Shown here one piece after another: positions 1 to 40,838 of a DNA stretch of 40,838 bases; within the stretch, counting starts at the first letter, position 1; each line of letters begins with the position of its first letter. The notes beneath the pieces are model-generated. The model searched no databases. It worked only from the letters and a program-made list of their open reading frames with translations, and had not been told where the DNA came from. The position numbers and the translations under genes are program-made. The DNA is taken from assembly GCA_012031415.1 (NCBI GenBank), contig JAAUTN010000017.1, positions 1 through 40,838 of the forward strand, given 5' to 3'. Source of the DNA: Leptolyngbyaceae cyanobacterium SM1_4_3. Lineage in GTDB: Bacteria > Cyanobacteriota > Cyanobacteriia > Elainellales > Elainellaceae.

Positions 1-1
1 C

Positions 2-193
2 TTGCATTGGTCAACGCAAATCGACCGTGTGGCAGTTAATCGCTTTGCGCTCACAGGATGTTCAGACGCTAACTTACTCAGCGACCACCCCCAGTTAACC
101 CGCGATGACCTGAAAGCTGCTTATGCATACTACGCTCAACATCCAGAAGAAATTGACGATGCAATTGCGGCAGCCGAGAATTTAGAGAGCTAG
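2..193 (+). CDS. DUF433-type small protein, C-terminal part, cut by window edge
   Basis: The reading frame is open to the first bases, so the true start probably lies outside the window. The visible 63 residues end in LLSDHPQLTRDDLKAAYAYY followed by an HPEEIDDAI tail. That is the typical C-terminal half of DUF433 proteins, small winged-helix-like proteins often found as the antitoxin half of pairs with a DUF5615 PIN-like toxin. No DUF5615 gene follows in the next 300 bases, so a toxin-antitoxin role is not supported here. The family call is recognition by eye; the role is unknown. Confidence 0.7.
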   Translation: MHWSTQIDRVAVNRFALTGCSDANLLSDHPQLTRDDLKAAYAYYAQHPEEIDDAIAAAENLES

Positions 194-359
194 CACAACA
201 GCTAAACTAGCTTGCTAGTAAACCAGAGAGCTTGAGTAGGCGATCGCTGCAAACCTTGTAAAGCTGGCGATCGCATCTTTACCAGCCTCAATAGCCCCTG
301 AATCGAAAGGTCTTCGTCTAGTTCCTGCGTAAGTCAGCTTCAAGGTGAGGCTACACCAA

Positions 360-491
360 ATGATTACACTCTCCGATGATGAGGTCGCCCTTGTCCGATC
401 GCTCCTATCTGCTCTACGCGGCATCAAAGTTCGAGATATCGACAAAGCCCTGGTCATTCTGGCAAAAGCCGACCGAGGAGCAAAGCCATGA
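360..491 (+). CDS. possible small protein, 43 aa, unknown
   Basis: An ATG frame of 43 codons ends in TGA. It encodes a compact, probably helical peptide (MITLSDDEVALVRSLLSALR, then a KVRDIDKALVILAKAD stretch). AAGGTGAGG lies about 12 bases upstream and could act as a ribosome binding site; an in-frame GTG at 345 is an alternative start. I do not recognise a family. The charge pattern looks protein-like, but the length alone does not prove a gene. Confidence 0.3.
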   Translation: MITLSDDEVALVRSLLSALRGIKVRDIDKALVILAKADRGAKP

Positions 492-582
492 TTGTTAACC
501 GTGAAGTCAATGACTGTTCACGGCTTGTCATCTGAAATCTTGTTGGCCAGACTCACCTCTGTGCAGGACGTGTTATGCTAAA

Positions 583-684
583 GCTGACCTGGACCCATGC
601 GATTACAACGCCCAAACTTTGTCAGGACCGGAAGGTAGCAGCAATACGGGATGCTTGTGGTAGGCGTGGTCTCCGGGTCACTTT
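583..684 (+). ncRNA. ffs: signal recognition particle RNA, small bacterial type
   Basis: The apical domain consensus is present: GTCAGGACCGGAAGG followed by TAGCAGCAA at about 620-643, matching the conserved GGAA tetraloop and asymmetric loop of 4.5S/SRP RNA. The ends pair: TGACCTGGACC near 585-595 with GGTCTCCGGGTCA near 668-680, closing a hairpin of about 100 nt. A T-run follows at 682-685. The RNA would bind Ffh (SRP54) and target membrane proteins co-translationally. The exact ends are estimated from the base pairing. Confidence 0.9.
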
Positions 685-829
685 TGTTTGAGAGTGTTTT
701 GAGAACCACGTTTGATAGCGTTTGAGAGACATTTGTAAAGCTGGGTAGGCAGTTTGGCAGATTTACTCCTATCCTGGAAGCATCTCTATATTAATTATTT
801 CCTTTAATTCTTAAGGAGTCGCAGTAGCG

Positions 830-1198
830 ATGGCTGGTTTTGGGGATTTAGTCCAAAAGGCATTTTATTTAGGCGTTGGGATTGCCTCCTATGCGGGTGA
901 GAAGGCGGGCATGACGCTAACTGAGTTGCGATCGCAAGCCCAAAAAATTGCCGACGAAATGGTAGCACGCGGCGAGATGACCACCGAAGAGGCAAAGCGG
1001 CTGGTTGATGAAATGGTGAATCGAGCGCAGCAAGCTCCAACGTCCCCACCATCTAGTGCTAGACCGGGTGAACCTCGTAGAATTGAAATTCTCTCTGAAG
1101 ATGAAGCGCCCTCTGAAGCGCCACCCGAAGCTGTCGATGACTTGCGCGACCAAGTAGCCAAGCTACAGGACGAACTGCGGCGGTTAAAGCGGGACTGA
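830..1198 (+). CDS. phasin family-like protein
   Basis: This is a 122-aa protein. Residues 1-30 (MAGFGDLVQKAFYLGVGIAS and on) are a hydrophobic amphipathic helix. A helical segment follows with ADEMVARGEMTTEEAKRLVDEM at about 45-65, then a Pro/Ser-rich linker and a C-terminal coiled coil (DDLRDQVAKLQDELRRLK). The arrangement matches the small proteins annotated as phasin family or PHA-granule-associated in cyanobacteria. TAAGGAG at about 812 supports the ATG at 830. No PHA synthase gene is nearby, so granule association is inferred from the family only. It stands alone, just after the SRP RNA. Confidence 0.65.
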   Translation: MAGFGDLVQKAFYLGVGIASYAGEKAGMTLTELRSQAQKIADEMVARGEMTTEEAKRLVDEMVNRAQQAPTSPPSSARPGEPRRIEILSEDEAPSEAPPEAVDDLRDQVAKLQDELRRLKRD

Positions 1199-1339
1199 GG
1201 AAAGGATGAGGGATGAGATTGCGTAGGCGTAGGTTGGGTGCAGCAAAGCGGAATCCAACAAAGGCTTCAGGGTGAGCAGTATCGATACTGATACGTTAGT
1301 AAGATAGGAATCTAGTTTGCAGCTCAGGTTCGAGAAATT

Positions 1340-1765
1340 ATGGAAGGTTGGTCGCACGATTGGGTGAAGATGCTCGAAACGGTCGCTGTCGGGGTAGAGC
1401 AGTTTTTCCTGGAAGCCACAAAAGAAATGACTGAAGCGCTGGATGCTTTTGCAGATTTTTCTGAAGATATTGCGGCTCAGCTTGAAGGTGCGATCGCCCC
1501 TGAACTAGACACCCTTGACGCAGAAATCGATCCCTGGATTGAGTCCATTTTACAGGCGTTTATGGGTCTAGAAACTGCCGTCAATGAAGCCGCAGAACCC
1601 GTCAGCCATACCTTAGAGCCAATGCTAAACGAGCATCCTGCTTGTGTCGGCTGTCGTCACTATCATGGGCAGATGTACGGCGGTAACGTGCTGGTTTGCG
1701 CCATGCATCCCTACGGTTGGGAAACTGAAACGTGCCCCGATTGGGAGTCAAGCTGGAAAGACTAG
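1340..1765 (+). CDS. conserved cyanobacterial protein with a four-Cys C-terminus
   Basis: A 141-aa soluble protein. Residues 1-95 are acidic and helical. The C-terminus holds C102-x2-C105, H107 and H109, C120 and C132 in the context CVGCRHYHGQMYGGN ... VCAMHPYG ... CPDWE. This Cys/His spacing suggests a small metal site, zinc or iron-sulfur. I recognise the tail as conserved among cyanobacteria but know of no experimentally assigned function. There is no signal peptide and no obvious operon partner. Confidence 0.65.
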   Translation: MEGWSHDWVKMLETVAVGVEQFFLEATKEMTEALDAFADFSEDIAAQLEGAIAPELDTLDAEIDPWIESILQAFMGLETAVNEAAEPVSHTLEPMLNEHPACVGCRHYHGQMYGGNVLVCAMHPYGWETETCPDWESSWKD

Positions 1766-1788
1766 GGCGTTTCTCAGAGATGGGCATC

Positions 1789-1838
1789 TGTGGAATGGGC
1801 ATCTTGCCCGTCAGAGCGGGTGAGACACCCACTCCACA
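1789..1838. repeat. imperfect palindromic dispersed repeat
   Basis: Arms TGTGGAATGGGCATCTTGCC(CG) at 1789-1810 and CGGGTGAGACACCCACTCCA(CA) at 1817-1838 pair over 22 positions with three mismatches and two G-T pairs. The element sits between two genes that converge on it (the Cys-rich protein and thiD). It may serve as a terminator, but no T-run follows. It resembles the hairpin repeats scattered through cyanobacterial intergenic DNA. Confidence 0.6.
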
Positions 1839-1841
1839 GGT

Positions 1842-2663
1842 TCATTTGTATTCCACCAGCAATGGGAAAAAATGCCCTACTGGTCCTTGTCCTTTGCCAA
1901 TTCGCAGGGAATGTTTTAGGGCGGTTGTGACATAATCCTTTGCAGATTGCACGGCTGAATGCAGGTCTTTGCCCAGGGCAAGGTTAGCCGCGATCGCCGC
2001 TGACAAAGTACACCCCGTGCCGTGTGTATCGTGAGTATCAACGGTTGAAGTATGGAGCGTCGTGAGGCGATCGCCGTCAAACAAAACATCGACCCCGCGC
2101 AGTTTCCCTTCCATGCCGCCGCCTTTAACCAGCACTGCCTTTGCGCCAAGCTGAAAAATCTTTTGGGCCGCTGCCTGCATTTCTTCTAGCGTTTTAATTT
2201 CTAAACCACTGAGCATCTGCGCCTCATAGCGGTTGGGCGTGAGAATGGTTGCCAGGGGAAGGAGGTCGTTTTGGAGAGTGGCGATCGCCTCATCCGCAAT
2301 CAACCGCGCCCCCGTGCGCGACACCATCACTGGATCGACAACCAGGTTTGGCAGGTGCAGTTCTGCTGCCTGCTTCGCCACCGCTGCCATAATTTCCTGA
2401 TTTAGCAGCATCCCTGTCTTGACTGCCTGAACGCCGATATCTTCCACCACAGCCGCCACTTGTGCCATCACCGACTCCGCAGGAAGCGCATCCACTCGAC
2501 TCACCCCCAGCGTATTTTGCGCTGTGATGCAGGTGATCGCGCTGGTGCCATGCACCCGATGAAAGGCAAAGGTGCGAAGGTCTGCTTGAATGCCCGCACC
2601 ACCGCCGCTATCTGAACCAGCGATCGTCAGGGCTATGGGAATAGGAAAGGGAGAAGCAGTCAT
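1842..2663 (-). CDS. thiD: hydroxymethylpyrimidine/phosphomethylpyrimidine kinase
   Basis: A ribokinase-fold enzyme of 273 aa, the usual length, that phosphorylates HMP and HMP-P to HMP-PP in thiamine synthesis. Visible motifs are the N-terminal substrate loop AGSDSGGGAGIQAD (15-28), DPVMVSRTG (110-118), LTPNRYEA (141-148), KGGG (180-183), and the anion-hole and catalytic motif DTHGTGC (212-218). The protein starts at the first ATG. No other thiamine gene is adjacent, and I see no TPP riboswitch in the short upstream region, which is filled by a palindromic repeat. Confidence 0.95.
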   Translation of the reverse strand: MTASPFPIPIALTIAGSDSGGGAGIQADLRTFAFHRVHGTSAITCITAQNTLGVSRVDALPAESVMAQVAAVVEDIGVQAVKTGMLLNQEIMAAVAKQAAELHLPNLVVDPVMVSRTGARLIADEAIATLQNDLLPLATILTPNRYEAQMLSGLEIKTLEEMQAAAQKIFQLGAKAVLVKGGGMEGKLRGVDVLFDGDRLTTLHTSTVDTHDTHGTGCTLSAAIAANLALGKDLHSAVQSAKDYVTTALKHSLRIGKGQGPVGHFFPLLVEYK

Positions 2664-2700
2664 ACAAGAATCTACGTCAACTCGTTACTCGCCGTCACTC

Positions 2701-2799
2701 GTTCCCAGGCTCTGCCTGGGAATGCCTTTACAGTGTCTCTGCCACTAGATTACAGGAGGCAGAGCCTCCTTGTGGGATTCCCAGGCGGAGCCTGGGAAC
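2701..2799. repeat. nested palindromic repeat element
   Basis: A 23-bp arm at 2701-2723 (GTTCCCAGGCTCTGCCTGGG plus AAT) is repeated inverted at 2777-2799 with one difference. Each arm is itself a CCAGGC/GCCTGG hairpin. A third hairpin lies in the interior at 2754-2770, AGGAGGC-aga-GCCTCCT. The whole 99-bp unit lies between thiD and the Crp-type regulator and looks like a mobile or dispersed palindromic element. Confidence 0.75.
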
Positions 2800-2828
2800 C
2801 AGGGCGGAAGAGGGAGACCTCTTCCGCC

Positions 2829-3647
2829 CTAACGCAACGGCCACCAGGACACTTTATCGCGGGTTGCGCCATACACTTCCTTTAGCCCTTCGGGATCAAG
2901 CACTCGCAGCGTGTCGCTAGAGGGATCGGTCGATTTTGCCGTATCGATTAGCTTTACCTGACGCATTCCCTTTAGCACTTGCTCAACCGTGCGGTGGTTA
3001 AGCTGGCTGGCGCGGGCAATGATGTCAATCGGCAAGTCGAATACAAACGTGCCGTCGGGTTGAGGCTGGTTGCCTAGCGATCGCTCCTGATAGATCAGCG
3101 CCCGCAGCAGAGCCGCTACTGCCTGGGGCGGATGAGTGCTGCAATTAAGCAAATGGTACTCAAACTTAGCGCGTAGCTCAAACAAGAGGTGATAGCGATC
3201 GCGGAACGCTTCACTTTCCTGGTAGAGCGCCTGCACCGACGCAAGCGGAATCTTCAACACGTCAGTCGTTTTGTAAGCCTCAACCAAACTGGGAAATGCC
3301 TGAGAAATCTTCCCGTAGGCAAACGCCAGATTTCGCATTCCAAAACAGCTTCCCGGATAGCTCAGGGCAATCACCCGATCGAGCGGCGTACTGCGAATGA
3401 CAATCGGGCCACCCGCCAGAACAGCATACAAAAATTCCAGGGAAACGCCTGGACGAAAAGCCGTATACACCGGACGACTGGAATACAGCTTTTCTCGAAT
3501 GATCTGCTCTGGTGACACATAGTTTGCCAGCCAGTCTATATCCATTCCCCGAAACAGGTAATTGCCCTGAATCAGCATTTGCAGAGAATCGGGTTCCAAA
3601 GATTGCTTGGCTTTGATTGCCATGCCTTGCTGCTCAACGGAGAACAC
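2829..3647 (-). CDS. cysR: Crp/Fnr-family regulator, probably CysR-like
   Basis: A 272-aa protein in which residues about 25-150 form a degenerate cyclic-nucleotide-binding-like beta-roll and about 205-235 (LPIDIIARASQLNHRTVEQV) form the winged-HTH of the Crp family. The phosphate-binding cassette of true cAMP receptors is not evident. It diverges from sbpA-cysT-cysW, the same setting as CysR, the Crp-type regulator next to the sulfate permease genes in Synechococcus. The inferred role is control of sulfur-starvation genes, with the inverted repeat in the shared promoter as a plausible target. The start is uncertain: GTG at 3647, or the in-frame ATG at 3623. Confidence 0.75.
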   Translation of the reverse strand: MFSVEQQGMAIKAKQSLEPDSLQMLIQGNYLFRGMDIDWLANYVSPEQIIREKLYSSRPVYTAFRPGVSLEFLYAVLAGGPIVIRSTPLDRVIALSYPGSCFGMRNLAFAYGKISQAFPSLVEAYKTTDVLKIPLASVQALYQESEAFRDRYHLLFELRAKFEYHLLNCSTHPPQAVAALLRALIYQERSLGNQPQPDGTFVFDLPIDIIARASQLNHRTVEQVLKGMRQVKLIDTAKSTDPSSDTLRVLDPEGLKEVYGATRDKVSWWPLR

Positions 3648-3676
3648 CTCATTCTGACAAATTTAGTTTCCATCAA

Positions 3677-3718
3677 ACATGAAATTCAATTCAATTGTGA
3701 TTCGTTTATATTTCATGT
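3677..3718. promoter_or_regulatory. candidate operator between cysR-like gene and sbpA
   Basis: ACATGAAAT at 3677-3685 is repeated inverted as ATTTCATGT at 3710-3718 with 24 bases between. It lies in the only regulatory space shared by the divergent regulator and the sulfate transport operon. The spacing would place the two half-sites about three helical turns apart. Assignment to the regulator is inference. Confidence 0.4.
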
Positions 3719-3792
3719 GTGGTACAGTTTTATTCAAATTAAGTCCGGTATCCCGACCCGTTAGCCGGAGTTTATAGTAGGAGTATCTTCTG

Positions 3793-4938
3793 ATGAACGG
3801 ATGGCAGCGTTTCCCTCGACCGTTGGGTTTGCGAAGGTTGAATCTGATTGCAGGTAGATTGGCACCGCTGGGGCTGGGGCGATCGCTGCGTCGGCTCAAG
3901 CGACCTATCTCCCTGTTTTTAGTGGGAATCGGGTTGAGTTTGGCGATCGCCGCTTGCAGTCCCACCGAAACCACCGAAGGCGAATCCGCTTCAGGTGAAA
4001 CCGCAAGCGATCCCGTTGAGTTAACCCTGGTTTCCTACGCCGTCACTCAAGCCGCCTACGAGCAAATCATTCCGCTGTTTAACGAGCAGTGGCAGGCTGA
4101 GCATAACGGGCAGGAAGTCATCTTTGATCAGAGCTATGGCGGCTCCGGCTCCCAAACTCGTGCGGTGATTGATGGCTTAGAGGCAGATATTGTCGCCCTC
4201 GCCCTCGCCCTCGATACCCAAAAAATTGAAGAAGCCGGACTGATTGAACCCGGATGGGAAGAAGAAGCCCCCAATGGCTCAATTGTTCACACCTCTGTTG
4301 CAGTACTGGTGACTCGTGATGGCAACCCCAAAGCAGTCCAAAACTGGCAAGACTTGACAAAAGAGGATGTGGCTGTCATCACTGCAAATCCCAAAACATC
4401 GGGTGGCGCACGCTGGAACTTCCTGGCGCTGTGGGGCGCAATCACCCAGACGGGCGGAGATGACGCAGCCGCCTTGGATTACGTCACAAAAGTATATGGA
4501 AACGTTCCCGTGTTGCCCAGAGATGCGCGGGAAGCGACCGACGTATTCTTCAATCAGGGTCAGGGCGATGTGCTGATTAACTACGAAAACGAGGTGCTGT
4601 TGGCAAGACTAAACGGAGAAGAGTTGCCCTATGTGATTCCCGATGTCAACGTTTCGATTGATAATCCGGTAGCAGTCGTGGATACCAACGTTGATAAGCA
4701 CGGCACCCGTGAAGTCGCAGAAGCATTCGTGCAGTTCTTGTTTACCCCCGAAGCGCAGCGAGAATTTGCTAAGGTTGGCTTCCGTCCGGTTGAGGAAACC
4801 ATCAAAGCAGAAGTCGCCAATGATTACCCCGAAATCAAAACCCTATTCACTGTCGCTGATTTTGGCGGTTGGGACGAAATTCAGGCAAAATTCTTTGACG
4901 ACGGTGCTATTTTTGACCAGCTTCAAGCAGGGGCTTAG
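3793..4938 (+). CDS. sbpA: sulfate ABC transporter substrate-binding lipoprotein
   Basis: A 381-aa periplasmic sulfate-binding protein of the SbpA/CysP family. A long basic N-terminus is followed by a hydrophobic helix (39-54) and the lipobox LAIAAC with Cys55, so it should be lipid-anchored. Family motifs are visible: VTLVSYAVT-like start (ELTLVSYAVTQAAYEQI), DQSYGGSGSQTRAVIDGLEADIVAL, NPKTSGGARWNFLALWG, and QGDVLINYENEV. TAGGAG at 3778-3783 supports the ATG at 3793. It opens the sbpA-cysT-cysW-NIL cluster and feeds sulfate, possibly thiosulfate, to CysTW. Expression is probably sulfur-regulated. Confidence 0.95.
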   Translation: MNGWQRFPRPLGLRRLNLIAGRLAPLGLGRSLRRLKRPISLFLVGIGLSLAIAACSPTETTEGESASGETASDPVELTLVSYAVTQAAYEQIIPLFNEQWQAEHNGQEVIFDQSYGGSGSQTRAVIDGLEADIVALALALDTQKIEEAGLIEPGWEEEAPNGSIVHTSVAVLVTRDGNPKAVQNWQDLTKEDVAVITANPKTSGGARWNFLALWGAITQTGGDDAAALDYVTKVYGNVPVLPRDAREATDVFFNQGQGDVLINYENEVLLARLNGEELPYVIPDVNVSIDNPVAVVDTNVDKHGTREVAEAFVQFLFTPEAQREFAKVGFRPVEETIKAEVANDYPEIKTLFTVADFGGWDEIQAKFFDDGAIFDQLQAGA

Positions 4939-4989
4939 TTTGGTTTGTGATTTGGGGTGCATCCCACTTTTGTAGCCCTCACCCTAACT

Positions 4990-5054
4990 CCCTCTCCCGC
5001 TCTGGGAGAGGGACTTTGAATCTGGCTCCCCTTCTCCCACAAAGGGAGAAGGGG
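4990..5054. repeat. pair of hairpins in sbpA-cysT spacer
   Basis: CCCTCTCCC/GGGAGAGGG (4990-4998 and 5004-5012) and CCCCTTCTCCC/GGGAGAAGGGG (5028-5038 and 5044-5054) form two stable stems in tandem. The flanking text (CCTCACCCTAACTCC...) is a common bacterial dispersed repeat. It may attenuate or stabilise the message between sbpA and the permease genes. Confidence 0.7.
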
Positions 5055-5092
5055 CTGGGGATGATCCAAACCTTTAGTTGCACATCGCGTCA

Positions 5093-5155
5093 ATGACCCA
5101 TGACCAATAACCCATGACCAATAACCCATGACCCATGACCAATAACCCATGACCT
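5093..5155 (+). repeat. heptanucleotide tandem repeat reaching into cysT
   Basis: There are nine head-to-tail copies of a degenerate heptamer: ATGACCC, ATGACCA, ATAACCC, ATGACCA, ATAACCC, ATGACCC, ATGACCA, ATAACCC and ATGACCT. The last copy contains the start codon of cysT. It belongs to the short tandem heptamer repeats known in cyanobacteria. A change in copy number would alter the leader but not the cysT frame. Confidence 0.9.
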
Positions 5156-5997
5156 CCTCTTCAAACGCTGAATCTTTCCTGAGCAAGCTGCGTCAGGTGC
5201 CCCGACTGCCGTTTATCTGGCAGTTTACCTGGGTGTATTTGACGATTATGCTGTTTGTGCCAGCGATCGCCCTCCTCCTAAAAGCCAGCACCCTCAGTCC
5301 ACCTGAGATTTGGCGCATTGCCACTTCCCCGATCGCCCTTTCCGCCTACGATGTCACCTTTGTCACAGCACTGGTGACAGCCACAATTAACGGTGTCGTC
5401 GGTGTGATCATCGCCTGGGTGATGGTGCGCTACGAATTTCCGTTTAGGCGAATTCTAGATGCTGCGATTGATCTGCCGTTTGCTCTGCCAACCGCAGTCG
5501 CAGGTTTAACTTTGGCAACGATCTATAGCGATAGCGGCTGGATTGGTTCACTGCTGGCTCCGTTTGGCATTAGAGTATCCTTCACGCGGCTGGGCGTTGC
5601 AGTCGCCATGCTGTTCATCTCGCTGCCGTTTGTGGTTCGCACGGTGCAGCCCGTCCTGAAAGAACTGGAACCCGAATTGGAAGAAGCTGCCTGGAGTTTG
5701 GGAGCCTCACAGTTTCAAACCTTTTGGCGAGTGCTATTGCCGCCGCTGCTGCCGTCGATTTTGACGGGGGTGGCGCTGGGCTTTTCTCGCGCAGTGGGGG
5801 AATATGGCTCAGTCGTGATTGTAGCGGCTAACGTGCCGTTTCAAGATTTGATTGCTCCGGTGCTAATCTTTCAGCGATTGGAGCAGTATGACTATGCTGG
5901 CGCAACGGTGATTGGCTCCGTCATGCTGGGCGCTTCACTGGTAATTTTGCTGGCGATTAATCTATTACAGGCATGGGGACGGCGGTATGACATCTGA
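5149..5997 (+). CDS. cysT: sulfate ABC transporter permease CysT
   Basis: A 282-aa inner-membrane permease with about six membrane segments, the usual CysT length. The cytoplasmic EAA loop that contacts the ATPase is clear: [20 protein letters not shown] followed by LPP at about 182-204. It forms the channel with CysW and receives sulfate from SbpA. The ATG at 5149 is the last copy of a heptamer repeat and no Shine-Dalgarno sequence precedes it, so initiation may be weak or leader-dependent. Its last codons overlap cysW by 11 bases, which implies translational coupling. Confidence 0.94.
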
Positions 5998-6868
5998 AGT
6001 TTTTAATCCACTCTCGCGTAAGCCATCGCCCAAAACAGATAGTCAGGAACTAGCAAAAAAGGGGGAATGGACAAAGCTCGTCCTGATTGGAATTGTCGTA
6101 GTTTATCTGGCGCTGGTGCTGTTTATCCCAGCGCTGAATGTGTTTGTGCAAGCGTTTGACGGCGGGATTGAGGGTTTTATCAACACGTTCAGACAGCGGG
6201 AGTTTGTCAATGCGCTGAGGTTGACGCTGCTGATGGCGGCGATCGCCGTCCCACTTAACACCATCTTCGGCATCTGTGCAGCCCTGGCGCTGGCCCGCAA
6301 ACGCTTCCCTGGACGCACCTTGCTGATTAGCATCATTGACTTACCCTTCTCCATTTCCCCAGTTGTTGCAGGGTTGATGATTGTGCTGCTGTACGGACGA
6401 AACGGCTGGTTTGGACCCTTACTAGACGCTGCCGGAATCAGGATTATCTTTGCAATTCCCGGTATGCTGTTGGCAACCATTTTTGTCACGCTCCCCTTTG
6501 TTGCCCGTGAAGTTTTGCCCGTTCTAGAAGAAATGGGGCCAGAACTAGAGGAAGCCGCTAAAACACTGGGGGCAAGCGATTGGCAAGTCTTTTGGCGAGT
6601 CACACTTCCCTCAATTCGCTGGGGCTTGCTCTATGGCTTAATCTTGACCAACGCCAGAGCAATGGGAGAATTTGGGGCGATCGTCGTCGTTTCGGGCAGC
6701 ATTCGCGGCAAAACCCAAACCCTACCGCTGTTTGTCGAAGAAGCCTACAAGCAATACCACACCCAGTCTGCTTATGCCGCAGCAGTGCTGTTGGCTCTAC
6801 TCGCTGTCGTGACTCTAGTACTCAAAGAAATTCTGGAACGCAAAACAGCGATTAAAGATACGGAGTAA
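5987..6868 (+). CDS. cysW: sulfate ABC transporter permease CysW
   Basis: A 293-aa membrane protein that partners CysT. The N-terminal 30 residues are polar, then about six hydrophobic segments follow. The EAA loop reads [20 protein letters not shown]. The segment [25 protein letters not shown] near the C-terminus is typical of CysW. The start overlaps the end of cysT by 11 bases (ATGACATCTGA). The NIL-domain gene follows after 5 bases, so the four genes form one transcription unit. Confidence 0.95.
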
Positions 6869-6873
6869 GGCAA

Positions 6874-7146
6874 ATGACCAACGACACCAGACGCACCCAA
6901 ACCCGTATCAGAATCCGAATTCCTAAGTGCTATCAGCAGGAACCTGTGATTTCTAACCTGATCTCTGATCACGGGGTAACTGTGAATATCTCGGCAGCCT
7001 TATTGAGCGCCAATGCGAGAGAAGACGGCTGGTTTGACCTTCAGCTTCAAGGCACGGTGCCGCAGATTCGCAGCGCTTTGCTGTATCTCAACGATCTAGA
7101 TCTGGAGGTTTGGAATGGTGCTGACGATCAGGACGATAGCTGGTAG
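6874..7146 (+). CDS. NIL-domain protein, sulfate-cluster accessory
   Basis: This 90-aa protein consists essentially of one NIL domain (ferredoxin-like beta-alpha-beta fold): RIRIRIPKCYQQEPVISNLI, then VTVNISAALLSANAREDGWF, then LQLQGTVPQIRSALLYLNDLDLEV. The NIL domain is the C-terminal regulatory domain of MetN-type ABC ATPases, where it senses methionine. Here it is free-standing, 5 bases after cysW, a position it often holds in cyanobacterial sulfate clusters. It may sense a sulfur compound and modulate the transporter, but that is inference. The ATPase itself is not in this cluster. Confidence 0.85.
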   Translation: MTNDTRRTQTRIRIRIPKCYQQEPVISNLISDHGVTVNISAALLSANAREDGWFDLQLQGTVPQIRSALLYLNDLDLEVWNGADDQDDSW

Positions 7147-7188
7147 TTAGCAATTGAGATAGGATTCATGTCTAAAAGAGTGAGAAAA

Positions 7189-7941
7189 TCAAGCGCTAAC
7201 ATCCAATAGGGTCGGATGTCCTGAAGGTTGTGACAATGACATAGAGCGCCAAAACTGAACAATTTGCTCACTTACCTGCTGTGAGTAGAAATAGTGAAAG
7301 AAGTACCGTCCGCCCGGACAGACCCAAAGCCGGGAAGCAGCGTGGTGCAAGTGCTGTTGCCAACCCCGAAGCTGATGAGGATCGATCACTACATCGTCCA
7401 CGCTGCCGCAAACGAGGAGCGGCACCTCAACCGCAATGGGCAACAAATTCATCGATCGCACCAAACTATGAGGTGAAAGAGACTGATAGAGGTCTTGCTC
7501 CAACAGTTTGACCATCGCCTCTGTAGTGTCTTTGGGAGAACAGCCCAGCAACCCATAGACCATTTGCCGTAATACCGTTTGCTGGTTACAGGGCAGGAAG
7601 CGGCGTTGAGCATAGTAGTGTGCCTGCCAATCAACCGCAGGATTTACCCCAACCGAGAGGAGTGTGAGCGATCGCACCCGTTGTGGATACTGACTAGCAT
7701 AGAGCAACCCCAACAATCCTCCTGTGCTATGTCCCAATAAATGAACTGGTCGATGGTGATGTTTTAAATAATCATGCAGCAACACCAGTGCAATTTCTAA
7801 GGAATTTGGCTCGTCTAGAGTTTGAGAATATTCCCATTGGGCGATCGAGGTATGGTGAGTGAGATGCTTTAGTAGGGGGCGATCGAATCCTTGAAAGGGA
7901 GGACTGACGTTTAACCAAAGCGCATCCGCAATTTGAGACAT
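7189..7941 (-). CDS. alpha/beta-hydrolase, IsiC-like
   Basis: A 250-aa alpha/beta-hydrolase fold protein. The nucleophile elbow is LLGHSTGG with Ser72; a late acid is likely in CGSVDDVVID and the catalytic His in the GRYFFHYFYSQQ tail. No signal peptide is seen. It lies 67 bases downstream of flavodoxin on the same strand. In some cyanobacteria an alpha/beta-hydrolase gene, isiC, follows isiA-isiB in an iron-stress operon, and this gene probably corresponds to it. The substrate is unknown. Confidence 0.8.
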   Translation of the reverse strand: MSQIADALWLNVSPPFQGFDRPLLKHLTHHTSIAQWEYSQTLDEPNSLEIALVLLHDYLKHHHRPVHLLGHSTGGLLGLLYASQYPQRVRSLTLLSVGVNPAVDWQAHYYAQRRFLPCNQQTVLRQMVYGLLGCSPKDTTEAMVKLLEQDLYQSLSPHSLVRSMNLLPIAVEVPLLVCGSVDDVVIDPHQLRGWQQHLHHAASRLWVCPGGRYFFHYFYSQQVSEQIVQFWRSMSLSQPSGHPTLLDVSA

Positions 7942-8008
7942 GAAAAGTTTCCTTGCTAGAAGTCGTTAACTTTTGAAGCTGCGTCAGGCACAGCTTCAAA
8001 ATCATCTA

Positions 8009-8521
8009 TTACACGCCAAACTCACGTTTGAGTTGAGTGACCCACGCCTGAACGCGGCTATCTGTCAGGTCAGATTGATTGTCCTCGTCGATCGCCAGTC
8101 CAACAAATTTGCCGTCACGCATTGCTTTAGAGTCGCTGAAGTCATAGCCATCGGCAGACCAATAGCCAACGGTTGTGCCACCCAATGACGAAATCTTTTC
8201 CTCCAAAATGCCCATCGCATCTTGAAAATTATCGGCGTAGCCAACCTGATCGCCTGCGCCAAAGTAGGCGACTTTTTTGCTGTTAAAGGCGATCGCATCT
8301 AGCTCATCGGAGAAGCCCTCCCAATCACTTTGTAATTCACCAATATTCCAGGTAGGACAACCTATAATCAAACACTCATATCCCTCAAAGTCGCTGGGGT
8401 CGGCGGTAGAGATATCGTGCAAATCCACAACGCTATCACCGCCAAATTCTTTTTGAATTAACTCTGCAACCGTCTGAGTGTTGCCAGTTTGAGTGCCGTA
8501 AAACAAACCAATCTTTGCCAT
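8009..8521 (-). CDS. isiB: long-chain flavodoxin
   Basis: A 170-aa flavodoxin that replaces ferredoxin in photosynthetic electron transfer under iron limitation. The FMN phosphate loop TQTGNT is at residues 10-15. The FMN-stacking aromatics are visible as W58 (GCPTWNIGELQ) and Y95 (GDQVGYADNF). The roughly 20-residue insertion in the last beta-strand makes it the long-chain type. It is probably co-transcribed with the hydrolase downstream. isiA, its usual upstream partner, is absent, and no clear Fur box is seen in the 200 bases upstream. Confidence 0.95.
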   Translation of the reverse strand: MAKIGLFYGTQTGNTQTVAELIQKEFGGDSVVDLHDISTADPSDFEGYECLIIGCPTWNIGELQSDWEGFSDELDAIAFNSKKVAYFGAGDQVGYADNFQDAMGILEEKISSLGGTTVGYWSADGYDFSDSKAMRDGKFVGLAIDEDNQSDLTDSRVQAWVTQLKREFGV

Positions 8522-8725
8522 AGTTTCTCTCGATCTGATTCCGTTGAATGGTGCATTAATTCGTGTTCGCTACTCTCAGCGATGTATCGATCAAATCCAT
8601 CCTCTTTGCTCAAGCAGTTTTGCGATGTTCTGATTTAAGTGAGATGTAGAGCATTGTCTGCCCACTCGCCACACTTTACAGTCAGATTGTCACAAGTTTG
8701 CATAGCTGTTAATTAAAGAATAGCC

Positions 8726-8768
8726 TTCGTTGAGCTTATTGAGAAGAATAATCAATAAGCTCAACGAA
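8726..8768. repeat. perfect 17-bp inverted repeat, 9-base loop
   Basis: TTCGTTGAGCTTATTGA at 8726-8742 and its exact reverse complement at 8752-8768 enclose GAAGAATAA. No T-run follows on either strand, so a classical intrinsic terminator is unlikely. A dispersed repeat or a structured 5' leader or operator is possible. Confidence 0.85.
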
Positions 8769-8906
8769 AGACAGTTTAGAGTTATTCCTAATAAGCTGAG
8801 ATTAAGTATTGTGACGAATATGCGTATAGTGTTATGAATTGCTGGACGTAAGAAGGCTAATCTGAAAATTTAGGAATTTAGATAGGTATAGCTGTAGTCA
8901 GCTAGG

Positions 8907-8965
8907 TTAGGACATGGACATTTGGTGGCGCGGCGGAGCCGCGCCACCAAATGTCCATGTCCTAA
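8907..8965. repeat. perfect 28-bp palindrome with 3-base loop
   Basis: TTAGGACATGGACATTTGGT (with GGCGCGGC) at 8907-8934 is followed by GGA and then its exact reverse complement at 8938-8965. The GC-rich tip (GGCGCGGCGGAGCCGCGCC) stands out against the AT-rich surroundings. It is the strongest hairpin in the window and looks like a recently acquired palindromic element. Confidence 0.95.
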
Positions 8966-9283
8966 TCAATATGGCTACCGCTATAATTGAAACTATTGAC
9001 AAACAGAGGCACAAAAAGCTTGCAATACAGAAAGTTTGCTTATCTCGCACAACCTTCTTTCGCACACAATTTTGCATCACTATTCTGAAATACTCAGTCT
9101 CAAATAAACTAGCAGCCACAGCAATTATTAGCAAAATGTTTCAATAATACTGTCTCTGTTCATCGATTCTTATCGCTACACCAAATTTTGGGCAAGGGGG
9201 AGTGCTGTCTAAAATGCTCAGCCTTCAAAAGAATTGGGATAAGCTATTTCTGAAAGGATTTATGATTTATCACAGGCGATCGC

Positions 9284-10489
9284 ATGACCCTTACTCCTCT
9301 CAGTTGGACAGAACTCGAAGCCCTCACAGATTTTCAGCTTGATCCGATTAGTGGCCCCACCAATGCTCAGGCAAGGCTGCGTCTATTTGGTCAAAGTGAG
9401 TCAGATGTGCGGGTGACTTTATACCGCGACAATCATGCCTGGTGCCCCTACTGCCAGAAGGTTTGGCTGTGGCTTGAGGAAAAACAAATTCCGTATCGAA
9501 TTGAGAAAGTGACGATGTTTTGTTATGGGGAAAAGGAAAGCTGGTACAAACGCAAAGTGCCTTCTGGGATGCTACCCGCGCTTGAGTTAGATGGACAAAT
9601 CATTACTGAAAGCGATGATATTCTAATCGCCTTAGAACGAGTTTTCGGCTCGTTGGGGCAAGGCATGAAAGATCCCAGAGTGCTTCCTCTGCGGCAACTG
9701 GAGCGATCGCTATTTCGAGTCTGGTGTAGCTGGCTTTGCTATCCTGCTACGTCACCTCAGCAAGAGCAGCGTAGCCGTCAGCAATTTATCCAGGTGATGG
9801 AAAAGGTTGAAGATGCTCTCAGCAGTACTCCCGGTTCTTATTTTCTAGAAGAATTTGGTACTGCCGATGTAATCTTCACGCCCTATGTGGAGCGCATGAA
9901 CGCCAGTTTGTACTATTACAAAGGCTACTCCATGCGCGAAGAAAATCCTCACTTTGCAGGCTGGTTTACCGCGATGGAAAGTCGCCCAACCTATCGCGGC
10001 ACCCAGAGCGACTTTCACACTCACGTGCATGACCTGCCGCCGCAAATGGGTGGCTGCTGGGAAAACAGAGAAGCCCAAACACGCACTCAGCAGCAGCGAG
10101 TAGATCAGGGTCCCTGGTTTGGTTTACCTGATGTGACCTATCCAGAGCCTCAAAACTCTCGTCAAGAGGCTTTGCATCGTGTCGTCAAACATCGGGCGAA
10201 CATCATTCGGGTGAACCCTGCCGATGATGAGTTGTTTGATCAAGCGCTGCGCTGTGCCCTCACCCAGATGATGACTGATGAAGTTTGCATTCCACCAGCC
10301 GGATCAGACTTTGCCCTGCGATATTTGCGCGATCGCATCAACGTTCCCCGCGATATGTCCATCTATGCGGCCAAACGACTCAGAGAAGCACTGGAAAAAA
10401 CGGCTGCTCTAGTCGGTGACAAACAAGGACCTCCCATTCCAGTCAGACATCGGCGCGACCAAGATCCTACTCACTTTGCCACAAGGTAA
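9284..10489 (+). CDS. glutathione S-transferase-like protein, long form
   Basis: A 401-aa protein, well beyond the usual 200-230 aa for a GST. Residues about 44-125 form a thioredoxin-like N-domain with C54-P-Y-C57 ([15 protein letters not shown]) and the cis-Pro region [20 protein letters not shown]. Residues about 130-250 match the all-helical GST C-domain. A roughly 130-residue extension follows, including the [11 protein letters not shown]-like helices and a basic end. The CPYC pair is glutaredoxin-like, so dithiol chemistry or glutathione-dependent reduction is plausible. It starts directly after a HIP1 site (GCGATCGCATG). It converges with the modA remnant, 19 bases apart. Confidence 0.85.
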
Positions 10490-10508
10490 ACCTGAACATT
10501 AATTGCCG

Positions 10509-11325
10509 TCATAGTGCAGGCTGACCAAAACCAAACTGTTCAAACACTTCTTGAGCAGAATCACCAGCCAAAAACTGAGTGTAGGTTCTTGCAGCGTCAA
10601 CGTTAGAGCTACTTTTAATCACCGTAATAGGATAAACAATCGGCTTGTGTAAGGAGCGGTCGGCGATCGCCACCACTTCAACACGGTCAGAGAGTTTTGC
10701 ATCGGTTTCGTAAACCACACCTGCATCAGCATTGCCGCTTTCAACCGCCGCCAAAACTCCTCGTACATTGTTTGCAAACACAAACTTAGGCTGCAAAGAT
10801 TCAGCCAAGTCTAGATTTGTGAATACCTCCTCAGCATATTGTCCTGCTGGAACACTGCGCGGCTCTCCGACAGAAATTTTACTCACATCCACCTCTGCCA
10901 ACTGACGAAAATCGGTGATATTTAATGTAGAATTCTGCGGCACGATCAGCGCCAGTTGATTGGTGAGTAAATCTTGGCGAGTGTCTGTCAAAATCAGATC
11001 TTTCTCCTGCAACGCATCCATTTGTTTCGTCGCCGCAGAGATGAAAACATCGACGGGCGCATTCTGCTCAATTTGCTGTTGTAGCGAACCTGAGGAACCA
11101 AAGTTATAACTCACTGTATTGCAGGATGGGACTGCTCAATAGGGGGCGAGTCGCCTCTAGCGCATCCTGCAAACTGGCTGCTGCCGATACCGTCAGGCTA
11201 ACAGATTCTAAACGTTGACCATCACTTTGATTAGAAGAAACAGACGGAGTGAAGCTACATCCCATGATGAACGTGAGCGTGATGAAAAATAGCCCAATTA
11301 AAGTAAACTGTCTTTGAAATTTCAT
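10509..11325 (-). pseudogene. modA: molybdate ABC transporter binding lipoprotein, two frameshifts
   Basis: The 5' piece (11104-11325) has a lipoprotein signal ending in FIMGC and the ModA start LTVSAAASLQDALEATRPL. The 3' piece (10509-11114) carries SYNFGSSGSLQQQIEQNAPV, VFISAATKQMDAL, and the ModA tail to GFGQPAL. Together they cover a full-length ModA of about 270 aa. Between them the reading moves through a third frame coding EQSHPAI. This implies two single-base losses, near 11138 and near 11116. A GTG at 11114 overlaps the upstream stop, so a two-part product by reinitiation is conceivable. No modB or modC is nearby. Confidence 0.85.
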
Positions 11326-11395
11326 ACCTGGTCAAACCCCTAAAATCAATGACCATCATAGGTTATACCAACTCTCTTCTATGAAGTTGCGCTAA

Positions 11396-11417
11396 ACAAG
11401 GGGCTTAAGCCCCTTGT
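11396..11417. repeat. 22-bp perfect palindrome
   Basis: ACAAGGGGCTTAAGCCCCTTGT is a self-complementary 22-mer. It sits between the modA remnant and the ArsR promoter. The AGGGGCTTAAGCCCCT core is typical of dispersed cyanobacterial palindromes. Confidence 0.85.
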
Positions 11418-11520
11418 TCTAGCAGGGTTCATTCTGTGCAAGCTCAAATAGATTGGTATTAGCTTCATAAAAACGGTACTTCATAAAAACGGCATTAGAT
11501 GAAGCGAATGTGTAAACCAG

Positions 11521-11574
11521 TTGACAATTAAGCGAATGCTTATCTATACTGCAATTAGTTAAGCATTCGCTTAA
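11521..11574 (+). promoter_or_regulatory. sigma70-type promoter with two inverted ArsR operators
   Basis: TTGACA (11521-11526) and TATACT (11545-11550) are 18 bases apart, close to consensus. Inside the spacer lies TAAGCGAATGCTTA (11529-11542). Its exact reverse complement TAAGCATTCGCTTA lies downstream at 11560-11573, just before the start codon at 11583. A weaker third half-copy (GAAGCGAATGTG) lies just after 11500. This fits autorepression by the ArsR-family protein encoded next. Confidence 0.8.
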
Positions 11575-11582
11575 ATTATTTG

Positions 11583-11906
11583 ATGAGTAGACCCGTTGCC
11601 AGTGCCGATATATTTCAGGCGATCGCTGACCCCACCCGTCGGGCTATTCTCGATCAGTTGCGATCGGGAGAGCAACCCGTCAAGCAGCTTGCTGAACCCT
11701 TTGAGATGTCACTACCTGCCATCTCACAGCATCTCCAAATCCTGTGTAATGCAGGGCTAGTGAGTCAGCAAAAATCAGGGCGGCAGCGGCTCTATCGGCT
11801 CAACCCAGTCCCCCTACAGCAGGTGTCAGAGTGGGTTGCCCGATATGAACCGTTCTGGCAACAAAAACTGGATGCTCTTGGTGACTATCTGGAGGAAAAC
11901 CCATGA
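11583..11906 (+). CDS. ArsR/SmtB-family transcriptional repressor
   Basis: A 107-aa winged-HTH protein: DIFQAIADPTRRAILDQLRS, then the recognition region MSLPAISQHLQILCNAGLV followed by RQRLYRL. No metal-binding Cys cluster is present, so it belongs to the non-metal SdpR-like group commonly paired with SRPBCC proteins. ATG at 11583 was chosen over the TTG one codon earlier. Its stop overlaps the start of the next gene by 4 bases (ATGA). The inverted operators in its own promoter suggest autoregulation of the pair. Confidence 0.92.
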   Translation: MSRPVASADIFQAIADPTRRAILDQLRSGEQPVKQLAEPFEMSLPAISQHLQILCNAGLVSQQKSGRQRLYRLNPVPLQQVSEWVARYEPFWQQKLDALGDYLEENP

Positions 11907-12523
11907 GTCAACCTGTTCACCTGGAGGTGTTTTATCCGCATCCACCAGAACGAGTATGGCAAGTGTTGACCGATCGCCGTGCCCTCACAGACTGGATGAT
12001 GGAGAATGACTTTGAACCAAAGCTGGGACACAAGTTTCGGTTTTACAGCCATTCCCTATCAGGCATTGCAACAATTATTCAGTGTGAAGTGGTGGAACTG
12101 AGGGAACCCACTCGCTTGGCTTACACTTGGCGGGAGTCTCCCACTGCTGAACCGTCCCTAGTCGTCTGGACACTCACGACTGTTGAGGGTGGAACGCAAC
12201 TGCGTCTGAAACATCATCAATACAGTTACACTACTGCTGTAGCCAGCCAAAATCGTCCTGGCACGGCTTATCAGTCTGAGCTATTTTGCTCTGAAATCCC
12301 CCTTACCTCAAGGGCAGCAATTCCCCCCTTCCATAACTTACCTGACGAAACTCCATCCAACTCATCAACCCCCTCACTGACTGACCTGTCAGGAGCAGCG
12401 ATCGCCTCCAGGTTCTTCTACTTTGGCATGGTTGAGTGGACTTACTTCCTCAATCAAAGATTGCCAGATGTATTAAATCGACCGATGGAATCAGGTATCC
12501 GGGCTAGGAATTGCTGTGTTTAA
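11903..12523 (+). CDS. SRPBCC (AHSA1-like) domain protein
   Basis: A 206-aa protein. The START-like hydrophobic-pocket domain begins VHLEVFYPHPPERVWQVLTD and continues through LAYTWRESPTAEPSLVVWTL and GGTQLRLKHH. A polar Ser/Thr/Pro-rich insert at about 115-170 separates it from the final helix FFYFGMVEWTYFLNQRLPDVL. Translationally coupled to the ArsR gene (4-base overlap), it is the usual effector in ArsR-SRPBCC pairs. The ligand is unknown. The insert and the odd C-terminus (MESGIRARNCCV) could reflect drift. Confidence 0.85.
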   Translation: MSQPVHLEVFYPHPPERVWQVLTDRRALTDWMMENDFEPKLGHKFRFYSHSLSGIATIIQCEVVELREPTRLAYTWRESPTAEPSLVVWTLTTVEGGTQLRLKHHQYSYTTAVASQNRPGTAYQSELFCSEIPLTSRAAIPPFHNLPDETPSNSSTPSLTDLSGAAIASRFFYFGMVEWTYFLNQRLPDVLNRPMESGIRARNCCV

Positions 12524-12565
12524 CAGCGAAAACTCACTTCTTAACTCACACAGGAAAAGCCACTA

Positions 12566-12946
12566 ATGGGAAATAGCGCCATTGAACACCTGGAGGAAAA
12601 GCTGCAACACGCCATGCTCAACAGTGACGTTGCCGTGCTGGATGAACTGATTGCTGATGACCTGGTTTGGACGATGCACACAGGTCTTATAAGCAACAAA
12701 CAATACGATCTGCAAGCTCACCGTTCTGGAATTTTCCAATACACAAAACTGGAGATTAGCGATCGCCAAATTCATCCTTACAGCAGCGATTGCGTCGTCG
12801 TCACCCTCAAAGCAGAAATCGACGGAATCCTGAAGGGACAAGCCTTCTCAGAAACCTATCGCTTTACCCGCGTCTGGCTCCAGCGCCAAAATCGCTGGCA
12901 GATTATAGCAGGTCATGTCAGCCAAATCATTCCTCTGCAATCTTGA
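12566..12946 (+). CDS. NTF2-like (DUF4440/SnoaL-type) protein
   Basis: A 126-aa protein with a single cone-shaped NTF2-like domain: an N-terminal helix pair (IEHLEEKLQHAMLNSDVAVL), DELIADDLVWTMHTG, and beta-strands ending in YRFTRVWLQRQNRWQIIAGH. AGGAAAA at about 12552 precedes the ATG. It lies 42 bases after the SRPBCC gene, so co-transcription from the ArsR promoter is likely. Such domains act as small-molecule binding or catalytic pockets; the substrate is unknown. Confidence 0.85.
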   Translation: MGNSAIEHLEEKLQHAMLNSDVAVLDELIADDLVWTMHTGLISNKQYDLQAHRSGIFQYTKLEISDRQIHPYSSDCVVVTLKAEIDGILKGQAFSETYRFTRVWLQRQNRWQIIAGHVSQIIPLQS

Positions 12947-13003
12947 CCTATTGCCCATTCCATTACTCATCAATTCCATCACTTATCAGGAGCAACCCAC
13001 GCC

Positions 13004-13614
13004 ATGATTCCTACCGTTATTGAACAATCCGGCCGCGGAGACAGAGCTTTCGACATCTACTCTCGCTTGCTGCGAGATCGCATCATTTTTTGGCAGAACC
13101 CGTCGAGCCAGACACAGCAAACCGCATTGTGGCTCAAATGCTGTTTTTGGAAGGAGAAGACCCAGAAAAAGACATCTACCTGTACATTAATTCTCCAGGT
13201 GGCTCTGTGCTGGCTGGTTTGGGCATTTATGACACAATGCATCACATTCGCCCAGATGTTTGCACAATTTGCTACGGCATGGCAGCCAGTATGGGTTCCT
13301 TCCTGCTGGGTGCGGGTGCAAAAGGCAAGCGCAGCAGTCTGCCCAGTTCGCGGATTATGATTCACCAGCCTTCTGGTGGCGCACAGGGGCAAGCAGTGGA
13401 TGTCGAAATCCAGGCAAGGGAAATCCTCTATCTAAAACGCCAAATTAACCAGCGCATGGCGAACTACACAGGAAAATCCCTAGAGCAAATTGAGCAGGAC
13501 ACTGAGCGAGATTTCTATATGTCGGCTGAGGAAGCAGCGGCATATGGCTTGATTGATCAGGTCATCGAACGCTCCTCTCTCCCCGTTCACCCTGAACTGG
13601 CAGCAGCCAGATAG
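13004..13614 (+). pseudogene. clpP: ATP-dependent Clp protease proteolytic subunit, one-base frameshift
   Basis: The N-terminus [20 protein letters not shown] and [10 protein letters not shown] is read in one frame and the rest, [20 protein letters not shown] to the end, in the next. A T-run at 13086-13091 has six T where seven would restore [10 protein letters not shown]. All catalytic parts are intact: Ser in [11 protein letters not shown], His in MIHQPSGG, Asp in the [12 protein letters not shown] region. The corrected protein is about 203 aa, normal for ClpP. AGGAG at about 12989 supports the start. It forms barrel proteases with Clp ATPases. Either a sequence error or a real or slippage-suppressed frameshift. 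Confidence 0.85.
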
Positions 13615-13626
13615 TGAGAAGATTGC

Positions 13627-13683
13627 GTAGGGTGCGTGCGGCAACGATTTCGGTGCGTTACGCGATCGCCAACAGCACCCTAC
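13627..13683. repeat. inverted GTAGGGTGC/GCACCCTAC repeat
   Basis: GTAGGGTGC at 13627-13635 and GCACCCTAC at 13675-13683 bracket GGTGCGTTACGCG. This is the common cyanobacterial dispersed repeat GTAGGGTGCGT...ACGCACCCTAC; a related copy lies at 28995-29081. It sits between clpP and the convergent cyanophycinase gene. Confidence 0.6.
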
Positions 13684-13732
13684 AGCGATGGTATCTCTTT
13701 TATTGCCAGTCTAATAACTACCGGACTTAACA

Positions 13733-15100
13733 TTAGCGCTTTCGCTTACGTCGATATCCCACGCTCAAAGCACCAACACTAAATAGCCCCAAAAGTGTTC
13801 CAGGTTCAGGAACAGGGGCGATCGCAATCTCTAGGTCCGCAAAGGAGTAGCGCACATTTCCCAGGCTATCAACACCAGAAAATCCGGCTGCTTCAGCAGA
13901 TTTAGTGAGGATTACACCATAAGTTGGCTCCGACTCAAAGCTCTCACCCGAAGCTTGAGTTTCGGTGCTGTTAAAGAGGGCGATCGCCGTCTCTGTGAAA
14001 GCGCGTGGATTAGTCCAAGTACCCAGATCATCATCAAAATAGCTAAAGATATTTTTCTCTACAGGAACTCTTCCGGATTGCTCACTTCCAGTTAAAGATG
14101 TTTTGTTCCCAAAAGTGGCTTCGTCCGTTAATGGATTGAACTGATCGCCTTCGGTCAAATAGGTTTCCTTGACTCCAGCAATCGTCCAGTAGCCATCCTT
14201 CTCACCTACAGTAGACTCAGATACGTCAAAGATGGATAATCCTCCTTGCCCCAAGATTGAGAAGTTAACCGTCTCAGTTCCCGTATCAGTAACAACCAAA
14301 GCTGTGTTTTCGTCTACACCATAAGCTTTGTCAACATCCAGATCTGAGGCAAGGCGAATAATGCGTCCCTGCCGCCCGCGTTCGCTAAAGTGACTATCTA
14401 ATAAGCCATACTCAAAGAAGCCTAGCCCTCCCAGCGGATTATAGTACAGCGTGTTGTTAAAGGGTGGACTACCCACAAAGCTAACTGATCCATCTCGCAG
14501 AGCCTCATAGCTTTCTCCATTTGTCACCATTGGTGCGCTGGGCTGCACAGCAGTTCCGGCACTGGTGCCTGCAATTACTGCACCCTCGTCAAACTGTTGT
14601 CGCAGCGATTCGATTAAAGCAGTATCAGTGCGAGTTTGAGTAGCCGCGTCTTCGTTAAAGAAGCAATCGGTGATGAAAGACTGATCTCCACCTGTAAAGA
14701 TGAAGGCGTTGCGATCGCTAATTTGACTCGCGACCGAGGAGTTAGGATCATTCTTGTAGCTATTACAGTCATCCCGTGTAATTGGAATGTACTCTACATC
14801 AACCGAGTCACCATACAAAGCCACAAAGTCTTCCAGGTAAAAACTTGCTGAGCGAGGTGGATTGTTGCTAGCAGTAGAAATAATGCCAATTTTGGCGCGA
14901 GCAGTTCCTCCCGCCAGATCAACGATCTCTTCGTAGATCGAAATGCCATAGGTTTCCTCATCGCCCCCACTTCCAGGAAAAGCCCAGTTTCCACCTACCA
15001 GCACTAGAGAACCTGCCAGCGTGGGAGACTGGATTCCGAATGTAGCAAGGATAAAGGCGATCGCAACCCTTGATGACATAGACCGAGTTACTTTTGTCAT
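13733..15100 (-). CDS. exported cyanophycinase-like peptidase with PEP-CTERM
   Basis: A 455-aa protein, much longer than cytoplasmic CphB (about 270). Residues 1-30 form a Sec signal peptide. The S51 peptidase domain spans about 31-330: GGNWAFPGSGG, TGGDQ (136-140), nucleophile motif GTSAG with Ser180, and the cyanophycinase signature HFSERGRQGR (237-246). The C-terminus has VPEPG, a hydrophobic helix and RRKRKR (429-455), a PEP-CTERM sorting signal for exosortase/archaeosortase. Family knowledge says it cleaves cyanophycin (Asp-Arg polymer) to beta-Asp-Arg. The sorting signals imply action outside the cytoplasm. No cphA is nearby. Confidence 0.88.
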   Translation of the reverse strand: MTKVTRSMSSRVAIAFILATFGIQSPTLAGSLVLVGGNWAFPGSGGDEETYGISIYEEIVDLAGGTARAKIGIISTASNNPPRSASFYLEDFVALYGDSVDVEYIPITRDDCNSYKNDPNSSVASQISDRNAFIFTGGDQSFITDCFFNEDAATQTRTDTALIESLRQQFDEGAVIAGTSAGTAVQPSAPMVTNGESYEALRDGSVSFVGSPPFNNTLYYNPLGGLGFFEYGLLDSHFSERGRQGRIIRLASDLDVDKAYGVDENTALVVTDTGTETVNFSILGQGGLSIFDVSESTVGEKDGYWTIAGVKETYLTEGDQFNPLTDEATFGNKTSLTGSEQSGRVPVEKNIFSYFDDDLGTWTNPRAFTETAIALFNSTETQASGESFESEPTYGVILTKSAEAAGFSGVDSLGNVRYSFADLEIAIAPVPEPGTLLGLFSVGALSVGYRRKRKR

Positions 15101-15351
15101 AGGTTAAGTGCAGCTAAAAGACAATTGCTTCGAGACGATTCGAGATAAATGGATGCGTCTGAACAGTGCGAATCACTCCAACGTTTCAAAAACTTCTATA
15201 GGATTAAACACCCAAATTTACCACTTTTCTCTAACCCTTATTAGGAAAATACTCTAAAGAATTGCCCATTCCCAATCTCTTCTTTGATTCTAATTTGAAC
15301 CAAAACTCAAGCCCACTTAAACTCGCTCCGACAGGGGGTTAGTCAACTTCT

Positions 15352-17064
15352 CTAAACTCGCAATATTCCTGGATTAATCCGCGCCCAGGACAGTGCTTCT
15401 GCAACCAAGATCGGGTCGCCCGAATCAAGAAATTGCTGCATTCGAGCAATATGTCGCTGTTCTACCGCTTCTGCTTTAATGCGCTGATGTTCAGTCTGAG
15501 CCTGACGAGCAGCCTCCTGAAAAGCAGACTGAGCCGCTTTGATGTTAGAGAGCGCCTGTTGAAGGTGTTCCACTCCTAAAGGTGATTCCGAGGAAGTGAA
15601 AGGAACCTCAGAACTTATAGAAACAGCGTTATCACCAATACCATCATCACCATTACTGTCATTAGGAGGAAGGTTAGAGCGGGGGCGATCGCTCAAACCC
15701 TCGTCAACTATATTATTACCGCCATCCGTAGGTAATAAGCTTGAAGGACTGAGCCAGTTAGATGCGTCCTCAACGCAATCTAACTGGCTGTCCGTTTTGA
15801 TGATCGGGGGGTTTGGGAGGAATTCCACGAGATGAGCGGGATGCCATAGATCTCGATGCCGATAGAGGGAAGCACCTCCTACACCGTATTGCAACAGTGC
15901 CTGAAACCGGGCTGTTGCTCGTGAAGGTAAACTGTCTTTCTCAAGTAAGTCGGCGATCGCCTTTCTAATCCGATCCCTGGTTACAGCAGACTGTCGCTGA
16001 TTCCAGGAAGGAGACTGATCAATTGCAGTCACCAATTCGGGATCTTGGGATACAGGTTTAGAATTTGTAGCTTGATGACCAAAATGAAAGTAATGACTGT
16101 TCTCAATACATCGTGCCCATTCCTCTGCTCGATAAGTAATCTCATGCTGATGGCGGCACCACTCACTATATCCAGGCAAAGATCGAGCCGTTTCTACAAT
16201 TTCATTGACCAGAGCCTCCCCTCTTAACGGCTCTCCACCAGAGAGAATGTGATGAAAAATGTATACTCTCATAGTGATGCGACCCAGCAAACGATTGGTT
16301 TGTCCATGTCCTGTCCAGCCCATCTCAATCTCAGCATTCAAGTCATTAATAAACTTCTCAGCCTTGCCAGAGACACCAAAATGCTTTCGCTTAGACTGCT
16401 TGAGAATCTGTTTAAGTATTTTTCCATCAATGTCATTATGCTGCTGAGCCAACACCCATCGACTCATAAAAGTTTGAGAATCAGTCCAAATAGGCTGCCA
16501 GGACTCATTTAACAGATAAGAACCAATTTGTAGCGGCAATCGATGAGCATTGAATAAGCTCAAGTTTCCATCTGCCGCATAAGGTTTAGGATTTGGAAAA
16601 CTCTCCAATTGTCCAGGTTGAAGTTTAAATCCAGCATTTTCGAGCAAACAGGCAAGAGCGATCGCCAACTGCCATGAACTTTGAGCTTGCTGAAACGGGA
16701 AATAAAGATGTAACCCACCACTGTAACTAGAAGTACAGGCAATGTAGCTAGCTAGTCCTAAAGGCTCCAGCGCAGCAGCAATTCGCGAGATTGCTAGCGG
16801 ATCTCGTTTAGGGTGATAGAGACTACCTGTGTCAATATCCAGCAAACAATAGTTGGTTTCAGCCCCAAAGCGAACGCCGTAAAGGTATGCTCCTTGAGAA
16901 ATTAAGCGATCTGACAAGGGGTGACGGCTTTCAGTTTTCCATTCGACAGGCGCACCCACATCAGAATGTGCTGCCCAAATATAATCAAAGCGATGAGGAA
17001 ACAGAGATAAAAACGTATCTTCCCACTCACACACGCTCTCAAAGCGAACTGTGCTGGTTTTCAT
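15352..17064 (-). CDS. primase/polymerase-like (AEP superfamily) replication protein
   Basis: A 570-aa protein. Residues about 55-190 carry what look like the three AEP primase motifs: DxD in NYCLLDIDTGS (D76, D78), SxxxH in SSYSGGLHLYFPF (S115, H119), and a later HRLPLQIGSYLL (174-185). The region 200-330 is helical and basic (KILKQILKQSKRKHFG). A long polar linker at 420-490 precedes a C-terminal coiled coil. It diverges from the HTH gene at 18060 across a spacer full of repeats, as plasmid replication genes do. I infer a primase or initiator role; motif-level recognition only. It contains HIP1 sites, so it is not a very recent arrival. Confidence 0.6.
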   Translation of the reverse strand: MKTSTVRFESVCEWEDTFLSLFPHRFDYIWAAHSDVGAPVEWKTESRHPLSDRLISQGAYLYGVRFGAETNYCLLDIDTGSLYHPKRDPLAISRIAAALEPLGLASYIACTSSYSGGLHLYFPFQQAQSSWQLAIALACLLENAGFKLQPGQLESFPNPKPYAADGNLSLFNAHRLPLQIGSYLLNESWQPIWTDSQTFMSRWVLAQQHNDIDGKILKQILKQSKRKHFGVSGKAEKFINDLNAEIEMGWTGHGQTNRLLGRITMRVYIFHHILSGGEPLRGEALVNEIVETARSLPGYSEWCRHQHEITYRAEEWARCIENSHYFHFGHQATNSKPVSQDPELVTAIDQSPSWNQRQSAVTRDRIRKAIADLLEKDSLPSRATARFQALLQYGVGGASLYRHRDLWHPAHLVEFLPNPPIIKTDSQLDCVEDASNWLSPSSLLPTDGGNNIVDEGLSDRPRSNLPPNDSNGDDGIGDNAVSISSEVPFTSSESPLGVEHLQQALSNIKAAQSAFQEAARQAQTEHQRIKAEAVEQRHIARMQQFLDSGDPILVAEALSWARINPGILRV

Positions 17065-18059
17065 ACTTAACTACCAAACTTGCGTTTGATCATTAAACAG
17101 GCTGTTTTTTTCAGTCTTGGCTGAGTCAACACCGTCTGTTAAAACTTCTCTTAGATTTGGCAACAGTCATCAAAACCATCTGTCTGCCTGAGTTTCGGGA
17201 TCAGTTTTGTTAGCGGATTCTAGACAGAGAAATTTGACAACACTTTTTTTCGTAGCGCCATACTAGAGCAGTTGCGATCGCTCCTCAGCAACTTTGTTTC
17301 ACCACTCTAGAAAACTTGTCAATCTTGTCAACACATTTGTTGCTCTGATCTAGTCTGAATCGGCAATTTCAACTCACGTTACAACTACTAATATGCGTAA
17401 TGTACGACTAATGTTTTGAAATACTAGCCAGCCTGTCAACTTTGTCAATTCTAAATGAGTTACCAAATAGCTAAACAGTTGTTACTCGATTCGAGAATTT
17501 ACTGTCAATTTGTCAACAGTTTATCGTACATCCACAACTAGTTACTTCAGTCGAAACAAAGCCCTCTCTAGCTTTCTGGCTACGCTATATCTAGCGGTAA
17601 CTCCTAAAAGTGACAGATTTTGTTGCCCGATTCGAGAGTTGATCGTCAATTTGTCAACTCCTCATTATCTGCTAAACCCCTATACCAGATGATGTAGCTC
17701 GATTCTAGAATCTATGTCAATTTTGTCAATTGTTAAGCTGTTTAAACTTCTCGCAAATTTCCGCTAGGAATAAACTTCGTCCAAGCTCCTCTAGAGGGCT
17801 ATCTCCACATATAGCGCAGAGGATCGAGCAGGAACTGCTGCTAGTACACTCGTTTTATGTTGACCGATCCTAGAGCTAAAGTTGCATGATTCTAGTCTTA
17901 CATAACAATTAGATAAGGATGGAGGCGATCGCTCAATCTCTTTATTTAGAAGGATTAAACAATTCTCAGTAGATAAATCCTGACAGAATTAATTCTCTCC
18001 ATTGTCAATTCCAACAGACAGATTTTGATCTTCCGCGTTCAGGGTTATACTAAGCCGAT
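17065..18059. other. 995-bp AT-rich spacer, candidate origin or dual promoter
   Basis: The spacer separates the divergent primase-like and HTH genes. It holds the TGTCAA array (17234-17729) and a lone copy at 18003. TATACT occurs just before the HTH gene and could be a -10 element. I see no coding frame of substance; short frames here are chance. Small palindromes such as CTCTAGAGG near 17790 occur. Confidence 0.6.
17234..17729. repeat. iteron-like array of paired TGTCAA repeats
   Basis: Five units each hold two direct TGTCAA copies 8-9 bases apart: 17317/17326, 17434/17443, 17503/17511, 17644/17652 (first copy CGTCAA) and 17715/17724. A reverse-oriented copy lies at 17234 and a lone copy at 18003. 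In four units a GATTCNAGA- or CTCTAGA-type palindrome lies 14-15 bases before the pair, for example GATTCTAGAATC at 17701-17712. Most units are about 70 or 140 bases apart. This looks like a binding array for an initiator or regulator, possibly a replication origin. Confidence 0.8.
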
Positions 18060-20042
18060 GTGAATTCGCTTCTCTGTGAGACACCCGTGACCCAGCTTGA
18101 AAACCTTGTCCTAGACGCTACTCCTACTCTGGCAGAGCCTCTTTCTAACCCTGCATCACTCCCAGAGCAGAAGCAGGTGCTAGACTACGCTGCCAAGCTA
18201 AGGACAGACAGAGCATTCCTACATCTAGTGCTGGTTAACGTTGCTACTGGAATCAATCAGTTCAGGCTACATCTAGCAAATACACGGCTCAAAGACAGCG
18301 CCAAGACGAATCTCTATGGCGAAGACAAACTTGGCATTCTGCAAAAGCAAACCCTGTTAAGGCTTGAACGCCGCTTTCGCTCAGTCCTGAGAACTGAGGA
18401 ATTCTGGAGCAAGACCGCAAGCTGGATTTTGACTCGGCTTAACCAATGGCACCGAGAAGGGCTAATTCCCTCTGATTGCTCCGTTGCCGGAATGCTGTCG
18501 CTGGAGTCGGGTGTTAACTTAACCGAGGGAGATGAGTGGCGCGAGTCGTTAGTCATGAGTGCCTGCGCTTTTCACACGGCTAGCCAATGGTTGCGGCATC
18601 TAGACCTCTCAGGGCAAAATACAGTTGAAATTGATAGACTGCTCGGTATCCAATCTGTTGATGCCACTACCCGTGAGCCACTATTTCAAGACACAGAAGT
18701 TGAGCGAGTCGCAACAGGTTATCCAATTCTCACGGGTGCACAGGCACTCATCAACTCACAATGGGAAGATGGAGAATATCCTTACTGGCAAAAGCTAGTT
18801 GGAGAAGGATTTATCCAACATCATATTGTTCGTCAAAGTCCTTCTAGTCAGCAAATTGAGCTAGTTCCAGGCAAAGCCGCATGGGAAATCATTCAGCAGT
18901 TTGGTCCAGAGGCTGCCTATGTGTTTCTAATTTTCTCCTCCTATGCAACCGACTCCGATGAGCCTTGGGCAGAACAAATTCGGCTAAAGGGCACTGACCT
19001 GATTCGACTCTTTGGTTGGGACAAACGCACGGACATTACAATCGCCCAAAAACTCAAGAAAATCGGGCACTTGGTAGAGTTGGTCTGTAGCCTTTCTGTA
19101 TTAGTCAAAAATATCAACATTGGCGCAAAACGCTACAACGTTGAGCGCGGCGCAATGTGGATTTTGGAGGGCTTAGGCTATGCGGGTCAGTTAGCATTGA
19201 CAATGGATATCAACCAGCCTGACTCGCCAACCTACGAGGCTGGCGATCCTGATGAGTTATATATCAAAGTTCGTCCCGGAGTCTGGACTGAAAAGTTTCT
19301 CAACGCCAGTGATGATGGCAGCGCCAAAGAAGCCCTCTTTCAGTATGGCTATTTAGCAAAAAGTACATTACAAATTAACCCCTATCGGCAAAGGCTAGCC
19401 TCCAAACTTGCTATTTTCCTCACCATCATGAGTCGAATTCGAGATGATGGTCGCTATGAAGTGCAAACCTTGTTGGAACGGCTAGAGCCAAAAGAACTTT
19501 TAGAAAGTGTTCAGAAAGACCGCCTGCGCCGTGTCAAATTGATCGATCAGTGGGATAGTGCTCTACTCACGTTGAAAGAGTTGGGATGGGAAATCGACTT
19601 TGATCCGGTAACTTATCCAGAAAGTATCAGACCGTCCTGGTCATTGAGTGATGATTTTGAGTCAGGCTATCGCCCTCGAAACTGGTTAGCGACTTGGCTG
19701 AAGGCGATCGTTATCATCAAACCTTCGGTCAAAATTCAGGAAAAGCTCGGTGCTCATGTCCCTGTCTCGCTAAAACCTGAGCGAACCCACGTTCCTTCTC
19801 CTGTACTGACCAATGACGCAATTCAAGCAGCACTCGATGCAAAAGGCATGACCAAAGCTCAACTCGCCGATGCCCTCCAGGTAGACCGTTCCCTGGTCAC
19901 TCGCTGGCTAAAAGGACAGCGAACGATTCAGCCCAAACATCTGGAGCAGATCAAGATGCTCCTTGGGGATTTTGAACAGGATATGGGCACCCTATCTCAA
20001 AAAACAATGCCGTTGATTACATACCATCTCACAAATACCTGA
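18060..20042 (+). CDS. large protein with C-terminal Xre-type HTH
   Basis: A 660-aa protein of unknown family. The C-terminal residues 583-635 are a clear Xre/Cro-type helix-turn-helix: DAIQAALDAKGMTKAQLADA, then LQVDRSLVTRWLKGQRTIQP. The middle (about 240-370) contains LKGTDLIRLFGWDKRTDITI and a segment reminiscent of winged-helix replication initiators, but I cannot assign it. The start is uncertain: GTG at 18060, or GTG at 18087 with GAGAC upstream. The HTH makes it the natural candidate to bind the TGTCAA array upstream, either as an initiator or as an autoregulator of both divergent genes. Confidence 0.75.
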   Translation: MNSLLCETPVTQLENLVLDATPTLAEPLSNPASLPEQKQVLDYAAKLRTDRAFLHLVLVNVATGINQFRLHLANTRLKDSAKTNLYGEDKLGILQKQTLLRLERRFRSVLRTEEFWSKTASWILTRLNQWHREGLIPSDCSVAGMLSLESGVNLTEGDEWRESLVMSACAFHTASQWLRHLDLSGQNTVEIDRLLGIQSVDATTREPLFQDTEVERVATGYPILTGAQALINSQWEDGEYPYWQKLVGEGFIQHHIVRQSPSSQQIELVPGKAAWEIIQQFGPEAAYVFLIFSSYATDSDEPWAEQIRLKGTDLIRLFGWDKRTDITIAQKLKKIGHLVELVCSLSVLVKNINIGAKRYNVERGAMWILEGLGYAGQLALTMDINQPDSPTYEAGDPDELYIKVRPGVWTEKFLNASDDGSAKEALFQYGYLAKSTLQINPYRQRLASKLAIFLTIMSRIRDDGRYEVQTLLERLEPKELLESVQKDRLRRVKLIDQWDSALLTLKELGWEIDFDPVTYPESIRPSWSLSDDFESGYRPRNWLATWLKAIVIIKPSVKIQEKLGAHVPVSLKPERTHVPSPVLTNDAIQAALDAKGMTKAQLADALQVDRSLVTRWLKGQRTIQPKHLEQIKMLLGDFEQDMGTLSQKTMPLITYHLTNT

Positions 20043-20119
20043 AACCAGGAGAAAGGCTAAGCTTTACTCCTGGTTTCCTGTTAACTACGTAATACCAATT
20101 CAATTTGAGCTTGCTAGGT

Positions 20120-21898
20120 TTAACCAATAGAAGAGTCCCAACTGCTGAAGTTTGCAGTCAACTCGCTCCAGGTCATATTCAAGATTCCGGGTTTGGAAGA
20201 TCCATTTTCATATCCACCACTCACTCCCCAAGGATTGAATAAGGTAAATCTTTGGGTGGATGAATTATAGCCCGTCAATACATAAACGTGGTTATAGACA
20301 ACCGTAGATGCGATTTGAGTGCTTGCTTTTGAAGTAACTCCAATCATTCTTCCGTCTGCATAGGCTTTGACTAAAGCATCAAAGTTTAGAGAGTTACGAA
20401 GAGAAGAACCTTTCGCTGTAATATCCTGAATCGCATCTCCAAACCAGCCATTGTTAATTCCCTGATAGGAATTGGAGTGGTCGCTATTCCAGCGATAGAT
20501 CCAGCCGGATGAGTTGACTTGGGCATAGGCTTTTTCTGCTAAAGCAACCCACAACTCATTTGAGGCGCGACTGTAATGCCCCCCCTTGCTAGCGTAAGTA
20601 AATTGGCCTAGTGAATTAACGGGTAGATATCGGTCTACTGTAACGTAATCGGCAACTCCTTTATTGAAGAAGCGAACGGTGTATGTGTTGTCACCATTAT
20701 CAATAAACATATCTTGAATCAAACCAGGAGAACGCAGCGCTGTTGCCGCCAGACCTCCTAAGAAGTAGCAGTTACTAGCGTTACCTTGTTTGATATCCTG
20801 ATAGCTCACACCATTTTGGAACAGAGAGCCGCTTGTATAGCGATAGGTACTAGAAGCGGTGGGGCGATCGCCACCCAAAAACCACTTATTCACTAGCTTC
20901 TCCAGATGAGCGTTGCTGCTACCTGCACTCAAATTGCCTAAAGATTTACCTTGATACTGTAGGTTTGCTGCATTGCTGTTAATGACTTTGCCAGACAGCA
21001 CCTGCACATGATCATCCATCACGATGTAAGACTTATCGTTAACCAGGAAGCGTAGATCTTTAAGTTCCGTTGAGTCAACGACTCCTCCATCTTTTGCATT
21101 ACGGAAGAGTTTGATCATGTCATTCCGGTCGAGCTTGCTATCAAAGAAACCAGATCTAGCAGCAAACCGTAATCTGGCATCCTGAACCTTTCCACTAAAC
21201 CAATCTGTCAGGTCAACTTCAGTTTTGTTATCAAAGAAATTGTCCGCTTTAGTGATGTAGCCAGATTCGCTGCCTAGACCATTGCTGCCATAGCCAAAAA
21301 AGGGCGGATAGCTATCCTTATTTTCGCTGTCATAGTAACCGTTAACCCGCAATTTATTTAGATTTTGTGTTGTGCCTGTGTAGTTTACTGCTGAGGTGAT
21401 TTGATAGGAGCCGCTATAGCCTGAACCGTCTGGAGCATTGCTAGTAATTTGTTGCCCAGTATGATAGCGATCGGTGGTGGCGTAACCGTAGCCCGTATAG
21501 TAGTCACCCTTACTGTAGCTATATTTGAATGCGTAACGCTGATAGCTTTTGACTGGGGAAGCAGACAAGCTGAGTTGATATTTAACGTCACCGTTGCGCG
21601 GATAAACCCGAACATAATAAGTGCCTGCATCTAATACTTGGTTGACTGCTTCGCCTTGATTACTAGTACGAGCCGATCGGGTTGTAAATTGATTTCTAGA
21701 TTTACTAATTAACTCCAGATCTGCATTAGCATTTAAACCCCTAAGCGCAAGTTTTACGCTACTGCGTTTACCCAACTTGAAGCGATAGTAATCATTAGTG
21801 TCAAAAGATCCAACTCGCTCCTTAAAAGTTACGGGTTTAGAAGTGAGGTTAATTTGTCTAGCTTGCCTGAAAGTATTGCCAGCATAATCAATAGCCAT
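20120..21898 (-). CDS. calpain-family (C2) cysteine protease with PPC-like N-domain
   Basis: A 592-aa protein. Residues about 5-115 resemble a pre-peptidase C-terminal (PPC) beta-sandwich (GSFDTNDYYRFKLGKRSSV ... AGTYYVRVYP). A Tyr/Gly-rich middle includes an EF-hand-like stretch (LDRNDMIKLFRNAKDGGVVD, 256-275). Residues about 340-590 are the calpain core with Cys377 (QGNASNCYFLGGLAA), His537 (YNHVYVLTGY) and Asn555 (FTLFNPWG), the complete triad. No N-terminal Sec signal is visible; the leading MAIDYAGNTF is like type I exported proteins. Calcium-dependent proteolysis is inferred from the family. Confidence 0.9.
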   Translation of the reverse strand: MAIDYAGNTFRQARQINLTSKPVTFKERVGSFDTNDYYRFKLGKRSSVKLALRGLNANADLELISKSRNQFTTRSARTSNQGEAVNQVLDAGTYYVRVYPRNGDVKYQLSLSASPVKSYQRYAFKYSYSKGDYYTGYGYATTDRYHTGQQITSNAPDGSGYSGSYQITSAVNYTGTTQNLNKLRVNGYYDSENKDSYPPFFGYGSNGLGSESGYITKADNFFDNKTEVDLTDWFSGKVQDARLRFAARSGFFDSKLDRNDMIKLFRNAKDGGVVDSTELKDLRFLVNDKSYIVMDDHVQVLSGKVINSNAANLQYQGKSLGNLSAGSSNAHLEKLVNKWFLGGDRPTASSTYRYTSGSLFQNGVSYQDIKQGNASNCYFLGGLAATALRSPGLIQDMFIDNGDNTYTVRFFNKGVADYVTVDRYLPVNSLGQFTYASKGGHYSRASNELWVALAEKAYAQVNSSGWIYRWNSDHSNSYQGINNGWFGDAIQDITAKGSSLRNSLNFDALVKAYADGRMIGVTSKASTQIASTVVYNHVYVLTGYNSSTQRFTLFNPWGVSGGYENGSSKPGILNMTWSELTANFSSWDSSIG

Positions 21899-22595
21899 AA
21901 TCGTGTTCTCTTATTGAGTCGCTTGGTCATAACTTGCCCAAAACAGACATCTGGAACACGAAAAAAATCAAATATTTTGTCCGAATTTATACTGGACTTT
22001 GCTCCTTGATACTTACATCGCTTCTAGAGAAAATACTGTAAAGACAACGTTTTTTGGCGATGAAGAAATAATTTAGTTGTTTGTACTGAAGCTGTTTGAG
22101 AGAACTTCTTCTCTACGGGGAGAAATTCTTTAAGTAGATTTAAATGACTGGAAGCGATCGCTCAAAAGTATAATTCTTTACTTTTTATTTCAGTATTTAC
22201 ATCAGAAAGAAGTTTTTTCACATTGGACTGTTTTTAGAGCAATTCTGTATGCTTACCTAAACATAGTTCTGGGAAGATCATGAATTAAATGGAACTCATA
22301 TTTCTTTTGAGTGGAAATACGAAAACAACGTGTTTCTACTTAAGAAAAAATACTTTCTGAATCAGCAACTTTAGATTTTTATATGAATTCTGCTGGGGGC
22401 TGCTTTGCCCCTGAGTATTGATGGTAAAAAGCTATTTCTCATGCTGTCACCACCGCTACAAAGTTGAGTCACGCAACCCACTTGCTGCACTGGCACACTC
22501 GTCCGGCGGGGTAGGGCGAGAGCGGAGTAACATGAGATTAATTGCTTTCAGTAGACATCTGCCAAGCTACACGTAGCCTATTAGCGGTTTCGATT
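21899..22595. other. about 700-bp gap, nothing recognised
   Basis: The spacer lies between divergent genes (calpain and the ABC permease). It is AT-rich with many A/T runs and one HIP1 site near 22155. No RNA gene, repeat array or convincing small frame was seen. An open frame continues upstream of the permease ATG to a TTG at 22542 but is not protein-like. Confidence 0.5.
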
Positions 22596-23843
22596 ATGGC
22601 TTCTATTGCCCGCAAAAATCTATTTGAAGATATTCCTCGCTTCCTCGTTGCCCAGGCGGGGATTGTTTTTGCGGTCAGTCTTGTCACCATTCAAACGGGC
22701 ATCTTGGAAGGGTTCACTCGCTCTACCGTGCAGCTAATTGAAAACTCCAACGCTGACATTTGGGTAGCGGCTGAGGAGATGGTTCATTTTGAGTTGACTC
22801 AACCCTTGACACTAGGGCAAGTTGTGCAGGCGCAGCAGTTAGCAGGCGTGAATCGGGCAGAAGCGCTCATGATTCAAAGCGGCAGGTGGCGCAGCACTTC
22901 TGGCGAGATTGCTCCAGTAAGGCTGATTGGCTATGACCCTGATGGACAGCTATTTAGACTGTGGAATGTGACACAAGGCAGTCAGAGCGATCTGAATGAT
23001 CCCAATACGGTCGTAGTTGACGAGACTAATCTGCGATCGCTCCAGCTAGAAGAGGAAAACGGGCGCGGCTCAATTAACTCCATTCCCGCTCGTGCTGTTG
23101 GCTTAACCAGAGGGACGCAATCGATCGCCACCAGCGCCTTTATTTTCACTTCTCTAGAAAATACGATGAGCTATGTCAGTGCGGGGCTGACCTCTAACGT
23201 TCGCTGTGATGTACAGTCTGGGGGCGCGTTGGAGTGTAGCACCATTTATGAGCGCACTGATTCACCCTCTGACCCTGCTAGTTCCCAGCCTCGACCTCTG
23301 ACCTCAACCGATCCCATTTCATATGTGTTGGTGCAGGCAGAAGCAGGGCAGAACATAGAGATGTTGAAACAACAACTGGAAGCTGAGCTATTGGGTACGC
23401 AAGCCTATACACAGGCAGAAATGGCGGCTCACACTCGCAGCTACTGGGAAAGACGGACAGGCATTGGATTTGTCTTAAGGCTGGGTGCCGCTGTTGGCGT
23501 TGTGGTGGGAATGGTTGTCGTCGGACAAATCCTATACTCATCTGTCTCAGACCACTTAAAGGAGTTTGGCACTCTTAAAGCGATGGGAGCGTCTGATCGA
23601 GTCATCTACAGCATCATCATTGAGCAAGCCCTGTGGATGGCGGTTTTGGGCTACATTCCCAGTATGGCGTTCTGCATCGGTCTGGGAGTCTGGACGTTTG
23701 CCACTCAGGGCATCACAATCTTGATTACGCCTATCTCAGCCTTAGGAATTTTAGGGATCACGATTGTCATGTGTGGTGGGTCTGCTTTATTCGCAATTCA
23801 GAAGGTGACTCATGTTGATCCGGCAATCGTTTTCAAAGCTTGA
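22596..23843 (+). CDS. DevC/MacB-like ABC transporter permease (FtsX type)
   Basis: A 415-aa permease from the chosen ATG (MASIARKNLFEDIPRFLVAQ). The N-terminal membrane helix (AGIVFAVSLVTIQTGIL) is followed by a large periplasmic domain (about 45-285) and three C-terminal helices with the FtsX-like core LRLGAAVGVVVGMVVVGQIL and SVSDHLKEFGTLKAMGASDR. It should pair with the ATPase encoded 226 bases downstream to form a DevCA-like exporter. DevB-type membrane fusion proteins usually lie directly upstream, and none is present here. The upstream TTG at 22542 would add 18 unlikely residues. Confidence 0.85.
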   Translation: MASIARKNLFEDIPRFLVAQAGIVFAVSLVTIQTGILEGFTRSTVQLIENSNADIWVAAEEMVHFELTQPLTLGQVVQAQQLAGVNRAEALMIQSGRWRSTSGEIAPVRLIGYDPDGQLFRLWNVTQGSQSDLNDPNTVVVDETNLRSLQLEEENGRGSINSIPARAVGLTRGTQSIATSAFIFTSLENTMSYVSAGLTSNVRCDVQSGGALECSTIYERTDSPSDPASSQPRPLTSTDPISYVLVQAEAGQNIEMLKQQLEAELLGTQAYTQAEMAAHTRSYWERRTGIGFVLRLGAAVGVVVGMVVVGQILYSSVSDHLKEFGTLKAMGASDRVIYSIIIEQALWMAVLGYIPSMAFCIGLGVWTFATQGITILITPISALGILGITIVMCGGSALFAIQKVTHVDPAIVFKA

Positions 23844-24069
23844 TGCTGCAATTTCAGGATGGCTTGTAAAGAGTTGTCGATGAAAGCTGATTCGGGATGG
23901 CTGAAGTGTCTGGGTACACTAAAAATAGGGTCGTATGAGCGGAAACTTTAGAAAAACAACCTACCTAATCTGGATTGGGGTGGTTTCGATGCGGATCTAA
24001 CATTCTGGCGATTTATTTGCGGTTTGCTTCTACTACCTTAAAAATTTACATCTCAACCACTAGAAACGC

Positions 24070-24819
24070 ATGGCAGCTTCTCAAATTAACCTAACCAAGT
24101 TGACAACTCAGTTTCAGCGGAGTTCTCATTCTAGCCTGAGCAGCCAGCTTGGGGCGATCGCCGCTCAAGGCTTAGAGATGGTATATCAGTCAGGAACCCA
24201 AAGCTTCCATGCGCTTCGAGACATCAATCTGGAGATTGCTAGTGGCAATATTCAGCTTTTGATGGGGCCATCCGGATCAGGTAAGACCACTTTGCTGTCT
24301 ATCTTAGCGGGAATTTTAACTCCTACCAGCGGTACCGTTTTTCTTCTTGGCGAGGAAATTACGCGGATGTCTCGCCAGCAGCTTTCCCAGTTTCGCCTAA
24401 GGAATATTGGCTTCATCTTTCAAGGATTCAACCTATTTCCAGCACTGACGGCGGCTGAAAACATTGAGGTGATTCTAAAGCTCAAAGGACGACGGGCAGG
24501 GTCGGCTCACAAGGAAGCGATGCTTTTGTTAGAGCAGGTGGGGCTGGAAAATAAGGCAAAGAGTTTGCCCCAAGATTTGTCGGGTGGACAAAAACAGCGC
24601 GTGGCGATCGCCCGTGCCCTGGCTGGTAATCCCCAACTGATTATGGCGGATGAACCCACTGCTGCCCTCGACTCTCAAAGCGGTCATGCCGTAATTGCGC
24701 TACTGCGAAACCTGGCAAAGGAAGGCGGACGCACCGTGCTGATGGTGACTCACGACTCTCGCATCATTGACGTTGCCGATCGAGTCGCGTACTTAGAGGA
24801 TGGCGTGTTGCAGCGGTAA
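24070..24819 (+). CDS. DevA/LolD-like ABC transporter ATPase
   Basis: A 249-aa nucleotide-binding protein with Walker A GPSGSGKTTL, Q-loop IFQGFNLFPALTAAENI, signature LSGGQKQRVAIARALAG, Walker B LIMADEPTAALD, and H-loop MVTHDSR. A 30-residue extension precedes the ABC core. The sequence is of the MacB/LolD/DevA export group, not the CysA import group, so it does not supply the missing sulfate ATPase. Its partner is the permease at 22596. The substrate is unknown; DevBCA exports heterocyst glycolipids in Nostoc. Confidence 0.9.
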   Translation: MAASQINLTKLTTQFQRSSHSSLSSQLGAIAAQGLEMVYQSGTQSFHALRDINLEIASGNIQLLMGPSGSGKTTLLSILAGILTPTSGTVFLLGEEITRMSRQQLSQFRLRNIGFIFQGFNLFPALTAAENIEVILKLKGRRAGSAHKEAMLLLEQVGLENKAKSLPQDLSGGQKQRVAIARALAGNPQLIMADEPTAALDSQSGHAVIALLRNLAKEGGRTVLMVTHDSRIIDVADRVAYLEDGVLQR

Positions 24820-24830
24820 GCAAACGTTTG

Positions 24831-25787
24831 CTAGCGTTTCAGTGTTTCTCGTAGGGTTTCTTCGATTGAGCGCGGCTGCCAACCTAGCTCTTGACGGGCT
24901 TTGCCAGCATCAACCCGAACGCAGCGATCGTAGATGTAGTGAACCCGCTCTCGACTGAGTGGCGGCTGCCAGGAGAGTAGCCGCCCAACGGGGTCAAGTA
25001 AAGTGCCTAGCGCCCGGACGATCGCTTTTGGTGCTTCTGCGGGTGGGGCGTTTCCGGTTTCCTGGCTGAGAAATTGGAACATTTCGCGGGTTGTCATTTC
25101 TCCAGCAGAGAGGATGTAGTGAGAACCTGGCTTGGCTTTGTCGGCAGCTAGCAGCATGGCTTCTACTAAGTCGTCTACGTGGACAATGCCGGTGATGCGA
25201 TCGCCCCCTGCCCACAGCTTCAGTCGCCCCTTAAGAAACTGATCGATCACGGGGCCAAAATGGGGATCATCCGCACCAAAAATGCCCGACGGCATGACGC
25301 TAACTACGGGTAAACCCTCAGCCGCAAACTGATCAACGAGCTGTTGAGCCTGATACTTGGTGCGATCGTAGCCTGATGAAAAATCCTTTTGGGTACGCCG
25401 AAAGGTTTCATCAATTACTTGCCCTTGAGTGTCACCATAAATGCCAATCGTGCTGCAATAAACGACTTTAGATACACCAGCTTGTTTAGCTGCCTGCATC
25501 ACGGCGCGAGTACCTTCTACGTTGACCTGCTGCATTTTGGCTTCATCGACGATGCCCAATTCCACATAGGCAGCAGTGTGGAATACAGCGTCAACGCCCT
25601 GCATCGCGGTTTGTAGAGCCTTGAAGTCAGTAATTTCGCCGTAAGCTAACTGTGCCTTACAGTCTGCCAGACGAGACAAATCGCTGGATTTACGTACCCA
25701 ACCTATGACGGTATTTCCTCGTTGCTCCAATGCCTTGACCAAGTGCGATCCGGTAAAGCCATTAGCTCCTGTTACAAGTGCTTCCAT
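24831..25787 (-). CDS. NAD(P)-dependent epimerase/dehydratase (extended SDR)
   Basis: A 318-aa extended short-chain dehydrogenase. Rossmann motif VTGANGFTGSHL at 6-17, catalytic YxxxK in YDRTKYQAQQ, conserved Ser in VVYCSTIGIYG, and SGIFGADDP downstream. The overall pattern is like dihydroflavonol-4-reductase or hopanoid-associated sugar epimerases (HpnA), but I cannot choose a substrate. It converges with the ABC ATPase gene, 11 bases apart, and lies downstream of the GNAT gene on the same strand. Confidence 0.88.
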   Translation of the reverse strand: MEALVTGANGFTGSHLVKALEQRGNTVIGWVRKSSDLSRLADCKAQLAYGEITDFKALQTAMQGVDAVFHTAAYVELGIVDEAKMQQVNVEGTRAVMQAAKQAGVSKVVYCSTIGIYGDTQGQVIDETFRRTQKDFSSGYDRTKYQAQQLVDQFAAEGLPVVSVMPSGIFGADDPHFGPVIDQFLKGRLKLWAGGDRITGIVHVDDLVEAMLLAADKAKPGSHYILSAGEMTTREMFQFLSQETGNAPPAEAPKAIVRALGTLLDPVGRLLSWQPPLSRERVHYIYDRCVRVDAGKARQELGWQPRSIEETLRETLKR

Positions 25788-25851
25788 TCTCTATGCCCCC
25801 ATCCATTCAACCCTGAGAACTAATATCGAATTTCGCTAGACAACCGCAACC

Positions 25852-25921
25852 CTGTAGGGGTGGGTTTTGCAGATTAAACCTTAATAAAGTCGAAATTCAA
25901 CGGCAAAACCCACCCCTACAG
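25852..25921. repeat. perfect 19-bp inverted repeat
   Basis: CTGTAGGGGTGGGTTTTGC at 25852-25870 and its exact reverse complement at 25903-25921 surround 32 bases. This is the frequent cyanobacterial GTAGGGGTGGGTTT...AAACCCACCCCTAC element. It lies between the epimerase and GNAT genes. Confidence 0.8.
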
Positions 25922-25928
25922 CTACTGA

Positions 25929-27086
25929 TTAGACCAGTGTTTTCTCATAGATTCGGTAGGTTTTGTAGATTTTTGCTCCCGTCGCTTCAACGACTTTACG
26001 AGAAGGAGAATTATCTTCGTAGACGTAGCCGAGTTCTGCTTGCTTGTAGGGTTTGCCTGTTTGCACGCCGCTCTGCATTCCCAGATGGATCAAAGCCAGA
26101 GGCACCATTCTGCGACGGTGTTCAGGCAGGGAGCAAATCACGATTACTCGTGCCTGGTTGATCTGACGGCGATACCAGAGCAGTTTGAGAATGCCTAGCC
26201 AGTTGAGCTTGCCGCCAACGTGCTTGAGCGCAATGTTGTAGTCGGGCAGCGCCATGAAGAAGCCGACCATTTCCCCTTCGTATTCAGCAATCCAAAAGAT
26301 GTCGGGATCAACTACAGTTTTGAGGTCTTTTGCCTCTTCCATGAATTCTTCTAATGTCCGGGGCGTGGAACTGTAGTTGTTGGCAAAGGCTTTGTTGAAC
26401 AGATGATAGATTCCTTCGACATCCTGATCGAATGCTTCGCCTTTGAGATTCAGCCGACGAAAGCTTACTCCTGACTTGGAAGCAATACGATAGCCTTTTG
26501 CATACTCAGCCGGAAGGGGGCGATCGAGTGGCAAGTTATAGGAATAAGCATCGATCGCTTTTTGCCAGCCGTCTTGCTCAATGAATCGCGGGTAGTAGGG
26601 CGGGTTGTAGGGCATCATGATCATCGGTGGCGAGTCAAAGCCGTCTACCAACAGCAGACAGTTGTTGTGGGTAGAAAGGTCAATTGGGCCTCTCACTTTA
26701 GTCATGCCTTGCTCTCGGAGCCATTGGCAGGCAGCTTGCAAAAGAGCCTGGGCAACGGCAAAATCTTCTACGCACTCAAAAAAGCCAAACAGTCCAACAT
26801 TCTTGCCTTCCCGCTCGATCAAACGCTGGTTCACCGATGCCACAATGCGACCAACGACTTGTTCACCGGATTTGCCTTTCACTGCAACAAAAGCTTGCAG
26901 TTTGCCGTACTGAAGAAACGGATTGTCTGGCGCTAACTGCTTGGCAATACTGCTGCGAATTGGCGGAACCCAATTTGGGTCGTGAGCATAGACTTTGGCG
27001 GGGACATCCAAAAATAGCTCGATTTCTGCTGGAGTGGCGATCGCTCGAACTTGAACAGCCGTAGATGGAGTACTGGTTTGAGTCAC
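25929..27086 (-). CDS. GNAT-fold N-acetyltransferase-like protein
   Basis: A 385-aa protein, full length for the YghO-like family of long GNAT-related proteins. The N-terminal part has VRAIATPAEIELFLDVPAKV and YAHDPNWVPPIRSSIAKQLA. The middle has KVRGPIDLSTHNNCLLLVDG, and about 255-300 is a GNAT-like core (DIFWIAEYEGEMVGFFMALP). The end is EDNSPSRKVVEATGAKIYKT. No substrate is assigned for the family. The ATG at 27086 begins MTQTSTPSTAVQ. Confidence 0.8.
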   Translation of the reverse strand: MTQTSTPSTAVQVRAIATPAEIELFLDVPAKVYAHDPNWVPPIRSSIAKQLAPDNPFLQYGKLQAFVAVKGKSGEQVVGRIVASVNQRLIEREGKNVGLFGFFECVEDFAVAQALLQAACQWLREQGMTKVRGPIDLSTHNNCLLLVDGFDSPPMIMMPYNPPYYPRFIEQDGWQKAIDAYSYNLPLDRPLPAEYAKGYRIASKSGVSFRRLNLKGEAFDQDVEGIYHLFNKAFANNYSSTPRTLEEFMEEAKDLKTVVDPDIFWIAEYEGEMVGFFMALPDYNIALKHVGGKLNWLGILKLLWYRRQINQARVIVICSLPEHRRRMVPLALIHLGMQSGVQTGKPYKQAELGYVYEDNSPSRKVVEATGAKIYKTYRIYEKTLV

Positions 27087-27121
27087 GTTGAGTTACCAAT
27101 CTCTTTAATCATTAGGGGGCA

Positions 27122-27154
27122 AGATCTGCGACTTCTTCAAGAAGTCGCAGATCT
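27122..27154. repeat. AGATCT hairpin repeat, copy 1
   Basis: AGATCTGCGACTTCTTC followed by AAGAAGTCGCAGATCT forms a hairpin with a 16-bp stem. Related copies are at 27705-27758 and 36927-36959. This one is upstream of the thioredoxin gene. There is no T-run, so it is a dispersed repeat more than a terminator. Confidence 0.9.
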
Positions 27155-27358
27155 AAATTGGCACTAGAAGAAGAGATTTTAGTCTGAGTGAGGATGTGTC
27201 GTAAAGCTATTTTGGTGTATCGGCGAAGTAAGACGATCTGCGAAGTCGAAGTCGTCCGATGCAGAAGTTTCTTATCGGTTTAGGGGGACTCTTAACCCGA
27301 AACGACCGTCTGACAGTTAACCTAGATCAGGTGGTGATTGAACTTATTGTGACCTAGT

Positions 27359-27697
27359 ATGAGCAACGCTATCCTTTCGATCACAGATTCTGAGTTTGAG
27401 GCAGAAGTTCTAAGCGCCACGCAGCCTGTGTTGGTCTACTTCTGGGCCTCGTGGTGTGGCCCCTGCCGCTTGATGTCGCCTGTGGCAGAGTGGGCGGCTG
27501 AGACCTATGGCGATCGCCTGAAAATCGTCAAGATGGAAGTCGATCCCAACCCAGAAACCGTAGCAAGATATCAGGTTCAGGGAGTTCCCTTCCTGGTGTT
27601 GCTACAGCAAGGTGAAGTCCTCGCTTCGTCAGAGGGGGCAATGAGTAAGCAAAAATTAGAAGCGTTTTTAACGCCTTACTTACCTACAGCAGCTTGA
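27359..27697 (+). CDS. thioredoxin-fold protein with WCGPC
   Basis: A 112-aa thioredoxin. The active site is FWASWCGPCRLMSPV with Cys33 and Cys36, and the cis-Pro loop is VQGVPFLVLLQQG. Length and motifs are those of a cytosolic thioredoxin reducing disulfides of target enzymes; the divergence in the helices (MSPVAEWAAETYGDRL) suggests a specialised paralog. The ATG at 27359 lacks a strong Shine-Dalgarno sequence. Hairpin repeats flank the gene on both sides. Confidence 0.92.
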   Translation: MSNAILSITDSEFEAEVLSATQPVLVYFWASWCGPCRLMSPVAEWAAETYGDRLKIVKMEVDPNPETVARYQVQGVPFLVLLQQGEVLASSEGAMSKQKLEAFLTPYLPTAA

Positions 27698-27704
27698 GGA
27701 GACC

Positions 27705-27758
27705 AGATCTGCGACTTTTTCAAAAAGTCGCAGATCTCTTTAATAAAGTCGCAGATCT
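27705..27758. repeat. AGATCT hairpin repeat, copy 2, with an extra arm
   Basis: AGATCTGCGACTTTTTC followed by AAAAAGTCGCAGATCT (27705-27737) is the same hairpin as at 27122, with TTT replacing TTC and the matching change in the other arm. A third arm AAAGTCGCAGATCT follows at 27745-27758. The extra arm suggests duplication or recombination between copies. Confidence 0.9.
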
Positions 27759-27790
27759 TCTTCGTTATTGATTTGGGCTACAACAAGACC

Positions 27791-28990
27791 ATGCAATTTG
27801 CCAAACGTTTGGAGCCGCTGCAAACCAATGTGTTTGCAGATATGGATCGAGCTAAAGCTAGAGCCAAAGCCACAGGTCAGGATGTGATTGATCTGTCGTT
27901 GGGTTCGTCTGACTTGCCTGCGTCGGAGTCTGTGCTGGAGGCGATCGCCACTTCCCTCCGAGATCCCGATACTCACGGCTATCTGCTGTTTCATGGAACT
28001 CAGGCATTTCGACAAGCGGCGGCGCAGTGGTATACCCAAAAGTTTGGCATTGCCCTCGATCCAGAAACCGAAGTTTTGCCGCTGATTGGCTCCCAGGAAG
28101 GGACAGCACACCTGCCGCTAGCAGTTTTGAATCCGGGAGATTTTGCGCTGCTGCAAGATCCGGGCTATCCTTCCCATGCGGGCGGTGTGTACCTGGCGAG
28201 TGGGCAGATTTACACGATGCCGTTGCTGGCAGAAAATGGATTTTTGCCGATTCTGGAAGACATTCCTGAACCCGTGCTGAGCCAGTCGCGGATGATGGTG
28301 CTGAGCTATCCGCATAACCCGACGACAGCGATCGCCCCTCTCTCCTTTTTCCAAAAAGCCGTTGCCTTTTGCCAGCGACATAACCTGGTACTGGTTCACG
28401 ACTTCCCGTATGTTGACCTGTACTTCAACGGCAGCGCTCCGCCTTCCGTTCTCCAGGCTGACCCAGAGAAAACCTGCTCGATCGAGTTCTTCACCATGTC
28501 CAAGTCCTATAACATGGGCGGTTTCCGTGTGGGGTATGCGATCGGCAATGCAGAGCTAATTTTGGCGCTGCGGCAGGTGAAAGCGGCTGTGGATTTCAAT
28601 CAGTATCGCGGCATTTTGAATGGGGCGATCGCCGCTCTCACTGGACCTCAAGCTGGAGTGAATGCTGCCGTTGAAACCTTCCGTCAGCGCCGAGACGCAT
28701 TCATTACCGCCCTGCACCAAATTGGCTGGCAGGTGCCCTGTCCCGATGCCACCATGTACATCTGGGCAAGATTGCCGGAACCCTGGGTGCAAGATTCGAT
28801 TCAGTTCTGCACCCGTTTAGTCGAAGAAACAGGTGTTGCGGTTTCCCCCGGAGCAGGGTTTGGTAAATCGGGCGAAGGTTATGTTCGGTTTGCCCTGGTG
28901 CATGAGCCAGCCGTTTTAGAAGCGGCTGTTGAGCGTATAGCAAAGTTTCTCCACCCGTCCCAGAGCGTACCCTTAGGATTGCGAATTTAA
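27791..28990 (+). CDS. PLP-dependent aminotransferase, class I/II
   Basis: A 399-aa enzyme from ATG at 27791 (MQFAKRLEPLQTNVFADMDR); an in-frame TTG at 27773 would add six residues. Fold-type I motifs are visible: YLLFHGTQAFRQAAAQWY, DPGYPSHAGG, SYPHNPTT, VHDFPYVDLYF, the Schiff-base lysine in TMSKSYNMGGFRVGYAIG (Lys238 from the ATG), and the C-terminal EGYVRFALVHE Arg. It is close to LL-diaminopimelate/aspartate-type aminotransferases, and the substrate cannot be told from sequence. It is separated from the thioredoxin gene by a hairpin repeat. Confidence 0.9.
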   Translation: MQFAKRLEPLQTNVFADMDRAKARAKATGQDVIDLSLGSSDLPASESVLEAIATSLRDPDTHGYLLFHGTQAFRQAAAQWYTQKFGIALDPETEVLPLIGSQEGTAHLPLAVLNPGDFALLQDPGYPSHAGGVYLASGQIYTMPLLAENGFLPILEDIPEPVLSQSRMMVLSYPHNPTTAIAPLSFFQKAVAFCQRHNLVLVHDFPYVDLYFNGSAPPSVLQADPEKTCSIEFFTMSKSYNMGGFRVGYAIGNAELILALRQVKAAVDFNQYRGILNGAIAALTGPQAGVNAAVETFRQRRDAFITALHQIGWQVPCPDATMYIWARLPEPWVQDSIQFCTRLVEETGVAVSPGAGFGKSGEGYVRFALVHEPAVLEAAVERIAKFLHPSQSVPLGLRI

Positions 28991-28994
28991 TAAA

Positions 28995-29081
28995 GTAGGG
29001 TGGGTTAGGCGAAGCCGTAATGCACCGGAGGCTTCCGGAGGCTTTTAGAACAGTGCGTTAGTGCAGCGTAACGCACCCTAC
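28995..29081. repeat. GTAGGGTGGGTTAGGC ... GCGTAACGCACCCTAC repeat
   Basis: Partly complementary ends at 28995-29010 and 29066-29081 enclose CGGAGGCTTCCGGAGGCTT. It is a longer relative of the element at 13627-13683 and sits just after the aminotransferase. Confidence 0.55.
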
Positions 29082-29188
29082 TGGTACTGGCAAATCTTTA
29101 GAGAAGGGCTTACTGCCCGGACGCGATCACCAGGTAGGCGTGATGGCAAAAGGCAAAGGCGTTGGTCGTGAAGTGATGACCCGCTTGA

Positions 29189-29223
29189 GTAGGTCGGGTG
29201 GCGCAAAGTGGAACCCGACCTAC
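29189..29223. repeat. GTAGGTCGGGT/ACCCGACCTAC inverted repeat
   Basis: Perfect 11-bp arms at 29189-29199 and 29213-29223 with a 13-base interior (GGCGCAAAGTGGA). A common dispersed element; it lies downstream of the small exported protein gene and could also fold as a weak terminator. Confidence 0.7.
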
Positions 29224-29262
29224 AGCTAGCAATTAAGGTAAAGTCGCTATTAGATTCATGGA

Positions 29263-29673
29263 CTACCGAGCCGATCGCTCAGTTTCACGCTGCGCTCTGT
29301 CTAGTGCTTTAACGCTAGCAGGTTGATCTCCATCATAGATAGCACCCTTCTGGCGCACATTCAGGTCAAAGGTTTCACGAACGTTTTCGCCAAGCTCTCG
29401 TAGATTTCCCAATCCTGTATCACCAATCGGGTTCTCAGGGCTGTCCCCCAAGTCTTCGGCTTTCTCCTGAATCCGCTGAATAGTCTCTTTCGACACGGTA
29501 GACGGATTTGCGGGAGTAGGGGACTTAGTTTGAAATTCACTAGTTACAGCTAATGCTTGAGATGACGCGCCCGTGCTGAACGCCGGAATGCCTAAGAGGG
29601 CAGTAGCGGCTAGAAAGACTACGATAATTTGGCGAAGCCCTACAGTAAAAAGACGATCGATCACTTTTTTCAT
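29263..29673 (-). CDS. small exported protein, unknown
   Basis: A 136-aa protein. Residues 1-40 look like a Sec signal peptide (basic MKKVIDRLFTVGLRQ, then hydrophobic IIVVFLAATALLGIPAF) with cleavage plausible near ASSQALA. The mature part is polar: TIQRIQEKAEDLGDSPENPI, GDTGLGNLRELGENVRETFD, then KGAIYDGDQPASVKALDRA. I recognise no family; it may be a lumenal or periplasmic cyanobacterial protein. A purine-rich GGAGAA lies just before the start on the minus strand. Confidence 0.7.
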   Translation of the reverse strand: MKKVIDRLFTVGLRQIIVVFLAATALLGIPAFSTGASSQALAVTSEFQTKSPTPANPSTVSKETIQRIQEKAEDLGDSPENPIGDTGLGNLRELGENVRETFDLNVRQKGAIYDGDQPASVKALDRAQRETERSAR

Positions 29674-29886
29674 TTCAATTCTCCTCTAGTTCTTAATGTC
29701 CTAGACGCAAAAGCCTAGTTCGTAAAGCTTCACCAAATTAACTGAGGAACCATCCTTTACTCGTCTTTCTTAAGTGGGAAATCTGTTCGTCAGTCAGGCA
29801 GGTTTTTTCTCGCTTTCGCTATCCAAAATCGTTAATCTAAACTCAAATTGAATAGGTATTAGATAAAAACTTAGGAGATGATTTAA

Positions 29887-30114
29887 ATGACTTTTATGCC
29901 TCCTGATTACTTAGTTTTTTTACTCGCAGGTTTATGAATTATTGGAATTGGCTTGAGGACAGGTGAGGAAGTGGTTCGGATTGCAGCGGCGATCGCTGGC
30001 TCAATTTTGTTGATTTGGGGATTTGCGCTCACGCCGCTACCCTTTCAACTGCTAGTTGAAGCAATTTCGATCATGGCAGTGTTTTCGGTTTGTGTGCGCT
30101 GTTTAAGAGCCTAG
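29887..30114 (+). pseudogene. small membrane protein, 75 codons, in-frame TGA
   Basis: TAGGAG at about 29871 precedes an ATG at 29887 coding MTFMPPDYLVFLLAGL. Codon 17 is TGA (29935-29937). The same frame then continues without a break, IIGIGLRTGEEVVRIAAAIA then GSILLIWGFALTPLPFQLLV, to TAG at 30112. Two membrane helices flank the polar RTGEEV loop. Frame and hydrophobic pattern agree on both sides, so a single substitution (for example TGG to TGA) seems to have broken a 74-aa membrane protein. Family unknown. Confidence 0.6.
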
Positions 30115-30439
30115 CTCCGTTCCGCCGCTTAACTTTGAAGCTTATCTTGCAACACAATTTAAGACTAGAGCGATATTATTGCTTCACGAGAGCGAAAGGG
30201 AATTAGCCTTTTGCGCTACAGCAAAAACGGTGTGAGAGCAAACCCGGCTCTACGCTGCTAGAAACGGTAAAACGCTATCTAGCTGGACGTGATAGAGTCA
30301 TGTCAATCCTGGAATAGTCGCTATCTCAGAGCAAGTCTGGCAAGCCTTGTGGAACTAAAAACCAATAACGACCAGAGGTGCATCGGAGAACTTGCAACTT
30401 CCACTCATCAGAAGATCTACCATCGGGAGGAAGCCGCAA
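30115..30439 (+). other. 325-bp gap upstream of the STAND gene
   Basis: No convincing gene, repeat or RNA was seen. It should hold the promoter of the STAND gene. GGGAGGAAG at 30425-30433 is the ribosome binding site that fixes the next start. Confidence 0.5.
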
Positions 30440-33102
30440 ATGAAATTGGGTCTGCTCAAAGTTTTCACGTCGTTTCGTCCAACTGAGTCGTCTGACCTAG
30501 ACAGCAAAGCAGCAAAACTGCTGCCAAATCCTAACCATAGTTACTTGGGCGGACAGGCAATCGTTACGCAAACCATTCAGCCCTTAAAGGCGGGGCGGGT
30601 TCAGTTTCAGGGATCGTGGTGGCCAGCCTGGTGTGAGCAGAGACTTACGCTCAATCCGGGAGAAGTGGTAGACGTTGCCGGAATTCATCGCAACATTACT
30701 CTGCTGGTTGAGCCAGCGCTGTTGTTGAGGGCATCCAGTTCTGGGTTGACTCGGATCAACCAGGCGGTGAGCCAAAGGGGGTGGTGGAGTGGCGATCGCC
30801 GCCCCGTCGAAGCGGCTAGCAAAATCTTGATCCCCGATACGCTGACGATTGGAATGCCCAGCCAGCAGGCAGGCGGAATTTCAGCTGAAACCTGGGATCG
30901 TTTTCTCCAGGCAAAGCCGATTAACGTCAACACGTTTAGAGCTTATTGTGAGGTGCTAGAGCTAGATTGGAAGGAAATTGTCGGTCGCAGTACGCCCCAA
31001 CCTGCCAGTTCAGCGCTGATAACAACCTTGAATGCGCCAATCAGTCTACCGGGACAGCCGCCGATTCGACCAGAGCAGTCATTACCCGAAAGTAATCTGG
31101 TGTTTGTTGGACGAGCAGGGCGATCGCCGACCTCGACAACCTGGTTAACTCTGGTGCGAAAGTCATCGTAATTCAGGGCAGCGGCGGCTTGGGTAAAACG
31201 ACTCTGGCGCGTCAATACTTTAATCAGAAGAAATTTGGTCAAAGCTTAGAGTGCTGGATGGCAAAAGAAACCCGCAACCTTACCTCCGCTCAGAGCATCG
31301 TCCAAGAATGGCTGCGGCGTAACTTCAACGAAGAACCAGGACGCGAATTTGGTGTATCGCTAGAGCGGCTCAGACGCAAGTTGAAGACCCAAAAAGTCAG
31401 TATTTTGATTGACAACCTCGAACCTGCTTTAGATAAGAATGGAAAATTTGTTGAATCACATCGAGACTATGCTGAACTGCTGCGAGTTTTAGCTGACCCA
31501 GAAGTTAACTCAGTGACGTTGATTACCAGCCGCGAACCTGTGCATGAAGCTAGCGTCAACGTGCAGCCTTACATTTTGCCAGGTTTAGAAGAAGAGGCAT
31601 GGGGGCAATTCTTTAGTCGCAATCAAATTAACGTCAATTTTCCAATTCTAAAAGATATTCATACCGCCTATCGTGGTAATGCTAAGGCGATGACTATTTT
31701 AAGTAGCATCATCCAGATGGATTATGCAGGCGACCTGGAAGCCTACTGGAAAGAAAATAGCTCCGACCTATTAGTTGAAGTCGAGCTTGAAAATTTAGTT
31801 GTTAGTCACTTTAGCCGTTTGCAGCAGCTTTATCCCGAAGCTTATCGATTGCTCTATCGGCTGGGCTGCTACCGCTACCAAAGAATTTCTAGAATGCCAA
31901 TTGAGGCGGTTGCTTGCTTACTTTGGGACGTGCCACCCGAGCAGCACAGGCGAGTGATTCGATTCCTGCGCGATCTGTTTCTAATTGAACTGATTGATGG
32001 AGAATATCGGCTACATCCAACCATTCAAGCAAAGGCACTGGAAGTCTTAAAGGCAAGTGGCGAATGGGAAATTGCTAACTTAGAAGCGGCAGAATTTTGG
32101 ACCCACAGCGTCAAGGCAATTAACACTCCTGATGATGCATTTCGGGCTCTGGAAGCCTACTATCACTATCTACAAACTGACAGAATCGAGCTAGCCGCCG
32201 ATGTAATTCTCTATGCTAGAGATAACCGTTGGGGCAAGAATGAACCGTTGGGCGTATCCTTCTACAGGTTAGGTTTGCTGCAACAGATGGTTTCTACCAT
32301 CACTCGGATTATCGATCGCGTTAAACCTGGGTATTCACTCAGTAAATTGCATAATATTTTGGGCGACTTGTACTGGATATCGGGCGATATTCATCGGGCA
32401 ATTCGCTATCATCAGGAGTCTCGCAGAGTGGCGATCGCCCTCAAAATCAAAGAGCTTGAAATTGTCTCTCTCTACAACATTGGTTTGTGCCAGATTGACC
32501 TGTGGGAAGTCGAAGAAGCTGCTAAATACTTTAAAGCTGTGATTTCCCTCGCAGAAGGAACTGACTTTCACAGATATGCAGTTACCGCTTCTGCTTGTCT
32601 GGCATTTCTAACATCTTGTTCAGGAATGAATCAGGTTGCGATTGGCTTTGCGAAAAAGGTTTATACCGATTATTCATCAATTCGCTCAAGCCGGGGCAAA
32701 GGCTACAGTTTGATTTTCTTAGGTCAAACTCACAAGAATTTAGGAGAGCTTGAAAAGGCACACAAAATGTACAGTTTGGCAAAAACTTATGCAGAGGAAA
32801 GCCATTACACTCAGGTTAAAGCAAATGCACTGAAAGGGTTAGGAGAACTTCACTTAATCAAAGGTGAATTTAAGGGGGCGATCGCCCATCTTTTATCTGC
32901 CAAAAAGCTGTTAATCGAAATTGAAGCAAAAGCCGACCTAGCCGAAGTTCACTATCAGCTTGGGCTAACCTGTCGCTTAATGGGTTCAATCGCCGAAAGC
33001 GAAGCCAACTTCCGAGCAGCAATTCGGCTTTTTCAAAAAATTCCTGCCCCCAAGCAGGTTGAGAAAGTGCAGAGAGCCGCCAGACCCGCCACCGCAAGCT
33101 AA
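30440..33102 (+). pseudogene. STAND NTPase: NfeD-like, HTH, NB-ARC, TPR; one-base frameshift
   Basis: Read with one correction this is a protein of about 885 aa. Residues about 35-95 resemble an NfeD C-terminal OB-fold (GQAIVTQTIQPLKAGRVQFQ ... NPGEVVDV ... NITLLVEPA). About 110-190 is the XRE-like domain common in cyanobacterial STAND proteins (SAETWDRFLQAKPINVNTFR). Next come the NTPase with P-loop GSGGLGKTT, ILIDNLEPAL (Walker B), LITSREP, a winged helix, and TPR-like repeats over the last 300 residues. The G-run at 31118-31120 has three G where four restore the frame. Related proteins act in signalling or anti-phage defence; the role here is unknown. The start is fixed by GGGAGGAAG. Confidence 0.8.
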
Positions 33103-33327
33103 ACTAACGCCACCTATCGTGTCATTCGGCAATCACTCCTCATCCCGCACGGGGTCATTTCCCGAATGACACATCCGCATATTATTTGCCATCCTCTCAA
33201 CTGCATCGCGCTACTGCAGCTACGAGTTGCAGTAGCGAGTTGATGATCCTTTGTCTTATGTCTTAATTTCTGCTGAACAGCGATAGATGCCGTGCCCTTT
33301 CAATTCCTTTGACTACTCTTTTCGGGT

Positions 33328-33651
33328 TTAGTTCCTGGGAGCGTACATCATGATTAAAACGCCGATCAACACGACCCAACCGCCCAAAAGGTCAAACTTA
33401 TCCGGTCTAATCTGATCAACTAGCCAACCCCACAGAATAGACAGCGCAATAAATACACCCCCGTAGGCTGCATAAGCACGTCCAAAATGAGTCGGTTGCA
33501 GTGTTGGAACAGCCCCATACAGTCCGAGTATCACCACTCCAATCAGCGCTAGCCAAAAACTCTTTCCCTCTCGCAAAGCTAACCAAACCAAATAGCCGCC
33601 GCCAATTTCACAGAGTCCAGCCAGGACAAAAAACAACATCGACTGAATCAC
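33328..33651 (-). CDS. YnfA/UPF0060 family membrane protein
   Basis: From the chosen GTG this is 107 aa, the family length, with four membrane helices: [20 protein letters not shown], then [40 protein letters not shown], and [18 protein letters not shown]. The conserved EIGGGYL and AAYGG-FI motifs are clear. AGAGGA lies just before the GTG. The frame extends 46 codons upstream to 33789, but that part is polar and outside the family. These small multidrug-resistance-like proteins have no well established substrate. Confidence 0.85.
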
Positions 33652-34041
33652 AGATACATCCTCTTTGACTTTCCTCCAATTTTTCCTTATCCAAGAAAAC
33701 AGTTGTGGTATTGTCAAATGGAGTTGCTTAACAGAGAGTTGAGAGCAAAATGTCTCTACAAAACGTTTTCTACTGCGTTTTACCCCCACCTGCCCGCATC
33801 CACTAAGGGCAGGACGAGCAAAGATTTTTTCAGGTTCATTGCTTGAACCCTTATTTGAGCATCACCGAAGTCAGACACCCGTTTGTGCTTGGAAAATCTC
33901 AAGATTGCTGGTTTAAAGAAGGCTAGCTTTGGGATGAGTTTTCCAGGTTGCGGTTTGGAGTGATGACTGGCGATCGCCCCCACTAATCCTGCCCTCGCTG
34001 CTAAACGGTTCATTGACCTTTGCGAGAACAAGGATTTTTCC

Positions 34042-34962
34042 ATGAAAACTCAAGTTAACGCTCAGGCGATCGCTCGTCTTGGGCTAGTTTCAATTTTGCT
34101 TGCAGCAACGCTGTGGGGCACGGTTGGGGTAGTGATTCAAGCGCTGTATCGGCTGAGTGACACCAACCCGCTTTCGGTTGGCTTTTTGCGGCTGGCGCTT
34201 TCACTGCCGCTGCTGTTTATCGTTTGCGGCTTTACTTTGGGACGTAAGATCTTTCGGGTGGCGCAGCGCGATTTGGGGCTAATGCTGCTGATTGGTGCCA
34301 TGACTGCGCTGTATCAAGTTTGCTATTTCTCAGCAATTACCCATATCGGTGTAGCCGCAGCAACGCTAATTGCCCTTTGCGTTGCGCCTGTCTGGGTGGC
34401 ACTGCTAGCAACCGTTCTGCTGCGAGAACGAATGACTCGCGGCGTTTTTCTGGCAGGAAGCTGTGCGATCGCCGGAACCATTCTGTTGGTCGGCATCCAG
34501 CCCGATTCTGCAATGCAGTCGATGGGGTTAGGCGTGCTGCTGGCGCTGGGGTCTGCTCTGGGGTACGCGGTGGTTGTGCTGTGTGGGCGATCGCTAGCCA
34601 AACGCTATCACCCGCTGCAAACGCTGACCATCGGGTTTGGCTCTGGAGCAGTCATTCTCCTGCCGTTTGCGCTGGGAACTGGATTGGCAGTTCACTACTC
34701 CGTCGTGGGCTGGTTGGCGCTACTGTATCTGGGCATCATCCCGACAGCGCTAGCCTATTTGCTCTACTTCGGTGGAATTCGCCATACCACCGCAACCGTT
34801 GCCAGTATTGCGACCCTGCTGGAGCCGCTTGTCTCAACCGCATTAGCCTGGTGGCTGCTGAATGAGCAACTGGGTTCGCTGGGAATCGTCGGGGCAATGC
34901 TGCTGTTAGGGGCGATCGGACTGTTGTATTTGGAAGACGGAAGGAGGAAGCATGAGAGATGA
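34042..34962 (+). CDS. EamA/DMT-family transporter
   Basis: A 306-aa membrane protein with ten predicted helices in two EamA repeats (about 15-150 and 165-300). Typical features are the LLAATLWGTVGVVIQALYRL start, PLSVGFLRLALSLPLL in repeat one, and YLLYFGGIRHTTATVASIAT then LLEPLVSTALAWWLLNEQLG in repeat two. Members export amino acids or other metabolites; the substrate is not predictable. The ATG at 34042 begins MKTQVNAQAIARLGLVSIL. It diverges from the YnfA-type gene. Confidence 0.92.
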   Translation: MKTQVNAQAIARLGLVSILLAATLWGTVGVVIQALYRLSDTNPLSVGFLRLALSLPLLFIVCGFTLGRKIFRVAQRDLGLMLLIGAMTALYQVCYFSAITHIGVAAATLIALCVAPVWVALLATVLLRERMTRGVFLAGSCAIAGTILLVGIQPDSAMQSMGLGVLLALGSALGYAVVVLCGRSLAKRYHPLQTLTIGFGSGAVILLPFALGTGLAVHYSVVGWLALLYLGIIPTALAYLLYFGGIRHTTATVASIATLLEPLVSTALAWWLLNEQLGSLGIVGAMLLLGAIGLLYLEDGRRKHER

Positions 34963-34970
34963 AGTCAACT

Positions 34971-35038
34971 GTAGGGGCGCAGCATTCGGCAGGTAGGCTC
35001 TGGAATAACCCACAATCTTCGCCCGAATGCTACGCCCT
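34971..35038. repeat. TAGGGGCGCAGCATTCGG inverted repeat
   Basis: GTAGGGGCGCAGCATTCGGC at 34971-34990 faces GCCCGAATGCTACGCCCT at 35021-35038. The GCATTCGG/CCGAATGC core recurs at 36134-36242 and near 36275, so it is a dispersed family within this window. Confidence 0.7.
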
Positions 35039-35060
35039 GACCAGGGACATCAGCTACTCT

Positions 35061-35371
35061 TCAAACCTCCTCTGATAGAGCAGCCCGATAGCGCAGTAAA
35101 ATTCGCAGCACCTCACCCGGATTGAGCGTCAGCCTGATCTCTGAGTTTGTCTGGGAAATCTCTGGACTCCACAGACCCGCCTCCGCATAGCGCAAGTTGT
35201 GTAAGTGGTGAATCGTCTGCTGTACCAGCAGAGGTGAACCAATCAGCAAATGTCAATCGGCTCCCGGTTGGGATAGCGCAGCGGCAGCGGTTGCAGATGT
35301 GGTGAAGCAAGCACAGCAGACGGTCGCAGCAGGGTAGGCGCTGCGGCACGGGTGATTAAATTAGCAGTCAT
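35061..35371 (-). pseudogene. small conserved cyanobacterial protein, one-base frameshift
   Basis: ATG at 35371, preceded by AAGGAAAA, opens MTANLITRAAAPTLLRPSAV, and the frame reads on to REPIDIC and a stop. The next frame continues LLIGSPLLVQQTIHHLHNLR, YAEAGLWSPEISQTNSEIRL, and NPGEVLRILLRYRAALSEEV. Adding one T in the AAA run (minus TTT) at 35248-35250 gives an unbroken product of about 103 aa: PIDILLIGSP... . I recognise the LRYPNREPIDIL-IGSP ... LNPGEV pattern as a conserved cyanobacterial family of unknown function. An attenuator-like hairpin precedes it. Confidence 0.65.
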
Positions 35372-35400
35372 GGGTTTTCCTTGAATTAACAACGGAGAGG

Positions 35401-35453
35401 AAAACCCAAAAACTCAGCCGCCCCAAAACGTCATGACAAACTGGAGCGGCTGA
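35401..35453 (-). terminator. hairpin plus T-run in leader of the 35.1-kb gene
   Basis: On the minus strand TCAGCCGCTCCA (35442-35453) pairs with TGGGGCGGCTGA (35414-35425) over 12 positions with one G-T pair, followed by GTTTTTGGGTTTT. It has the form of an intrinsic terminator but lies about 30 bases upstream of a start codon, so it could be a leader attenuator. Confidence 0.6.
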
Positions 35454-35806
35454 AAATAGGGATAAAATACCTTCAGCCCCCAGACTGGCTGTAACAGTCG
35501 AAAGGGTTAGCTGTCGGGAGTTGGTACGAACAACTTTCGGCAGCGCGACTAAATTTTGGGTCTGCAACTCGCAAGATTTCACTCTAAAAAAAGTCGCATT
35601 GCAGAATTAAATCTCATCTCAGCCAGATTAGTCAATCCCTGTAAGGAAGACGGAAGAGAGAGGACGGAAGAGGGAAGAGGGGTGAATTGCTTTGTACGGG
35701 AACCTTGAAGAGTTGGGTCTGATGAGCATTTCTACTCCTGCTAAATCATAGAGAACCTGCTAGGTTTAGGGGGTCAGACGAACCTTGAAAACCGCATAAC
35801 TTCGTT

Positions 35807-35955
35807 GACCCCCACGGATCAATTGCCCAGCAAAGGTTTCAGCCCTATTTCCGTAAGAGCTATTGCAAATGAACCCGCCTTATTGACAGGCAAAACAGAC
35901 CCCCACGGAAATGGGTATCTGAAAGTCAGTCACAGCAAGGGTTTCAAAAGGGCAG
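35807..35955 (+). promoter_or_regulatory. leader-like DNA before a CRISPR-type repeat
   Basis: GACCCCCACGGA occurs twice (35807-35818 and 35898-35909), followed by AGCAAGGGTTTCAAAAGGGC directly before the repeat. The GACCCCC-CGGA motifs resemble those I associate with cyanobacterial CRISPR leaders. This is inference from pattern only. Confidence 0.35.
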
Positions 35956-35992
35956 GGTTCACCCATCCATCACCCCGCAAGGGGACGGAAAC
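35956..35992 (+). CRISPR. solitary CRISPR-repeat-like sequence, 37 nt
   Basis: GGTTCACCCATCCATC followed by ACCCCGCAAGGGGACGGAAAC is 37 nt. It has the short CCCC-GCAA-GGGG hairpin and the GGAAAC end typical of cyanobacterial type I-D and III repeats. No second copy follows in the next hundred bases and none precedes it, so no spacer is present. No cas genes are in the window. It may be the remnant or founder repeat of an array, or chance similarity. Confidence 0.45.
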
Positions 35993-36133
35993 TTTAAAGG
36001 AGAGAAGGATGAGGACGGAGGGCGGAAGTAAAAGCAGTTAGCACACATTTTGGGAAAGGGCGATCGCCATCTTTGTGGGGCGATCGCGTCACCTCAAAAG
36101 TAAGAGAATTCGCTAAAGGGCAAAGACATCAAT

Positions 36134-36242
36134 CCGAATGCTATGCCCGGTTCGGCACGATTCCCCCAATGTTGAAACACAATCATTCTTGAATTGAATC
36201 TGCGGGCGTGTTGATTGAATCCGAACCGGGCGTGGCATTCGG
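36134..36242. repeat. 22-bp inverted repeat CCGAATGC...CCCGGTTCGG
   Basis: CCGAATGCTATGCCCGGTTC(GG) at 36134-36155 faces its reverse complement with two differences at 36221-36242. A further GCCGAATGCCGCGCCCCTAC follows near 36274. Same family as 34971-35038. Confidence 0.75.
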
Positions 36243-36367
36243 GCAGAAACCAATGGTGAATGGCGCAAGGGGTTTGCCGAATGCCGCGCCCCTACACCCT
36301 GCGTTACCTGTTCGTCATGGCGGTGCAAACAGCGATCGCCCCCCTCGCCCCCCTCATCCCTCTCTCT

Positions 36368-36745
36368 TCACTTCCCCGATCCTCCACTCACCTTCGCCTT
36401 GTACCCAAGCTGAATCAAAAATTGGGCAATTTTTTGAGCATGATCGCCCTGAACTTCAATTTCATTGTCCTTCAGCGTTCCACCCGCGCCACAATGAGCT
36501 TTAAGCTGTTTGAGCAGAGCCGCCAGCATCTCAGAATTGGACTGAAAGCCGCTGATCACCGTCACGGTTTTGCCTTTACGTCCTTTGCGAGAAGCCTGCA
36601 CCTTCAGGTTTTGCTGATTGGGCGGGAGGTCAGGTGTGCCCCGCTCCATTGCAGCGGAGTTGTCTGGCGTACCAAACTCTGAGTAAACAACGCGATCCTT
36701 TCCTGAATTTTGTGAATTTGATGATTTACCTTTGGAAGTCGCCAT
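36368..36745 (-). CDS. yciH: SUI1/YciH-type translation factor
   Basis: A 125-aa protein. Residues 1-45 are polar and disordered; about 46-120 form the SUI1 (eIF1) domain: LKVQASRKGRKGKTVTVISG, LKQLKAHCGAGGTLKDNEIE, and VQGDHAQKIAQFLIQLGYKA. The ATG gives MATSKGKSSNSQ. In bacteria YciH is a non-essential factor that can discriminate non-canonical initiation complexes. No linked partner is seen. Confidence 0.92.
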   Translation of the reverse strand: MATSKGKSSNSQNSGKDRVVYSEFGTPDNSAAMERGTPDLPPNQQNLKVQASRKGRKGKTVTVISGFQSNSEMLAALLKQLKAHCGAGGTLKDNEIEVQGDHAQKIAQFLIQLGYKAKVSGGSGK

Positions 36746-36926
36746 ATCTCAAAAACCTTTTCTTGTAGGGACGGTATTGGGTCGCGTCTCCGTCAGATCA
36801 TCCTTTACCAAAACAAGCTGCTAATTTCCATAATCGCGTCTTTGCAGCAATCAAGCGTCCCTGACTGACCTTTTGCCCCAAACTTTAGTTCAGGACAGCA
36901 GCTAAGTTTGACATTGATAGAAGGCA

Positions 36927-36959
36927 AGATCTGCGACTTCTCGAAGAAGTCGCAGATCT
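36927..36959. repeat. AGATCT hairpin repeat, copy 3
   Basis: AGATCTGCGACTTCT-CGA-AGAAGTCGCAGATCT, 15-bp perfect stem. It lies about 90 bases upstream of trpB and is almost identical to the copy at 27122 (both preceded by GGCA). Confidence 0.9.
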
Positions 36960-37047
36960 GAACGCTGCATTTCTAGCATGGAGTTGTCTGATTTTATGTT
37001 CTGCTTGCGTAAATCCTGATTTCTTTATCCTCTAGGATTTCTCTATA

Positions 37048-38352
37048 ATGGGGGCTAATACACATACGTTAATTGGCTCTGTGACACGGACTCCCCTTCC
37101 CCCCAGTCAGCACTCTATCACCGATGCTCCTAGCATTGCAGAATCGACACAGCGACCCGACAAACTAGGACGATTTGGGCGGTTTGGCGGTAAATACGTG
37201 CCTGAAACCCTGATGCCCGCTCTGGCAGAGCTAGAAACCGCATTCTATCAATATCGGGAGCAGCCAGAGTTTCAGCAAGAATTGCAAGGGCTGATGCGTG
37301 ACTATGTAGGACGACCCAGCCCGCTCTACTTTGCGGAGCGACTGACGCAGCATTATGCTCAACCGGATGGCACGGGCGCACAGATTTACCTGAAACGGGA
37401 AGACCTGAACCACACGGGCGCACACAAGATCAATAACGCTCTCGGTCAGGTGCTGTTGGCAAAGCGAATGGGCAAACAGCGGATTATTGCCGAGACGGGT
37501 GCAGGACAGCACGGCGTAGCAACTGCAACGGTTTGCGCCCGGTTTGGGCTAACCTGCATCATCTACATGGGCGTTCACGATATGGAGCGGCAATCGCTCA
37601 ACGTGTTTCGGATGCGCCTGATGGGGGCAGAGGTGCGCCCCGTCGCAGCCGGAACCGGAACGCTGAAAGATGCGACTTCAGAGGCAATTCGAGATTGGGT
37701 GACGAATGTAGAAACGACCCATTACATTTTGGGTTCTGTTGCTGGTCCACATCCTTACCCAATGGTGGTGCGCGACTTTCAAGCCATCATTGGGCAGGAA
37801 ACCAGAGTTCAATGTCAGGAGAAATGGGGTGGTCTGCCGGACATTCTCCTGGCCTGCATTGGCGGTGGTTCTAACGCAATGGGGTTGTTTAACGAGTTTG
37901 TGAATGAATCCAGCGTCCGAATGATTGGTGTAGAGGCGGCTGGCGAAGGCGTTGACACGGGCAGACACGCGGCAACGCTGACTCAGGGGCGAATTGGTGT
38001 GCTGCATGGGGCAATGAGCTATCTGCTGCAAGACCAGGATGGTCAGGTGGTTGAGCCTCATTCGATTAGTGCGGGGCTGGACTATCCCGGTGTCGGGCCA
38101 GAACACAGTTTCCTCAAAGATGCAGGACGGGCAGAATATTACAGCGTGACGGATCAGGAAGCGATGGATGGATTCCAGCAGCTTTCTCGTTTGGAAGGAA
38201 TTATTCCGGCGCTAGAAACGGCTCATGCGATCGCCTATCTCAACGCGCTCTGTCCTCAACTCGCAGGCAGCCCTCGCATTGTGATCAACTGCTCTGGAAG
38301 AGGCGACAAGGACGTGCAAACCGCAGCCAAATTCCTGGATATGACCAGTTAG
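37048..38352 (+). CDS. trpB: tryptophan synthase beta chain
   Basis: A 434-aa TrpB; it condenses indole with serine to give tryptophan, in complex with TrpA. Motifs: [20 protein letters not shown], the PLP lysine in [13 protein letters not shown] (Lys127), [14 protein letters not shown], phosphate loop [10 protein letters not shown], and C-terminal [10 protein letters not shown]. The first 35 residues are a variable lead. AGGA at 37035 supports the ATG at 37048; an in-frame GTG at 37081 is possible. It is not in a trp operon here. Its stop overlaps the stop of rlmN on the other strand. Confidence 0.97.
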
Positions 38353-39452
38353 GCGATCGCCCCCACCTTAGAAGCCCGTAGCTGACCGCAGGCCGCATCT
38401 GCTGCCAAGCCTCTCGATTGGCGGACGCTCACGGCAACGTGTTTTGCCTTTAACGCTTCCACGAAGCTCTGAATTCGCCTGGTATCCGGGCGCTGATAAT
38501 CGACTTCCTGAATTGGGTTGTAGGGAATCAGGTTGACGTGACTCTGAAAACCTCGCAGATGTTCAGCTAACTCGTTCGCGTGTTCGGGGCGATCGTTTAA
38601 CCCGCCCAGCAAAATGTATTCAAAAGTGACGCGGCGACCTGTAATCTGCACGTATTCCCGGCATTCTTCTAAAAGCGCTGTCAGCGGATAGCGGTGAGCG
38701 CTGGGAATTAGCTGTTCTCGTAAGGTCTGGTTTGAAGCGTGTAGACTGACCGCCAGCGTCACCTGAAGCTGATGCTGCGCTAAACGGCGAATGTGTCCAG
38801 GAATGCCAACGGTTGAGAGGGTAATTGACCGCTGCCCAATTCCTACGTCTTCGTTGAGCGATCGCACACTGGCCAGCACGTTGTCTGTATTTAACAGCGG
38901 CTCTCCCATGCCCATAAACACAATATTGCTGACGCGGCGCTGAAAGTCTTCCTGCACAGTTAACACCTGATCGACAATTTCATGCCGTTCCAGGTTGCGT
39001 GTAAAGCCACCCTTGCCCGTCGCACAAAAGTCGCAAGCCATTGGGCAGCCGACCTGCGAAGAAACGCACACGGTCAGGCGTTTATCAGTGGGAATTCCTA
39101 CGGTTTCAATGATTTGACCGTCGGCTAAACGCAGCAAAAATTTCACCGTCCCGTCTGGTGCTTCCGACCGGAAATGCAGCGTCGATCGCCCCACTGGAAC
39201 GTTTGCCAGGTCTGCCCGCCACTGTTTTGGAAACACGGAAATATCGGCCAGCGATCGCCCCCCCTGCTGATAGAGCCACTGGTATAACTGCTTTCCCCGA
39301 TAGGCAGGCTGCTGCTGCTGTTTCACCCACTCGGTTAGCTCTGCTAAAGAGGCTCCTAACAGCGGCGGAACTGGGGCGATCGCCAACTGAGGGGGAGTCG
39401 GGCGATCGCTTTCAGCAGACTGAACGGGATTAACAGAATCAACAGCAGACAT
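38349..39452 (-). CDS. rlmN: 23S rRNA (adenine2503-C2)-methyltransferase
   Basis: A 367-aa radical SAM enzyme from ATG at 39452 ([16 protein letters not shown]); an upstream ATG at 39518 would add 22 residues but overlaps the region before lgt. It methylates A2503 of 23S rRNA and A37 of some tRNAs. The iron-sulfur motif is CPMACDFC (Cys136, 140 and 143 from the chosen start), followed by [16 protein letters not shown] and [10 protein letters not shown]. The C-terminal Cys that resolves the covalent intermediate is in [10 protein letters not shown]. The gene converges with trpB and diverges from lgt. Confidence 0.95.
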
Positions 39453-39596
39453 AAGTAGCTCTAGAAGGATGAAGATCTCCATCTTAACGTGAGGGCGATC
39501 GCGCCATTTTTGCCGCATTTAGAAATTCAGGCATTATCGTTAGGGGTATTGCCAGGTCACTACTTTTTGTCTTGTCACTTTGCCTTCTCACTACTC

Positions 39597-40469
39597 ATGC
39601 TGCTGCAAATTCCCCTTGTTGCCAAATTTGTCTCACCTGGACCAATCCTGTTTGAGTCCGGCCCGATTACCATTCGCTGGTATGGTTTGCTGATTGCAAC
39701 TGCGGTGCTGATTGGCGTTAGCCTGTCAACCTATTTAGCAAAACGTCGGAACGTGAATCCTGACCTGTTGGGAGATTTGGCAATTTGGCTGGTGCTGGCT
39801 GCGATTCCCTGTGCGCGGCTGTATTACGTGCTGTTTCAGTGGCAGGAATATGCCCAAAACCCAGCAGAAATCATAGCCATTTGGAAAGGCGGCATTGCCA
39901 TTCACGGTGCCATTCTGGGCGGCATCATCGCGTCTCTGATCTTTGCCCGTCTAAATAAAGTTTCCTTCTGGCAATTGGCTGATCTGGTGTCGCCTTCGCT
40001 GATTTTAGGACAGGCGATTGGGCGCTGGGGCAACTTCTTCAACTCAGAAGCATTTGGTCGTCCCACTGACTTACCCTGGAAACTCTACATTCCCCCCGCT
40101 CAGCGTCCTCCCGGCTACGCTACTGCCGAATACTTCCATCCCACATTTCTTTACGAGTCCCTGTGGAATCTGGGAGTATTTGCAATTCTCATATTCCTCT
40201 TTTTTGGCGGGCTAAAGAACCAGCCAAAACTCAAAACCGGAACGCTATTTTTGGTGTACTGGGTCTGCTATAGCCTGGGGCGATTTTGGATCGAAGGGCT
40301 GCGAATGGATAGCCTCATGCTTGGCCCATTAAGAATCGCCCAGATCGTCAGCCTGGTTGGAATTGCAGTAGGGTTAACAGGGTTAATTTGGCTTTATGGA
40401 GTGGGGCGATCGCTCCCCGATGTTGTTGTAGAAGATGCATCCGCAGTTCCAGCAAACCCTGAATCTTGA
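39597..40469 (+). CDS. lgt: prolipoprotein diacylglyceryl transferase
   Basis: A 290-aa inner-membrane enzyme that adds diacylglycerol to the lipobox Cys of lipoproteins, such as the SbpA protein encoded in this window. Seven membrane helices are evident. Signatures: [30 protein letters not shown] (the H-G-A-I motif), [20 protein letters not shown] (Lgt signature), and [13 protein letters not shown]. The ATG at 39597 gives normal length; the frame is open back to 39489, but those 36 residues are atypical. Terminator-like repeats follow. Confidence 0.96.
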
Positions 40470-40495
40470 GCCTCATCAGACCTTATCCAACGCTA

Positions 40496-40586
40496 GAAAA
40501 AGAAAAACCCCGGAGGGTTAACTCCGGGGTTTTAATCAGGGTGCATCTACCATACCTCTATACCGATCGGAGGAGGGCAATCCGGA
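40496..40586. repeat. 91-bp tandem unit, copy 1
   Basis: The unit begins GAAAAAGAAAAACCCCGGAG, with GGTTAA as loop and CTCCGGGGTTTT closing a 12-bp stem, and ends ATACCGATCGG...ATCCGGA. It lies 27 bases after lgt. The stem with its T-run can act as an intrinsic terminator on either strand. Copy 2 is at 40672. Confidence 0.95.
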
Positions 40587-40671
40587 AACTCCACTCGGTT
40601 CGCCAATTCTTTGTGAAGTTCTCCAGAGAAGTAACCGTATTTTCCGATCTGTGCCAGTGTTCCCAATTCTT

Positions 40672-40762
40672 GAAAAAGAAAAACCCCAGAGGGTTAACTC
40701 TGGGGTTTTAATCAGGGTGCATCTACCATTCCTCTATACCGATCGGGCTAGGGCGATCCGGA
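40672..40762. repeat. 91-bp tandem unit, copy 2
   Basis: Same length as copy 1 and no insertions or deletions. Its hairpin reads AACCCCAGAG ... CTCTGGGGTT: one arm has G to A and the other C to T against copy 1, preserving the pair. The interior GTGCATCTACCAT and GATCGG-AGGGC-ATCCGGA blocks are kept. Confidence 0.95.
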
Positions 40763-40815
40763 GGGTTTAGTGAGTTCTATAGCTGTAGTCCTAATCTGAG
40801 TGACCACCATACCAG

Positions 40816-40838
40816 GAAAAAGAAAAACCCCAGAGGGT
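40816..40838. repeat. 91-bp tandem unit, copy 3, cut by window edge
   Basis: GAAAAAGAAAAACCCCAGAG is followed by GGT and the window end; it matches copy 2. The array therefore continues to the right. Confidence 0.85.

Follow-up and report, generated by a model that had tools for sequence, protein, structure and literature searches.

The 40.8-kb window (the whole stretch of DNA analysed here) probably carries a two-gene, iteron-based replication module, consisting of an initiator and an exchangeable primase, which belongs to a family spread over cyanobacterial plasmids and is here resident in the chromosome. We infer the replication activity of the module, and the papers found report no replication experiment on any member of the family. 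The original prediction had described initiator, primase and iterons as a plasmid-type module in a chromosomal setting, and this is supported by the predicted primase fold, a weak RctB-like match, the plasmid-borne relatives and the link between the iterons and the HTH gene; its description of the replicon as new likewise stands as far as the searched libraries and papers go. A divergent pair of ORFs around a repeat-rich spacer is present in the window sequence as it had said, with both ORFs at the lengths and positions claimed. The features of the locus are as follows.

15352–17064, minus strand: AEP (PrimPol-type) primase gene, 570 aa; motifs, structural model, PDB match and dN/dS
17065–18059, no strand: intergenic spacer and putative origin between the divergent genes, 995 bp, 60.7% AT
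17205–17224, plus strand: partial iteron-like element, TGTT...GATTCTAGA, without TGTCAA; family D6
17295–17331, plus strand: iteron 1, 37-bp composite
17412–17448, plus strand: iteron 2, 37-bp composite
17480–17516, plus strand: iteron 3, 37-bp composite
17621–17657, plus strand: iteron 4, 37-bp composite
17693–17729, plus strand: iteron 5, 37-bp composite
17855–17895, plus strand: two partial iteron-like elements, TGTTGACCGATCCTAGA and GTTGCATGATTCTAG; families D4 and D6; conserved in locus L067
18060–20042, plus strand: HTH protein gene, proposed iteron-binding initiator, 660 aa; fold match to RctB domains 2–3 and dN/dS
19821–19952, plus strand: Xre-type HTH domain, residues 588–631; Pfam HTH_3, E 4.3e-7

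The start of the HTH gene is uncertain and lies either at GTG 18060 or at the in-frame GTG 18087, where homology begins. The locus had also been said to carry HIP1 sites as its host does; this is true of the AEP gene and spacer, which together have five of the 63 sites in the 40.8 kb, but not of the 2-kb HTH gene (18060–20042), which has none.

Besides motifs I, II and IV, which had been named from the sequence, the 570-aa protein has motif III, and all four are kept in its 58 homologues. Both Asp residues of motif I (D76-x-D78; hhhDhD in the AEP superfamily) are found in 57 of the 58, with one gap in the alignment, while G117 and H119 of motif II (S115-x-G117-x-H119; sxH), E154 of motif III (L153-E154; hD/E) and R175-L176 of motif IV (R175-L-P-x-Q; the Rh of the PrimPol-PV1 supergroup) are each present in 58/58. 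The AEP core spans about residues 20–190 and is followed by a predicted helical, PriCT-like region (about 196–325), by an HTH-like segment (about 342–410) that closes with the motif LYRHRDLWHP and is invariant among homologues, and by a disordered linker (415–492) leading to C-terminal long helices. Searches with the AEP sequence against Pfam, NCBIfam, PHROGs and PDB sequences gave nothing usable, and fold and profile work succeeded instead. The structure-prediction check that had been proposed yielded a PrimPol fold: with the AlphaFold2 model (mean pLDDT 79.7), the top Foldseek match in the PDB was the CRISPR-associated PrimPol CAPP (E 1.5e-7), followed in order by S-2L PrimPol, LigD polymerase domains, RepB′ and Prim-PolC. 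Since none of the 58 members could be clearly assigned to a Pfam family (best primase match, E 0.0008), the AEP forms a distinct group that is uncatalogued there. The DUF3854 and DEXD helicase domains of CyRepA are absent from the AEP according to Pfam, which places it outside CyRepA, and its predicted helical region and HTH-like end, reminiscent of the PriCT-1 plus HTH module of RepE/RepS and PrimHYQ, gave no Pfam PriCT-1 match.

The 660-aa partner ends in an Xre-type HTH, as had been noted, and this is the one domain that Pfam recognises in it; sequence profiles found the Xre HTH alone, with no RctB match at sequence level. The model of this protein (mean pLDDT 72.6) is weaker than that of the AEP. 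Its top PDB fold matches were three chains of RctB domains 2–3 (E 0.0084 to 0.13, prob 0.99 to 0.90), the best of which is itself weak, with a TM of 0.41 by target; below these, most matches were small HTH proteins aligned to the Xre domain, and a fold search against viral proteins returned matches to the HTH domain alone. The match to the central part of RctB, which initiates replication of chromosome 2 in Vibrio cholerae, is no more than suggestive.

The spacer is close to 1 kb and AT-rich, as claimed, when compared with the window (50.9% AT). The TGTCAA pairs that had been reported in it are real, but they understate the repeat, whose full unit is a 37-bp composite with the consensus TGTTgC-N3-GATTCTAGa-N6-7-(T)GTCAA-N2-3-TGTCAA. 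Five full copies were observed against 0.0006 expected in the Markov-shuffled spacer; degenerate elements surround them, and no further full copy was found in the remainder of the 40.8-kb window. Between the window and L067, identity amounts to 94% in the iteron core, 69% at other iteron positions and 65% in the remaining spacer. Direct repeats thus lie next to the putative initiator gene, as in iteron theta replicons. A perfect DnaA box (TTWTNCACA), another feature looked for in such replicons, was not found in the spacer; some iteron origins lack one.

The composite iteron accompanies the HTH gene. It lies upstream of this gene in 19 of the 19 distinct loci with a close HTH relative (62–91% identity), in one to seven copies that always have the same orientation, but is missing from all 32 loci whose HTH relatives are distant and from all 67 AEP loci lacking a close HTH relative. 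By association, the iterons can be assigned to the HTH gene, and the two have diverged together: in the HTH tree, the window's nine-member subclade of close HTH proteins is fully supported (100/100) and has iterons of the type TGTT...GTCAA-TTT/TTC-TGTCAA, whereas the remaining close HTH proteins have GTC...GTCAA-CAT/CAC-TGTCAA. A GATTCTAG core was considered as a general iteron feature of the distant HTH relatives and rejected, as few of them carry it (L226, L224 and L084).

It had been expected that the gene pair and the repeats would recur together in relatives. The repeats do track the HTH gene, but the pairing of AEP and HTH protein is not obligate. On plasmid pLBX of L. boryana (L035), the HTH gene is divergent from a gene annotated as a CyRepA1-family plasmid replication protein, and two more HTH loci (L043/L167 and L044/L164) have a divergent CyRepA1; iterons are retained in all three. 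These CyRepA1 loci nest within the AEP loci at two places on the HTH tree, whose deeper branches are moderately supported. As judged from the gene arrangements, the primase slot beside the HTH–iteron unit is exchangeable and takes either AEP or CyRepA1. Distant HTH relatives adjoin PriCT-2 proteins (L226 and L229) or CyRepA1-type proteins (L224, with DUF3854; L227, by annotation), and three spacers of such loci contain 21–22-bp tandem repeats. Many cyanobacterial genomes have a single distant HTH relative of about 540 aa, with ~30% identity over residues 230–530, in some cases on a large single contig (e.g. G159:C1:5315584 and G171:C1:5439671).

The AEP family is also found with co-directional HTH relatives and, in 26 loci, with an unrelated divergent protein, mostly of 360–414 aa (e.g. 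L107, 4333–5538), from which it is separated by an array of other repeats such as CCTGTAACTCCGGCGTA. No Pfam family matches the latter protein, nor could any relationship with the HTH family be detected; on plasmids it also adjoins DUF3987 or DUF3854 proteins, and it is a candidate origin-binding protein of a third type. At least four direct repeats occur within 1 kb upstream in 64 of 81 AEP loci, as compared with 10 downstream and one in shuffled sequence. The AEP has at least two partner types other than the divergent HTH protein, with other repeats.

Both families are common on plasmids, the AEP being found on 66 cyanobacterial plasmid records and the HTH protein on 49. The AEP is present in 51 of the 98 relatives searched, often in multiple copies, and among 291 genomes of the class, 146 have an HTH relative (E 1e-10); the only viral AEP relative is on one IMG/VR contig. 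In Synechocystis PCC 6803, two AEP homologues lie side by side on plasmid pSYSG, and the Rep proteins of pSYSG and pSYSM were given as unsolved in 2024 (PMC10899382). For most large cyanobacterial plasmids the Rep protein is not known, and as the AEP family is found on pSYSG and on dozens of further plasmids, its members are direct Rep candidates and offer origins for vectors.

The module sits among ordinary chromosomal genes, as had been pointed out. Since the window contains lgt, thiD, ABC-transporter genes and an SRP RNA, and since dnaA of the genome is normal, we consider the setting of this copy to be chromosomal. Two Rfam NsiR1 matches, at window 40499–40552 and 40675–40728 (minus strand), lie next to lgt in this Leptolyngbyaceae genome; NsiR1 is an sRNA known mainly from heterocyst-forming cyanobacteria. 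The module is located between cyanophycinase-like and calpain-like genes, and occupies the same place in G001 and G002, that is, in three genomes of the genus. Compared with G001, dS is 1.04 for the AEP and 1.17 for the HTH gene, similar to the flanking genes (0.32–1.50), and dN/dS is 0.12 and 0.04, respectively, which points to old residence under purifying selection. Such vertical inheritance and selection would suit a maintained module, and by these rates the chromosomal copy is maintained.

The comparison with G002 gives a different picture, since dS is 0.17–0.66 for the neighbours but 0.03 for the AEP, 0.00 for the HTH gene and 0.01 for the calpain gene. Window 15602–21378, about 5.8 kb with the module, differs from G002 C284 (L066) by 2 mismatches and 3 gaps, whereas the left flank is 93.5% identical. 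This block may reflect either recent exchange between two sister genomes or assembly mixing, the latter being considered because the G002 record is a metagenome assembly. A contig chimera is unlikely, given that G002 C284 supports the left linkage and G001 C85 both sides; window 29–36 kb rests on a single assembly. A 100-bp MITE-like repeat, TATACCAA...TTGGTATTA, is present at window 11363–11462 and also at L066 6075–6172, between the AEP and cyanophycinase genes of the sister genome. No tRNA was found in the window, and neither an integration boundary nor an empty site of the module was found. Cumulative GC skew has a local minimum near the module (about 22 kb in the window; 52–54 kb in G001 C85). 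However, because divergent genes alone can give a local minimum, and because chromosome-wide sampling in G025 was noisy, with no origin signal separable from gene orientation, we make no claim for an origin from GC skew.

According to the explanation that we favour, the HTH protein would bind the 37-bp iterons that are arrayed in one direction along the spacer, as their co-occurrence and co-divergence suggest, and may melt or mark the origin, as hinted by its weak RctB-like fold and by the array itself. The divergently expressed AEP, whose predicted fold is that of a PrimPol and whose active site is intact, would lay the first primer at the origin, to be extended in theta replication by the host's DnaB and polymerase III. 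Different primases can fill the slot, the HTH–iteron unit being found also beside CyRepA1, and PriCT-2 proteins beside distant relatives of the HTH protein. The iterons probably autoregulate both divergent promoters as well. It is a speculative and rather doubtful extension that an active chromosomal module would represent a second, DnaA-independent, plasmid-derived origin of the genus and that, generally, cyanobacterial plasmids consist of iteron-binding initiators freely swapping non-homologous primases (AEP, Toprim-like CyRepA1 and PriCT-2 proteins).

Alternatively, the AEP could itself be the initiator, as are ColE2 Rep or RepE, acting via its own C-terminal HTH, while the 660-aa protein would be a copy-number repressor and the repeats its operators. 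This division of labour is unlikely, yet we give it appreciable weight, chiefly because of the 13-kb plasmid AP018206. There, an AEP located next to ParAB and transposases (IS genes) is the only Rep candidate and has neither an HTH partner nor upstream repeats, so that the AEP may initiate alone. The invariance of the C-terminal HTH-like segment in the AEP would fit, as would the Xre domain, which is typical of repressors, and the minimal replicon of pRN1, composed of a repressor and an AEP Rep (PMC4234260). However, one would expect a repressor to be smaller than 660 aa with an RctB-like middle, autoregulation does not usually need several long repeats set so far apart, and the repeats remain with the HTH gene where CyRepA1 replaces the AEP.

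It is improbable that the window copy is the remnant of a plasmid that integrated into the chromosome, as yet conserved but devoid of replication function, since the low dN/dS of both genes is seen at a dS near 1 against G001 and the iteron cores are conserved. Some relatives have indeed decayed: contig C117 of the same genome (G000; L172, 3.4 kb) bears a further HTH gene, which is broken, together with one iteron, a decayed sister module, and the relative L052 has an internal stop and no partner nearby. The chromosomal neighbours would also suit a relic, as would the absence of partition genes nearby, no ParA/ParB being found among the Pfam-scanned window proteins. Least probable by far is a regulated primase pair that acts in DNA repair or defence and has no link to replication. 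The repair version, raised in the original prediction, found no support; CAPP and LigD polymerase domains are among the nearest solved folds, but the plasmid distribution, the CyRepA1 swap and the iterons all argue against such a role, and ligase, Ku and CRISPR genes are absent among the Pfam-scanned window proteins.

Neither iteron replicons nor AEP Reps are new in kind. The literature searched, which comprised open-licence PubMed Central, contained no cyanobacterial replicon that combines a large Xre-ended, possibly RctB-like protein with long composite iterons and exchangeable primases, and it is unusual for unrelated primases to be swapped next to a single iteron-binding protein. Some cyanobacteria tolerate DnaA-independent replication, and a replication module kept in the chromosome may bear on how they came to do so.

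Among known systems, CyRepA1 and CyRepA2 (PMC10079941, PMC10899382) are likewise cyanobacterial plasmid replication genes, and in pLBX and two further loci it is CyRepA1 that stands divergently beside the same HTH–iteron unit; they differ in combining DUF3854 (Toprim-like) with a DEXD helicase, whereas the window protein is an AEP without helicase. CyRepX1/X2 of pSYSX (PMC10899382) also concern the Rep of large cyanobacterial plasmids, but membership was rejected, as the AEP and HTH profiles match nothing in the slr6031 region (L228). The AEP shares motifs I–IV, fold and mobile-element setting with the PrimPols of mobile elements, such as RepB′ of RSF1010, S-2L PrimPol and PrimPol-PV1 (PMC5862659), and differs from them in lacking a clear Pfam primase family and a helicase domain and in having a separate, putatively iteron-binding partner. 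RctB and the initiators of iteron plasmids resemble the HTH protein in the weak fold match to RctB domains 2–3 and in the repeats upstream of the gene. Unlike them, the HTH protein has a C-terminal Xre HTH and no sequence-level match, and their 12-mers or 17–22-bp tandem iterons contrast with 37-bp composites about 55–190 bp apart. The Rep of pRN1 is an AEP–helicase fusion. The pRN1 replicon resembles the present module in joining a DNA-binding protein to an AEP Rep (orf56/orf904) and differs from it in having a stem-loop origin (PMC4234260).
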